A stretch of DNA of 64,000 bases from Prasinococcaceae sp. CCMP 1430 (Eukaryota; Prasinodermophyta; Palmophyllophyceae; Prasinococcales; Prasinococcaceae), in NCBI GenBank assembly GCA_013416795.1, contig RQSC01000028.1:586043-650042 (forward strand). Direction: 5' to 3'. The position numbers and the translations under genes were made by a program. This document shows, one piece after another, positions 1-64,000 of the stretch (the first letter of the stretch is position 1; the number at the start of each line of letters is the position of its first letter). Below the pieces are notes generated by a model, which worked only from the letters and a program-made list of their open reading frames with translations, did not search any database and had not been told where the DNA came from.

Positions 1-40
1 GACGCGCCGCGATCGCCTCCCTCTCTCTCCTTTGCCGCAG

Positions 41-1152
41 GCCCAGCGGACAGCAGCCGCGTGGCGCTGCAGCGGCTCGACCTGGACGCCAGCTCCCCCG
101 AGCAGCTCGCGGCCGCCGTGGCGGGCTACGACGCGGTGCTGCACACGGCCGGGCCCTTCGAGAGCGACGACACGCGGCTGCTGGAGGCGTGCATTGCCGC
201 CCGCGTGCCGGTGTACTGCGACGTGGCGGATCCCATCGAGTACCTGGCCAAGGCGCGCGGTGAGGAGATGAACGCGCGCGCGGCCGAGGCCGGCACGATG
301 GCGCTCTGCGCCGCGGGCGCCTTCCCAGGCCTAAGCAACCTGCTGGCCGCCAAGCTGGCGCGGGACCTCGCGCCTGCTCGAATCGCCGACGTCGACTTCC
401 AGTACTTCACGGCGGGCCTCGGCGGCTCGGGAGCGGTCAACCTGCTCATCACGAACCTGGGCTTCGGCGCGCAGCTGCCGCGGTACAGGGGCGGCCGGTA
501 CGCGCCGGCGCGCGAGGCGGGCGTGGGCGGCGGACGCGTCGATTTCTTCCTGAGCGAGGCCGACGCCAGCTTCGCGCGCGTGGGCACGCGGGACACGTGG
601 CCGTGGCCGTTCCCTGAGGCAGCCACCGTCGCTGACCACCTTCGCATCAGCGGCGACTCCAACGCGTCGATGGGCACCGCGCCGGACATCTGGAACGCCG
701 TGATGCGCGTCATGTGCGAGCGCCTGCCGCGCGACTGGTGGTCGGACGAGCGCTTCAGCGCCGCCTTGGCAGACTTCAGCAGGCCGCTCGTGGCGCTCAC
801 GGACGCGGCGGTGGGCGAGACGCATTGCATGCGTGTTGACGTGCGCGCCGAAGACGGGCGGCGCGCCTCCGCCGTGCAGGGCCACGACAGCTTCAGGAGG
901 TGCGTCGGCCAGAGCATGGCCGAGTTCGCGCTAGACCTTCTTGCCAGGCGGGGCACCAACTTGTTCTCGCCGGGGGTGCGGTGTCCAGAGGGCTTGTACG
1001 AGTGCCAGGGCTCGTCGGAAGGTGCCGGCGAGGATCGTCCAGGAGCGTCTGCCGCCGAAGCGGCGGATGCCCTGCTGGAGCGGCTATGCTCAACGCCGGG
1101 CACGTTCACCTACGCCGTTTCTGTCGGGCAGGTCGACGACAGCGCGCTGTGA
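41..1152 (+). CDS. Saccharopine dehydrogenase-like oxidoreductase, 3' part
   Basis: This is the downstream part of a gene whose start lies outside the window. The exon opens after a pyrimidine-rich acceptor (tttgccgcag, ending at 40). The reading frame then gives a Rossmann-type fragment: a segment reading GYDAVLHTAGPFE followed by ACIAARVPVYCDVAD, then MALCAAGAFPGLSNLLAAKL. This pattern is typical of the saccharopine dehydrogenase-like NAD(P)-binding family (trans-acting enoyl reductase-like branch), where substrate is rarely known. The frame ends in TGA at 1150-1152, but that TGA lies inside GTGAGT (1149-1154), a strong splice donor, so the C-terminus may continue in another exon. The retroelement composite begins only 55 bp later. 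Family call is from motif recognition; substrate and pathway cannot be assigned. Confidence 0.65.
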
Positions 1153-1207
1153 GTCTTTCGGCGAATCCGTCCATGTCGGCGGGCCTGGAGCGCATCTGCT
1201 GCTGCAA

Positions 1208-1560
1208 AGGGTGCGATTACAGTGCAAGAAGACGCAAGCGCAAGGTTGCGTAGCGCGCGTGTGTAAGATCTAGGTTCGTGTGTGAGAGCGAGCTATCCAC
1301 CCGCAGCGCGGCTGCGAGAGCGGCGCCTTGGGTGGTCGTGTGTGTGCACGCCGCACGCGCGGAGCACGCATGTCGACGATGAACTGTGCAGGCCGTCGGC
1401 AAGGACCCGAAGGACCTTGTCCGTCGGCCAGCGGCTTGGGTCCGTCTGCGTGACCCGGTTGGTGAAGAGGTGATCGATGTCGGCTATGGAGAACCTGTGC
1501 GTACGGCCCAGGGTGTCGAACGCCAGCGGGAGGAACTGGATCCTGTGTTGCGCGCAGATG
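1208..1560 (-). repeat. Left arm: minus-oriented retroelement 3' end
   Basis: The minus strand reads a protein tail containing IQFLPLAFDTLGRTHRF and LFTNRV, then an untranslated 3' end finishing at 1208. The reverse complement of 3925-4276 gives the same protein (FDTLGRAHRSS, LFTNRV) and the same terminal sequence. The conserved F-D-T-L-G-R block resembles the C-terminal tail of protist RT ORFs (inference). Confidence 0.7.
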
Positions 1561-1706
1561 TCCGCGTAGCGCTGGCGGTGGGCCTTGTAGAGGCGCTCCA
1601 GGCCCGCCGCGGTGAACGGGTTCGTGCCTGCCATGTCGACCTTGGCTGACGGATCCGTGATCTCGTCTCGCGGCGCCACCCAAGGATGCGCCTTCGGGTC
1701 CCTCCT

Positions 1707-1847
1707 GCACTGCCTGGTCTCTCGCGAGCCACTGATGCAGTACGTCACCGAGATCCGCAAGTAGACAGTCATTTACCTGATGACCTACCCCAGCACTGCC
1801 TGGTCTCTCGCGAGCCACTGATGCAGTACGTCACCGAGATCCGCAAG
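1707..1847 (+). repeat. 55-bp direct repeat, period 86 bp
   Basis: A 55-bp segment at about 1707-1761 recurs at 1793-1847 with essentially no change. It encodes SREPLMQYVTEIRK, which sits just before the RT palm-like motif. The duplication interrupts the ORF: after the first copy the frame meets TAG, and after the second it continues into the palm-like segment. It looks like a local duplication within a decaying element. Confidence 0.75.
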
Positions 1848-2110
1848 CTGGACCCCGACGCCATGGTCCTCTCCATCATCGACGACGTCGCGACGGTCTG
1901 CGACGGCGCCAAGGTCCCGCTGGCCAAGGCCACGGATCTGCTCAACGAGGCGATGGCCACAGTGGGGGTGACTTACCACGGTCTCGACTCTGACAAAGTC
2001 GTCACCTTCCGCCCCCACTCCGCCTTCCACGGCAAAGAGTCGACCGCGCTACCCCCTCCTCCACTCTCCACCATCCCGACCAAGCCTTCCGTCGAAGAAC
2101 TTCGGGCCTT
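1793..2110 (+). pseudogene. Reverse transcriptase palm-domain fragment
   Basis: The frame reads LMQYVTEIRK, LDPDAMVLSIIDDV, CDGAKVPLA and then a run ending KVVTFRP. The spacing and the buried-hydrophobic plus DD pattern match RT motif C, but the usual F/Y-x-D-D is replaced by IIDD. The downstream helix and K-rich strand fit the next palm elements. No fingers domain or motif A is visible upstream, so this is a fragment. A second copy of the same coding piece lies inverted at about 3644-3690. Family is inferred from motif layout. Confidence 0.55.
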
Positions 2111-2166
2111 CATCTCGCTACTGGCGGCTGAGGAGCCCAAGTTGGAGCGGCGGGCGGCGGCAACGA

Positions 2167-3573
2167 ATGGCTCGCAAGGCAGTCAGCAACGTACACACAC
2201 GATCGCCCCAGGCGCCGCTCTCGCGGCAGCGCTGCGGGCGGATAGCTAGCTTTCACTCATGCCAGTGGACGCGCCGCCAAAGTGGTCGCGCTCGCCAATC
2301 AAGCCTTCCGTCGAAGAACTTCGGGCCTTCATCTCGCTTCGCGTCTGTCAACGGGGCGAGTGGACGCGCCGCCAAAGTGGTCGCGCTCGCCAAGTCCCAG
2401 CAACGCAAGCTGCGCATGCACGTCCACCCTGACAGGCTCACCGCTGCCCGCAAGGAGGCGCTTGGCAACGCCCTCCTCGACAAGATCGCCGACGTCAACT
2501 GCGTCCTCGATGCGGCTCTGCTCACCGTGGGCGACGGCAAGGCGGTGGTCGCCTACCTCGACTCCCTTCCCCCCGACCCCCGCACCTCCACCGCCGGATG
2601 CGCGCCAGGGGCGGTTCAAGGCGTTGTCGTCGTGGGCTTCCCGCTCGGCACCAAGGACTTCGTTGCAGGGGCTCTCGCGAAGAAGGACGCGGTGTACTAC
2701 CGCAAGCTCACCGCCTGCAACCAGTTCTCCGCGTGGGGACACAACAGCGCAGCGCTCTTGCTGCTCCGTATGTGCGTCCACCCCATCAGCGACTACCTCC
2801 TGCGCGGCCTCTTCCCGGGCGGCAAGGGCGAACAGGACAGGTACGCTGAGCCAACACACTTCCTCGTGAAGCGTCACCACGCCCTGCTTCAGGCCACAGT
2901 GGACTGCGCGCTCGGCCAGATCCCGCCAGACGACACTCCGACCCGCACCGAGTCGCTGGCGAAGATCTTCCCCAAGCACGTCGGGCTTCCGATCTCCCAG
3001 GGAGGATTCGGTATGCGCGCCCCTTCCACCGTTCGCCTGCCGGCGTGGGTTGGTGCGAGGACTTCAGTCCTTCACCTCGCCACACGCCACCCCCTCGCTT
3101 GGCAGTACTTCACCCGCCCCGACACAGCGGGCGCTGCCCTGTACGAGGCCCTGCAGACCATGCTCAACACCGACGACGAGCCCCTGGTTCCACCGTTTCC
3201 CGCGAATGCCGATCCGAGTCGGCCCAGTTTCCCCACTACTCCCCTTTACAACGCAGCTTACGCCGGCCACGATAAGTGCGTGCAGCTGCTGCTCGAGGCG
3301 GGCGCGGACACAAACACGGGCGATGTGAGATACGACATGACTCCTTTGAACGGTGCAACCGAGCTGGGTCACATTGAGTGCGTGCGACTGCTGCTGGAGG
3401 CGGGCGCCGACATGAACCAGCCAGACAAAGACAAGTTCACCCCAATTATTACTGCAGCCCGATGGAACCGCGCAGACTGCCTCGAGCTCCTGATCGAGGC
3501 AGGCGCCGAAATTGAGAAGCGGGACCTTGGCGCCGTCGCAGACCGTCTCGACGTCGTCGATGATGGCAGCTAA
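2167..3573 (+). CDS. RT C-terminal region fused to ankyrin repeats
   Basis: This 468-codon ORF is open throughout. Residues ~70-115 contain KLRMHVHPDRL, a thumb-like or J-like patch. Residues ~145-260 read GVVVVGFPLGTKDFV, SAALLLLRMCVHPISDYLL and GLPISQGGFGMRAP, the order seen in the post-palm region of protist RT ORFs. Residues ~355-450 hold three ankyrin repeats (YNAAYAGHDKCVQLLLEAGA, then LGHIECVRLLLEAGADMN, then NRADCLELLIEAGAEIE). The last residues are antisense of the palm-motif coding piece, so the C-terminus is an inversion junction. The start is arbitrary. An RT-ankyrin fusion could be genuine or a chance join of shuffled fragments; expression is unknown. Confidence 0.55.
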   Translation: MARKAVSNVHTRSPQAPLSRQRCGRIASFHSCQWTRRQSGRARQSSLPSKNFGPSSRFASVNGASGRAAKVVALAKSQQRKLRMHVHPDRLTAARKEALGNALLDKIADVNCVLDAALLTVGDGKAVVAYLDSLPPDPRTSTAGCAPGAVQGVVVVGFPLGTKDFVAGALAKKDAVYYRKLTACNQFSAWGHNSAALLLLRMCVHPISDYLLRGLFPGGKGEQDRYAEPTHFLVKRHHALLQATVDCALGQIPPDDTPTRTESLAKIFPKHVGLPISQGGFGMRAPSTVRLPAWVGARTSVLHLATRHPLAWQYFTRPDTAGAALYEALQTMLNTDDEPLVPPFPANADPSRPSFPTTPLYNAAYAGHDKCVQLLLEAGADTNTGDVRYDMTPLNGATELGHIECVRLLLEAGADMNQPDKDKFTPIITAARWNRADCLELLIEAGAEIEKRDLGAVADRLDVVDDGS

Positions 3574-3574
3574 G

Positions 3575-3640
3575 GGTGCGATTACAGTATGGAAAGACGC
3601 AAGCGAGAGGTTGCGTAGCGCGCGTGTGTCTAAGATGATG
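3575..3640 (-). repeat. Third copy of retroelement terminal sequence
   Basis: Directly after the TAA of the ankyrin ORF, the sequence gggtgcgattacagt reappears and runs through ttgcgtagcgcgcgtgtgt, matching the left end in the same orientation. On the minus strand it is joined directly to RT palm coding sequence (about 3644-3690). This copy has therefore lost everything between the palm and the 3' end. Confidence 0.7.
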
Positions 3641-3701
3641 ATGACGATGATGGAGAGGACCATGGCGTCGGGGTCCAGCTTGCTGGCAGTAGGCACACCT
3701 G

Positions 3702-3911
3702 CGGCTGCCTGACCGGCTCATCGAAGCCACCGTCAAGGACCGCTGCAAGCGCTTCCTCGACGACTCCGCCAACTGGGAACTGCTCCACAACGAAGCACAC
3801 GTCGAGCTCGCCACCGCTGCGACAGAGGCGCAACAGTTCGTCGCTGGCAGCGACAGCAACGAACGGGTCATCTCGTCTCGCGGCGCCACCCAAGGATGCG
3901 CCTTCGGGTAG
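3702..3911 (+). pseudogene. RT connector-region fragment
   Basis: One plus frame is open and reads LPDRLIEATVKDRCKRFLDD, then ANWELLHNEAHVELATAATE, ending at TAG near 3911. The helical, charged pattern and its position before the FDTLGR tail match the segment between RT core and C-terminal tail in related ORFs. The bases at about 3869-3910 repeat 1660-1700 in direct orientation. It is a fragment, not a gene. Confidence 0.4.
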
Positions 3912-3924
3912 CGCTACGCGAAAA

Positions 3925-4276
3925 CTCTGTGAGCACCACCACATCCAGTTCCACACGCTGGCGTTCGACACCCTGGGCCGGGCGCACAGGTCCTCCAGAG
4001 GTGCCATCGAGCACCTCTTCACCAACAGGGTCACGGCGACGAACCCAAGCCGTTGGCCGACGGGCAAGGCTCTTCGGGTCCTTGCCGACGGCCTGCACAA
4101 TTCATCGTCTGCATGCGTGCTCCGCGCGTGCGGCGTGCACACACACGACCACCCAAGGCGCCGCTCTCGCAGCCGCGCTGCGGGTGGATAGCTCGCTCTC
4201 ACACACGAACCTAGATCTTACACACGCGCGCTACGCAACCTTGCGCTTGCGTCTCCTCGTACTGTAATCGCACCCT
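3925..4276 (+). repeat. Right arm: plus-oriented retroelement 3' end
   Basis: Plus strand reads HHIQFHTLAFDTLGRAHRSS, LFTNRVTATNPSRWPTGKAL and then a 3' end closing at 4276 with ctgtaatcgcaccct. It pairs with 1208-1560 as an inverted repeat. A pyrimidine-rich acceptor-like site (cttcttacacag, to about 4310) follows just outside. Confidence 0.7.
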
Positions 4277-5085
4277 ACACTACTATAACTTGCTTGATAA
4301 CTTCTTACACAGGAGCGCGGCAAACCTCAATGCTGCAGCTCGACACGGCACTCTCTCTCTCTCCGCAAATCGCCATTGTTTGTTATCACGTTCTCAGTCT
4401 CTCTCCCCTCCCTCTTTACGCTCTCTCCCCTCCCTCCCCCACCCACCCACCCACCCACCCACCCACCTGCTCCCCCGTCCGCATCCCCCCCTGCCTGCGA
4501 GCGGATAACGCTCGTGGCATTTTTTAGGGTTTACGCCGAAAATATCGCGATGCGCTCCAACCGCAACCCACAAACGCTGAAACCGCCATCAAATCACACC
4601 GAAACGAACGCGAGCTGCAGATTTGAGGTTTCGAGGCGTTAATGCAATGCATGCTGACGTTGGATTCGGATCGATAGGGTCTGTGGGAAGAGGGTGCGCG
4701 GGGCGCCGGGCGTGGGGCGGCGCCGGCCAGCCGCGGGGTGGGTGGGTTGGTGGGGTGTGGAGCTGGGAGGAGAGCTGCGAGGACGCCGAAGAGTGGCTGA
4801 GGAGGGAGGCTGCGCCACTGCGCGCGCGCGCGCGCGCGCGCGCGCGCGCCTGGCGCCGCGGGGTCCCCTCCCTCCCCCACCCACCCACCCACCCACCCAC
4901 CCACCCCGAAACCCCTTCTCTCTCCCACTGGTGGCAGCACCCCGTGAAGGACTGCGTGTACCTCATGTCTGCCGCGCCAGGTAGACATCCCAAGGCGTCT
5001 CCCAAGTACAACAAGGTCTGCACGCTCTCCTTGCCGCGCGAGGCAGGTGGCGTCGTGTCCACACATGCATCAACGCGATGGCTCG
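4277..5085. other. Non-coding stretch with simple repeats
   Basis: This stretch holds a (CCCA)n tract at about 4437-4466, an uninterrupted (GC)n tract at about 4819-4849, and a second (CCCA)n tract at 4875-4906. The three tracts flank the 3' end of the minus-strand membrane gene. A plus frame from about 4311 to 4508 is open after an acceptor-like site, and could be the last exon of the gene at 41-1152. No other supported gene. Confidence 0.5.
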
Positions 5086-8000
5086 CTAGCAACCAGGCGG
5101 TAGTTGGACATCCGGAAGCGGACACGTCCTCGACGTGCCCAATGACGAGCCGCCATCGGACGCAAACCACACGCGATAGTTTATGTTGACCATGATCAAA
5201 GTATCGAACAGCAGCCAGGAGAAGACGAGCACGTAGAAGCCCATGCGCTCGCTGTGCGTGGCGAGGACTTCCTGAAGAGCCTTGGTGAACGGATAGAGCA
5301 CAGGCCAATAGAACTTCGTCACCTTGATGTACACGTACAGGAGCACGATCGCCGACACAAGCGCGACACCTGAGAAGCCAAAGCTCGCCCAGTACTGAGA
5401 GTCGGAGAACGTTCGCACGGTGAACACCTGCTGTGGCAGGCAGGGGTCTGCGTCCGAGATGCGTTGGTCGCGCGAGTGCGCATGCGGGAGCAAACACGTG
5501 TCAGCGAGCACCGGCGGACGCAGCAATCTGCGCGCACGCATTCGCTGCGGGAAGCCTTTTCTAACTTATGTGGCACCATACCCTGCCAGAAGTTGGCGGC
5601 GCGCGTGCAGATAAGAGAGCCAGCAAGCACATGTGGTGCGGCCAGCGTGCTTGTGGATCTGTGCAGACGGCAGCTATGTGGGTGTCGCGAGTGTCGCGCG
5701 TCACGTACCCCGCTCGCTGTAGGGATAGTAGTCGCTGTTGGGCCCCCACCGCAGAATTGGGGATATCACGAGGTACGTCGCATAGCTCGCCCCCACACCG
5801 ATGAACTTGGCAATGGCGAAACGCTGCTTCGCCCGAAGGTAATCCGGGTGAGCGTTCGATGTTCCGCGGCCGTCGATGTCGCATTCATAGTCGAGCGGGA
5901 GCGCCAGGCTGTCGATGTTGTCTCCTCGAGGGTTGCAGCGGCGGCCCTTGAAGATGTTGATGCCCCATGTCTTGATCCAGCAGCGGAAGCGAAACCACAT
6001 GCTCGTGAGATGAATGGGGCTGATGAGAAGGGGCGCCACTGTGGAGAAGAAGAGGCCGACATACACCCCCATGAGGTCACCAACGCTGTCCTTGCCCTCG
6101 CTCTCGTTCGAGCTATTGAAGGCCGCGTACAAAGCAAGCGCGGTGTAGACGAAGAATCCGGAGAGGATGAACGTCATGTCTGAGTGGAAGATCGCCTGGG
6201 TGGGCTTTGAAGTGATGTGCTGCACCACCTTACGGTAAATGGTCTCAGGGATGAACAGGATGAATGAGAGCGCCGTACGGACGCCGTCTGACACCTGCGT
6301 GAACCCGTAACTGTACGCGTAGAGGAAGATGATGAAGAGGTGCATGATGAAGAGGATGAGGAAGTACAGCTGCGACCACGCAGATGCCAGCCCAGCGGGG
6401 CGCGCAGTCGCCGACATCCACGAGCGGAGCGCCGAGAGAGACAGACATTCATCATCAGTGACGAACACACGCATGATCACAAGTGCAGGCGACCTCGCGA
6501 CAACGATGGAGCCCCACATCACACCAAGAGCGCAAACACCAGCCGCGAACGCTTGCATTGGTGCAGCACCCTTCCCATCCGCGCACACACCTTCATGCGC
6601 TCCCACTTGCTTTCGGTCGTGTTGAACTTCCCTCGAAATTGCGTCTTCTGCCTCTTGAACTCTGGAGCACGCAAGGCGGTGCGTCCGCGACGGTAAGCCT
6701 TGTCGCCGCCGTCCGTCGCTTCGAGCGCTTCCTGCGCATCCGCGACTATGTTGGCAGGTGTGGTTGCTGCCTCGGGCGCTTCAGGGGCGCTTGGCACCCA
6801 GCCCGTGTGCGGCTTGGGGCCCTTCGAGCGATGGCCACGCGAGCCCGCCCCGAGCCCGTCCGAAGAAGCGGCACTGTGCGCGTCGATGAGGCCACTCTCG
6901 TCGTCGTCGTCGTCGTCGGTGTCTTCCTCCAGCATCGCAAGCAGGTCTTCATGATTGCCCATGCCGGCCCTTTCTGCCCAGCTCATGAGCTTGTCGGCGT
7001 TCGCTCCAGCTGCGTCAACGGTCAGGTCGCTCGTAGGATTCTCCTCCTCTGCGGCGGCAGCGGCGTCTCGCAGGTCGGACACGTTGAGTGCCGGCCTCGG
7101 GAATGTGTCGTCGCTGACGCTGCTCCCCCCGGACGTACTGGACAAGCCAGACTTCTTTGAGTCTGCAGCCGTGAGTTCGTCAGCGAGCGCCTGGTCGGCC
7201 TCGTCCCACTCGCCTGCGGCTTTTGCCTTCTTGTCTCGCTTAGCCTTCCACTTGCGCAGTCGCTGGCGCAGCCCCTTCGTGTCGCTGGCGCCGTGGCGGC
7301 CGCGGCGCCTCCTGTGTGCGAAGGCCGCCGCGTAGAGCGCCTTCACGTCCATCACGCTCGTGTCGGCGTCGGTGTTGTAGTTGAGGATCCAGCTGCGAGA
7401 GAGTGTCAGGCCGATGACGACGGTCAGGAACGTGAGCAGGTTGACCACGATGCCGAGCATCGAAAACGAGCCAGTGGTGGCAAAAATAGGGGCACACAGG
7501 GCAACCTGTAGCCCGTAGGTCGCCAGCAAGATCAGGGCATAGTGGTGAAAGGGGCGCCAGGGCATGGATGGGTCCACCGACGCGAAACACAGATGGCACA
7601 TCACAAACGCCTTGGCGACCTGCACGATCGGATTCTGCCAGAGCACGAAGACGAGCTGCTGGCTGAACGAGCAGGGGTCGTTCGCGCTGCCGAGGGGAAT
7701 GGCGCCTACCATCCACGTGGCCTGCGTAGTGTGCACGCCACGCGCGCGGCGTTTCCCAGCGGCGGCGCGACGCGTGGAGTCCGCGGTGCCGTGCGCTTTC
7801 GCCGGTCAGTCATAGGCGAAGGCACGTGCGCACTCTGCGGTGTGAGAGGGCGTCAAAGGAGTGCGCGCGCGCGCAAGGGGCCGCCGCCGATGGCGCACGC
7901 ACCATGGCGGTCGGAATGATGAAGACCACCGCGGTGACCAGAAACCAAAAAAAGAACTGCGACTTGTGCCTAGTCCACTGGAGAAGCGCGGTGATGCCCA

Positions 8001-8721
8001 AGAGCTTGAAGAGCGTCTGCAGGTTGAAGCGTTGTAAGGTCCACGTCTTCCCCGCGCTGGTCTTGATCTCCAGCTTCTTGACGATGCTCTGCTGTGCCAG
8101 GTAGTGCTCAGTGGCGAGCGCGAAGGAGAGCTCCGAGGGGTACGGCACGCGGGGCCAAGAGAACTTGTTGCGTAGGTAGTCGTAGTGCTCGGGGTGCGGG
8201 ACGAAGTGCTCGGGGTCCCCTCCCCAGATCACCCAGTACGGGAACCACCACGTGAGGGTTGGCTGCAGGAAGGGATCCACAGGCTCCGGGTCGTCTGCCT
8301 TGACCTTCTGGTGGCGCCTTGGGTATGGCCACCACCAGCACTGCCACGCGCCGCGCCCCTGCGCCCCGAGCGTGTCATCGTCCGCGGCGTTGACCGCCGC
8401 GAACGTCTTACGCCTGCCGAAGCCGCTCTTCTTGCCGCCCGCGTCCGCCGTCGCCGACTCGGAGGCGTCCTGGAAGAGGTCATCTTCGTGCCTCGGCTGG
8501 GCCTCGTCGTCGGCCTCCTCCGCAGCACGGTCCATCGTCGCATGCTGGACGGGCGCATCGTTTCGCTCAGTGCCTCCTCCGGACGACGACTGCTCGCGCC
8601 GCGCCTGCTGAGACGGAGCGCCGACAGCCTCCGCGTCGAATCCGAGCGAGACTGGCCGCGCCGCGCGCGGCTTGAACTCCCCATCCGCGCCCCCGCTGGG
8701 CGACGACGGCTCTTCGCTCAT
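5086..8721 (-). CDS. Polytopic membrane protein, unknown family (4 exons)
   Basis: Exons resolve as 8721-7903, 7721-6591, 6369-5709 and 5447-5086, all on GT-AG introns that keep frame (donors GTGCGT, GTGTGT, GTACGT), giving about 990 residues. Residues 1-140 are acidic and disordered. A Trp-rich stretch (WWFPYWVIWGG) precedes the first membrane helix (FFFWFLVTAVVFIIP). At least nine hydrophobic segments follow, for example LLTFLTVVIGLTLS, LYFLILFIMHLFIIFLY and YVLVFSWLLFDTLIMV. A long acidic cytoplasmic-type loop with EEDTDDDDDDE lies in exon 2. The last exon may continue past an internal GTGTGG donor. I do not recognise the family; a channel or transporter-like scaffold is possible. It is divergent from the thioredoxin-fold gene at 9096. 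Confidence 0.65.
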
Positions 8722-9095
8722 GGTGCACGCGGCCTCGTCACTGTCGTGGCCCCGCCGCCCCGCCCCCCCCCCCCGCCGGGCNATGACCCTTTGCCTTCAA
8801 TTTAAATAAAGACTCTCCTTCTTCCCCCCGTCCCCTCTTTTCGGCCCGCCAGCTCAGCGGCGGCGGCGCGTCGCCGGGCCATTTTTGCGCGCGCGCGACG
8901 GAGGTGCGGCGGCCACAGGGCGCGCGCGGCACGTGGGGCGGCGCGAAGAAAGAGCAGGTGCGCGGGCACCGGCGGCCGGAGGAGAGGCGGGCCACCCGGG
9001 CTTAGCGCGCGACGCCGCGCGCGCACCCGCGCCGACCGTCGGCCGGGGACGGACCATACGCGTCCGCCAGTTGACCGGTAGGTTGGGCTCCTACA
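8722..9095. promoter_or_regulatory. Shared 5' region of two divergent genes
   Basis: These 374 bp separate two start codons facing away from each other. They contain one AT-rich island in otherwise CG-rich DNA, ttcaatttaaataaagac at about 8797-8814, which is the only TATA-like element. A C-run and an undetermined base lie near 8763-8782. Promoter role is inferred from geometry. Confidence 0.4.
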
Positions 9096-10797
9096 ATGGC
9101 GCCAGTCTTAGTGGCAGCAGCGACCGCCTTGCCTGCCGCGCCCGGGCGTGCCGCGGCGCGCCGGCCGCGCGCTAGGGCGCCCGTCATGCGCTGCGGCAGG
9201 AGGAGGGCGGCGATCGCGATGGCGTCAGCGCCCGGCTATTTCGAGGACGCGAACGCGCGCCGCGCCTCGCAAAGCGCCGCCGTCGGCGATCGCGCGCGCC
9301 CGGTGTCGACGCATGCAGAGTTCGACGCCGCGCTCGCATTCGCCAACGACCGCGGGGCTCTCACGATCGTGGAGATCTTCAGCACCAGGGAGTGCGAGCT
9401 CGGCGAGGGCGCATACAACGCGCACGAGACGCCCGTCTTCGAAGACCGCCAGCGCGCGCACCTGGCCCTCATGGAACCCTGCCGCAAGCTGAGGTCGACC
9501 ATCACACGCGTAGCACGCGACGCGCCGGGCGTCGAGTTCGTGCTGATCGATGCCGACGAGTCCGCAGAGACGAGCCAGCTCGCTGCGTCTCTCGGTGCGA
9601 CCATCTTCCCCACCGTCCAGTTCTGGAAGGGCAACGAGCTACTCTACCAGGTGAACGGCGCGTCAGGTGCCGAGCGAGCCGTCGCGGAGGGCTCGCTTTT
9701 CCTCGGAGACTCGATGGCCGGAGGACGTGACGTCACCGAACTCGTTGAGACGGTCGCCTCCAGAGCGGACCTGGATGACCTCTTGGCGAGGTGCTCGATG
9801 CCAGGACAGGGGCCGCGCGGCGTGCCCATTGATGTTCCTTGCGAGAAGCAGCTCTGCGTCCTCGACGTATCTTTGGCGAAGAATCATCCCGAGTGCATGC
9901 ACATCTTCCCCGCGGTGGTTGCCCTCGCCAAGAACACGCAAGGGGCTGTGCGCTGGGGGCGCCTGCTCGGTGACATGGGAACAGACGCGACGGCGCTCAT
10001 CACAGCTTTGAAGGTAGATACAGTGCCAACATTCATCATCTTTCACGATGGCATCGAGGTCAGGTACGTCAGCAATGTTTCCGACTCGGCACTTTGCCTG
10101 TGCACACGCGCGAATAAGAGTGCGACTTTTCTAACCTGAGAAGTGCGTGTGCTCAAGCGCATACAACAACACATGAATGCCATCGAAATAGCGAGGCTGA
10201 CACTGAGCCTGTCGACACGCGCGCGTGCTTGTGATACGGGCGCGGATGCCCTTATTGTTGGTGCCATGCAGCCGCTATTCCGGCTGCGATCGCGTGCAGC
10301 TGATGACGGCCGTCATGAGCGAGCTGCAAAAAAATGGCATCCGCATGCCAACGCCACCGCCGCGCAAGCATATGACCATAGAGGAAGCAGACAAGATCGC
10401 CAGGTACGCGTGATCATGCGCATGAGGAGTTGTGCAAGCACGCACTCTCACGCTGCGGGCACTCACGCAATGCGTGTGGACTGCCCAGTCATTGGCAGTC
10501 AATGCCGCTGCCCGCTCAGCTTGCAAGAGTGCACACTCACCCAGGCATGCGCGCTGCGAATTCGTCGTTCCTTCACACAATCACACGCAGGGCGAGGCGT
10601 GAACGCGCCCGCGATATGGGAGCGCGACCTCAGGGTTGGTGAGCTATCATACAGTAGTACTACACCACCTCTGCCATACCCGTGCAGTGCACCCAGCGAC
10701 TTCATGAGGGTATTTTACCGGTAGCGTTTTCAGGCACGTGGTGGGAGCGACAGGTAAGCCCAAATGCCGCATCCCGTTGGGCCGACGCAACACGTGA
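9096..10797 (+). CDS. Thioredoxin-fold protein, probably plastid-targeted
   Basis: Exons 9096-10063, 10272-10403 and 10734-10797 join in frame on GTACGT and GTACGC donors, giving about 387 residues. The first ~45 residues are rich in Ala, Arg and Pro and look like a transit peptide. A first thioredoxin-like unit contains VEFVLIDADE and GATIFPTVQFWKGNELLYQV, with the conserved cis-Pro (FPTV). A second unit has KQLCVLDVSLAKNHPEC and DTVPTFIIFHDGIEV, again with cis-Pro. Neither unit keeps the CGPC active site at the expected place, so redox activity is doubtful and a chaperone or scaffold role is possible. The final stop lies within GTGAGG, so a further exon cannot be excluded. Confidence 0.6.
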
Positions 10798-11235
10798 GGC
10801 GTAAGAGAGTGATACGTTTTGCCATCGTGAGTGCACAACTTGAAGTCAGCAAGCGCGCCGTCGTGCCAGCACGTCTGCGTGCACGCCGCACAGATGCCGC
10901 TCGTGCTCATGGTGCGCAAGGAGCGCGATTCCTCTGTCCGGCGCCCCTCGCTCTCGATGTCCGCGGCTCACCCGCCGCGCAGCTGCCCCGGGGCCATCCA
11001 TGCGAGAGTGACTGGCGATATTTCTACCCACGGGAGAGTTCTCATCAAAACGCATTTGCGGTCAGCGACAATATCAAACCGGCGCTGCACGCGCCCGTGC
11101 CTCGGCGGCGGTTCTGCTGCTGCTGCTGCTGCTGCTGCTGTCTGCTGCGCGCGCAGAGTCGGTTGCGGGCGCGGTGCCACAGGGCGAGCCGCCCGCAGGA
11201 GGGGCAGGGGGAAGGGGGGGGGGGGGTCAGGCGCG
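10798..11235. other. Intergenic with CTG repeat and G-run
   Basis: No gene is supported here. A run of about nine CTG triplets lies at 11113-11140 and a G-run at about 11214-11226, immediately before the ATG at 11236. Both could sit in the 5' untranslated region of the next gene. Confidence 0.5.
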
Positions 11236-12031
11236 ATGGCGGATGCGGTGGGCGCCCTAGTGGTGCGCGCGGCGGATGCGCTCGCCGACGGCACGAAGGC
11301 CTTCGCGGGGGTCGCCGCGTGGGGCGCAGGCGCCGCGGCGGGCGCCGCTTGAGGCGGCGACGGACGCGGCGCTCGCGGGGCCCGCGGCCGCGGCGCTCAA
11401 GGCGGCGCTTGCGACCAACCCGGACGCCCTCGCGTACGGCGGGGCCGCTGCGGCGCTCCTGCTCGTTCCCGCCGTGCGCAGCAGGCTGTGGCGGCAGGCG
11501 TGGCGCACGATGCGCACAGAGAGCAACGACCTCGAGGCAGCGCAGGCGCAGCTGGCGACGCTCGAGACGGGCGTCAAGGCCTTCCGCCCCGAGGCGGACA
11601 AGCTCATGTCGCGCGTGACCAAGGCGTACGCCGACGCGGCAATGGCGCAGAGAAAGGCCGTCGATGCGAGCGCGGAGCTGCAGCGCTTGCACACGCGCAT
11701 AAGCGCGTCGGCTGCGGACCTTACCAAGCTCAAGAAGAGCATTCGGGGCATCTCGCTCTCGGACGCGGTGCGTGCGCCGCGCCGCGCCGCGGCGCTGGTG
11801 CGCGAGCGCCCACTCATTGCTGCACCCGCGTGCTGGTCTCGCGCAGGGCCACGCGCACGAGCCACTCGCTGACAGCGCGCCCGCTTTCACCACGCGCATG
11901 CGCCGGCACACGCACATGTCCGCACACCCGCATTGCAGGTCCCCACGCGCTCGGCGGCCGCCGTGAGTGAGAAGAATGCGCTCAAGCTCAAAAGGGAGGT
12001 CGGAGGGCTGCTCGAGGCGGTGTCGCGCTAG
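11236..12031 (+). CDS. RHIP1-like membrane/coiled-coil protein, apparent frameshift
   Basis: The gene starts ATGGCGGATGCG and reads MADAVGALVVRAADALADGT through GAGAAAGAA, then hits TGA near 11350. The adjacent +1 frame takes over at once with LEAATDAALAGP and continues with YGGAAAALLLVPAVRSRLWR (one membrane helix), a heptad-rich coiled coil and LKKSIRGISLSDA. Exon 1 ends at 11767 (donor GTGCGT). Exon 2, 11939-12031, adds SEKNALKLKREVGGLLEAV and stops. Helix followed by coiled coil with this order matches plant RGS1-HXK1-interacting protein 1 (family knowledge, moderate certainty). The frame change inside a GC-rich run may be a sequencing error or a small intron; if real it breaks the gene. 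Confidence 0.5.
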
Positions 12032-12187
12032 GCGCCACGCAGCGAGGTGTCGCGGCAAGCGGCACGGGCCGTCTCGTGGCCATGCGGTGACGAGCACTTA
12101 ATATGAGGTTTGCACAGGTGTGGGCGCCAGAGAGGTAGCGCGCCGTCCTCAGTTCTCGCTCATCGCCGCACGCCGCAGCGTGCGGCC

Positions 12188-13026
12188 TCATTCGGCCTTC
12201 ATGGCCTTGGCGCTTGCAAGCTCGAGCACATCCTCGACCATCTTCTTGAGCTTAGCCTGGGCGCGCCGTGGGCGGCCCCAGGGGTGTGCAAGTGTCAGCG
12301 AACCACGCAGCGCACCCGTTGGGAGCTTGTGAGGCGGTAGCGCGCTGCCGGCGAGCGCGGCGTGGCTGCGCACCTCGCTCGCGCCGACGCTCTCTCCAAC
12401 GCGCTTCTCCCCGCCGTGGTACGCATGGAATGTCGGCAGTGGCCCGACGCCGCGGGCCTCGGCGCTGCCCTCGCACTCGTCCACGTCAACCGACACAAAG
12501 CGCGCCGACGCGCCCGCATCTGCAGCGAGCCGTGCGAAGAGCGGCGCAATACGCTTGCAGGGGCCACACCACGACGCGCCAAAGTCCACAAACGTTGGCA
12601 CGCCGGCAGCCGCACCTGTGCGCATGCGCAGGCGAGGCCGTAGCGCGCACGTTTGCGCGAGCGCGCAGTGGGCAGAGGGCGGTCAGTATGGGGCGGCGCT
12701 GGGTGCGCTTCACAGACGACGGCGCCTTGCTGACCGCTGGCGCTGGCCACCGTGCGCACGCCCTTGCACTCGCGCGTACACATGATGGGATCGCGTGGGC
12801 GCCGCGCACCATCCGCGATCAGCGCGTCCAAGTCTTCTGTACTGCTGATGACGCCGACTTCGCCTGGCGCGGGCGGCGCCACGGAGGTCGCTGCGCAGCC
12901 CTTGCGCTGCCGCGCTTCACCGCATGCCCCACCGTCCACAAGCCGACAGGAGTCGCCGTCGCACACCATTCGCTTACTGCCTGCAGCGCCACCACGGCCT
13001 TTCTTGATGATCCCGAACTTCACCAT
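12188..13026 (-). CDS. Thioredoxin with WCGPC active site (3 exons)
   Basis: Exons are 13026-12810, 12615-12374 and 12256-12188, with donors GTGCGC at both introns and frame preserved. The core reads ADGAAAGVPTFVDFGASWCG and PCKRIAPLFARLA, then FVSVDVDE and GVGPLPTFHAY with cis-Pro, which is a complete thioredoxin fold with the redox CGPC pair. The last exon supplies AKLKKMVEDVLELASAK, the C-terminal helix. An N-terminal extension of about 70 residues has several Cys (MVCDGDSCRLVDGGAC) and no clear homologue. The start Met at 13026 is the first of a plausible set, and the frame stays open upstream. It is likely a disulfide reductase; compartment is uncertain. Confidence 0.7.
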
Positions 13027-13525
13027 GAGCGGGCGCAGCGGATTCCATGCCGCGAGCGGTCGCAGCCACTCATCGAGCCTGCATTGCGGCGCAGCAGAGC
13101 GTCCGCTCGCGTCAGCGATCCCCCGTACTACCGCCCACACGCTCGCCACTCGCCTCTCACTTTTGCGCATGCCCTCCCTCTTGCGCGCGCGCTCGCACAA
13201 ACGCACGCGCTCGCGTTTGCGCGCGCGGGGCCGCACCTCGCCGCCCACGCCGCGGGCAGCACCGCGCGCGCCGCCCACAGCACGAGCGGGATGAGAGCGT
13301 GCACCGGCACGCAGCACGGCCCGAGGCAGACGATCATGGCGCCCCTGCGCGTGCGCGTCTGCGCGCGTGGGCAGCGGTGTGCCACTGCGCGCCGCGCGCC
13401 ACCGCACGGCCAGCTCAAAATTCCTTCAACAGCCTTCAGATAATCGATGTTCGGCGCATGTGATGTGATACAGAATATGTACAGTGTCAGTGGAACATTT
13501 ACTTTTTCCTGACTGACTCCGGCAC
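13027..13525. other. Intergenic or 5' extension of thioredoxin gene
   Basis: The minus frame upstream of 13026 stays open but is Arg/Ala-rich low-information sequence. A small AT-richer island (about 13419-13515) separates the thioredoxin gene from the end of AMP deaminase. No independent gene is supported. Confidence 0.4.
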
Positions 13526-16500
13526 TCACGAGTCGGCGGCGGATGCATGGGCCACCTCACCGGTCGAGTCGTTCTCCGCGGCGTCCTCCTCTCCGGCCTT
13601 GCCTCCGGCGTCATCGCTGGCCGCCGATGCAACGTCACCGTTGGCTTCCGCCCCGACCGGTGCCACGCCCTCGGCGATGGTCTCGGCAACCGTCGTGGAC
13701 ACTTCGGTCACACCGCTCGGCAGGCTCGAGCTCCTCTCCAGGCGCTCCATCTCGTTCGCACTCACCACGAGCCCCGCGCTGGAGCGGCGGCCTTCCGAAC
13801 CGTCTTCCTCTTCGTCGTCGGATTCGTCGCCAGAGTCGTCGCCGTAGTGGGCGCGCGAGCGCGCGCCTGGGATCTCGCCATCGGTGGACCCCCCGGAGCT
13901 CGACCCGACGCCGTCGGTCATCATCATGTGCCGGTGACCATTGCGGATTCTGCGGGTGACCTGCGGGGACAAGGGGGGCGACTTGCTCGCGACTGCAGTC
14001 CCCACGGACACCTCCAGCAAAGGCGCGGGGCGCGGCACGGTCTCGCGGCCACCGTTTGGCGTGCCAAGTGCGGACGCCGCGAAGCCCGGCGGCTGCGCTG
14101 CCCTGAGCTCAACCGGCGCCGAGGGCATGCGCGCGAGCTCGGAGTGGTAGATGTAGCGCATCTCGTTGCACCAGGTGTCGTAGCGATAGCGCACGCGCAG
14201 GCTTGGCACGTTCGTCTTGTGAATGTCGTTGCCTGCCACGCCGGGAAGCCAGTACTGGTCGCTCACCCAGTGCTGCTTGCATTGGTGCGGGAAACCCGAC
14301 ATGAGCACCGAGTTGCGCGCCATCTCGCACATATCACACGACGTGAGCTTCCAAACCTGGGCGGCCACACTGTACTCCTCGACGAGCGGCTCTTTGGTGA
14401 GGTGGATCTGCAACGGGTCGTCCGAGCTCAGCGAAATGAACAGCCCGCGTGCCAGAAAGGTCGGCAGCGGGTTCTTGTGGTAATCCAGGAAGAGCGAGTT
14501 GTTGGACAGGGGGCTCATGCACAGGCCGATCTGGGCGAGGTAGAACATGTACTGCAACCCCGGGCTCTTGCGCAGATTGATGCCGTGCGCGATGTTGTGG
14601 GCCAGCAGGAACGAGGTGGCCAGGTGGTCGAGGTCGCCCGCCTCGCCTGCGTGCGGGCGGAACGCGAAAGTGTTCAGCCCCTTCGACTGGCGGAAATCGT
14701 TGAGCACGTGGAGATTGGCCTCGATGTAGTAGGCGTAGTAGGCAAACGCCGGGTTGTGCGGTACGTTCCAATCGCAGGGCTGGGGCATGTGGCTCTTCGA
14801 GGGCCGTCGTTCGGGTCGGCTCTCGTCGTCCACCATGTCGAAGCCCACGACTGTCTGCAAGAACATGTGCAGCTGCGGGTGCGACTGCGGGTCGATGGTC
14901 ACCTCGAAGAGCGAGTTGAAGATGTTGTCGATCATCTGCTGGAAATTCTGCAGCGTGCCGTTGCCGTGGTAGATTTCGTACAGCCGCGGGATCTGGATCA
15001 TCCACTGCACGTTGTCGCAGTGCAGAGCATTGTTGCACACCCACGCAGCGAGCGTGTCCCATTCGGTGGCCTTGCGGCCATAGATGGAGATGCGGTACTC
15101 GGCCATCTGGTACTTGGACGCCATGAGGTCAGAGAACACCTCCTGCGTCAGCTCAGCCAGGTAGCGGCCCTCCAGGAGGTTGTCCTGTTTGATGAAGATT
15201 TCGCGCAGCTGGCTCTGGCCGCACGGGTTGTACTTCAGGTTGAACTTGTCGAACCGGTGGAAAGTGTGCTTGTCAGCGTGCATGTCGAGCGTGTCCACGT
15301 TCAGGTCATAGCCGGTCAGGTTGAGCAGCTCGAACACCTCTGCCAGCGTACGCTCCTTCCCGTCAATCTTGGCGACGACCTCATCGGGCTCCTTGCGCAG
15401 CTTGTGCTTGATGAAGCGCAGCAGGTGCTTCTGATTCATGCACGAGCTGTGGTGCACGTGCGTGTCGACCTTGCGCACGTTGTAGAAGTCGCGATGAGGC
15501 GCGCCCTTCTGCGCGAAGAACTCTTTGTCGGCATTGAGCATGAGGTGCATGTTGAACTTCTGCTCAAGGAGCAGCAGGCGGTGGTGGCAGAAGCTCTTCA
15601 CGGGGCCCGAGTTGACGACGCGCAGCACGTGGTGCAGGTCTTTGAAGAACTCGTTGGCGGTGTGCTTCGGAGCGAAGGCCACGTTGCCGTTTCGATCGTA
15701 CACGTGGACGACGCCGCGCACGAACTCGAAGCTATGGTCGCTCGCGGGGCGCGGCTCCCACACGAACGGGTTCTTCTGCTGCCGCGGCGTCGCCACGCGT
15801 CCGCCCGAGGTTGAGGTGCCTCCCGCGGCGGCCGCCGACGACGGCCGCGACACGTACACGTACTGCTCGCGCATGTCAAGCAGCCTGCGCATGTCCCGGC
15901 ACACGTGCATGGTCTCCTCGTTGTGTGGGGTCTCCGGATGTTGCACAGTGACGTAGTCGTCTTCCATCTCCTGCCGCGATGGCACCGCCGTTGCGTCCAG
16001 CGTAGCGGACGAGTTGTCCTTGCGCATCCAGCCGGGCACGTTGCGGTCCGACGGCGCGTGGCTGCCCATGTGCACCTCGTTGGTCGTGCCCTCCGCCACG
16101 CCGCCGCGCCTGCCTGGGTGCTTCGCGGCGGGGGTGAGACCTTCGCCGTCGGTCTCCTCCACCTCCGTTTCCATCTCCGACTCGAACTCGGACGGGTACG
16201 GCGGCAGGACGCTCTCGCCACCGCGGCGCTCGCCGAGGCGCGACATTGTGCGATTCCACGGCGCCGTGTCTGTGTCCGCTCCGGTGCGATCCGCGTCGTG
16301 CTCGACGTACAGACTGGAGGACATGCCACCCATCGCGCCCTGCTGGTGGCCGTGGCGCCCGCCTGCGCCCCTCTCGCCGCCGGCAGGGGCGCCGCGGCTG
16401 CGGCCGCCGAGGTTGCTGCCGCTCAGTCCAAGCGGCGCCCCCAGCGACTTGCCCCCGCGCTCGGACCCCACGTGCCCGGCCTCGTCGTTGCCGTTCGCGC

Positions 16501-16714
16501 GGCGGTGCGGCGGGCGCTTCAGCGGGCTGCGCACGCCGTGCGACGACGAGTTGGAGCCCTGGCGGTGCATGCGCGTGTGATGGCCGTGGTGCGACCGGTC
16601 GCGCGCGCCATTGCCTTGCCCGGCGCCACCGCCGGCCGCTGCTGCGCCGCCGCCGGNGCGGGGTTCGTGCGGTGCGTGTGGTTGGTGCAGGGCGGTGACG
16701 CGCGCACCACGCAC
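13526..16714 (-). CDS. AMPD: AMP deaminase
   Basis: The protein converts AMP to IMP and ammonia in the purine nucleotide cycle. The ORF is 1062 codons with one undetermined base near 16657. Residues 1-230 are disordered and low complexity; a start near 16569 (MHRQGSNSS) is equally plausible. The catalytic part begins with NPFVWEPRPASDHSFEFVRG and contains KVDTHVHHSSCMNQKHLLRF near residue 417 (zinc ligand HxH), NTFAFRPHAGEAGDLDH and FISLSSDDPLQIH near residue 760, the AMP deaminase signature with S-S-D-D-P. Membership is unambiguous. A ~170-residue acidic Ser-rich tail follows. The stop TGA lies within GTGAGT on the coding strand, so the tail may be an intron read-through. It is intronless over the catalytic region. 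Confidence 0.93.
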   Translation of the reverse strand: MRGARVTALHQPHAPHEPRXGGGAAAAGGGAGQGNGARDRSHHGHHTRMHRQGSNSSSHGVRSPLKRPPHRRANGNDEAGHVGSERGGKSLGAPLGLSGSNLGGRSRGAPAGGERGAGGRHGHQQGAMGGMSSSLYVEHDADRTGADTDTAPWNRTMSRLGERRGGESVLPPYPSEFESEMETEVEETDGEGLTPAAKHPGRRGGVAEGTTNEVHMGSHAPSDRNVPGWMRKDNSSATLDATAVPSRQEMEDDYVTVQHPETPHNEETMHVCRDMRRLLDMREQYVYVSRPSSAAAAGGTSTSGGRVATPRQQKNPFVWEPRPASDHSFEFVRGVVHVYDRNGNVAFAPKHTANEFFKDLHHVLRVVNSGPVKSFCHHRLLLLEQKFNMHLMLNADKEFFAQKGAPHRDFYNVRKVDTHVHHSSCMNQKHLLRFIKHKLRKEPDEVVAKIDGKERTLAEVFELLNLTGYDLNVDTLDMHADKHTFHRFDKFNLKYNPCGQSQLREIFIKQDNLLEGRYLAELTQEVFSDLMASKYQMAEYRISIYGRKATEWDTLAAWVCNNALHCDNVQWMIQIPRLYEIYHGNGTLQNFQQMIDNIFNSLFEVTIDPQSHPQLHMFLQTVVGFDMVDDESRPERRPSKSHMPQPCDWNVPHNPAFAYYAYYIEANLHVLNDFRQSKGLNTFAFRPHAGEAGDLDHLATSFLLAHNIAHGINLRKSPGLQYMFYLAQIGLCMSPLSNNSLFLDYHKNPLPTFLARGLFISLSSDDPLQIHLTKEPLVEEYSVAAQVWKLTSCDMCEMARNSVLMSGFPHQCKQHWVSDQYWLPGVAGNDIHKTNVPSLRVRYRYDTWCNEMRYIYHSELARMPSAPVELRAAQPPGFAASALGTPNGGRETVPRPAPLLEVSVGTAVASKSPPLSPQVTRRIRNGHRHMMMTDGVGSSSGGSTDGEIPGARSRAHYGDDSGDESDDEEEDGSEGRRSSAGLVVSANEMERLERSSSLPSGVTEVSTTVAETIAEGVAPVGAEANGDVASAASDDAGGKAGEEDAAENDSTGEVAHASAADS

Positions 16715-17712
16715 CCTCGAAGTCGATCGACGCCATCGCCGCCCCCTCCTCCATCGCCGCCGCCGGCGTGGGGCGCGCGCGCGCGCGCGCGCAGTGGCGC
16801 CCCCGCGCGCGCGCGCGCGTTCTCATTCCACCCCACCTCTCCCCCGCGCACCCGCGCGCGCGCGCGCAATTCGCGGCCGCAGCGCGGAATCGGAATCGGA
16901 ATCGGGAATCGGAATCGCTGCATCGCAGCAGTGCAGCAGCGCCGCAGCGCCCCTCGCGCGGCCCAGGTGCGAACCTGCGGCACATTCAAAGGCGCCGAAC
17001 GCGAGCGCGCGAGCGAGCGCGCGCCGAATGGGAATTTGTCCCCGCGCGCGAAACGAAACGCGGCCGCACAAAAACGACGGAACGGCGGCGGCCCGAGCCC
17101 GAGCGAGCGAAGCGAGCGCATCGTTTTGCGTCGCGCTGCGGCGATCGATCCGTCCGGCGCGCGCGAAGGAGGGAGGGAGGGAGGGAGGGGGCCCCGGCCC
17201 CGCGTTCGCACTCGGCCGCGGGGCAATTCCTTTCCAATTCGGCAGAGCTCTACTCTGCTCTGCTCTGCTCTCTCTGCTCTGCTCGGCTCGGCTCTGCTCT
17301 GCTCTGCTCTCTCTGCTTGGCCTTGCTCTGCTCTGCTTGGCTTGTCTTGGCTTGGCCAGGCTTCGAGAGATTCGGATTCAACCCTATCCATTAACCCCAA
17401 ACATAACCCTAACCCTATTGCACTGTTGCTTCGAGTCGATTCGGATTCGGATTCGGTGCTCCAACCACCCAACCAACCCACCAACCGACCAACCACAGGT
17501 CGGCACAAACGCGCGCGCAATTGGAATTCGCCTCTTTTTCCGCAATCCAGCTGTACTTTTTTTTCCGCAATCCGCGCTGGCAGCTTCCCTGCACGCACGG
17601 GCGCGTTCCTCGCGGGCGCGTTCCCTCGCGCGCGCCACCTGCGCGCGCGGGCGCCCGAGCCGTTCGGAAACGCATGCCGCCCCGCGAGAGATCGCGATAG
17701 CAGCTTCTGCGC
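16715..17712. other. 1-kb low-complexity non-coding region
   Basis: I see no supported gene. The stretch holds (CG)n tracts around 16770-16860, a GGAATC-type repeat at about 16887-16918, GGGA repeats at 17170-17190, and a CTCTG/CTTGG array at about 17245-17355. A short AT-richer patch at 17370-17420 includes ataaccctaaccctatt. It lies between the divergently oriented AMP deaminase and double-RING genes and may contain both promoters. Confidence 0.5.
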
Positions 17713-18478
17713 GTGCGCGCAGCGCGCGCGCGCGCGGCCCGCATCGAGCACGCGCCACAACTCTCGCGCGCGCAGCGGGAGCAGCGCGGTGCCTCCAGCC
17801 CGCACACCGAGGAGGCTGAGCTGCGCGCGGCCGAGCGTGAGCGCCTGGTGAGCGTGTCGGACCTCGCGCGCACGGTGGCTAAGCTTGACGCGACTGTGAG
17901 ATTGCAGATGGACATGACCCGCGATGACCCGCGAGATGTGGCGGATGCTCAGCCGTGAGGTCGCAGTGGCGCTCGCGATGTGGACCAACGGCGAGGCGGA
18001 GGTCGCAAGCAGCGCGCCGCCCGCGCCGCGGCGGTGTGAGCTGGCGCGCGCGGGCACGTGCGTGGTGTGCTGCGCGGCGCCCATCGACTGCCTGCTCTAC
18101 CGCTGCGGCCACATGTGCACGTGCACGGGCTGCGCAACGCAAATCATGGCGCGCGGCCGCTTGCAGCCGGGCGGACCGCGCTGCCCAACGTGCCGGGCGC
18201 CCGTGCTTGACGTGGTGCCAGCGTACGGCGCGCCGCCCGCACTGCGGCGGTGTGAGCTGGCGCGCGCGGGCACGTGCGTGGTGTGCTGCGCGGCGCCCAT
18301 CGACTGCCTGCTCTACCGCTGCGGCCACATGTGCACGTGCGCGGGCTGCGCAACGCAAATCATGGCGCGCAGCCGCTTGCAGCGGGGCGGACCGCGCTGC
18401 CCAATGTGCCGGGCGCCCGTGCTTGACGTGGTGCCAGCGTACGGCGCGCCCCTGGCGGAGGAGAGTAGTCTCCCGTGA
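17713..18478 (+). pseudogene. Double-RING E3-like gene with 10-bp duplication frameshift
   Basis: One plus frame from 17713 gives a helical segment (ERLVSVSDLARTVAKLDATV, then RLQMDMTR) and soon stops. A second frame from 17924 continues [15 protein letters not shown] and then two RING modules. The frames meet at 17914-17933, where ATGACCCGCG occurs twice in tandem; counting it once joins them in frame. Each RING reads [20 protein letters not shown], then a C-x2-C pair and [12 protein letters not shown], a compact C3HC4-like finger known from algal proteins with a preceding QM/LQ helix and REV-A-A-L motif. Such RINGs act as ubiquitin ligases with E2 enzymes. The second RING is a 216-bp tandem copy. 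The start is unresolved. Confidence 0.6.
18015..18446 (+). repeat. 216-bp tandem duplication of RING module
   Basis: The segment around 18031 recurs at 18247 with a constant 216-bp offset. Only about five substitutions separate the units, including one Pro/Arg and one Thr/Met difference. 216 bp equals 72 codons, so the duplication is in frame. It ends shortly before the stop at 18476-18478. Confidence 0.9.
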
Positions 18479-18591
18479 TGCACATCATGCCGCAAAGCTT
18501 CCCCGACACGTCGGGCAAACATGACGCCTGACCACTCGCGCACAATCTTGTAGAGGCGAGAGACGACGAAACATCACTGGACGGTGGGGCA

Positions 18592-18862
18592 TGGCATGAG
18601 GAGCTTCTCCTGCCACGAGCCCTCCAAGTCGTACCCCAGGCTCTCCTGCATGACCACGCCGAAGAGGGAGAGGAAAAGGTTGAGCTGAAAGGCCACCTCG
18701 AGTGTGTCGTCGTCATCCTCGGCGTACGGCAGAAAGTACAGCTGGATGCATACGCCGGCGGTGGCAATGAAGAACGCGTTTATGGAGACGTACTCCGGCG
18801 CCGCGATCTCCACCAGGACGACGAACGACGTCTGCACCAGTCGCCGGCAAATCTCATATCTG
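18592..18862 (-). pseudogene. TRP-like membrane protein exon fragment, copy A
   Basis: The minus frame reads EICRRLVQTSFVVLVEIAAP, EYVSINAFFIATAGVCIQLY, FLPYAEDDDDTLEVAFQLN and LFLSLFGVVMQESLG. The order of a charged helix, a hydrophobic helix, RPY/LPY-like turn, acidic patch and final membrane helix is the C-terminal pattern of TRP-like polytopic proteins common in algae (family knowledge). The frame stops near 18592. No matching upstream exons are visible, so it is a fragment or the last exon of a gene I cannot assemble. Confidence 0.45.
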
Positions 18863-19141
18863 CCAGCAGTAGTAGTGCCGCATTCGGCGGCAGCGAAGGG
18901 GAGGGATTTCGCAGCGTGAGAAAATGGGCACGCACGAGCACGCGATCGCGGCTGCCGTGCGCCTCCACGCGTGCGCGAGGGGAGGCGGGATTGTTGAGGC
19001 AGATCCAAGTAGCGGGCACTCAACGGCGTCAGCATGGGCGCGCAAGGCCGCGGTGGCGTACCTAAGGGTACTGCACAGTGAAAGGGTGCACGCACCTAGT
19101 GTATACGGCGTCTGAGTTGAGCTGCGTGACGGGCACCTCAA

Positions 19142-19256
19142 TCTCGGCGATGGAGACGAAGAGCGCGTACATGGAGACGTACTCCGGCGCCGCGACCTCC
19201 ACCAGGACGACGGTCGACGTCTGCACCAGTCGCCGGCAAATCTCGTCGTGTGGTAC
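19142..19256 (-). pseudogene. TRP-like exon fragment, copy B
   Basis: This reads DEICRRLVQTSTVVLVEVAA, then PEYVSMYALFVSIAEIE, and diverges at a possible GTGCCC donor. The DNA at about 19157-19251 matches 18768-18862 closely, with an offset of 389 bp. Tandem exon duplication or a mutually exclusive exon pair are both possible. Confidence 0.45.
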
Positions 19257-19786
19257 TGTAGTAGTCTTTCTGTGATTCTGTCCCTCCGATCGCTCGAGGC
19301 GCGCTCCGCGCGCCTCGCTCGCGAGTGTTTCGGGCGCGGAAACCTCTATCAAAACACGGACAAAAACTTCCGCAAGCTGCGCGGCAGTTTCCTTCATTCC
19401 TCCCTTCCTTCCGACTCAGATCGGACGTTTTATCGACTTTCGTTCGCTTTTGTTGAACGCTTTGAGCCGAGCGCGAACGCGGCCGCTCCGTCGGCGCGTT
19501 CCCCGACCGACGCCGAGCCGCGCCCACCGGCGGGGAGGGCGATGCGTGTGCGCGCGCGTGGGCGTGTGTGCGCGTGCGCGTGTGCAATGCGGGGCGCCGC
19601 GGGGTGCGAGGGGCGGCGACAGGCGCGGCGGGAGGAGGGACGGGGCCCCACCCCCTCGGCGGGGAGTGCGTGTGGACGCGGAGACACACACACACATGGT
19701 ATGTACAAGCGATTCGTAGCTACTGTACACGCAGTGTACACGCGCCGCGGCGAGGGCGCCCGGCGCCGGCGAGGCGGCGGGCGCGG
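19257..19786. other. Intergenic, GT-rich
   Basis: No supported gene. Alternating purine-pyrimidine GT/GC runs occur at 19545-19600. A weakly similar third copy of the TRP-like segment may lie at about 19316-19370 on the minus strand (VRVLIEVSAPET), but it is too short to be certain. Confidence 0.35.
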
Positions 19787-20872
19787 CTACAGGCCTGCTC
19801 GCTCCCTGAGCCGCTCCCGCGCGCGCGCTGCGCTGGCGGCTCCGCCCGGGCCGCCCGCGTACGCGCCCGCCCACACATCCTCTGCGCCGTCCCGCGCGGC
19901 GGTGTTGTGGCGCCTGTCGCTGGGCGCCCGCGCCGAGAAGGTGTGCCCGCCGCCCGCGTGCACCCACTCGCCGGCCTGCATCGCGTCCCAGCAGCGCTCG
20001 CACACCACGAATCTCGCCGCGCCACCCGCGCCCGCGGCGCAGTCCTCGCACGCGTATCGGTACTCGCCCTTCAAGTCATGAGGAGCACCGCGCACGCGCC
20101 AGGTGTTGGTTGGTCAGCACTCAGCACCCAGCACACATGACCCCGTGGGTGGCATGCGCGCCCACCTCGGCTGCCTGCTGGCTGCGCGCACCTTGGGTGC
20201 GTCCGCCCTGCCAGACCAAAGGCGCTCCTGACCGGTCTCCATGCGCCCGGAGCAGCGGCTGCACGCGTCCACGTCACGCACGCCGGCGCCGCCGCCTGCG
20301 CCTGCGCTCGCCTCAGCTCGCCGCATTCCTGCCTCGCGCCTCTGAACGGCCTCCCCCAGACGCTCGGCGGCTGCGTGGCAGCGCGCGCGCGAGCTCTCGC
20401 TGCTCGGGTCCCGCAGAATGAGCTCTGCCGCAGCCTCGTCGAGCGCCCCCGCGAAGCCCGCAGCGCCGAGGAGGGCCTCCGCTGGCGCACCGCCGCCGCC
20501 GAACGCGCGAAGCGCGCGATCGAGGCGCGCGTTGGCCTTCCTCACGCTGGCGTACTTGGGCTCCGCGTGCGCGCGCGTCGCGCCGTTGCGCAGGACGGTG
20601 CATAGCGTCCGCGCGGCGTCGTCCAGGGCGTCAGCGCTCGCGCGCGCCTCAGCAGCGCCCGCGAGCATCGCATCGATCGCCAGCTCGATAGCCGCCGCGT
20701 CCGCAGCGCCAATGCCGTGACACGCCGCTGCGAGCGCGGCCGCATCCTCGAGGTGCGCTCTCGGACGCTCCCAGCTCGCGCCCCCGCCAGCACCCGCGCG
20801 CGCGTAGAACGGCCGCCCGCTGTCGGCGTCGAAGTACTCCTCCCAGGCGCCGCTGCTGCCCCCCTCGGCCAT
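19787..20872 (-). CDS. WW-PUB domain protein with C-terminal zinc finger
   Basis: Exon 1 is 20872-20192 and exon 2 20068-19787, joined in phase 0 by a GTGCGC...AG intron; about 320 residues. Residues 5-35 form a WW domain ([14 protein letters not shown], then SWERP). Residues ~90-165 match a PUB domain ([47 protein letters not shown]), which in PNGase and UBXN6 binds the C-terminus of p97/CDC48. Cys pairs in [17 protein letters not shown] and [10 protein letters not shown] plus a later His form a zinc-finger-like end. The combination suggests a CDC48 adaptor in protein quality control (inference). An alternative donor 41 bp upstream would break the frame. It is divergent from the FKBP gene, 114 bp away. 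Confidence 0.65.
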
Positions 20873-20986
20873 CGCGCCTCCTGCGGCGCTGCGGCGACCC
20901 AACGCGGCGCGGCTGCGCCTCGCGCGCGCCGTGCGCCCGCGCGCGCTGACGGCTCCTCTTCCGCGCCGCCGGCCGGCGCAGGCGGC
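20873..20986. promoter_or_regulatory. 114-bp divergent promoter region
   Basis: The WW-PUB and FKBP start codons face away from each other across only 114 bp of CG-rich sequence. No TATA-like element is seen. A shared promoter is inferred from spacing. Confidence 0.35.
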
Positions 20987-21739
20987 ATGACGGGGGGCAT
21001 GGCCGGCATGGCCGGCGGAGATCCGATGGAGCAGCTGCGCGCGATGGGCATGGGCGACGCCGCCGAGCTGCCGCCGGAGCAGGAGGTCGGCGAGGAGCGC
21101 GAGCTCGTGTCGGGGGGCATGCTCAAGAAGAAGCTGCTGGCGAGGGGCGAGGGCTACTCGACGCCCGAGAAGGGCGACGAGGTGACCGTGCACTACACGG
21201 GCCGCCTCACCGACGGCACCAAGTTCGACAGCAGCGTCGACCGCGGCGACCCCTTCGTGTTCACCGTGGGCGTCGGCCAGGTGATCAAGGGCTGGGACGA
21301 GGGCGTGGTGTCCATGCGCAAGGGCGAGAAGTGCCTGCTGACGTGCGCGCCCGACTACGCCTACGGCGCGCGCGGCTCGCCGCCCACCATCCCGGCGAAC
21401 GCCACGCTCGAGTTCGAGGTGGAGCTCATCGCCTGGAAGAGCGTCAACGACCTCAACGGCGACGGCACGGTCGTCAAGAGGGTGGTGCGCGAGGGCAGCG
21501 GCTGGGAGAAGCCCAAGGACCTCGACGAGGTGGAGGTGGCCTACTCGGTGGCGGGCGCCGGCGGCGAGCGGGTGGTGGCCGAGACGACCGCCGAGTTCTC
21601 GCTCGCCGACGGCCACCTGTGCGCCGGCCTCGCGGACGTCGCGCGCAGCATGAAGCGGGGCGAGCGCGCGCTGGCGACGCTGAGCGGCGCGGCGCTCGCG
21701 CCGGCGCCCCGGACGCGCGCCGCCGCAGACGCTCGCTGA
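20987..21739 (+). CDS. FKBP-type peptidyl-prolyl isomerase
   Basis: Starts [20 protein letters not shown], a Gly/Met-rich leader seen in some multi-FKBP cochaperones. A complete FKBP domain spans residues ~45-150: [60 protein letters not shown] and [14 protein letters not shown], with the active-site aromatic residues kept. A second FKBP-like unit (residues ~165-240) has [12 protein letters not shown] and [14 protein letters not shown] but then ends in a short Ala/Arg tail. FKBP62/FKBP52-type proteins have more FKBP repeats and a TPR domain, so this may be truncated or lack a downstream exon. It catalyses proline cis-trans isomerisation. Overlapping minus-strand frames are shadows. Confidence 0.85.
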
Positions 21740-21812
21740 CCGGCGCGCGCTGAGTGCGACCGCGCCCCAAACGCCAAGTCCCTCTCAGAGCAGGCGACGA
21801 CGCTGCGCACGC

Positions 21813-23402
21813 ATGGCAGCGGCGGCCGCCGAGACGGGCAGCAACGCCTTCGGCGAGGCGTTCGCTGACGCGCTCGCGAGGTCGCTCGTGCCTGGCGACG
21901 CCAATGTGCACGCGATGGTCGCGGCGTTCGGCGCGCCTGCAGCTGCGGCGTCGACCGGCGGCGCGCCGTACGCTCCGTTTGTTGACGCGCACGCGCTCGT
22001 GTCGAGGTAAGCTGCGCCACACTTGCGTGTTCAGATACAGCCTCGTCCCCACGCTCGCTCGCTCCCTCCTCTATCTTCGCACCGCTGACACGCCCGACTG
22101 GCCGCCTCCAGGGGCGTGCTCGGTAGCGGCTCAGCGGCATCGGTGACCCTATGCGCGCTTGGCAACGGCACGGACGCCCCCATGGTGGCGGTCAAGCGGC
22201 TACACGCCGACGCGCGTCGCTCGCGCGAACTTCGCACGTCCCTCGCCGTCGAAGCTGCCGCGTTGCGATCGTTGCTTGGCACGCCGGGTGTTGTGGGCTT
22301 CCTCGGCGTTGCACTTGAGGAACACGTCCCACGTGAGGTCATGGATGGCAGCGAGGTGCAAACGTCGCTAGTTCTCGTCATGGAGGCGTGGGGTGGCGGT
22401 GGCACGCTGCGCTCGCAGATACTGAACTGCATGTCAGGCCGCACCCGCTACTGCGGCGCAGACGCCGCGAGGTGGGCCGCGCAGTCCGCGCGGGCCATTG
22501 CAGACATGCACGCGCGATCGATTGCGCACAGGGACATCAAGCCTGCCAACATTGTGCTCGGAGTACCACCAGGCGCCGATGGAAAGACAAAGAACCTCAG
22601 ATGCAAGTTGACCGACCTCGGGCTCGCGAGGTGCCTGCCCCGAGCTGGCGCTACCGTAGCGCCCGGCACTGCCGGGCAGCACGCCGACCAGACGTGGAGC
22701 GCGAATGCGGATCTTCCCGTGATGGACGGCACGCACCCTTACATCTCGCGGGAAGCGGCAGCTGGCGGCAGCTACGACGCGGCAGCAGCAGACGTTTTCG
22801 CGCTTGGCGTGACGTTGTACGAGCTCTTCGCGATGGACCTACTCGGAGCGGCGCGCGTGGACGTTGCGGACCCCGACTTCCTCGAAAAGTGGCTGCGTGC
22901 CGACAACCCTTGGCGTCCACGGATACCGCGCGAGGTACCTGCGCCCGTGGCAAGCGTCATCCGCAAATGCTGGCTTCCGTCGCCCTCGGAGCGCCCGTCG
23001 GCTGAGGAGGTCGCGCGCGCGCTTCAGGCCTTCTCCTCGTCTGTTGACGCCGGGGAGGTGGAATTTGTTGGCTACCTAGCCCAGCAGCAGCCCTCGTGGC
23101 TCGTCACTGCCGCCAGCGCCGCATTCGCGACGCTCACTTCTTCGAGCACGTGGAGCTACCTCCTGAGCGTGTGCGGGCTCAGCTATTGCCTTCCTGGCGG
23201 GGCGAGCAGCTCCATCAGAGGCTCCATCGGCGCCGATGGTTCCATGCGCTCCACCTACTCGGCTCTGGAGGAAGAGGAGGAGGGAGTGCGTTTCGAAGAC
23301 ATCGGCGATGTCGAGTTTGCCGGGAGGGGCTCGGAGTCAGAGGACGAGCTCGCACCGCTCTCGCCCGCGCGACTCGAGGGAGGCATGCCAAGGGGCTTTT
23401 AA
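21813..23402 (+). CDS. Protein kinase with DLG in place of DFG
   Basis: Exon 1 (21813-22006, donor GTAAGC) and exon 2 (22112-23402) join in frame to about 494 residues. The kinase core shows GVLGSGSAASVTL (glycine loop), VAVKRL (ATP lysine), MEAWGGGGTLRSQI (hinge), AHRDIKPANIVL (catalytic loop, near residue 200) and LTDLGLAR (metal-binding motif, near residue 232). Then come GTHPYISREAA (APE-like) and DVFALGVTLYELF. The DLG variant is known in active kinases. It is a Ser/Thr-type kinase by catalytic-loop Lys. The C-terminal ~130 residues contain a moderately hydrophobic stretch and an acidic tail (EEEEEGVRFEDIGD). Substrate unknown. Confidence 0.85.
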
Positions 23403-23464
23403 AAAAAATGCGGAATTGGATTTGTGTCGACTGGGCGCTTGTCCTTGCGCTCGCGCTCGCTTTG

Positions 23465-24711
23465 TCAGTCCTCGCCGAAGAGGGCGTGCGCGAGGGGCGC
23501 GGCCATCAAGCTCACGAGCTCGGCGGGCTTGTCCACGTGAACGTTGTGGCCCGCTCCGCGCAGCAGGTGGTGCGTTGCGTGCGGCGCCGCGACAAGCCTC
23601 GCCACGTCTTCAGGACTCCATCGATCTGCGCAAAGCTCCGCCTGGACGACATGAAAGTCCACACCTGTGCCCGTACCCTCAAGCAGGGGCCAGTAGTCCG
23701 TGTCGAAATAAGAGTCCAGCATCTGCCCTGCGCCCTCGACATCGATGCACCAGCGCAGCGGCGGCGGTCGGGCACGCGCGCCGTCCTTCGCAGGCTCCGC
23801 CCCGCCGCCCGCCGCCCACTCGTCGGCTGGCACGGCCTCGAGCGAGCCGCTCAACCATCGACCAGTCTCCGCGCCAACACCCGCTCCCTCCAGCTCCACC
23901 ACAGCACTCTCGCGCGTGGGAAATGGCCCAGGCACCTTTCGCAGCGTAGAGAGCACCTTCACGGCGTCCCCGGCGAGCGCCGATGCCTTGCCGGGCACGG
24001 CGTCGAGCACCCAAGCCTGGCGCAGCGCGCCCTCGTCGCCGGTGCCGCTCGCACGCTCCTGTGCCTGCGCAGCTGCGTATGCGAGCGTTGCCTTGCCACC
24101 GAGCGAGTGGCCGACGAGCACGCGCGGTGAAGCCCCGAGCGCCGCGAACGTGCGGCCGAAATCGGCGGCAGTCGCTGCCAGGTCGTGCGGTGGCGCCCAG
24201 CCGCCGCCCGAGCGGCCGTGGTTGCGCATGTCGAGCAGCATGCCACGCACGCCGGGATGGGGGAGGCCCGATCGCGCGGCCTCGGTGAGCGCAGCGGCGA
24301 GAGTCGCCTGCGGGGGCGTTGGTGACAGCAAGCGAGGAAACAAGAGGGACGGACGGTCAGCGGGTGCGCAGGTCGGCTGGCACACGCGCGCGCGCGCGAC
24401 CCGGCCGGAGCGCTGCGCACCTTTGCAAATGTGCGCAGGTTGAGGCCGCGTCCGAACACGCCGTGTACGAACGCGACGCACGGCAAGTCCGACTTCGACG
24501 CCGGAGCAGTTGCCCCAGGGGGCACGATGCAGAAGTCGTCCGTCGCGAGCACGCTCTTTGGCGCTGCACCTGCGCTTGCGCCTGCTGCAGCCACTGCAGC
24601 GGCGGCAGCCGCACTTGTCGACGCTATCGCGCGTGCGCGAGCAGCGGCCTTGGCGCCTGCGAGGGGAGGAAGAGGACGAGGAGGATGAAGACTACGATTG
24701 CGCAACGACAC
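23465..24711 (-). CDS. Alpha/beta hydrolase, ABHD11-like
   Basis: Exon 1 (24711-24421, donor GTGCGC) and exon 2 (24307-23465) join in phase 0 to about 377 residues. The N-terminus is Arg/Ala-rich and suggests organelle targeting. PCVAFVHGVFGRGLNLRTFA carries the HG oxyanion motif; RGMLLDMRNHGRSGG is the DxRNHGxS motif typical of the ABHD11 group; LVGHSLGGKATLAYA holds the nucleophile Ser in G-H-S-L-G-G; GAGHNVHVDKPAELV near the end supplies the catalytic His. ABHD11 is a mitochondrial serine hydrolase in other eukaryotes; substrate here is unknown. An insertion with EPAKDGARARPPP separates the cap and the core. Confidence 0.8.
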
Positions 24712-24748
24712 CGGAGGAGTCAGACGATGATGGCCTCGGGCTGGACGA

Positions 24749-25687
24749 CTAACAAGCGCGATGACAGCGCACTGCTCTTGCAGCGACCGCCTCTGACGTC
24801 GCCGCCTGTGCCGCCTTCGCCGCCTTCGCCACCTGCGCCGCAGCCTGCACCGCCACAGGCACCGCCTGCTCCTCCTGCGCCGTCTTATCCTCTTGCGCCG
24901 CCTGCGCCTGCGCCGTCAGGGGCGCAGCAGCGGGCGTCGCCTCCTGCGCCGCAGGAGACGCCTCGGCGGGCGCTGCGGCGGGCGCTGCAGCGGGCGCTGC
25001 AGCGGGCGCTGCAGCGGGCGCCTCAGCGGTCGCCTCGGCGGTCGCCTCGGCAGTCGCCTCGGCGGTCGCCTTGGCGGTCGCCTCGGCGGGCTCCTCAACG
25101 GTCGCCTCGGCGGGCTCCTCAACGGTCGCCTCAGCGGGCGCCTCGGCGGGCTCCTCAACGGTCGCCTCGGCGGGCGCCTCGGCGGACGCCTCAGCGGACG
25201 CCTCAGCGGGCGCCTCGGCGGGCGCCTCGTCGGGCGCTTCGTCGGGCGCTTCGTCGGACGCCTGGGCGGGCGCCTGAGCGGGCGCCTCAGCGGGCACCGC
25301 GGCCACTTCGACACCTGTGAGCCACTTCGTTTCGGCGGCCTGCGCGTCCATGATGCGCGCGACGAGCTCCGCCTTACTGCCTCCGACCTTCAGCTTGCGC
25401 TCACGCAGCATGCCCTTCAGTATCCCCACCTTGAGCTTGTAGAGCGACTCGACGGTGTGCTTGGTGGAGTCGGCCGTGGCCGCCGCGCGCACGGCTGCGC
25501 GCGGGGGCGGGCGCGGAGCCGCGGCGTTCGCGCGCGCAAAACCGGGAATTATTTGGGTGTGGTAGAAGGGTTTGTGAGTTTGGAATGGTTTTTTGATGGT
25601 GCCTGCGGCGACCCTTGCGCGGGGCGCGGGGCGCGCGACTGGAGGCGCCACTGCTGGCCGCGCCCGGTGCGGGCGGGGCAGCGCCAC
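24749..25687 (-). CDS. SAP-domain protein with Ala/Glu/Pro repeats
   Basis: About residues 80-118 read VESLYKLKVGILKGMLRERK and LKVGGSKAELVARIMDAQ, a clear SAP helix-turn-helix, which usually binds DNA or chromatin. From residue ~130 onward the protein is made of degenerate EAPAEA/EATAEA/EEPAEA units, produced by a 9-to-12-bp DNA repeat at about 24950-25300. The N-terminal 75 residues include an AT-richer segment (25545-25610) that translates poorly and may be an intron or untranslated leader, so the true start is uncertain. SAP domains also occur in plastid transcription proteins; no targeting call is made. Confidence 0.6.
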   Translation of the reverse strand: MALPRPHRARPAVAPPVARPAPRARVAAGTIKKPFQTHKPFYHTQIIPGFARANAAAPRPPPRAAVRAAATADSTKHTVESLYKLKVGILKGMLRERKLKVGGSKAELVARIMDAQAAETKWLTGVEVAAVPAEAPAQAPAQASDEAPDEAPDEAPAEAPAEASAEASAEAPAEATVEEPAEAPAEATVEEPAEATVEEPAEATAKATAEATAEATAEATAEAPAAAPAAAPAAAPAAAPAEASPAAQEATPAAAPLTAQAQAAQEDKTAQEEQAVPVAVQAAAQVAKAAKAAQAATSEAVAARAVRCHRAC

Positions 25688-25888
25688 TCACTGCGCCCGA
25701 GGTCTGGCTCGCTGGCAGCAATTTGACCGCTGTTTCGGGCCGAGTTTTCGCACGCGCGCGCACAAACAGCCTCCGCCGGCGCGTCGGGGCTACACTTGGA
25801 TGCGGTGCTCGTTATGCTCAGCGAGCGCCGCAGCGCCGGGGGCAGTGCTGAACGCCTGCTGCACAGCAGCTGAGCGCAGGCGTGGGAA

Positions 25889-26710
25889 CTACTGTCCACT
25901 ACCCCATGCCATGTTCTGCGTCGGGGGCGGAACGTCTACCTTGAAGTGCGCGATCAACGCGTCGACCTTGCGCGAGAGTTCGTCGATCTTGTTGGCGTTC
26001 TCCTCGGCCTTCTTAATCTGCGCGGTGTCGCCGCGAACGCGCTGGCGCTCCCTGAGCAATCCGACGACTTCGTCCACGAGCTCGCTCTCGCCGCCCCATC
26101 CTGGGCACACTGGCTCCCCGAAAGCTCCGCCGCCCACGCCGTCGCAGCCGCAACCGCCTTTGCCGGGCGAGTGCGAGCGCACACGAGTCAGTGAGCGCGA
26201 GTGAGCGCGTCGCGGGCATCGCGTAGGCGCGGGGGCGTTTGCAAGCGCACGCTTGTCAGCGACATGGAATCTGGGCCTTGGCGCGTGCGCGTATGCTCAT
26301 GCGGCGTCGAGCGCCACGTACGCGTGTGCTCGACGCCGGCGAGCTCGCCGTATGGGAGGCGCTTGACCGACGAGCAGCACATGTTCTTGCGCGAGACCAC
26401 CAGCTCCTGCGAGACGCGCGAGTCAGCACGGGCGCACAGCGCACGTTCGCCGCGCTCTCGCGCCCGCTGGCGCGCACGCACGCGCGCATGCACGACTGGA
26501 GCGAGCGCCACGCGCACGGCGTGCCTCAGTCTCGAGGGAGAGCTTCACGGTGTCCCAGAGAATACAGCCAAAACACGGGATGCCGCAGCTAACGAGCGCA
26601 ACCAGGCCCTTGATGATGGGTTCCCAGTTGCTCGTGAGGTCATACTCGCGCACGGGACCGTCGCTCGAGCCCAGCGGCGCCGGGCGTGCCGTCACAACGG
26701 ACTGCTGCAT
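25889..26710 (-). CDS. Small one-TM protein of a protist-specific family
   Basis: Three pieces fit one gene. Exon 1 (26710 to about 26545) reads YDLTSNWEPIIKG and LVALVSCGIPCFGCILW, a single membrane helix. Exon 2 (26406-26322, donor GTACGT) reads ELVVSRKNMCCSSVKRLPYG and ELAGVEH. Exon 3 (26157-25889) reads GCGCDGVGGGAFGEPVCPGW, ELVDEVVGLLRERQRVRGD, TAQIKKAEENANKIDELSRK and stops. The KR-PYGEL, GCGCD and RGDTAQI blocks recur in a family of small protist proteins of unknown function that I recognise by pattern only. The exon 1-2 junction does not resolve with a canonical GT donor in phase, so that boundary is approximate. Confidence 0.5.
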
Positions 26711-26977
26711 GCCGGCGGACGCACTGCGCTCCGGCGCGCTCCGTTCGCGCCGCTGTGGCCGCTGCGGCGCCCGCCGCTGCCGCGCGCATCATCGCCACCA
26801 TCGCCGCTACTGTGGTCTCGCGTGCCGCGCTCGCGCTGTGCCACAGTGGAGGCTCTGGGCTGGAAATTTCAAAGCGCATTCGGTGAAATATGAGAAACTA
26901 CGTAAGTGTATGTGTATCAGATGAAAAATGTTTCACTGCGTTTATTACCATGCCCGGGCTCACGAGAAGCCTCATCG

Positions 26978-29900
26978 TCATTGCAGCGGGTGTCCGCCCT
27001 CGCCACAGTCGACGGTCCTATTCGCAGCGGCGCTGGCGGCTTGCAGCGGGTCGTCAGGCGCCTGCAACGGATCTTGAGCCGCACTGCCATCATCAGCGCC
27101 GCCGCCCGCGGAGCTGGCGGGCGTCGCGGCTCCCTCGGCGGCCTCCTCGGGTGGCGGCGTGTCGGCACGAGTTGCGGTTGTCTGGGGCGTCTCGCCAGGC
27201 ATGTCCTCGCAAGCAGCGTCAGCCGCTTCGGTTGTGGCAAGGTCGGCGCTCCCTGGCTGCACCTCAGCAGCATTCTCCACCGCCTCTTCAGCGGCTCGTC
27301 CCACACGGTCAACAGGGACGGCCCTCGCAGACACATTGGCACGCGCGGCGGTCGCGTCGGCGACATTCTGCAGGGCCGATCGCGCAACATCCTCGGGAGC
27401 CGGCAGCGCGAGCGTGTGGGTGCTTCCTACGAGCGCCGCCGCACCACCCGATTGTTCCCGCGCAGACGCAGGCAGGAACAGCGCGTGATCCGCCCCCGAG
27501 TGTGCAGCCCACACAGCCGACGCCGCCAACTTCTCGCGCACAACATCGGCGAAGGCGCCCTCGGCCGACAATAGGCGGATGACATCCACCGCGAGCGCCC
27601 TGACCACAAGCACGTCTGCCTCGGCCTCGTCCGAGCCCGCACCACCTTCGCCGCCCTCGCCCTCGCTCAGAAGGTCGAGGAGAACTTCGAGCAAACCCGC
27701 GGCGACGCACTGCTGCACGAGCGCGTCGCGTCGCGCGTTCGCCGAAGGGAGAGCGCGCGAGAGCGCCTCAATGGCAAGCGATGCCGCTGCCGTGCCCTTG
27801 CCGATGCACGCTTTCAAGCGCGCGGCAACGCCCGCGCAACCTGCCAGCGCCGAGCGCGCCGAGTCTCCCGATGCCACAAGCTGGTGCACCAGGCGCAGCG
27901 CAGCACCCTCGACGCTCGACATTCTCGCGCTCGTGTCCGTGTCCGTGGGGAGCAGCGCCACAATCCTAGGCACCTTCCCCAGCATTGCGAGGTGCTCTCC
28001 CACAGTGGGGTACGAGCGAATGAGCAGCGTGGCGGCATTCGAGACGAGCACGGCGTTGCTCTCTGTCTCACCACCGACGTCGCTGGCACCCGACATGAGT
28101 GACTCTCCGCGTGCCTCGAAGTAGTCGAGGAGGGCCTCGGCGGTGCGCTTTGAATCGCGCAGCGCGAACGCCGGGTCCTTGACGAATAGGCGCACGAAGA
28201 TGCCACCGACATACAGCTCGCCAGGGATGACGTATGCAGTGCCCACCGCGGCCTCGTATGCTTCGGCGCGCTCACGCTGCGACGCCACCTGGGCAGTGCA
28301 CGCTGCCAGCAGACGCGTGCTCGCGGAACAGGCAAGTTCGCGCGACCAGACTAGCGCGGGTGTCTCGGAACGCGAGGCCAGTGACGAAACAACACCCGTT
28401 TCGTCGTCTCGCAGAGCGTCGACGAGCGCCTGAGGAAGGTGCGCGCGGACCATGGCACACGCACGCTCTCCGTGTACCCTCTCGCGCAACAGCTTGCTTA
28501 GGAGCACCGTGTACGGCTGCATCAGCCTGTCAGGCAGCAACGAATGCTTCGGCCTGTCGGCACTCGCCTGCAATGGCAGTATCGACGCAAGCACGTAAAG
28601 GATGCCGCCGCCGAGCGCACTCTCCTTGGCGACTGTCGCCGAGTCGGCGACGAGCGAGAGGGCATGCGCACTCAGCTCGCGCGCGGCCTCCGTACCCAGC
28701 AAGGTGAGCTGGAAGATGCGGCGCACGATGGGTGCGAGCGCCTGCGGCGCACCCGGCCGCGCGCATGCCGCTGCGACGACCCGGAGTGCCGCCTCGGACG
28801 TACCGACCGCATCTGCCCCTGCCGCAGTGGCCTCTTCGGCTCCGGCCAGCAGCCATGGCTGTAGCATCGAGAGCTTAAGGCTCGCCATGCTCGCTCCGGG
28901 CGACGTCGACGCCACTGCAATCTGTGCGGCATTCAGCGACGCCGAAGCGCGCGCGTGCGCACGCGCATCGCCCGCGTCGGCCTCCACAGCGCAGTTGGAC
29001 GCGTACTCTAATGCCGTACCGGCAAACGCCACAGGATTCGCCAGCGTCGCGGGCTTTTCGTTGTACACACGGACGTACACACCGCCGACGACAAGTTCGT
29101 CCTTGAGCGCATCGAACTTGAACGAAGCGTGCTCCGCCAGGTCATAGCCTTCCTCGCCAGGTTCAACAGCGATAGCCTTGTCGAGGTGCGACTCGAGCTC
29201 GGCGCGCATGCGCGAGTTCCAGAGGATAGTACACGTCTCGATGGACGATGTCAGGATACCCATCACCTCGGTATGCTCGCCACGAGCAAGCAGACGCGCA
29301 ACGCCAGGAGTAAGGAGCGCTGTCACCACGCTCGCGTTGACTTTGGCCTCGGGTGTATTCGCGGCGGCACCGAGGCAGCCACACAGGCGCGCGAGCACCT
29401 CCGAGGCACGAAGCGCGAGCTCGTTGCGATGGCGCTGCACGTTGGTGGGCACCCCAGGGCCCATGCGCGCACTGCCAGCGTCGGCGGGCTTGCCAGTGGC
29501 GGCATCCACTGCGATCACCTGACCAGCCGTACCTGGTGCGGGCGCGCCCGGAGCGACACGCGCGTTGCTAGCCCCTTGATCGAATGAGTTGCGCTGTACA
29601 GGCTTGCTCGGATTGTCTGGTGCATCAGTGTCGTCCGGGCGCGACTTTTCTGTGTCGCCCTCTTCCTTCAGTGTCGCATCGTAGCGAAGCATGAGGACCA
29701 AGCAGCGGAAGATGAGACCCGCGCGTGCAATCGCGCCCTGCATGGCGGGAGCCGCGCAGAGGTTGCCGCAAGTACGCAGCGCTGCATCGCAGCACAGCGG
29801 CGCGTCACCTAGCCGCGTGCAGCGCACCACGTCGCGCACGACTGCGTGCGCCTCAACGTCGAATGCGTCGCGCGCGCTTGCCAGCGCCGCCAATCCCGCC

Positions 29901-32900
29901 AACGTGCGTAAAACGTCAGCACCGATCGCGCAGCGGTGATCCGCATCTGACACGTCCGCGGGCGCGGCTGCCGCCGTACGCGCGAGCAGCGCGCCAAGCG
30001 GAACGACGCCGCCAGCACGGGCGACGGCGTCACCGTTCTGCACGCTCGCCATGCACGTCAGGAGGATGAGCTCCGAGGAGGCGGCTGCGCGTTCGTACAC
30101 ACACGCATGTTGCCGGTCGCCGCTGTCGCCGGCGGTCGACATGTCCCGCGGCGCGGGCACGAGCGCTCCAGGTGGCGCATCTGCTGCGCGCTCGACCTCA
30201 GCCAATAGCAGCGGGAAACCCGCATACATGAAGGGCGCAAGCTCGGTGGGCTGGCGGCGATAACATGCACACTGCGCTCGCAAGAGCAGCACCACGCGCC
30301 AAGGCGCAGCACCCTGCGCGCCCGCCGCGCCCGCGCGCAGCCGGTCGTAGGCCGCGCGCACCGCTCGGAAGCGCGCAAGACCACCTGGATTCTTGTCTGG
30401 ATGATACCGCATTGCCAGGCGGCGGTATGCCCGCTTGAGAAGCGACTCACGTTCGTCCCGAGGCAGTGCGTGCCAATCCTCCTTGAGTTCGAGCTCAGCA
30501 GCTGCATCGGTCTCCGACATGCTCATGGGCTTCTTGGCCAGCTCAGCGCGCCAGGCTGCGAGGAGCGCGCGCACGACATCGACAACATCCTTGATGCGCC
30601 AGCCTGGGAACCGCTCTTCGTCCGCCAGGGAGCGCAGGTAGTACCTGTGGCACCAGACTTCGTCCTCAAGTGCTGGGTAGGTGATCGGCGCGATGGGCGC
30701 ATACTCATACACGGCGCAGTGGTTCTCGGCCAGTGCACGCGGAAAGTCGCCAAGATGCACAGTGAGCTGCGCCACAAGCCTCTCCTCGCGCATTGATCGC
30801 GTCCAAATGAGCTCAGGCGTGTCCGCGTCGGCCGTGAGCGCCTGTGCGAGCGCGGCCGCGCCGTAGGTCTCGGCGATCTGGAGCAAAGACTCGGGCAACA
30901 GGTCGCCCAGGGCGGATCTTGAGGCGAGCGAGCCCTGGGTGTTCGCATGTGCGCCAGCACCCGGTGCGGCGGTACTGTCCTGGCGCATGTGAGAGGCACA
31001 CAAGAGATCCGAGAGTGCGGCCAGGTTGCTACCAGGATATGCCAGCGCGAAGTAGAAGACACCTGTACGATAGAGGCGCACCATGGTCGCCGGATTGTAC
31101 GCAACGACTGCCTTGAGTAGCCTCGCGCTTAGGTCTGCCACGCGCGCGTCGCCGCAAAGCATCGCCTGCGCGACGTGGGCCAAACAGTGCGGAGCACACA
31201 GCGCGCGCTTCGCCTTTGGGATGGGGCGCACGGGATCACCGTCAGCATCGACGCTTGGTGCGGCTGTGACGATGGCGATGAGCGTCTCGAGTGCCGCAGC
31301 GGCCGCTTCCTGTGGGCTAAGCGTACGACGGCCAGCCGCGGCCATCCATCGCAATTCACGAACGTCACGGAGGCGTTGCCAGCCAAGCGCTGTGACAGCA
31401 TCGCCGCGTGCGCGCACGCGAGTGACGCCAGTGGCCTTGCCGTGACTGAACGCTTGGCGTAGCTCAGCACGCGATAGTGGCCCTACACAACTGACGCCGG
31501 CAGGGCAGGACGCGCCCATTTCCCACGGGTTGTACGAGGAGACATCGACGCCTGCATCGTCTGCTATGTAGTACCAAACCTTGAGCGGTTCAACGTGCGC
31601 GGTCGCTGTAAGCAGATTGCTTGCCATAGGCATGAGCGCGCGCTCGCCTGCGCCGTGTGCGCCCGCAACGATGCATGCGAGCACGTCCACGAGGCCTGCA
31701 TCGACCATCGCTCCCGCGTTGGCCTCTACGAGGCTAGCGTTGGGACCGCTCGTCACCAATGCGCGGAAGAGCAGCAACAGCTTGTCGCGCAGCCCTGCGT
31801 CCAGGGTATGATCGATAAGGCGCCCGCAGTGCGGCACGCCCTTGAAAGGCCCAATCGCGCCCGCTTGCTGTGAGTACGCTGCACTCATGGCCTGCACACA
31901 CAAGTGCCGCTTGTCGACTCGCCGGGGAGCACTGTCCCCGAGCGGCGCGACATCCACGTCGGCGAGTTCAAGGAGCTCGCGGTAGGCAGCGTAGAAGAAC
32001 TCCGCCGGCTGGCGTATGAGGCCGAAGGACACCGCGCTTGACAAGCGCGAGCGTTCTGGAGAGCGCACTTGGGATGTCATGCCACCACCGTCCAGGCCGG
32101 CGCCACCACCATCCTCCGGAGACTTCAGGGGTGCCGCATTTTCGATCAAATGGCGCACAAAAGTCCCACAGATTCGAACCTCTTCCTCTAGCGAAGGGTA
32201 CCGCACGTAGAATTCGCGGTGATTCCAGCTCACATGTCCCACAGAGCCTCCGAACGCCGTGCCGCCTGCACCTCCCACTGGTGTCTGGTCGACCGCAGCC
32301 TCCACGGCGGCGCGCGCGCTGTACTCCTCGCGCTGCTGCTCGAGCTCAAGCGTGGCTATCTCGCGGTCGAGTGCGTGGCGCAACTCGGCGCGCGTGACGT
32401 CGTTCCAGACCAGCGAAGGACTCGCCCACGACTGATCAGCAGTCGCCCAGAGGGCATCCCAATTGCAGCGCAGCCGTGATCCCCCATCCCCCGCTGCAGA
32501 GACCTGCTTGCCCACGTTCGCGATCGCGCCCACGCCGCGGCCAGCAACAGACTCCGGGTCAACCCCGCCAACGTCGTCCAGAGCCGCCATCGCAGCAGCA
32601 GAACTGATATGTTTCAGCGCAGAGCGCGGCTCTTGAAGCATCGACAGCAGACCTTCAGGCAGGCATCGGCCAAGCAGCGACATTGCTACCGAGTGCGCGT
32701 CGCACCACAGCGAAACTAGCAAACGACTTTCCTCGCGTCGGTCGGCGCGCTCCTCAAAGAGAGCTGCTCGCAGGTGCACGAGCACGGCACCATCGCACAA
32801 GGCTGCATTTCGAGCTGCTGCACAGCGCTCGCTGTTTCCCTCCTCGGCGAGCGTGCGCATAATGCTCGCTGCCACATGGGATGCGCGTACAGCAGGATGT

Positions 32901-35326
32901 TTGAAGAGCGCGAACAGGGCACGCCCGGCAGTCGCAAACTCGGCCAACACTTGGTCGGTGATAGTGGCGCTGGTGGTGCTGCGCCCTGGAGAGCACACAC
33001 ACTGCTCGAGGGCACACGCAGCCGCCACGGTTAAAAGCGCGCTGGCCTCGCCGCTGGCTGATCCGGCGGAGCGTGCGACGCTGCCAGTGGGTGCGCTCAC
33101 GGGTTTTGTCTCAGTGGCAGTCTTGGCAGGGTTGGAGCTCGTTTGAGCGCCAGTTGGCGTGTGCGCTGGCTGTGCGGCACGACTCGGAGCAGCCGCAGCC
33201 GCTGCCACACCCCCGCCGCGCCCGCCGCGGCGGATGCACGCGGCCAGGTCCGCGCACGCCGCCTGCTTGCTTAGCAATGCATTCTTCCCCGCCGCGCGCT
33301 GTGCCTCGCTGCCAACGTCGATGAGCGCCACAATAGCGCGGCAGGCCTCAGCCGCCACCCCCGCCGAGTGCGCGCGGAGGCATGCCGTGACGCGAGCAGG
33401 CGCACCAGCCGTCGACAGGAAAGCCGCCGCCGGTACTGGTGCACCCGATGCAAGCCTGGAAAGCGCCGCGAGCACCTCCATGGCGCCCACCGATGCAGCG
33501 AGCGCCACTGAGTCTGACGCGCGAGCGAGGTCGGCGAGATCGACCTGAGTTGGCAGCAGTATCGCCAGCATCGGCATGATGAGCTCAGCCTCCTTCGCGG
33601 TGAGGGAGTGCAGCTTGGGTCCCGAGTACGCCACGTCGGCGTTCAGCATGCGCACGGCACCGCGCAGGTTACTCTCAGCAGCACGCGCGGCGGCCACGTA
33701 CACGTCGGAGACGGCAACCGAGCGCCCCGTGGCGAGCGCCGCGCGCGCGGCGTCCTGCCCACCGAGCGCGGCCGCGTGCGCGCGCGCGGCACTGAGCAGC
33801 CGGCGCATAGCAAGGCGCTCGACGGGTAGGTCGGCATCGGCGCTCGCACCCGCATCGTGCGCGTCGCCCGCGCCGCTGGCGCGGATGTGCGCGCCGTACT
33901 CACGCGGCACGAGGCTCGCCACCGTGGGCTGCGCCGCTGGCGGGCGGGCAGCCCCGACACGCGCGTCCGCCTGCGCTTGAGCGGGGAAGATGCCAACAGG
34001 CGTGTAGCGCACGGCTGGCGTACTGGCGTGCGCGTACGCTGCGTCGAGAAGCGCCGCGAGGAACTCGTCGCGGCGCGAGCACTCGTACTCGGACGGCGGC
34101 GCGCCGTCCGACCAGTGCAGCGTCAGGCGCAGCGCTGCCGCCTCATGTCGCACCACCGACGCCAATGCCGCCAGCGGGCGGTTGGCAGTCGGCGCAAAGT
34201 CGTCCCGCCGATCGAGGAGGCACTTGGAGTACACTTGCAGGGTGCGCTCCACGCGGCGGGTCAACAACGTGATGGTACGCGGGCTGGCGCCCCCGCCACC
34301 ATCGAAACCGTTGCTGCGCTCACTCCCCGTGGCGTCGCCATTCGAGGTGACTTCACGGTCGTCGGCGAGGCCCGCGAGCGCCGCGCCGGGGCCCTTGAGG
34401 CGCGTGACTCGGAAGGACGCACGCGGCGCCTCCTGCGTGACGTCGAGGCGACGTCGCCGCTCGGCCTGCTGCGCACGGAATTGCTCAACGCCCAACGGCT
34501 GCTGTCGCTGCGCCCCCGCACCCCCTGCGATCGCACCACCTGCTGCGGCGACTGAGACCGTCACGCCCACGGCGGCCGCGCTGGCGCTGCAGATGGCGTC
34601 CAGCACGGGCCGCGCTCCGCCGCCGCCACGCGCGCTGAAGCAGCGCGGCGTGAAGCCGCGGCCGCCGCGCAGCACGAAAGCGTCGGCGTCGGCGAGGAGC
34701 GCCGCCCCCGGCGCAGCCATGTCACGATAGTCGAGTTGCCACGTGCACTCGTGGTGGGAGTCAAGCTCACCCGACGCGGGGCGCTCGTGCAGCTCGCGAA
34801 CGCCCGACGCGCCAACCTCGAGGACACACTCGAGCCACTCACCCGAGCCTCGTCGCAGCCTCGCCGCGGCAAAGCGGCGCGGCGCCCACGCAACAGCCGT
34901 CGGGGGGGTCGCGCCGTTTCGCTGAGCCCGCGCCGCGGCGTCGGCAAGCGCGCGCTGGAGCTCGGTGAGCAGCGCCGCGCGCTCAACGCAGCTCCACCGG
35001 ATTTCTTTGAGCTTGCTGCTGGCGCCGTCGGCGCGCACGCCGAGCGTCACGTCGAGGGCCATGCGCGTTGCCCCGACGGCCACTGCGCCGCCCGTCGGGG
35101 CTGCCGACACGAGCCCACCCGAGCCGTCGTACACGTACGAGTTGGTTGGCGTCGCGCCCGGCCCACAGTCATTGGGGTCGAGCGTGTACAATCGCCGGTC
35201 GGTGACGACCAGCACGCGCTTGTACCGCCCCTTCCACGAGTGCTTCGTCGCCACGAAGCGCCCGAGGACGGCCTCGTCGCCGGGCGCACCGCCGCGGCGC
35301 TCGCGGTCGTCGGCGCGACCCCCACG
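26978..35326 (-). CDS. DNAJC13 / RME-8 endosomal J-protein, 5' end in gap
   Basis: An 8.35-kb exon without introns encodes about 2780 residues and runs into the N gap. The N-terminal part reads FVATKHSWKGRYKRVLVVTD then RRLYTLDPND, the PH-like repeat unit of RME-8, followed by others. About two-thirds of the way from the C-terminus lies the J-domain near 30350-30540: DWHALPRDERESLLKRAYRR, LAMRYHPDKNPGGL, with the HPD motif. Armadillo-like repeats and repeated IWTRSMREERL-type blocks follow, as in the family. RME-8 (2243 residues in humans, about 2550 in plants) recruits Hsc70 to early endosomes for sorting. A long acidic Ala/Thr-rich C-terminal tail (about residues 2650-2780) is unusual. An ORF track reading through the gap would overstate the start. 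Confidence 0.9.
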   Translation of the reverse strand, partial: RGGRADDRERRGGAPGDEAVLGRFVATKHSWKGRYKRVLVVTDRRLYTLDPNDCGPGATPTNSYVYDGSGGLVSAAPTGGAVAVGATRMALDVTLGVRADGASSKLKEIRWSCVERAALLTELQRALADAAARAQRNGATPPTAVAWAPRRFAAARLRRGSGEWLECVLEVGASGVRELHERPASGELDSHHECTWQLDYRDMAAPGAALLADADAFVLRGGRGFTPRCFSARGGGGARPVLDAICSASAAAVGVTVSVAAAGGAIAGGAGAQRQQPLGVEQFRAQQAERRRRLDVTQEAPRASFRVTRLKGPGAALAGLADDREVTSNGDATGSERSNGFDGGGGASPRTITLLTRRVERTLQVYSKCLLDRRDDFAPTANRPLAALASVVRHEAAALRLTLHWSDGAPPSEYECSRRDEFLAALLDAAYAHASTPAVRYTPVGIFPAQAQADARVGAARPPAAQPTVASLVPREYGAHIRASGAGDAHDAGASADADLPVERLAMRRLLSAARAHAAALGGQDAARAALATGRSVAVSDVYVAAARAAESNLRGAVRMLNADVAYSGPKLHSLTAKEAELIMPMLAILLPTQVDLADLARASDSVALAASVGAMEVLAALSRLASGAPVPAAAFLSTAGAPARVTACLRAHSAGVAAEACRAIVALIDVGSEAQRAAGKNALLSKQAACADLAACIRRGGRGGGVAAAAAAPSRAAQPAHTPTGAQTSSNPAKTATETKPVSAPTGSVARSAGSASGEASALLTVAAACALEQCVCSPGRSTTSATITDQVLAEFATAGRALFALFKHPAVRASHVAASIMRTLAEEGNSERCAAARNAALCDGAVLVHLRAALFEERADRREESRLLVSLWCDAHSVAMSLLGRCLPEGLLSMLQEPRSALKHISSAAAMAALDDVGGVDPESVAGRGVGAIANVGKQVSAAGDGGSRLRCNWDALWATADQSWASPSLVWNDVTRAELRHALDREIATLELEQQREEYSARAAVEAAVDQTPVGGAGGTAFGGSVGHVSWNHREFYVRYPSLEEEVRICGTFVRHLIENAAPLKSPEDGGGAGLDGGGMTSQVRSPERSRLSSAVSFGLIRQPAEFFYAAYRELLELADVDVAPLGDSAPRRVDKRHLCVQAMSAAYSQQAGAIGPFKGVPHCGRLIDHTLDAGLRDKLLLLFRALVTSGPNASLVEANAGAMVDAGLVDVLACIVAGAHGAGERALMPMASNLLTATAHVEPLKVWYYIADDAGVDVSSYNPWEMGASCPAGVSCVGPLSRAELRQAFSHGKATGVTRVRARGDAVTALGWQRLRDVRELRWMAAAGRRTLSPQEAAAAALETLIAIVTAAPSVDADGDPVRPIPKAKRALCAPHCLAHVAQAMLCGDARVADLSARLLKAVVAYNPATMVRLYRTGVFYFALAYPGSNLAALSDLLCASHMRQDSTAAPGAGAHANTQGSLASRSALGDLLPESLLQIAETYGAAALAQALTADADTPELIWTRSMREERLVAQLTVHLGDFPRALAENHCAVYEYAPIAPITYPALEDEVWCHRYYLRSLADEERFPGWRIKDVVDVVRALLAAWRAELAKKPMSMSETDAAAELELKEDWHALPRDERESLLKRAYRRLAMRYHPDKNPGGLARFRAVRAAYDRLRAGAAGAQGAAPWRVVLLLRAQCACYRRQPTELAPFMYAGFPLLLAEVERAADAPPGALVPAPRDMSTAGDSGDRQHACVYERAAASSELILLTCMASVQNGDAVARAGGVVPLGALLARTAAAAPADVSDADHRCAIGADVLRTLAGLAALASARDAFDVEAHAVVRDVVRCTRLGDAPLCCDAALRTCGNLCAAPAMQGAIARAGLIFRCLVLMLRYDATLKEEGDTEKSRPDDTDAPDNPSKPVQRNSFDQGASNARVAPGAPAPGTAGQVIAVDAATGKPADAGSARMGPGVPTNVQRHRNELALRASEVLARLCGCLGAAANTPEAKVNASVVTALLTPGVARLLARGEHTEVMGILTSSIETCTILWNSRMRAELESHLDKAIAVEPGEEGYDLAEHASFKFDALKDELVVGGVYVRVYNEKPATLANPVAFAGTALEYASNCAVEADAGDARAHARASASLNAAQIAVASTSPGASMASLKLSMLQPWLLAGAEEATAAGADAVGTSEAALRVVAAACARPGAPQALAPIVRRIFQLTLLGTEAARELSAHALSLVADSATVAKESALGGGILYVLASILPLQASADRPKHSLLPDRLMQPYTVLLSKLLRERVHGERACAMVRAHLPQALVDALRDDETGVVSSLASRSETPALVWSRELACSASTRLLAACTAQVASQRERAEAYEAAVGTAYVIPGELYVGGIFVRLFVKDPAFALRDSKRTAEALLDYFEARGESLMSGASDVGGETESNAVLVSNAATLLIRSYPTVGEHLAMLGKVPRIVALLPTDTDTSARMSSVEGAALRLVHQLVASGDSARSALAGCAGVAARLKACIGKGTAAASLAIEALSRALPSANARRDALVQQCVAAGLLEVLLDLLSEGEGGEGGAGSDEAEADVLVVRALAVDVIRLLSAEGAFADVVREKLAASAVWAAHSGADHALFLPASAREQSGGAAALVGSTHTLALPAPEDVARSALQNVADATAARANVSARAVPVDRVGRAAEEAVENAAEVQPGSADLATTEAADAACEDMPGETPQTTATRADTPPPEEAAEGAATPASSAGGGADDGSAAQDPLQAPDDPLQAASAAANRTVDCGEGGHPLQ

Positions 35327-35769
35327 NNNNNNNNNNNNNNNNNNNNNNNNNNNNNNNNNNNNNNNNNNNNNNNNNNNNNNNNNNNNNNNNNNNNNNNNNN
35401 NNNNNNNNNNNNNNNNNNNNNNNNNNNNNNNNNNNNNNNNNNNNNNNNNNNNNNNNNNNNNNNNNNNNNNNNNNNNNNNNNNNNNNNNNNNNNNNNNNNN
35501 NNNNNNNNNNNNNNNNNNNNNNNNNNNNNNNNNNNNNNNNNNNNNNNNNNNNNNNNNNNNNNNNNNNNNNNNNNNNNNNNNNNNNNNNNNNNNNNNNNNN
35601 NNNNNNNNNNNNNNNNNNNNNNNNNNNNNNNNNNNNNNNNNNNNNNNNNNNNNNNNNNNNNNNNNNNNNNNNNNNNNNNNNNNNNNNNNNNNNNNNNNNN
35701 NNNNNNNNNNNNNNNNNNNNNNNNNNNNNNNNNNNNNNNNNNNNNNNNNNNNNNNNNNNNNNNNNNNNN
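35327..35769. other. Assembly gap 1 (443 N)
   Basis: A run of N interrupts the 5' end of the RME-8 gene and possibly the promoter of the PIH1-like gene. True length is unknown. Confidence 1.
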
Positions 35770-35939
35770 CACATCGCGCGCGGCAAGCGCGCCCGCCGCG
35801 CGGAGGTGCTCGCCCCGCGTGGCGCCGACGCACCTGCGTACTCGACGCGCGCGCCCGCGCGGCGCACCTGCGACGTGGGCGGCGCGGTTGAGGAGGGAGG
35901 CGGTGGTGCGCTCCAGCGCGCTCGTGCGCGGCTGATGCG

Positions 35940-36089
35940 ATGCCGCTCATCGAGGAGCTGCCCTCGGCAGGCGCGGGGGGCGCCGACGCGGGACGGCAGC
36001 AGGCCGCCGGCGCGATGGGGGGCAGCAGCTTCGATTTCAGCCGTGGCATCAAGGGCGCAGGGGGAATGAATGGCGATGGCAGCGGCAGC

Positions 36090-36120
<31 letters not shown>

Positions 36121-36887
36121 GCGTGGACATGTCTCGAGGCGACGGCCGCTTCGCAGATGGCAGCAACGTCAAGATGCAACGCAGTGATCGCGGCAACATC
36201 GTGCGGCTTTCTCCGGCGGCGTTCGACGAGGGCAATCGAGAGGAGACTGTGCGAGAGCTTGAGCGCATAGGGGCTATACCCAAGCAGTGTGGTGGTGGGA
36301 AAGCAGGTGAGGCGCAGGCGGAGCAGCACCGACGTGCGGAGGAGCGGCGACTCCTCGACGGCCTGAAGGCGGAGGCGGCCGCCGCGCCACAGGCGTTCAT
36401 GGACGACGAGATGGCGAATGGTCTGTCGAGGCTGTTCAACGAGAGCTTCCAGGCGGCGCAGGCGTATGCCGGGGCGGCGTCTTCGAGCACAGTCGCGGCC
36501 GCGGGCGAAGAGGGCGCGAGCGGTAGCGGATTGCTCAGCGAGCTGGACAGGGAAGGCGACGTATCGGCCGACGCCGCGGCCGCGGCATCGGCGTTTCGCC
36601 TGGGCGGTGGCGGCGGCAAGGGCTTACCACGGCCCAAGCACTTCATGAGAGAGATCACCAACAAGTCCGGCGCAGCGTGCGTGGAGTGCTCCTTGGAGCT
36701 GCCGGGCGTCTCCAGCGCCGCCGAGGCCGCCGCGGAGCTGCACGTCGCGCCGCAGCTCATCGAGCTGGCGGTGCCTGGACGATTCGAGGCCAGGGTGAGG
36801 CTCCCCAAGCGCGTCCGCGACGCCGAGGCCAAGGCCAAGTGGAAGAAGGCCACCTCGACGCTCGTCGTCACCGCGCCCCTCGAGTGA
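35940..36887 (+). CDS. PIH1-domain-type cochaperone, C-terminal CS-like domain
   Basis: This 315-codon ORF starts MPLIEELPSAG and has a Gly-rich linker encoded by a GGC repeat (about 36084-36124). Residues ~80-120 are acidic and charged. The C-terminal ~85 residues, PKHFMREITNKSGAACVECS, LELPGVSSAAEAAAELHVA, LIELAVPGRFEARVRLPKRV and KWKKATSTLVVTAPLE, match the CS-like C-terminal domain of PIH1 family proteins (R2TP / dynein preassembly factors). The PIH1 N-terminal domain is not obvious, so it could be a PIH1D-related or truncated variant. The start near the gap is reasonable but an upstream exon is possible. Confidence 0.65.
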
Positions 36888-37411
36888 CCGCTATGTAAGG
36901 CGCACTCGCATAGGCTCGAGCCGTTCTTGCTCGGTTCCGATCGGCTGGGGTACCTGGTACTGAATAGGAATAGGAATAGGATTATCTTGAGGGTTGGTTT
37001 GCAATACGGTCAGCCCCAACACATCCGGGAGGTCCCAACCGGGGCTGAGAGCCGCACCCCCGTACGTCGTGCTGATGACTGAGAGGGTCTGCCAGCCGGT
37101 TGAGGCTGCCGTGCGCGCCACAGCGCGCGCGCGCGCGGCACACGCGCCGCGAGTGCGCGCGCGCAGGCGACGCTCCTCCCTCCCACCACCCCGTCCCATC
37201 CGCTACCTCCCCTCCCCCGGGGCCCGCGGGCAGGGGCGAAATGAGTATGGTAATGTGTGTAATTATGGATGCCTGAGCGCGTCTGGAGCGCTCGCGCTCG
37301 AGCGCCGCCGCTGCGGCTGCTGCCGCCACGGCAGTCGCGCCCGCGTCTCCGCTGGCGTCATGGGCGGCGTGGGCGCTGACCGCGGCGGCGGCGGCCGCCT
37401 TCGCAGCGTGC
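36888..37411. other. Intergenic with GGAATA repeat
   Basis: A short gaataggaatagg repeat lies at about 36963-36982. The rest is CG-rich with GT/CG tracts near 37110-37170. The frame of the next gene stays open back to about 37277 with Ala-rich sequence, so its true start may lie here. Confidence 0.4.
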
Positions 37412-38433
37412 GTGAGCGCATTCCTGTTCGCGTGCGTGGCAGTCATCCGGGCAGCAATGGCACTGCGCGCATCGACATCCGCCGTCGTGGGCGCGTGCAC
37501 GGCCGTGGAGTCCGCATGCGACGCCGTCATTCGCACAGCAAACACCGTGGACACAGACTTGCAGACCGTCGAGCGGCTGGCCGACCGCATCGGCCAAGAG
37601 GCCGGGCTGCTCACAAACAGGCTGTCGTCACTGCCGACTGCAGCCCTCGGCAGCCTGGTGGGCGGCACAGGCGGCGGTGCCGCGCAGGAGGGCGGTGCGT
37701 GCGTTGTTGGCTACTCCGACCTGTGCATCTCGCTCGGTGGGCGCATCCCTGGCCGCCGTGCAGGTGACACATGGGTGCCGCCCACCGATGGCATCGGTCG
37801 GAAGGAGGTCGCCGCATCCGCGCCGCGGCTGTCGTTCTCTGCACGGAACGTTTTCGCGACGGGCGAGTACGTCGCAGTGCCGCGAGGCAGAGGGCTCTAT
37901 CACTCATGGGGCGTAATAGAGGACACGGAGGGCCAAGTCGACGCTGGTGAAGGCGGGGAGGGGGCAAACGCGTGCGTGTGGCCGCCGCCTGCAGCGTACG
38001 TGCGCGCGAGCATGCACGGCGCCAATGGGTGCGCCATGCGCCCCCTGCAGCGACTGTGGGCATCCACAAGCGCGCGGATGTTAGCGGCCGCACTCTGTGC
38101 TTTTTGCGCTGCTTGCAATGACTGTGGCTGACACGCCCTCAATTATGCGCACAGCACTCAGAGCACTCAGGGTGACCTCGGACTGATCGGCGCCCTCAGC
38201 GCCACGGTGTCAGACCTGCTGGACGGCAGCATCGGGGAGGATTCTGCCACAGAATACCGCGTTGTGGTGTCGACCGACCCAAGCGGCGACGAGTACAGCT
38301 ATGTTGTCGCCACAGCCGCCGAACTCGGGAAGCTGATTCCGAAGTGAGTAATCTCAGTACTGTACCATTCTTACAGGGGCTGGAAACGCGCGCAAATGGA
38401 GCGCTGCGCGTGCGATCAGGGTGGCCGGTCTAG
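37412..38433 (+). CDS. Hypothetical membrane protein, multi-exon
   Basis: Exon 1 encodes a hydrophobic N-terminus (MSAFLFACVAVIRAAMAL), a helical region and LSFSARNVFATGEYVAVPRG then RGLYHSWG. A second coding block, about 38181-38343, reads GDLGLIGALSATVSDLLDG, EYRVVVSTDPSGDEYSYVV and ATAAELGKLIPK. The donor between them is unresolved: GTAATA after YHSWG or a later GT both keep frame. The block ends at a TGA within GTGAGT (38344); a 33-bp insert ending ttcttacag would let the frame continue for 18 codons to TAG at 38431-38433. Function is unknown. The protein looks like a small membrane-anchored factor with a beta-rich C-terminal domain. Confidence 0.4.
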
Positions 38434-38548
38434 CAAGGCACGCGCGCGCGCACGCGCGCTGTGCGCTCGGCGGGGCCAGCAAGCGCTGCTATGTGGCCAA
38501 GGCAAGAGTCCACAGAGCGCGCGCGCAGTTGGTAGCGAGCGCTGCAAC

Positions 38549-40157
38549 TTACGAAGTCGCGGTCTCAAAATCTGCCTCCAATGCGCGCGTCTGCGCCTGG
38601 CCGGCCGAGGGCGGACCACGCGCCGGAGATAGCGACGCGAACCCATCGAATGCCTCTTCGGGCGTGGTAGCCTGCGGGGGTAGCCCCTCCGGCACCCGCC
38701 CTGGCTCGTACAAAAGCCCAACGTGGTGGCACATCACCATGAGCTGCGTGTGAAAGTGGTGATTGCCGAGGCAGTTGCTGTGGCGGCGCGCGCGATACAC
38801 CGTCTCGACGGCGTCCATCATGAAGTAGTGCTCCCTCAGCACGAGGTACGCAGCACACACGAATCCGCTACGCTTGAGACCCTCAACGCAGTGGATGAGG
38901 ACCTTCTTCTGGACAGCGCTGTTCTGGTTCTCCCGCTCGCAGCGCGCGATGAAGCCCATCGCCTTCTTCGCCATGTCGCTGAGCTCGAATTCGGGGCGTA
39001 CGCCGACCTTGCCTTCGCTCACGAACTGCTCCTCGACCATGAGCGGCGACCACTCGTTGCGCGTGGTCATATCCACCGCGCCGAGGTTGCAGTACTCAAT
39101 ACCCGTGCCCTCGTACGTGCTCGCATCCACCCCGAGGGGCGCCGTCTTCTCCTCCTGCGCACAGTTGAGGACGTAGCCGACTCCCAGCCTCTTGAGCTTG
39201 TCCACGTCGGCCGCCTCCTTTACGCCTCCCAGCAGCACTGGCGCGCCCTCGACAATCGGCACAGGCAGCATGGGATGTCCCGACTTCACCTCGAAGTCCT
39301 CGCCCTTGGCTTTGAACTCCGCCGCGATGGCCGCGCACGCCGCGATCTTGCGCTCATCCGCGCGCACAGCCGCGTAGCCCTCGGGTGTCACGGTCGCCTC
39401 CTTCGCAGGCTTCGAAGACGGCGTGGTGCCTGCGGGGAAGGATCCGCTGAGAATCGAGTCCGCAACGGCCGCGGCGATCTGACGCACTGCCTTCTTGCGG
39501 AGGTACCCCTGGCACGGAACCTGCGGACGCGCGAGAGACGAGCGCTCGCACGCGTCAGAACAAGCGCGCGCCAGGGCCCGCGCGCGAGCATGGTCGAGAG
39601 CACACGCACTTACGGCGATCGCAACGCACCGTGTGGCGCTTCCCTGGTATCCACGCTTTGAGGAGCTTGTGCAGCATCCAGTTGCTAAAGATGTCTGTGC
39701 ACTCCTGTGAGCTGCCGTCGTCCTGCTTGTACGTCAGCAGCGTCTCGACGGCCTCCACGATGCGCTCCTTCACCTCCTCACCATGGTCAGCATCGGGAGC
39801 GTCGCCATTTCCGAAGTTGGACGCGCCCGCATTGGGGGTGGACGGCTCGTCGGCACATGCGTGCGCTGCCGGCGGGCCATTCGTCGGCTCAGGGCTGAGG
39901 ATCGGGCTGCCGAAGGCGCTCGACGGGGCGCTCACGCCCGCCGGAGTGTGAAAAGCGCTTGGCGCACCGCCGCTGGCCGGCGATGCGCCGTGTGCCTCGC
40001 CGCCCCCTTTTTCCGTCTCCGCCGCCGCAACGACCGCTTTGGTGGCCGCGCGCGCCTCCGCATTGCTCTTGCCCGCGCCTCGGGTCGCACCGCCCCGCTC
40101 GCCGTCGCCGCGGCCCCCACCGCCACTGTACGCGTACGCGTACGCCGCGTACGCCAC
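38549..40157 (-). CDS. Dual-specificity phosphatase with N-terminal extension
   Basis: Exon 1 (40157-39630, donor GTGCGT) and exon 2 (39520-38549) join in phase 0, giving PGKRHT followed by VPCQGYLRKKAVRQ. The phosphatase domain has KLKRLGVGYVLNCAQE and IEYCNLGAVDMTT, then KVLIHCVEGLKRSGFVCAAY, the HC-x5-R-S signature with Cys nucleophile and Arg. Residues ~90-180 hold a charged, uncharacterised helical region. The first residues (MAYAAYAYAYSGG) come from a GCGTAC-type repeat, so the start is uncertain. The stop TAA overlaps GTAAGT, a donor motif, so another exon may follow. It likely dephosphorylates phosphoproteins, possibly MAP kinases (family knowledge). Confidence 0.8.
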
Positions 40158-40595
40158 CGCCGCCGCGGTGACGGCGGTCGCAGCGGCGGCGGCCGCCGTT
40201 GCACGGGCGGGGTCGAGTCAGGCGCGCGCACAGTACGTACCCAAAATTCGCCGCCCCCACCCCCACCCCCGCCGCCGCCGGCGCGCGATGTGCCGGCAGG
40301 GGCGGCGCGGAAGCTGCCAGGCTGCGAGCGATTTTTGAACTCGCGCAGCCGGCAAAAGTCGTATGTGTTGGTATCGCGAACCGTTGCTGCGGCGGGAGAA
40401 TCGGAATCGCACGCCGGACGTGTGCTTTTCAAACGCACAAACGGCGGGCAAACTGCGAGTGGGAGAGCGCCTGGAGGTGCCGCGCGGTCCGCCACAGCGC
40501 GTGCGCAGCAGGTGGTGGTGGTGGTGTGGGGGGAGGAGGCGCAGGGGAGGACGAAGCGGAGGCGCCGGGCGGGGGGCGCTGTTCGCCGGAGAGGC

Positions 40596-40620
40596 GGGGG
40601 GGGGGGGGGGGGGGGGGGGG
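40596..40620. repeat. 25-nt G homopolymer
   Basis: An unbroken run of 25 G precedes the kinase gene at 40653. Its length is likely variable or uncertain in the assembly. It could form quadruplex structure. Confidence 0.85.
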
Positions 40621-40652
40621 TTTGTGGGAAATGCGTTTTGAGGTGTGTTGGC

Positions 40653-42383
40653 ATGGATGAACGTGCGGTGTGGCTGTTGGCGTGTGTGAGCGGCCCCGCG
40701 GCGAGTGCGATGCCTCCCAGGCGCACGCTGGGACCGCGGCTGCGGCCAGCTGCCAGGGCCGCGGCCACGAGCGGTGACGCGGCAGGTGGTAGGGACTCGC
40801 CCGCGAAGAACACGCGGGGGAAGAGGGCAGCGCAGAAGGCGGGTGCGGCGGCGCAGGGGCCGAGGTCCGCCGGCAAGCGCAGGGCAGGAGGTGCGCCGGT
40901 CTCGATTGACCTCGTGGCCGACGGCAGCGACAGCGATGGCGGCGGGCACAGTGCGCCGCCCCCACAGAAGCGAAAGCATGCGGCAAGTGGTCCGAAGCGG
41001 GGTAAGGCGGGCGGTCGCTCAGGGGCCACGGCCGCGGTCCGCTTGCCTCCGGCGGCGGCTCCGTTGGCCATCACAAAGCTCTTCGGTCCGTCGGGTGGAG
41101 CAGTCAAAGCGGTCGGCAGCCTGACCGCGCTGCTCACCAAGGGCGGTGAGAGGGTGGAAGCCACGCTGATCGGCGAGGGCGCGCACGCCGGCGTTTACAA
41201 GCTGCGCGGGAGCGCGCTTGCTGCAGCCGGCATTTCCGAAGACTCGGTGGTCGCGAAGTGGGCCGAGCCCCTCGCGCCCAAGGACATGGCCGCAGCTGCC
41301 ATCGGCAACCCCGAGAAATTCAAGACGTGGCGGGAAACGTACGTGCACGACAGACTTGTCACGCCAATGGTTCTCGCCGACGGCTGTCCGCACTTTCCGG
41401 TGCTGCACGGTTGGTATCACTGCGCGAGCGCCGGCAGGGCGCTCATGGTCATGGAAAGGGGGGAGATGTCGCTCGAGGCGTGGGGCCGCGCGTCGAAGCG
41501 CTCTGAGACCGAGTGGCTCGCGGTGCTCTTCCAGCTGTACCACGCACTTGCGGCCATGCAGCACAAGGACATGCTGCACTTCGACGTCAAGTGGGAGAAC
41601 GTGCTCATGAGGCGCACGGCCAACAGCGGTGGGGGCCACTATGCGTACACGGTGCGCGGCACGACGTTCCACGTGCCAAACATCGGTTGGCAGGCCATGC
41701 TGTGCGACTTCGGCTTGGCCCACGTGTGCGACCCGTGCCACGAACCGGCTTTCTATAATGACAAGGGGCGCAAACGCGGCGGGTGGGTGGCGGTGTATGG
41801 GTGCGATCGCAGCAGGCTCAGCGCAGATCTCCGCCGCGTCGAGAATGACGGGCAGCTCGTGGCAGAACGCACGCTCGGATCCAAGGAAGTTCGCTTCAGG
41901 GACAGAGCGTCGAACAGCAACGACTCTGCCGCTGTCGGCACGCCCTCGTGTGAGCGCCTCGCGGCGCGCACCTTCGCAAACGACCGCCGATTCGACACGC
42001 GAGAGCTGGCGCGCTCCTTCGAGCCCGGGGCGCTGCAGAATGAGACGCCAACCAACCTGAGCAAGCCTCATACCGATCACGGCGTCAAGGTGAGCGTGCC
42101 CTCAGCTTTCCGTGTGTCTAGGTGCCGTGCGCGCATGCGCCTTGGCCCACGCATGCGCATGCGGGCCCTCGCTGACCGACCCGCGTGAGCACCCCAGATG
42201 CCTTCGAAAGTGCTCAAAATCTGCCGCGCGGTGTACAAGGTCGACACGAGCCGAGGCAGCACGTCGCGCTACGCGGCCGAGCACTTCTGCGCCGACGCAG
42301 TGCTGTGCACGCACTTCGCTACCGTCTTCCCCGCCAAAATGAAGGGCGCGCCCATCGCCGCATACGACTACGAAGGCCATTAA
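40653..42383 (+). CDS. Protein kinase resembling giant-virus kinases
   Basis: Exon 1 (40653-42089, donor GTGAGC) and exon 2 (42198-42383) join in frame, about 541 residues. The start may instead be at 40710 (MPPRRTLGPRL). The first ~130 residues are basic and disordered. The kinase domain has GEGAHAGVYKLRG, SVVAKWAEPL, then LMVMERGEMSLEAW, LHFDVKWENVLMRR (H-F-D with D-x-K-x2-N, near residue 309) and MLCDFGLAHVCD (near residue 351). The segment between them, GGHYAYTVRGTTFHVPNIGW, resembles the insert in kinases of nucleocytoplasmic large DNA viruses. Exon 2 ends KMKGAPIAAYDYEGH. Catalytic residues look intact. Substrate unknown; relation to viral kinases is a pattern impression. Confidence 0.75.
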
Positions 42384-42546
42384 CAGTCACGCGCGCACGG
42401 GCGCGTCCTGGCAGAGAGTGCGGCAAAATGGAAGACGGGCCGGCCCGCCGTGTCACGCGATGTTTAAGAATGCGCCCATGTCTGGACTAAGACCGGCGCG
42501 CGCGCGCCGCTCTCGCCTCGACGCGCGCGTGCTACGTCGAGTCGTG

Positions 42547-43810
42547 CTACGTCGAGTGCGTGTCGGCCGCCTCGCGCGCCTCCGCTTGCGCCTGCGCCTG
42601 CGCCGCCGCCTTGATTACCTCCGCCACGTCGCTGCCGCCCCCGCCGGCGCTCGCGGCGGGCTGGCGCTCGGTGGTGCTCGCGTTGCTCTCGTGGTTGGGA
42701 TCGCGCGGATCCAGGAAGAGCTGTCCGCGTAGCTTGTCGTGCAGCTGATCGAAGAGCTGCTTCTTCAGGCCGTCGAACGCCTTCTCCAGGCGGTCGAGCT
42801 CCTCGGTGGCGCTGCCGGCGCGCGTGCAGGCATGTGGGGAGGAGGGGATGAAAGGTAGCGCTGCGTGTCAGAGTGGCCACGCGTGCGCGGGCTGCGCGCG
42901 CGCCGCGCGCGAGAGAATCCGCCCGCCGCTGCTCGCACCTGGCGTTGTACATGAAGAGGCCGTAGTAGAGCTCGAAGGAGTCGTTGGCGGTGTTGTCGAC
43001 AAGGTCGAGCAGCGTCTGGTAGCCTTTGGTGTCAACGGGCGTACTCTCGAGGTCTAGCCGCCCGAGCATGCGGCCGACAGTGTGCGTGATGAACTGCGAG
43101 GACGCCGCGTGGCGGTCGTGCTCTTCGCACGTCATGGGCACCATCTCGCAGCCCTCCGCCTCGAAGCACCTGAGGAAGTTGGCCACGCGCTCCTCGCGCG
43201 CGGCGCCGGCGTTGACGCGCACCGGGTCGTACATGAACGTGAGTCCCTGCCAGCCGTTCTTGCCCGACTCGGGGCCGAACATGGGGTGCGTGCACAGGAT
43301 GTCGAAGTAGTCCGGCAGCGTGCTCAGCAGCAGGCGCTTGGGGAACTGTTTGACGCTGAGCACGTCCACGAAGAGCGTCGACCGGCGCAGGCGCTGCACC
43401 GGGAGGTGCGAGAGGACCGTCTCGGTGCTCAGAATGGAGGTGCACAGCACCACCACGTCGGGGTGCGACTCGGCGAAGTCGTCCGCATCGGTAAAGTACT
43501 CCACGCCGAGCTCGGCCGCGCGCGACGAGTAGTCTGTGCGCGACGTCGCGAGCACGCGGTGGCCCTGCCGCACGAACTTGGCGGCGAGGAACTGGCCGAA
43601 GTTGCCAAAGCCCACCAGGCCGATCGTCAGCCGCTGCGACTCGCGCACCTCCGCCGCCGCGCGCGCCTCCGAGTCGAAGCCAAACGCCGCGTCGAGCGCC
43701 ACCGCCGCGCGCCGCCGCGCGCGCACCCGTAGCCCCCCCCCTCGCCGCCCCCACACCCCCCTCACTGCACCGCACCGCGCCGCCAGCGCCCGCACGGCCG
43801 CGGCTGCCAC
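42547..43810 (-). CDS. tyrA: Arogenate/prephenate dehydrogenase
   Basis: Exon 1 (43810-42939, donor GTGCGA) and exon 2 (42811-42547) join in frame, about 378 residues. A basic, Ala-rich N-terminus of ~40 residues suggests plastid targeting. LTIGLVGFGNFGQFLAAKFV is the NADP-binding GxGxxG region; HRVLATSRTDYSSRAAELGV, LCTSILSTETVLSHLP, FVDVLSVKQFPKR, LCTHPMFGPESGKNGW and GFxx-like SSQFITHTVGRML follow. This is the plant-type arogenate dehydrogenase pattern, the last step of tyrosine synthesis. Exon 2 adds a charged helix (ATEELDRLEKAFDGLKKQLF) and an Ala/Gln-rich tail. Reading on without splicing gives a spurious 448-residue ORF. Confidence 0.9.
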
Positions 43811-44133
43811 GCGCGCACCATTTCAGGTTAATAATTAGGGTCCGAAAATATACATACAAACGCCCTGCATTTCTCAGGCGGCGGCGGAACGTTTAGGTTT
43901 CGGCGGCGCCCGCGCGTGGCGGGCGCGCGCCTGGCCGTGATTCAAACCATATGGATTCCATGGAATCCATACCCTATCTCGGCGTTTAAGGAATCCATAC
44001 TATATGTAAAACAATTGTATTGTGAATATGAATTCGCCAGAGGTTCGGCGGCGGCGGAAGCGTGCGACGACCATCACTCAAAAAAAAAAAGGAGGGGAAA
44101 TACAGTAAAAAAAAAAGTCGGGTCGATTCCCCG
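43811..44133. promoter_or_regulatory. Divergent promoter between TyrA and DUF1769 genes
   Basis: About 320 bp of unusually AT-rich sequence separates two start codons. It contains ttaataattagggtccg (about 43829-43845), a 22-bp perfect palindrome at 43950-43971 and a repeated half site ggaatccata at 43962 and 43990. Further on, A-runs lie at 44084-44115. Shared promoter function is inferred from geometry. Confidence 0.45.
43950..43971. promoter_or_regulatory. 22-bp palindrome, candidate binding site
   Basis: The bases tatggattccatggaatcc continue to ata as a perfect palindrome. The half site ggaatccata occurs again 28 bp away. Sites of this kind often bind dimeric regulators, but no factor can be named. 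Confidence 0.4.
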
Positions 44134-45865
44134 AATGGCGAATGCGACCGTTGGCGCCGGCGCAGCGGCATCGGCGGCGTTCGAGCCGGTGCTGCCGGGC
44201 GGTGCAGGCCTGCGGGGGGAATGGATCGCGGCGCTGTGTGTGTGCTGGGGCCACAGCGGCCTCGGCAGCCGGCTGCCGCGGGCCGCGGGCGGGTGGAAGG
44301 GCGGCCGACGGAGCACGGCCGGGGCAAACGCGACGCGGTCGGGGAGGGGGCGGGGCATGGGGGGAGGCGGGGCGATGATGGCGTCCGCCCCGGGGCACGT
44401 GCACGTGCTCTCGCCGGTGCCCGCGGCGACGGTGCTGCGCGCGCTCGCGCTCGCGATGTGGATGGCGGCGGCGACGCTCGCCTGGTCGGGCGCGTGTGCG
44501 CGCGCGGCGGGCGATCTCCTCACTGCCGCCGCGGGGGCCACGTGGGAGAGCGCGCTCGCACCCGCCGAGCGTGCGCGCCTGAGGAAACATCGCGCGCTGC
44601 TGCGCAAACGCCGCGAGGGGCAGCGGTCGACAGGCACGCGGGCGGGCGATGCGGAGTGGCAGCGGCTCTCGCAGCAGCAGCGTCGACAGCTGCTGCTACT
44701 GCTGAAACTCCAACCTGAGCTGTTGGAGCAAGAGCAGCAAGAAGATGCACAGAGCGCAAACGCCAGCACTGGTACCTCTGCCGCGCAGCAGGGCGACGTT
44801 CCGGCGCCAAGCACCACAGCTACAGCAACAGCCGCGGCCGCGGCCGCGGCCGAGAGCACGCCCTCGAAGCCCGCGCGTCTAGCTCCGCGCGTGTCGTGCG
44901 TCGCTTCCCCAGGGCGCCTCTTCTCGCATGCGGGCGTGCCGCTCGCCGACCCACCCGTGGCTCCGTCACTGCCTTTCGAGGAATGGAGGCATCGCCCCGT
45001 GCTGATCCGCCCCGCCGGCGATGCCGCGGGCCTGCGCTGCAGCCTCATGGACGAAGCCACCGACGCAGAGGGCAACATGCTCACTCCCTCCGCCGATGGC
45101 GCGCTGCCGATGGGCGTGCCGTTTCGCTTCGAGTCGCCGCTCTTCGAAGGCGTGGCCATTGTGCGCGCCAGGGGCATCCCAGGCGGCGCGTACGACCGAG
45201 CGTACTTCAGCGGTCGGCGACGCGCGCTGCAGGTGTGCTACCAGGGCAGGTTTCGCCGGCCGCTGCCCGTGGGCGACATGCGAACTGGGCACGAGTTCGC
45301 GCGGCCGCTGCGACTGCCGCCACACTACCGACGAGTGGTGGCGCTCATCTGTAGGTTCGTGAGTGCCGTTGTGCCCGGTATTGTCATCGACACCACCGCG
45401 CAGAGGCCCTATGCGCGCAGCTCGTTCGCCGCGACGGTTCAGGCGATGCGAGTGGATTTGCCCGGCGAGGAGCCGGACGTGCGGGACCACAACATTGCTG
45501 AAGACTGCAGGCGCCTCGGCGGCATCTTTGCAAATCGCAAGGTGTCTGCGAGCAAGCGCAAGCGTCTGCTGGCGGCGCGCGGTGGCGGTGGCTACATCTT
45601 TGACACCAAGCACGTGTACACCTTCGACACGTACGACCACGTGCTGAAGCTCGACGACTTGAGCCTTCGGTTTCCCGCTGTTGCCATCCATATGGCCGAC
45701 GGCCTTGACGGCCAACCGCTGCACTTCATGGCGCGTGACCAGCGAACGGGCGAGTATGTGTGGTCCTTCGAGTGCTGGCACGAAGCGACGCTTGCGGTCG
45801 CCGAGGCTCGCAGGGCAGAGGAGCGCGAGGCCACAGCGTGCGCCGCAGGAGCGCTCGGCGCGTGA
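44134..45865 (+). CDS. DUF1769 domain protein with N-terminal anchor
   Basis: The frame is open from 43916; the ATG at 44134 (MANATVGAGAAAS) or 44357 is the likely start. A hydrophobic helix (VLRALALAMWMAAATLAWSG) near residue 105 acts as a signal anchor. Then come charged, Gln-rich segments and LRKHRALLRKRREGQ. From residue ~330, PFRFESPLFEGVAIVRARGI, AYFSGRRRALQVCYQGRFRR and DMRTGHEFARPLRLPP match the DUF1769 (fungal/algal) domain: an RxRG loop, YFxGRRR and QGRF. The remainder includes FDTKHVYTFDTYDHVLKLDD. The stop TGA lies in GTGAGC, and an in-phase acceptor at 46004 precedes DELTAAAEATAAARAK, so a last exon may exist. Function of DUF1769 is unknown. Confidence 0.65.
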
Positions 45866-46190
45866 GCGTGGCGCCGTCGCCTCGGAAAGCCCTGCCGCCC
45901 GGCCATGCGAGTTGACGCTGAGTCACGTACGTGCACATTGGCGGAGCGCATCTCGCGTCTCCGTATGTGCCGTATGGTCATTTCTCTGCTCCCAAGCACG
46001 TAAGGACGAGCTCACCGCTGCGGCGGAGGCCACAGCGGCTGCTCGGGCGAAGTAGGCTGCCTGCGTGGTGTACAAACTCTTTGTTACAGCGTTTGTCATC
46101 CGCACGCACACACACCGCCGCTGCCGCCGCCGCCGCAGCAGCATCCGATGCTGCGCCTTGAGACGGCGAGCAAAAATAGGCGGATGAGAC

Positions 46191-47019
46191 TAGCGCTTCC
46201 GCGCTGCGGAAGCCTCGCTGTCGAACGCGAGCAGGTCGCCCGCACGCTCGCCGATGAAGAGCGCTCGTAGCCGCGCGCGTTCCTCCATGAGGCGCACGAG
46301 CTCGTCGGCTTGCCTGGACGGCCGCGGGGAGGCGAGGGGGCACACGCGCGCGTCAGCAACAGGTAGATGCGCTTAGCTCGGTGCGTAATTGAAAGAGACA
46401 TAGGCAAGCGCGCCATGAGTCTGCGCGCGACGCACCCGTCCGCCTGCGCCACCATGGCGTCCACTTTCTTATCGGCGGCGGAGGACGCACGTGCGGCCTC
46501 CTCGCGCGCCTCGCGCGCGGCCGCCTCAGCGGTCTCCTTGGCGGCGAGCATACTGTCGATACTGTCTCTGCACGCCGTGAGCCGCCGTTTGGCTCGGTCG
46601 AGTTCTGCCTCGAGCGCGGGCACGCGCGCGAGGTCCGCGGCACGCTCCTCCTCGCGCTCGCTCACTGCGCAGGCCGCGTCATCGGCAGCACGTTTCGCGG
46701 CGGCCTCCGCCACGGCCGCTCGCCCGCTCAAACTCACAACCATGCCGATCGCCACTCCCAACGAGAGCGTAGCCCATATCAACCCGAAGCGAGCAAGCGG
46801 CGCATCGCCGCTGGTGGCGCACGCAGCTGCGCTCACAGCAATGCCAGCGACGCCGCGTGCGGCTACGCGGCCGCCGCGGGCGCTCGCCGCAGCCGCGAGC
46901 GTCGACGGTGACACCCACGCGAAGCGCAGCGCAACAATGCACGCCGACTGCGCCGCAATGATCGCGATAAGGACCGCGTCGGCCGCAGCAGACACGGATG
47001 CTGCAGCTGCGGAGGACAT
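46191..47019 (-). CDS. Membrane/coiled-coil protein, BAP31-like layout
   Basis: Exon 1 (47019-46436, donor GTGCGT) and exon 2 (about 46313-46191) join to read MVAQADGQADELVRLMEERA. Three hydrophobic segments (AVLIAIIAAQSACIVALRFA, GVAGIAVSAAACATSG, FGLIWATLSLGVAIGMVVSL) precede a long Ala/Glu/Arg coiled coil and a short C-terminal tail, FDSEASAARK. The layout of three membrane helices and a cytosolic coiled coil, with QA-x-E-L-V-R-L at the end, resembles ER receptor BAP31 family. Sequence identity cannot be judged. The exon 2 boundaries are within a base or two. Confidence 0.5.
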
Positions 47020-47454
47020 GGTGCGCCCGCGCAACCACGTGCCCGCACTCGCGTGCGCAGGCACGAGTCGCCTGGTGTGCCTCTGCGCGTTCTGCTCCGG
47101 CGGCCGCCGCGGACCGCGCGCCGCGAGGGCCCGCCCGACGCGAGGTCGCGGGCGCCCGGCTGGAGCCACCGCGGCGGGATGTAGCAAGAGGGAAGAGCTG
47201 GCGGCCGAGACGGTTGCACGCACGCCCTGGGCCTCGGACGCGCGCGCAATGCCGCTAGCGAGCGCACTGCGCGGCACAAACTCACCGCGCGGCGGCGCGC
47301 TGGCAAGCGAGCTTGAACAGGCAGCGGTGACTCTACATGCGATCGTAGCTGGGCTTGCGGGCTCCTTGCTGCATTACACTCGACGCGGTGCTTGCGCACG
47401 GCGCGCGGGGGCGCGAGCGCCGGGGTGGGATGGCCGCGCGAGGTCGCTGCGGCC
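47020..47454. other. Intergenic between two minus-strand genes
   Basis: No independent gene supported. The minus frame upstream of 47019 remains open to 47277 with Arg/Pro/Ala-rich translation, so the previous gene could start higher. The PPR gene ends at 47455. Confidence 0.4.
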
Positions 47455-50151
47455 TCACCCACTGCGCACGAAGCGGTGCAGCGCCGCCTCCGGCACGACC
47501 ATCTCGTGGCGCGCAGCTCCATGCGCGCCGGCCGCTCCCGTGTCCGAGGCCCTCCCTGAGGACGACCGGCCACGGCCGCGTCGGCCGTCTCGCTCGCCGC
47601 CGGCATTGCCGCGGCGTGCGGAGAACGGAAGGTTGAGCGCGTGAAGCAGCCGCGCGAGCTCGCCGCGGACAGTCCCTTGCGCCTCGCCCGCGCCAGCCCC
47701 CGCGTCGGCATGGGCGGCGGCGGCGGCGGCAGAGGCGCGCGCGTCACCGCCCTTGGGCCCGACGCCCTCGACATCCTCCGCCTCGAACGAGATGACCAGG
47801 CCGCCGCGCGGGCACGCGCCCGCCCAGAGCCTGCGCATGCCACGCAGCATACACAGCACAGCCACGCGGGCCTCCGAGGCGGTGAGGCCGCTCACGTCCA
47901 CCGCCAGCGCGAGCGGCGGCGACGCTGCGCCATCGTCACCGTCGGCGCTACCGTCACCGCCATTGCTCCTACCGCTGTCGCTTGCGGCGTCGGCCTCGAG
48001 GGTGACACCCGCGAATCCAGCAACGCTGACGACGCTGTCAGCGCCGCCGGGCACTCCGCCGCCGTCGCTCGGCGCGCGAGAATCGGAGCGATCCCGGTGG
48101 CCGTCGCCGCCCGCACCGTCTCCCTCGCCCCTCGCCCGGTCCTGCCCCTCCTCGGCCGCAGTGGCACACACGAGGTCCGCCCACGTGGCCGTGAGCCTGT
48201 CGAAAACCCACGCCAGCTGTTGCTCGTCGCTGCCCGCGGGGATGACGCCGCGGCGGCGGCGGCCGACCGCGTTGCCGCTGGGAGGCACCGCTCCGCCACC
48301 CTCGCCTCCTCCCTGGCCACCAAGTGCGCTCTGGTCGCCCAGGCCGCCCCTGAAGGTGCCGCCGCCGCTCAAGCTGCTGCTACCGAGGCTGGTTGTGCTG
48401 GCGCTCGCGTGGCTGCGCGATCCAGCAGCGCTCGCACCCGCGCGGCTGCGCGCCTTGCGGTAGGCCTCAAAAACGCGCGGCATGATGGAGGCGTCGCCCG
48501 CGCGCTGCGCGGCGCTCACCAGCGTGTGCACTGTCACCACGTTGGGCGTGAGGCCCGCTCGCAGCATGGCGTCGTATGCCGCCAGCACGTCGCTCGGATC
48601 GCCGCCGGAGCCAGCGCCGGGGCCGCCCATGGCCTCGGTGGCGCACTTGATGAGAGCGGTGTAGCACTCCACGTCCGGCCTCACGCCGTCCTCCCTGAGG
48701 CCGGCCATAGCGGCGTGCGCGGCGCTCAAGTCACCGGCGGATGCCGCCACCGCGAGCATTGACTTGCGCGTCACGGCGTCGGGCCGCAGGCCCTCCACCT
48801 CCTGCATCTCCGCGAGGAGCGCCTCGGCCTGCGCGACGTCCTGCGTGGCCACGCACGCGTGTATGAGCGTGTTGTACGTCGACGTGTCGGGGCGCGCGCA
48901 CTGACGCGATGCGATGTCGCACGCGCGCATCTCAGCGAGCAGATTCTCGGCGGCATCGGCGTCGCCCGCCCGCGCACACGCCGCGAGCAGCGCGTTGTAT
49001 ACGGCGGTGTCGGGCACGGCGCCCCGCGCGCGCATCATGGGTAGCACGGACAGCGCGCGCTCGAGCTGCCCCGCGCCGCCGAGGGCAGCGGCGAGGCTCG
49101 CCCACGTGCGCTCGTTGGGCTCGATGCCGAAGCGCCCCATCTGGTCGAGCGCGGCAAGCGCGCGGTCCGGCTGCCGCGCCGCGCCACAAGCGGCGATGAG
49201 CGTGGTGAAGGTCACCACGTCCGGCCTGCACGACACGGCGCTGCCCTCGCCGCCCCCCGCGCGCTCCATCTGCTGCTCGGCGAGCAGCATCTGCATGTCC
49301 TCCATGGCATTGTAGGCCACATCTGCTCTCGCCGCCCGCCAGGCCGCCTTGAGCAGCAGGTTGAAGGTGAGCGTGTCGGGCGTGACGCCGCTGTCGCGCA
49401 TGTCTTGGTACGCGCGCCACGCCACGTCCACGCGCGTGTGCGTCGCATCGAGCAGGTAGTTGTAGGTGGAGGCTGTGGGCGCGCTCTTCACGCGTTCGTC
49501 GGCGCTGAGCTCGTCCCACAGCTCGCACGCGCGCGCGACGTCGCCGCACGCCCCTGCCGCGCGAATGAGGCACTGGTAGGTGTTGAGGTCGGGGCGCTGC
49601 GACGCCGCGCGCGCGCGCCGCATCCACGCGTACACCGCCTCGGCCTCGGCGAGCGCGCCTGCGGCACCGAAGCGTGATATGAGCGAGTTGGCGTAGTACG
49701 TGTCCTGCCGCGGGTTGTCGCGGCAGCGCATCTCGACGTATGCGCAGCCCGCCAGGGGCGCGCGCGCGCGCACGCACGCATCGAGCGCCGCGTCGGCGTC
49801 CACCAAGAATCCCACGCGCGAGCCGCACTCCTGCGCGGCACGCAGGCACGACATGCACGCCGAGGCGCGCCCGGCCTCGAGTGCCGCTCGCGCGAGCAGC
49901 CGCCGCTCGCGCGCGCTCAGCGCAGCAACCGCCGCCAGCGGCGGCCAGCGCGCGCGCGCGCTGTGCCCCGATGCCTTCCTCGGGGGCATCTCGAGCCCGA
50001 GATGCGACACCATCGACGCAAAGGCCTCCTCTGCCGACGCGTCGCCGCTCGCCGCGCCGCCGCGCCGCCCCCCGCGGCCGCGCTGCTGCTGCTGCTGCTG
50101 CCGGCGGCCGCGCTGGCGCTTTTTGTGCCGCGACTGCGCCGGCGGCGACAA
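47455..50151 (-). CDS. PPR-SMR protein
   Basis: The 898-codon ORF begins close to gap 2 (10 bp), so more N-terminus may be missing. Residues ~150-560 are a run of pentatricopeptide repeats, for example DTYYANSLISRFGAAGALAE, STYNYLLDATHTRVDVAWRA, VTFTTLIAACGAARQPDRAL, AVYNALLAACARAGDADAAE and STYNTLIHACVATQDVAQAE. About ten 35-residue units are visible. A ~150-residue low-complexity linker (Gly/Ser) follows. The end, LAVDVSGLTASEARVAVLCM and LRGMRRLWAG, matches the SMR domain start (D-x-HG-like). PPR-SMR proteins act in organelle RNA metabolism and plastid signalling in plants. The N-terminal poly-Gln (RRQQQQQQRG) is a CTG-repeat. Organellar targeting is not provable from this end. Confidence 0.85.
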   Translation of the reverse strand: MSPPAQSRHKKRQRGRRQQQQQQRGRGGRRGGAASGDASAEEAFASMVSHLGLEMPPRKASGHSARARWPPLAAVAALSARERRLLARAALEAGRASACMSCLRAAQECGSRVGFLVDADAALDACVRARAPLAGCAYVEMRCRDNPRQDTYYANSLISRFGAAGALAEAEAVYAWMRRARAASQRPDLNTYQCLIRAAGACGDVARACELWDELSADERVKSAPTASTYNYLLDATHTRVDVAWRAYQDMRDSGVTPDTLTFNLLLKAAWRAARADVAYNAMEDMQMLLAEQQMERAGGGEGSAVSCRPDVVTFTTLIAACGAARQPDRALAALDQMGRFGIEPNERTWASLAAALGGAGQLERALSVLPMMRARGAVPDTAVYNALLAACARAGDADAAENLLAEMRACDIASRQCARPDTSTYNTLIHACVATQDVAQAEALLAEMQEVEGLRPDAVTRKSMLAVAASAGDLSAAHAAMAGLREDGVRPDVECYTALIKCATEAMGGPGAGSGGDPSDVLAAYDAMLRAGLTPNVVTVHTLVSAAQRAGDASIMPRVFEAYRKARSRAGASAAGSRSHASASTTSLGSSSLSGGGTFRGGLGDQSALGGQGGGEGGGAVPPSGNAVGRRRRGVIPAGSDEQQLAWVFDRLTATWADLVCATAAEEGQDRARGEGDGAGGDGHRDRSDSRAPSDGGGVPGGADSVVSVAGFAGVTLEADAASDSGRSNGGDGSADGDDGAASPPLALAVDVSGLTASEARVAVLCMLRGMRRLWAGACPRGGLVISFEAEDVEGVGPKGGDARASAAAAAAHADAGAGAGEAQGTVRGELARLLHALNLPFSARRGNAGGERDGRRGRGRSSSGRASDTGAAGAHGAARHEMVVPEAALHRFVRSG

Positions 50152-50160
50152 CGAAGACGG

Positions 50161-50646
50161 NNNNNNNNNNNNNNNNNNNNNNNNNNNNNNNNNNNNNNNN
50201 NNNNNNNNNNNNNNNNNNNNNNNNNNNNNNNNNNNNNNNNNNNNNNNNNNNNNNNNNNNNNNNNNNNNNNNNNNNNNNNNNNNNNNNNNNNNNNNNNNNN
50301 NNNNNNNNNNNNNNNNNNNNNNNNNNNNNNNNNNNNNNNNNNNNNNNNNNNNNNNNNNNNNNNNNNNNNNNNNNNNNNNNNNNNNNNNNNNNNNNNNNNN
50401 NNNNNNNNNNNNNNNNNNNNNNNNNNNNNNNNNNNNNNNNNNNNNNNNNNNNNNNNNNNNNNNNNNNNNNNNNNNNNNNNNNNNNNNNNNNNNNNNNNNN
50501 NNNNNNNNNNNNNNNNNNNNNNNNNNNNNNNNNNNNNNNNNNNNNNNNNNNNNNNNNNNNNNNNNNNNNNNNNNNNNNNNNNNNNNNNNNNNNNNNNNNN
50601 NNNNNNNNNNNNNNNNNNNNNNNNNNNNNNNNNNNNNNNNNNNNNN
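50161..50646. other. Assembly gap 2 (486 N)
   Basis: A run of N lies between the PPR-SMR gene and the SHMT exon. Both genes may continue into it. Confidence 1.
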
Positions 50647-50850
50647 CCCGGCCGGGGCGACGCCGCCCGCGGGGGTGGGGGGCCGGCGGAGCGCGGGGTT
50701 TTCAGGCCCCCATCAAATCAAAGCCGTTCCAAAAAAGCCCCCTCCGGGGAAAAAAAAAAAAAAAGTGGGTTTTCGTGGCCCATCAAAGAAAGGCGTTCAA
50801 AAAAGCCCCCTCCGAAGAAAAATAAAAATAAAAATAAAAATGGGTGTGCA
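50647..50850. repeat. Imperfect tandem ~70-bp repeat, probable artefact
   Basis: Two near-copies run side by side: at about 50703-50766 (ccatcaaatcaaagccgttc, then ccaaaaaagccccctccggg and an A-run) and at about 50778-50835 (ccatcaaagaaaggcgttc, then aaaaaagccccctccgaag and an A-run). They abut the gap and carry homopolymer length differences typical of low-quality contig ends. Confidence 0.6.
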
Positions 50851-51088
50851 AGCACGGTCAGAGCGCCTTGCGTGGGAAGCCCTCGAGATCGCCCGTGGGT
50901 ACATTTGTGCTTGAAATGTATGATGTGACGCACGGAGGAAAAGATGAAAAAGGCAAGGGCCGAAAGGGCTCGGGCGCGCGCGTGGCGCACACACGCGCCC
51001 GCAGGCGCGCGCGCGTGCGCCAGAGGGGGAAGGTGGGGCGGGGCAGGCGATTGGCGCGCCGCGCGCGGGTCGGCGCGGCCGCCCGGAC

Positions 51089-51364
51089 CTCGGAGTACTT
51101 GTTGGTGAGGCACGAGCCGACCGCCTCCATGACGGCGCGGCTGGTGAAGTTCTCCGACGCGATGAGCTCGAGGCCCTTGCGCTGGCGCTGCGCCTCGAGG
51201 CTGACGATGGCGGCGATCTCCGGATCCGCCTCCGTGAGCGGCAGATCGGGCTCCCAGAGCGACTTGCCCGCGGCCGTGGCGCTGCCGTCGCCGGCGACGG
51301 CGGCGCGCGCGGGCGCTGCCGTGCCCGCGCCCGCCCCCCGGCCTGCGCAGCGCACGGAGCACAC
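51089..51364 (-). CDS. Serine hydroxymethyltransferase, first exon
   Basis: The exon reads a ~35-residue Ala/Gly-rich leader, then [40 protein letters not shown] and [17 protein letters not shown]. The [24 protein letters not shown] pattern is the strictly conserved N-terminus of SHMT, the PLP enzyme that transfers a one-carbon unit from serine to tetrahydrofolate. The exon ends in phase 0 at 51089. The next conserved block (GYPGxRYYGG) is not found between 50647 and 51088, so the rest must lie in or beyond gap 2. The leader suggests organelle targeting. It is divergent from the CobW gene. Confidence 0.9.
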
Positions 51365-51745
51365 GAGCGCAGCCGCCGCGCCGGCGGCTGGTCACGCAGC
51401 GTCGAAGACCGGGTTTGTCCGCCGACTTACACGGGGTCTTCTGTATTTGTATCGGTGACGTCAGACGCCATTCCGGGGACATTTTGCGGATGGCCGCCGC
51501 TTCCCTCCGTCCACCCGTCACTCGAGCCTTAAACCCTCTTTAGAAATTCCCTTTATTCCGCCTGCACGCGCTCGAAACCCAAACGGGGCCGAGGCATCGC
51601 CTCTCCGGCTCGTGGCGCGGCGCCACGCCGCAGTTTGTGGGCGCCGGCCGCCCGCAAACTGCGGCCGAACGCGCCCCAACCCCGATCGAAACCCAGGCCA
51701 CGCGGAAACGCAAAAAGCCAAAAAACGAAGGCGCCATCGCGGAAA

Positions 51746-53140
51746 ATGCGGATGAAAGCTCCAATCACCACCACCATCCATCATCAACGTCCCAGAAACT
51801 CTGCCACTCGGCGCGCGCGCGGCGGCGCTGCGCACCGCACCGCATCGCATCGCATCGCATCGCATCGCATCGCATCGGCGGCGGCGGCCGCCACCGAGGC
51901 CGTGGCGGAGGAGGCGGAGGAAGAGGACTATGAGGACAACCGCGTCCCCGTGACGGTCGTGACGGGCTTCCTGGGGTCGGGCAAGACGACGCTCATCAAC
52001 CGCATCCTGACGTCACCCGACCACGGCAAGCGCATCGCCATCGTGGAGAACGAGTTTGGCGCGATCGGCATCGACAACGACCTGCTTGCGGCGCGCGGCC
52101 GCGAGTCAGAGAAGGGCGACAACATAGTGGTGATGCTCAACGGCTGCGTGTGCTGCACGGTGCGCGACGACCTCATCACGACGCTCACCGAGATGGTGAC
52201 GCAGCGCCGCGAGCTCTTCGACCACATCATCATCGAGACCACGGGCCTGGCCAACCCGGCGCCCGTGGTTCAGACGTTCTACCTGGATCCCACGCTCAAC
52301 GAGGAGCTCGTGCTGGACGGCGTGGTCACGCTCGTGGACGCCAAGCACGCCGAGATGCACCTCGACGAGGAGAAGCCCGCGGGCATCGTCAACGAATCGG
52401 TGGAGCAGGTGGCCTTCGCCGACAGGCTGGTGCTCAACAAGTGTGACCTCGTCGACAAGGCTGACCTTGAGCGCCTCGAGGAGCGCGTGCGCTCCATCAA
52501 CGCGCTGGCCACCATCAAGCGCTCCGTCAACTCGGAGGTGCCCATGGACTACCTGTTGGGCATCGGCGGGTTCGACATCGACACGGTGGAGGACTCCGTG
52601 AAGGAGTCGTTCGTGCCGAGCGGCGAGGCGGACTCGTCGGCCGGCGAGGAACAGGCCTCCGAGAAGGGGTGCGGCGACCCCGCGTGCGAGGACCCGGCGT
52701 GTGACGATCACTCGCACGCGCACGCGCACGAGCACGGCCATGCACACGCGAGCGCCGATGCCGAGGAGAGCGAGTGCTCGTCCGGCTGCACGGACCCCAC
52801 GCACGACCACTCGCACTCGCACGACCACAAGCACGACGACGCGGTGACCAGCGTGTCGCTGAGCCTCAAGGGTGACCTCGACCTGGATGCCATCAACGCC
52901 TGGCTGGAGAGGATGCTCACCGAGCGCAACGAGGACATCTTCCGCATGAAGGGCATCCTCTCCATACAGGACGTCGACGAGAAGTTCGTCTTCCAGGGCG
53001 TGCACCAGCTCTTCGAGGGTCTTCCCGCCGAAGAGTGGGGCGAGGGTGAGGAGCGTGTGAGCCGCCTGGTCTTCATCGGCAAGGAACTCGACGAGGCGGA
53101 GCTCACGGCGGAGTTCGAGTCGTGTATGGCGAAGCCCTAG
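51746..53140 (+). CDS. CobW/ZNG1-type GTPase
   Basis: The start is uncertain: an in-frame ATG at 51635 also exists. Residues before ~70 include HRIASHRIAS encoded by a (CGCAT)n repeat (51841-51876). The GTPase has VTVVTGFLGSGKTTLINRIL (Walker A), IVENEFGAIGIDN, NGCVCCTVRDDL (the CxCC metal site), IIIETTGLANPAPVVQTFYL and LVLNKCDLVDK. A C-terminal CobW domain (SLSLKGDLDLDAINAWLERM) follows. Between them lies a His/Asp/Cys-rich linker with HSHAHAHEHGHAHAS and THDHSHSHDHKHDD (about 52700-52840), typical of zinc chaperones of the COG0523/ZNG1 group. It probably delivers zinc to client enzymes; client unknown. Confidence 0.92.
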   Translation: MRMKAPITTTIHHQRPRNSATRRARGGAAHRTASHRIASHRIASAAAAATEAVAEEAEEEDYEDNRVPVTVVTGFLGSGKTTLINRILTSPDHGKRIAIVENEFGAIGIDNDLLAARGRESEKGDNIVVMLNGCVCCTVRDDLITTLTEMVTQRRELFDHIIIETTGLANPAPVVQTFYLDPTLNEELVLDGVVTLVDAKHAEMHLDEEKPAGIVNESVEQVAFADRLVLNKCDLVDKADLERLEERVRSINALATIKRSVNSEVPMDYLLGIGGFDIDTVEDSVKESFVPSGEADSSAGEEQASEKGCGDPACEDPACDDHSHAHAHEHGHAHASADAEESECSSGCTDPTHDHSHSHDHKHDDAVTSVSLSLKGDLDLDAINAWLERMLTERNEDIFRMKGILSIQDVDEKFVFQGVHQLFEGLPAEEWGEGEERVSRLVFIGKELDEAELTAEFESCMAKP

Positions 53141-53549
53141 GCTAGAGCAGTGGCGGCGAGAGCGCGCCAAGTGTAGGATAGCAGCGTCATCGCACGCGTC
53201 GCGCACCCGCAAGTGCTCATGTTTGTCTCCCGGCAACGAGTGAACACGCGCCGCCGTTACGACCACCAAGGATGTTCACATTGCGGTCGCCTCTTGCACG
53301 CGGTAGGCCTATTCGCGGTCGTGTGTGTGCGCGCGTTCGTGTGCCCATGTGCGTTTGCATGGGAGAGCGTGGGTGTGGGTTGGTGTGCACGCGTGCGTGC
53401 GGACGTGTGCACGCACGCGCGCGCGCGCGCGTGGCCAAACGCGTGAAGAACCGCGGCGCGAATGCATCAGCGCTCTCTGTTTCCGGCGTGCGAGCATCTG
53501 CGCGCGCGCCCAGGCTCGCGCGCGACGCGCGCGAGCGCGCCACGCGCAC

Positions 53550-55124
53550 CTTCTTGGCCAAGCCGTAAGCGAGCTCGTAGACAACCTCTTTGGCTTCCTC
53601 CATGTCCATGGCGCCGTCGTCCACCATGCCCGCCGCCCAGCCAGACACCGCGCGGCGCCACAGCGCATGGCGCGCGGGGATGCTTGGGAACGCCCGCGTG
53701 TCATCGTTGAAGCCCGCGAGGCTGTACACGCCCGCGCTCTCGGTCACTCGGTCTAAGTAGCGGCGCATGCCGTTGCGCGAGTCGTGGAACCACCACGGAG
53801 GGCCCAGCTTGAGCGCGGGATACGCCCCCGCGAGCGGCGCCAGCTCGCGCGCGTAGGCGTCCTCATCGAGCGTAAAGATGATGATCGTCATGTTCGGATG
53901 CGAGCCGAACTCGGCGAGCAGCGGCCGCAGCGCGCGCACGAACTCCTGCGCGCGTGGCACGTCGCCGCCCGAGTCGGGGCCGAACGTGTCTCGCAGCGCC
54001 GCGTCGTGGTCGCGATAGACGCCGCAGTGCAGCTGCATGACGAGGCCATCCTGGGCGCTCATGCGCGCCATCTCGAAGAGCATATGGCCCTCGAAGGCGG
54101 CCGCGCCCTCCGGCGCCACCCTCCCCTCCAGCGCCTGCGCGAACGTCATGCGTGCCGCGAGCGTGCTGAGCGGCGCGATGGGTGTTGCGCCCAGGTCGTT
54201 CACGCCGTGGTCTGTGGCCAGCGCACCGGCGTCGACGAATGCGCGCCGCCGCTGCCTGAGCGCCACAAGGAAGCTGTCGTAGTCAGAAACCTCCACGCCG
54301 CTCACTGCGTTGAGCTGCTGCAGCAGCCCCAGGAAGCCCGGAGCGCCCACTTTGAAGAGCGCGTCTGGGCGCAGCGTGGGCACCACGCGCGCGCTGACAC
54401 CCGGGGCGCGCGCGATGGCCGCATGCGCGGCGAGGTCGCTCGTGGCCGCGTCGGTGGTGGATAGGAGTTCCACGTTGAACGACGCGAGCAGCGACCGCGG
54501 CGCGGCCGCCGGCGCGGCCAGCGCGTCGACGAGAAAGTCGTACGACGCGTCGGCGTTGTGCGCGCCCAGCGGCCAGTCTGCCCAGCCGAAGACGCTCTCG
54601 AGGCTATCTCGCAGCCACAGCGCCGTGGGCGTGCCGCGCAGCACGTGCGCGTGCGTGCAGAACGTACGCCAAGCCGAGCGGTCGTCCGCGACGGCCAGTT
54701 TCGTGCCTTCGCGCGCGCGCGGCCCGCGCGGCTCCACGCCGAGCGCCTGGGCCGACACGCGCGCCTGCGAGCGCATCAGGCGCAGCAGGTAGTGGTCGGG
54801 CTTCACGAAGAGCTCGGTGGGCGTCCTCCACCTGAACATCTCATCGGCCAGGACGGCCGGATCGACGTGCCCGTGCGGGCAGACGAGCGGTAGCGCTTCC
54901 ACGGACGCGTAGAGCTCGGCCGCAAGCGCCAGCCGCGCGGAGCCGCCGGCGCCCCCCAGGTAGCGCAGCTCCCGTCGCGAGCTGGCCGGCGCCGGCGCTG
55001 GCGCCGTCTCTGGCGCGGCGTCCGCCTCGCCGCAGAGCGCCGCTGCCGCTGGAGTTTCTTGAACCTCGAGCGGCACGCGCGCGCTTCCTTCGGGTCGGCG
55101 CGCACCCGCAGCCCATGCCGCGCG
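53550..55124 (-). CDS. uxaC: Uronate isomerase (glucuronate isomerase type)
   Basis: The protein isomerises glucuronate or galacturonate to a ketohexuronate. PLVCPHGHVDPAVLADEMFR gives the metal-binding HxH near the start; EMFRWRTPTELFVKPDHYLL and WRTFCTHAHVLRGTPTALWL follow. Further on are DALFKVGAPGFLGLLQQLNA, MQLHCGVYRDHDAALRDTFG, MTIIIFTLDEDAYARELAPL and KLGPPWWFHDSRNGMRRYLD, all characteristic. The C-terminus ends GLAKK at a GTGCGC donor (53549), so a short last exon is expected; I could not place it. The N-terminus has an Arg/Ala-rich leader, and the true start (possibly near 55327 in another exon) is unresolved. In bacteria this enzyme belongs to hexuronate catabolism; no partner enzymes occur nearby. 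Confidence 0.85.
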
Positions 55125-55633
55125 TGCGCGCGCGCCGCGCGCACCGCGCGGCGCGCGACGGCGATCGGATCGGCCAGGAAGAGAAGGGGGAAGAGGGGGG
55201 GGGAGGAAGTCGTCCCCTCCGCCGCCACGCCGTGTGTGGCGCCCACCCCCACCTCCCACACCCACACCTCCCTCACACGCGCCTCCCCTGCAAGCTCCGT
55301 AACGGCCAGCAGCAGCACCCCACTCAATTAAAATGCTGCTCTGAACGAACCCCGGATTCGATCCGCGCTTGCCCCCCTCCACGCCGAGGCTCCTGCGAAG
55401 GCGCGAGCCAAAAACACCGGTAGTTTGATCCAGAAATCGCAGCGGGCGCGCACCGCTGCGGGCGTACACGCAGTGGCGTGAGCATATCATCGCCTAGATA
55501 TGAACCCTACATATAAACCCAAAACATGCGAGTGACCCCTAACTGCGCGGCCCGGGGCCGTTCCCCCGGTGGGCGCGCGCGCTGCGAGCGACCGCGGGCG
55601 AGGTGGGTGGGGGGTGGGAGAGCGGAGCGCGGA

Positions 55634-55774
55634 CGCGGGCGCGTGTTGTGTGCCTGTCTGTGCGCCCGCCGGCGCGAGCGCAGGCGTGCGCGGGCGCGGG
55701 CCACTCGTCCGCGCCCGCGCACGCCTGCGCTCGCGCCGGCGGGCGCACAGACAGGCACACAACGCGCGCCCGCG
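55634..55774. repeat. Large inverted repeat: 66-nt arms, 9-nt loop
   Basis: The left arm (about 55634-55699) and right arm (55709-55774) are reverse complements with one mismatch (a G-T pair at 55644/55764), separated by gccactcgt. Within the arms a 55-nt stretch is perfect. It ends 24 bp before the start of the TBC gene, so transcription from upstream would give a very stable hairpin in the 5' leader. Assembly-chimera origin is also possible. Confidence 0.9.
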
Positions 55775-55798
55775 CGCCCGCGCGAGAGCGCCGCCGCG

Positions 55799-58135
55799 AT
55801 GGCGGCCGACGATGCGGTCACGCGCGACCGGTACGGCTTCGTGGTGTCCCCGGCCCAAGTGGGGCAGTTCCGCGAGCACGCGCCGCTCTACCTGCGCGAG
55901 GAGGAGGAGCGCGGCCCGCGGTGGGACGCCTTCCTGGCGCGCGCCGCCGACGCGCTGCGCAAACAGGCAGCAGGCACGGCGGACGCGGGCGCGGCGGACG
56001 CCGGCGCCGCCGAGAGCGACATCGACGTTGTCGTGCGGGCCCTGGAGGACCCCGCCGCCTCGCTGGGCGGTGGGTGCGAAGGGGACGCCGCGTCCCCCTC
56101 CGCGCGCGCGGACCTCGAGAGCGAGCTGCGCGTGCTCGTGCGCGGCGGCATTCCAATGCACCTACGCGGCGCGCTGTGGGGTGCCTTCACCCGAGCGCGC
56201 GGGAGGGCCTTGCTCGCGCGTGGGGGCAGGGACAACGACGAGCACTCGGAGGGGCAGGCAGAGGGGCAAGCGCAGCGGTGTGCGGGCGGCAGGGACGCGC
56301 AACCGCAGGCGACGCCGACACGCAGCGTGGCAGCGCCTGCGGCCGGCGAATGCGCGGGCGCAAATGTGGCGGGCACGCCTGCGACCCCCACGGCGCAGCT
56401 CACGAGCGTCCTTGGGGCAAGCAGCCCCTTCGTGAGCCCCGCGACGCGCGCCAAGCGCGCCACCGCCGGACAGGTCGAGAAGGATGTGCGCCGGTCCTTG
56501 CCATGCCATCCGGTCACGGAGCACGAGGCTGGCGCCGAGGCGCTGCGCAGCGTGCTGCTGGCATACGCCGAGCACAACCCATCGACAGGCTACTGCCAGG
56601 GCATGAACTTCGTGGCGGCGCTGCTGCTGTTGTTCCTTGACGAGGCGGACGCGCTGGACGCGCTCGTGTGCCTGGTGGATGGCGTGCTCGAGGGCTATTT
56701 TACCGACGACCTCGAGGGAATGCAGTGCGACGCGGGCGTCGTGCGCGAGTTGCTGCACTCGCACTACGCTGCCGCGGCTGCACGGCTGGACGCACTGGGC
56801 GTCGACGTGGCGTGTGTTGTCCCCCAGTGGCTCATGTGTGCCTTCGTGAATTCGCTGCCCTGGGAGACGACGTTGCGCTTGTGGGACGTGCTGCTCTACG
56901 AGCAGGACCGCACAGTGCTCTTCCGGGCGAGCCTCGCACTTTTTGAACCGCATGCTCGCGCGCTCTCGCGCGCGCAATCCTCCGGCGACGCGCTCACCAC
57001 GCTCATGGGCATGGCTCCCGCGGCATTCGACGCCTCGGAGCTCGTAGCGCATGCCATGGCGCTGCGTCTTGATGGGGCGGCGCTCGTGATCCTGCGCGCA
57101 GAGGCGGCCGAGCGCGTGGCGGCGCAGATGGCTGCGCGCCACGAGATGGTGCGCGTCGACGAGCAGCACATTCGCATCGAGGCATCGGGCGACGCAAGTG
57201 AGCGTGAATGTGCGGGGGGCGATGGGGCAGGCGAGTCGCCCGGCGGCGGCGGTGAGGGCGCTGAAGCGCGCGCGGAGGGAAGCGGCCGCGTACGTGGAGG
57301 CAACGCGGGTGGGTGTGCGGACGGCGGCGAGCAAGTACCTGGTGGAGACGTGCTGGCGCTGAGCAGCGAGCTGCGGGCGGCGACGCTGCAGCTTGGCCAG
57401 CTGCGGGGAGAGATGTCCGACGCCCGCGTTGGCTCCGCGCGCGCTGAGCGACGCAGCCGCGCCTTGCGCGAAGAGCTTGACGCGCGCGCGGCGTCCGAGG
57501 CAGCGCTGCGCGCGGAGCTCGCGCGCAAGGATGAGGAGTGCGCACACGCAGCCGAGGAGCGCGCACACCTCGCCGCGCTTGTGGCGCTTCTGTCGGAGGA
57601 GTGCGCGGCACTCGCCGCGCGGAACGGTGAACTCTGCGCTGCTGCGGGCGCGCTGGGCGTCGACCCAGCTCTGCTTGGCCCGTGTGAGCTCCCCCGTTCG
57701 CCAGCACCCGCGGCTGCGCGTTCGCACACGCTCAACGCACGCGTGCGCGGCTTGGACTCAGCGCCTCCATCGCGTGGCGCTGAACGCGATGGCCGCGGCG
57801 CCGGCAGAGGTGGTGGCGGCGGCAGCTCTGGCGCGGACGCCTCGCCCGCAGAGAGCGTTCTTGAGGCGGCTCCACAGGTGCGCCTGTCCCTCTCGCTGAC
57901 GTCACACCAAGATGCCGGCGGGGCCAGCTGTGAAGGAGCCGGCGCGCCCGCTGGCGCGAGCGAGGATGGGCGAGCGAAACAACCCGCACACGCTGCGGAG
58001 CTGCACAAGCGCTCCTATTCGGAGGACCCCTCGTCGCTGCGCGTGGCGCGCGCGGGAGACGGCGGTGATGGCAGCGGGGAAGGCGAGGGCGGCGGCAGGA
58101 TCTCACGCGCGCTGCGAAACTTTTGGCGGCGCTGA
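55799..58135 (+). CDS. TBC-domain Rab GTPase-activating protein
   Basis: An intronless 779-codon gene starting MAADDAVTRDRYGFVVSPAQ. The TBC domain spans residues ~110-390: LVRGGIPMHLRGALWGAF, VEKDVRRSLPCHP (the IxxDxxR arginine finger), HNPSTGYCQGMNFVAALLLL (the YxQ glutamine finger), DLEGMQCDAGVVRELL, VVPQWLMCAFVNSLPWETTL and RLWDVLLYEQDRTVLFRASL. An insert of ~90 low-complexity residues lies between the first two elements. Both catalytic fingers are kept, so it should stimulate GTP hydrolysis by a Rab, controlling vesicle traffic. Residues ~520-650 are a coiled coil, then a Ser/Gly-rich tail ending RALRNFWRR. The frame stays open upstream through the inverted repeat. Confidence 0.92.
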   Translation: MAADDAVTRDRYGFVVSPAQVGQFREHAPLYLREEEERGPRWDAFLARAADALRKQAAGTADAGAADAGAAESDIDVVVRALEDPAASLGGGCEGDAASPSARADLESELRVLVRGGIPMHLRGALWGAFTRARGRALLARGGRDNDEHSEGQAEGQAQRCAGGRDAQPQATPTRSVAAPAAGECAGANVAGTPATPTAQLTSVLGASSPFVSPATRAKRATAGQVEKDVRRSLPCHPVTEHEAGAEALRSVLLAYAEHNPSTGYCQGMNFVAALLLLFLDEADALDALVCLVDGVLEGYFTDDLEGMQCDAGVVRELLHSHYAAAAARLDALGVDVACVVPQWLMCAFVNSLPWETTLRLWDVLLYEQDRTVLFRASLALFEPHARALSRAQSSGDALTTLMGMAPAAFDASELVAHAMALRLDGAALVILRAEAAERVAAQMAARHEMVRVDEQHIRIEASGDASERECAGGDGAGESPGGGGEGAEARAEGSGRVRGGNAGGCADGGEQVPGGDVLALSSELRAATLQLGQLRGEMSDARVGSARAERRSRALREELDARAASEAALRAELARKDEECAHAAEERAHLAALVALLSEECAALAARNGELCAAAGALGVDPALLGPCELPRSPAPAAARSHTLNARVRGLDSAPPSRGAERDGRGAGRGGGGGSSGADASPAESVLEAAPQVRLSLSLTSHQDAGGASCEGAGAPAGASEDGRAKQPAHAAELHKRSYSEDPSSLRVARAGDGGDGSGEGEGGGRISRALRNFWRR

Positions 58136-58211
58136 GCCGATGGACGGAGTCAAGTAATCTGTATCTTATCCCGGGGCACACGCTGAGCATGAGCAGGGCC
58201 GCCAAAGTCCG

Positions 58212-61200
58212 TCACGACAGGTCAAAGGAACCTTGTCCGTTGTGAATGGCGTACATCAGCCTCTCGCGCATGGCGGCCTTCGTGCTGTATGGCGGCATCT
58301 TGAGGTAGTTAGCGCACGTCATAACACTCGGCAGATCGCCCGTGAGTAGCATCTGCTTGCTGACGGCCGGCGAGGGCGAGTTGTTGGGCGTGTTTCCGGC
58401 CTCGCCAGAAACGTGTTTGCGCACGACGGTTAGGCGCGGCGAAAGGGCCGCAAGGCCACCTGGTGGCAGGCGAGGTGCGCCAGTCACGAAGCGCAGGAAT
58501 GCCCGCTGGTCGTCGGCGCCGAGCTCCGACAGGATCTCCACGAGGAAGCCGCAAGGGGCGCTGGCGGCCGTGTAGCCGTGGTCAAACTTGATGTGCTCCA
58601 CAAGCATGGCCTTCGCCCAGCGCTCAGTGCAGCCGCACACCAGTTCGTTGATCTCCTCAGCGCTGAACGGCGCGAGCGTGCGCATGTCGAAGACCTTGGC
58701 CATGCCCTCGCAGAAGGCGGCCACCTGCTGCTCGACGCCCGCGCCGACAGTCGCGTCCTTGACGGCGACCAGGTAGGACCTTAGTTCTGCGGGCCCAACG
58801 CCCGTGCCCTGCGCGACCCCGCCGCCGAGCTCCGCGTCTCGGTACCCCGGCACAGCCCATTCAATGCAGAGGTCTTCGATGGTAGCACCGTCAACTGCGA
58901 GTGCCTTGGCCTCGCTATGCCTTCCCTGCGACTGCAGAGCGTCGTATTCGTCTACATAGGCGCCCAGCTTCGCGAGCGTGGCCGCTAGCGCAGGGTCCAC
59001 ATCCGATACACGAACGTCCGCAGCACGCCCGCCATCGGTCGCGCGCGCGAGGGCCAGGTCCCAGAAGGCGGGCGACAGGTGCATGTCCATGAGCCGCCCG
59101 TCCTGCAGCGCCTTCCCGACCGACGAGCCCAGGAGCCTAAAATGCTTGAGTGCGCGCTCCCTGCGCGACGCCTTGGTTGCCAGAGGGCGCGGGAACAGGC
59201 CGCAATTCGCGCGCACCATCTCAGCTTCTGGTGCGCCCTTGCCCTGCTTGCTCGCAACGGCGCCATCCGTGTCCATGTCGTTCTGGGCGCTGGGCACATC
59301 CCCATCGTCGCGCCAGAGCTTGAGCTTCCTCTCCTGCAGTGAGTGGCCCAACAACGTGTAGAACTCCAGCGTCGGCCCAAGACCCGTGCCGACCTCTTGG
59401 AAGTACTCGATTTCAAGCGTTGCCGTCGAGCCCGCGCACATATCCATGACTTTAAATGCGCTGGCCATGATATCGCCACGCGAGAGTCGCACTTTCTGCC
59501 GCTGCAGCCGCGCCACGCGTGGTTCCCCACGCTGCGTGTGCCGCGAACCGCCCCCGTTGCCGCGCTCCGCCGTGCCGCTGTCGACGCCCTGCTGCTGCAG
59601 CCGTTGCAGAGCACGCGGCAGGCCGAAGGACGTGCCGTAAAAGAATTGCCTTCGCACCTCAAAGGTGAAGAGAAACGGGCACGCCTGCATCAGCTGTGCG
59701 CACCACTCTGGCAGACCAGCGCTGAGCACGAGCGCGTCCTGGAGCTGTCGGGAGAGTTTGCTGCTGAGCTTTGTGCTCGTGAAACGCGCCGCGAGATGCG
59801 CAGGGAAATCGCCCCCAAGGCCGCGAGCCGCCAGGGTCTCGTGCGCTTGCAGCCAAAGGCGTCGCAACACAAGCAGGGCATCGTAGCCTGGCGTGCACTT
59901 CGCCAGCGAGCACGGGAGTGCGTCCGATGAGTGGGCGTGGCTGCCGGTGCAGCCGACGGCGGTCACACCTTTCGATTCGGGGCGCTCGGCATCCCCAGCA
60001 CCCGCGTCCGAATCGGTGGCGCGCCTGTATGAGATACTATGAACCGTGTCCCAGAGCCGCCGCTGCTGCGAGGGCTGACCTCCGGTTTCGGCATTCCTCT
60101 CAGCGAGCGCGCCGTTGAGGGCCGAAATGATCGTCATGCCCGTTGGCACGTCCCTTCCATCGATGGAGAAGACGAAATGCTGCTCACTGGCCTTGCCCTT
60201 GCCGTCTTTCGACCCGCCGGCCGCAGCCGCTGCGTATGATGCCGCCGCACGCTTGCGCTCGCCCGCAGAGCCGCCCGCGTCGGCTTCGCCGCCACCGGTG
60301 GGCGACGGCGGCCTCTCGACGCCGGGATCGGGCGCACCAGCTGATTCTCCGCCGTCGCTCTCCCTTCCGCCATCCGTGCCCGGGTCGATGTCCTTCACAG
60401 GCTCCGCCATGGGAACTTCCTCCTCGTGTTCATAGTCATCCAAGTCATGCGCGTAGTCGTCCTCGTCGATGTCGTCCATCGAGTCGTCCTCGTCGAGAGG
60501 TGGAGGATCCTCATCTGCGTCCATGGCGTCGGCTTCCTCCGCCGGCGGGGGGCTGCCGCCCACGTCGCCGCGCAGTGCGCGGGTGAGGGCGGAGGCACGC
60601 GCGCCCTTGGCGCCATCATGAGGAGCGGCAGCGTCCGGAGCATCCTCCAAAGCCTTGTCCTTGCCTTTCGAAGGCGCGTCTGTATCCACCTTCGCTGCTG
60701 CCTTGGTCATCGAGCGTGTCATGCGGCCAGCGGGCTCATCGGCGCGCTTGCCCTTACCCTTGGCTGCGTCTGCCTCCGCGCGCCCCGGCGCGGGAGCAGG
60801 CACGTCGGGGCGTTGTACACGAGGCCACAGGAAGTCCTCCACGGACTGGAGCGTCTCAAGTGGCTCGATGAGCACGACGTTGCCAGAGTAGTCGCGCAGA
60901 GAGCGCTCGCCGGATGCGCGGCACAGCCGTAGCTTGATCGGATGCGCCAGTGCGGAGAGCGATCCGGCGATTCCGCTGCTCGCGCCCGGCGGCGGCGTGC
61001 TCTGCACAACCGGAAGGCGCTCGAGCACGTTGTACGCTTGGCAGAGTTTGCCGACGAGCTCGTGCAGCCCGCTCGATACGCCTGAGCCGGGAGGCATAGC
61101 CACGGACACAAAATCACGAAGGCGGCGCGATGCCCAGTCGCCCTTTTCGGAGTTGCTCAGAGTATCGGGAAGGCCGCCGAAGGTGAAGTGACGCTTGAGG

Positions 61201-63665
61201 GCCTCGATGGTTCCAGACCCGAGGAGCTCAAACGTTGAGGCACCCTCGTCCTCGGTGAGCACGAGTACTAATTTTCCGAGCAAGGCCGCATCGTTCACGG
61301 CTGCAGCTTCGAGATCGGCGTTGGCCGGGGCCCCAGGCGCGGAGCTCAACTGACTGCAGAGCTCCTTGAGCTGGCGAAGGCCCTTGGTCGCGCCAGAGTT
61401 GCAATCGTCCGCAGCGTCCGTCGATGCTGCAAAGTGCGCGATCTTCAGTTCGCGCGCGCGCTGCCCGAGCTTCAGGGTCGATCTAATCGACGTTGGTCGC
61501 GGCGAGCGCGGGCCGCGCGCGCGCGCGCCCTCGTCTGCGTCACCTTCGTCCGCGTCGGCCTCGGGAGACATGAGACGATCGAGCTGGTGCACGACGCCTT
61601 CCTTCATAAAGTACTTGCGGAAAATGTCAGGCAACTTCTCCAGGAGCTGCTCGGCGATTATCAGCGCCGCCATCGCGACCTCCTTGTCCTCGTTGCCCAG
61701 CAAGCCCGCGAGGAACGACGATATTGGCGACGTGCGCAGCAGGACCTCGAGATTTGCAGGCGTGCTGTAGTACAGCAGCTTCCAGAGCGACAGCATGCAC
61801 TTGTGTCGAACGGCCGAGTTGGACGAGTGCTCGTGCACATGAATGAGCGTGCCGTACAGCGTGGTGGCGTAGCTCGTGATGAGCTCGCTGTCAGCCTCGA
61901 GCTTCGCCTCGAATGCCAGCATGGCTTCGCTGCGCACGCACTCAGGCGCGGCACTGCGCACGCGCTCAGCCACAGGCGAGTCGTCCATTTGGGCGTCGCC
62001 CTCCTCCTTCGCAGCGGTCTGCCTTGTCACGCGCCCAGTCGGCGAGCTCGGGGTGCACGCCTCCGGACCGCGCGTCACAGCCTCTGGCAGTGAAGGGAGC
62101 AAAGCGCTCACGAGATTGAGCAGCTCGTACTGCTGATCAGACGAGCGCGCGTACGGGCTGCCAGGCGATGGCACTGCAGTCGCGACGCACGTCAACACGC
62201 CGTTCGCAATCTTGTGCGCCCCGCGTTCCAACAGCTTGGACGCGATTTCGGGGCTGGCGTTGGCACCAGTTCCAATCGCGCGGACAAGCGCCGTGTACGT
62301 CGGAGGCGACAGCTTCACGGGTACGGTATCGGCCCCCGAGCTGCCCGCTGAAAGCAGCGAGAGCGAGTTCTCCACCAAGCTATCGCCGAAGAGCGTGCGC
62401 ATGCGGTCCGCGTTGTGCGACCAGCTGTCGGCGATGCGCGATACACACACGCACGCGTGCTCGACCAACTTGGTGTCCTGGTACTGCAGAATGTTCGTCA
62501 GGTTGGGGATCACCTCGGCGACCATGTCGGCAGAGGCCGGCGAAAGCTGCCTGCAGATGTTTGCGGCGGTCGAGAGCGCCACGCGCTGTACACCCGTAGA
62601 GAAGAAGTCCAGGTACGAGAGCACCGCCATGAGGCCGCCAGCGCGCAGCACCGGCGCGGGATGCTCTTTCGAGAGCTTCTCGAGCGCCTCGAGACACTGC
62701 TCCGCGAGGTCGATGTACTCGATGGTGAGGAGGCGCGTGCAAAACGAGTTCAAGGCACCGTAGTGCACGACGGCGTGGCAGCTCGATGGCAGCACGTCCA
62801 TGAGATGCGTGAGGGCCCTTGCAGCGAGGAGCATCATGTCTGGGTTGTGCTCTGCGTTCATGAGGTTCACGAGCACTGGGACGAACGAGTCCGTGCTAAA
62901 AGTCGCGAGGTTCTCCTCGTTGGCCATCGCCAGCAGCTCGCAAAGCTCATTGAGGGCCTCCATCTGGGTGGTGTCGTCCCCTTCCGCCTTCAATCCTTGC
63001 AAGATGCCCTTGAACCGCGAGGAGTTTGCGCCTATCCCTGGGATGAGGTCCTCGAGCCCGGCACCCAGCCTGCGCAGCAGGCCGTGGAGCGCGCCCGCGC
63101 CGCCGCCCGCACCCGCGCCGTCCTCATCAGTGTCCACGTCGCCGCGCCCGCGGCCCTCGAGGACCTCACGCAGCGCACGCTCCGCGTCAGCCATTGCCGC
63201 CGCAGCAGCAGAGGCCGAGTTGCGCCCCTCGCCCCCGTCGCCCGCCCCCCCGCCCGACGCGCCCGCGCGTGGGTTGTCGTCGCCGTCCATTGCCGCGTGC
63301 CTCGATGCGCGCGTGCCGCGCCGCTTCTCGGCCGATTGCGCGTATCCAGCCGGTTGCGCGAGCGAGCGCTTGAGCCCGCGACCGCCCTTTGCGGCAGGCT
63401 GCTCCGCCTCCTTCTGTTTTCCTGCACTCCTCGGGGTGGGATTGGTCTTGGCGACCTGCAGCTTGCCCTTGGCGGCGGCCGCGGCTGCACCGACGGCACC
63501 CTGCGCTGCCGCGGCCCTGTCCTTCTTGTCTGAATCGGGCGCAGTCCTGTGGCGCCGGCGCAGGGCGTGCGCGCGTGCGCGATCGAGGGAATCGGGAAAA
63601 GCCCCGTCGCGGCTTTCCGAGTCAGACAGGCGCAGCGAGCTTTGGTGTTCCGGGGCGCGGCGCAC
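58212..63665 (-). CDS. UPL3/TRIP12-type HECT E3 ubiquitin ligase
   Basis: A 1817-codon intronless ORF, close to plant UPL3 (about 1890 residues). A start at 63290 (MDGDDNPRAGASGG) is equally good. Residues ~200-800 hold armadillo-like repeats, beginning GANSSRFKGILQGLKAEGDD, then TQMEALNELCELLAMANEEN and LVNLMNAEHNPDMMLLAARA. A mid-region is acidic (SMDDIDEDDYAHDLDDYEHE). The HECT domain begins near residue 1340 (KVRLSRGDIMASAFKVMD) and ends LPSVMTCANYLKMPPYST then KAAMRERLMYAIHNGQGSFD; the catalytic Cys sits in MTCANYLKMP, near residue 1783. It ubiquitinates proteins in nucleus or cytosol in other eukaryotes. Its 3' end lies 76 bp from the convergent TBC gene. Confidence 0.94.
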   Translation of the reverse strand: MRRAPEHQSSLRLSDSESRDGAFPDSLDRARAHALRRRHRTAPDSDKKDRAAAAQGAVGAAAAAAKGKLQVAKTNPTPRSAGKQKEAEQPAAKGGRGLKRSLAQPAGYAQSAEKRRGTRASRHAAMDGDDNPRAGASGGGAGDGGEGRNSASAAAAAMADAERALREVLEGRGRGDVDTDEDGAGAGGGAGALHGLLRRLGAGLEDLIPGIGANSSRFKGILQGLKAEGDDTTQMEALNELCELLAMANEENLATFSTDSFVPVLVNLMNAEHNPDMMLLAARALTHLMDVLPSSCHAVVHYGALNSFCTRLLTIEYIDLAEQCLEALEKLSKEHPAPVLRAGGLMAVLSYLDFFSTGVQRVALSTAANICRQLSPASADMVAEVIPNLTNILQYQDTKLVEHACVCVSRIADSWSHNADRMRTLFGDSLVENSLSLLSAGSSGADTVPVKLSPPTYTALVRAIGTGANASPEIASKLLERGAHKIANGVLTCVATAVPSPGSPYARSSDQQYELLNLVSALLPSLPEAVTRGPEACTPSSPTGRVTRQTAAKEEGDAQMDDSPVAERVRSAAPECVRSEAMLAFEAKLEADSELITSYATTLYGTLIHVHEHSSNSAVRHKCMLSLWKLLYYSTPANLEVLLRTSPISSFLAGLLGNEDKEVAMAALIIAEQLLEKLPDIFRKYFMKEGVVHQLDRLMSPEADADEGDADEGARARGPRSPRPTSIRSTLKLGQRARELKIAHFAASTDAADDCNSGATKGLRQLKELCSQLSSAPGAPANADLEAAAVNDAALLGKLVLVLTEDEGASTFELLGSGTIEALKRHFTFGGLPDTLSNSEKGDWASRRLRDFVSVAMPPGSGVSSGLHELVGKLCQAYNVLERLPVVQSTPPPGASSGIAGSLSALAHPIKLRLCRASGERSLRDYSGNVVLIEPLETLQSVEDFLWPRVQRPDVPAPAPGRAEADAAKGKGKRADEPAGRMTRSMTKAAAKVDTDAPSKGKDKALEDAPDAAAPHDGAKGARASALTRALRGDVGGSPPPAEEADAMDADEDPPPLDEDDSMDDIDEDDYAHDLDDYEHEEEVPMAEPVKDIDPGTDGGRESDGGESAGAPDPGVERPPSPTGGGEADAGGSAGERKRAAASYAAAAAGGSKDGKGKASEQHFVFSIDGRDVPTGMTIISALNGALAERNAETGGQPSQQRRLWDTVHSISYRRATDSDAGAGDAERPESKGVTAVGCTGSHAHSSDALPCSLAKCTPGYDALLVLRRLWLQAHETLAARGLGGDFPAHLAARFTSTKLSSKLSRQLQDALVLSAGLPEWCAQLMQACPFLFTFEVRRQFFYGTSFGLPRALQRLQQQGVDSGTAERGNGGGSRHTQRGEPRVARLQRQKVRLSRGDIMASAFKVMDMCAGSTATLEIEYFQEVGTGLGPTLEFYTLLGHSLQERKLKLWRDDGDVPSAQNDMDTDGAVASKQGKGAPEAEMVRANCGLFPRPLATKASRRERALKHFRLLGSSVGKALQDGRLMDMHLSPAFWDLALARATDGGRAADVRVSDVDPALAATLAKLGAYVDEYDALQSQGRHSEAKALAVDGATIEDLCIEWAVPGYRDAELGGGVAQGTGVGPAELRSYLVAVKDATVGAGVEQQVAAFCEGMAKVFDMRTLAPFSAEEINELVCGCTERWAKAMLVEHIKFDHGYTAASAPCGFLVEILSELGADDQRAFLRFVTGAPRLPPGGLAALSPRLTVVRKHVSGEAGNTPNNSPSPAVSKQMLLTGDLPSVMTCANYLKMPPYSTKAAMRERLMYAIHNGQGSFDLS

Positions 63666-64000
63666 GCACCGCGCGCTCGCCGGCCACGTGCGTCGCCCTT
63701 CGGCGCGCTTCGACTCACCTCTTGTGGTCTGTGCCCGGGTCGGTGGTTCTCCGAGCGGTGCTACGCCTCGCGCGTGCTTTGGCAGCCCCGCCCGCCATGC
63801 ACGAGTGCCTGGACGCGTGCCGGCTTCCTCCTCGGGGTAGCGGCGCGCAGCTGCCTCCCCGAGCGCCTGGGCGAATTTCCGGCCGCGCGCGTCGCTGCGG
63901 CCCTCCCCAGCGCCTCCGCCCTTTGCCCCGCGGACGGATCCCCCGCGAGCGGCGCCCCTGCCGCCCCGGGGCGCGCGCCCCGCCCGCCCCTTCCCCGCTC
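63666..64000. other. Upstream flank of HECT ligase gene
   Basis: CG-rich sequence with no supported gene. It probably contains the promoter of the HECT ligase. Plus-strand frames here are shadows of the minus-strand ORF. Confidence 0.4.

What the first reader, a model, noticed from the sequence alone, without database searches (positions are those of the whole stretch)
55634..55774. 66-nt-arm hairpin just upstream of the TBC gene
A near-perfect inverted repeat of this length with a 9-nt loop is rare in a compact genome. It lies 24 bp before the ATG. It could be a regulatory RNA hairpin, a small-RNA source, a MITE-like remnant, or a fold-back assembly artefact.
Basis: seen in the sequence. Interest (0 to 1): 0.6.

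Follow-up and report, generated by a model that had tools for sequence, protein, structure and literature searches.

The report
Single-copy long hairpin before TBC gene
Just before a membrane-traffic (TBC/RabGAP) gene of a GC-rich alga, one stretch of 66 bases is followed almost at once by its own mirror copy; it is a unique feature of the assembly, most likely a one-off DNA-copying slip, and nothing yet shows that the cell uses it.

Summary
Arms 55634-55699 and 55709-55774 pair at 65 of 66 positions around a 9-nt loop. The hairpin ends 24 bp before the TBC ATG at 55799. Chance is excluded: the best hairpin in ten 64-kb local-composition simulations scored 19, against 62 here. The only mismatch is G.U on the + strand RNA. 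Neither arm occurs elsewhere in the 24.5-Mb genome, and no target-site duplication stands out, so a MITE family is not supported. In 251 kb sampled elsewhere, the only other non-simple long inverted repeat is a 211-nt-arm, gene-like pair around an N. Codon periodicity begins at the TBC ATG, so the hairpin is non-coding although the frame is open. A simple fold-back artefact is disfavoured: both outer flanks are unique, the arms differ at one base, and no N lies within 5 kb; reads were not available. A small-RNA source is weakly disfavoured: no RNase III or Dicer was detected, and the one Argonaute seen has D->N at a catalytic Asp, but the Dicer-specific search had no positive control. Best reading: a young inverted duplication made in place by replication template switching, with consequences in cis if transcribed and no shown function.

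The parts
55634..55699 (+). left arm of the inverted repeat (66 nt)
55700..55708 (.). 9-nt loop GCCACTCGT
55709..55774 (-). right arm, reverse complement of the left arm except T55644/G55764
55627..55633 (+). imperfect outward continuation of the left arm (pairs 4 of 7 with 55775-55781)
55775..55781 (-). imperfect outward continuation of the right arm
55799..58135 (+). intact TBC (RabGAP) gene, open in one frame over 778 aa, RabGAP-TBC domain; start supported by onset of codon periodicity
   Evidence: Pfam PF00566 E 2.6e-43; GC by codon position; translation
53217..55490 (-). divergent neighbour frame with a glucuronate isomerase (UxaC) domain; the true start is probably well inside this open frame
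   Evidence: PF02614 E 5.6e-66; ORF
55480..55530 (.). less GC-rich stretch between the divergent genes with a TATAAA-like motif (about 55510-55520); possible promoter, by inference only
   Evidence: sequence

Best explanation
A real, single-copy inverted duplication of about 66 bp in the non-coding leader or promoter of the TBC gene. Most likely origin: during replication the nascent strand switched template (onto itself or the opposite strand), copied the arm backwards and switched back, in one event; the GC-rich quasi-palindromic edges would supply the microhomology. Shown: geometry, uniqueness, non-coding position, arms almost identical. Inferred: the template-switch origin, youth, and the effect. 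Likely effect, if any, is in cis: if the TBC transcript starts upstream, the stem (the fold of 55600-55830 is -216.6 kcal/mol) would be expected to block scanning, so expression would need a start site within the last ~24 nt before the ATG, removal by splicing, or strong repression would follow; otherwise it is a tolerated DNA palindrome with no function.
For: Exact geometry, short loop, far beyond chance. Both arms unique in 24.5 Mb, so copied locally rather than inserted from a family. No stand-out target-site duplication. Arms differ at 1 of 66, and similarity decays at the edges into generic GC-rich sequence. Non-coding: GC at codon position 2 is 0.83-0.87 upstream and falls to 0.50 from the ATG. 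Template switching is documented to create long perfect stems in single events, including new microRNA loci (PMC8794818).
Against: No relative or ancestral sequence was available, so the origin cannot be shown directly. No reads or RNA data, so neither reality in the cell nor transcription is proven. Rarity in the genome rests on sampling about 1% of it.
Confidence: 0.58

Rival explanations
1. Fold-back artefact of library or assembly.
For: The assembly is gapped: single-N and long-N gaps occur, and one other sampled long inverted repeat (L031:8954-9400) sits directly at a single N. An 82% GC stem is hard to sequence.
Against: A fold-back read yields X-A-loop-A'-X', with complementarity running on outwards; here both outer junctions lead into different unique sequence, the right one straight into an intact gene. 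The arms differ at T55644/G55764. Nearest N is 5 kb away.
Confidence: 0.15
2. A selected regulatory 5'-UTR hairpin that controls TBC translation in cis.
For: Position 24 nt before the ATG, extreme stability, and the only mismatch is a G.U pair on the gene's own strand.
Against: A stem this stable would be expected to abolish scanning rather than tune it; no conservation data; no comparable hairpin in the sampled sequence; a single mismatch says little about selection.
Confidence: 0.12
3. Small-RNA (miRNA/siRNA) precursor embedded in a gene leader, as in Chlamydomonas.
For: In Chlamydomonas most miRNAs come from introns and UTRs of coding RNAs, and some 5' UTRs carry siRNA precursors (PMC4817775). 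One Argonaute-like gene is present here.
Against: That route needs a Dicer-like RNase III; none was found by four models, though exon-split genes can be missed and Dicer_dimer had no positive control. The Argonaute has Asn in place of the second catalytic Asp, judged from the alignment with Ago2.
Confidence: 0.08
4. MITE or fold-back transposon remnant.
For: Terminal inverted repeats with almost no interior.
Against: No other copy of the arm in the genome even with 3 mismatches; only 4-nt CGCG/GCGC flank repeats, expected in such GC-rich DNA.
Confidence: 0.04

Closest known systems
Template-switch mutations that create hairpins (PMC8794818)
   Same: Long near-perfect stem, short loop, single copy, reverse complement of adjacent unique sequence
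   Different: Ancestral state not available here; 66-nt arms are longer than the largest pattern (up to 59 bp) mentioned in that paper's discussion of rRNA data
Chlamydomonas UTR/intron miRNA and siRNA precursors (PMC4817775)
   Same: Stem-loop apparently in the leader of a protein-coding gene of an alga
   Different: No Dicer or RNase III detected in this genome; no small-RNA data; no bulges in the stem
MITEs / fold-back elements
   Same: Terminal inverted repeats
   Different: No family, no convincing target-site duplication

Membership tests
Template-switch inverted duplication | reverse-complement copy of directly adjacent sequence | tested here: met
   65/66 over 66 nt, 9-nt spacer
Template-switch inverted duplication | absent from the ancestral sequence (one-step gain in a tree) | not testable with these tools
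   no related eukaryotic genome in the collections
Template-switch inverted duplication | no second source locus for the arm | tested here: met
   only these two matches in the genome
MITE | several copies in the genome | tested here: not met
MITE | target-site duplication | tested here: not met
   only 4-nt CG-type repeats next to arm ends
miRNA/siRNA precursor | Dicer-type RNase III in the organism | tested here: inconclusive
   none detected; the search may miss exon-split genes and Dicer_dimer lacked a positive control
miRNA/siRNA precursor | phased small RNAs from the stem | not testable with these tools
   no RNA data
Known structured RNA (Rfam) | match to a curated family | tested here: not met
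   no match at gathering threshold in the window
Fold-back assembly artefact | inverted copy continues into the reverse complement of the flank | tested here: not met
   complementarity stops at 73 nt with unique flanks on both sides

The most novel reading that the evidence does not exclude
In an alga with an Argonaute but no detectable Dicer, the hairpin is transcribed and acts in cis as an extreme structural switch on the TBC mRNA, or is processed by a Dicer-independent route.
Probability: 0.05. Interest if true: 0.55.

Novelty: new member of a known kind. Interest (0 to 1): 0.25.

Why it matters
If real, it is a clean single-copy example of a long near-perfect hairpin arising next to a gene start in a compact GC-rich genome, and so a place to test how a cell tolerates such a palindrome and whether de novo hairpins alter a neighbouring gene. 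By itself it is most likely an ordinary mutational product.

Tried and rejected
Rfam scan of the window: nothing. Search for other copies of the arm in the genome: only the hairpin itself; in viral and prokaryotic collections: none. Coding reading (ORF 55526-58135 is open through the hairpin): rejected because codon-position GC shows no coding signature before the ATG. Target-site duplication scan: only 4-nt CG repeats. Attempt to profile typical leaders and promoters from automatically picked start codons: several picks in the window were clearly internal ATGs, result discarded. Species identity: size, GC and the reported lack of Dicer resemble Prasinoderma coloniale (PMC7455551: 25.3 Mb, 69.8% GC, Dicer placed as a later gain), but that paper reports a PacBio-based assembly in 22 chromosomes whereas this one has 145 gapped contigs, so identity is not claimed.

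Full report
Observation. The sequence holds an inverted repeat exactly as described: 55634-55699 and 55709-55774, 65 of 66 positions complementary, loop GCCACTCGT. Gapless extension reaches 73 nt at 95%, with mismatches only at the outer edge and at T55644/G55764. The latter is a G.U pair in RNA of the + strand. The hairpin is 82% GC. It is not a chance product of composition: the next best inverted repeat with a loop up to 200 nt in 64 kb scores 16, a CG run or a G/T-rich match, and ten simulated 64-kb sequences of local composition reach at most 19 against 62. The predicted RNA fold of 55600-55830 is -216.6 kcal/mol, 16.6 standard deviations below shuffles; the DNA strand folds likewise, and so does the - strand RNA.

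Surroundings. Downstream lies an intact open gene with a RabGAP-TBC domain; its ATG is at 55799, so 24 bp separate it from the hairpin. The same frame is open up to 55526, through the hairpin, but in this GC-rich DNA other frames are open too, and GC at the second codon position is 0.83-0.87 before the ATG and 0.50 from it on. The hairpin is therefore most likely non-coding. The neighbour on the other strand encodes a glucuronate isomerase domain, so the hairpin lies in the region between two divergent genes. A less GC-rich stretch with a TATAAA-like motif at about 55480-55530 may be the promoter; if so the hairpin is in the 5' UTR. This is inference from sequence.

Uniqueness. In the 24.5-Mb genome the 201-bp region matches only itself and its own reverse complement, and a 25-nt core finds no further match with up to 3 mismatches. 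No exact match of a 24-nt core exists in the viral or prokaryotic collections. In 251 kb of other sequence from this genome no comparable non-coding hairpin was found; with zero in 251 kb the 95% upper limit is about one per 84 kb, so dozens to a few hundred in the genome cannot be excluded. The single other long inverted repeat, L031:8954-9400 (211-nt arms), surrounds a single N, is 94% identical with gaps in BLAST and reads as an open, gene-like sequence; it is a different thing.

Artefact or real. A fold-back read or assembly turn gives a sequence that continues as the reverse complement of its upstream flank. Here the complementarity ends on both sides in unrelated unique sequence, and the right side leads at once into an intact gene. 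Making this by error would need two separate false junctions. The arms also differ at one base and no N lies within 5 kb. Reads are not available, so this is an argument, not a proof.

Origin. A family of mobile elements is not supported (single copy, no convincing target-site duplication). The simplest origin is replication template switching, which has been reported to create long perfect stems, including new microRNA loci, in one event (PMC8794818). Which arm is original cannot be told without a relative.

Function. A small-RNA role has a precedent in Chlamydomonas, where Dicer-like 3 cuts stem-loops in UTRs and introns (PMC4817775). Here no RNase III domain was found with three RNase III models that ring in bacterial controls and no Dicer dimerisation domain (no positive control). 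One Argonaute-like gene was found; aligned with Ago2, the first catalytic Asp and the His are kept and the second Asp is Asn. No PAZ match was found either, again without a positive control. The small-RNA reading is thus weakened, not excluded. A cis effect on translation follows only if the hairpin is in the mRNA; a stem of this strength would be expected, from general knowledge of cap-dependent scanning, to stop the ribosome, so either transcription starts in the last 24 nt, or the segment is removed, or the gene is strongly repressed. None of this is shown.

Verdict. A tidy, probably real, probably ordinary mutational product, with modest interest as a test case.

Noticed in passing
L005 (G000:C31:119748-120602, - strand): The only Argonaute/Piwi gene detected in this algal genome has Asn where Ago2 has its second catalytic Asp (RDG to RNG), while the first Asp and the His are kept; no Dicer or RNase III was detected.
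   Followed up: partly
L031:8954-9400 (G000:C79, about 58954-59400): Inverted repeat with 211-nt arms (206/211 matched without gaps; 94% by BLAST) around a single N; coding-like arms, either a convergent duplicate pair or an assembly join.
   Followed up: partly
window 8782, 16657, 35327-35769, 50161-50646: Assembly gaps or withheld stretches: two single N and two runs of N; the GC dips at 35 and 50 kb in the composition profile coincide with the N runs.
   Followed up: yes
window 53217-55490: A glucuronate isomerase (UxaC) domain gene in a photosynthetic eukaryote, a family best known from bacteria; origin not examined.
   Followed up: no
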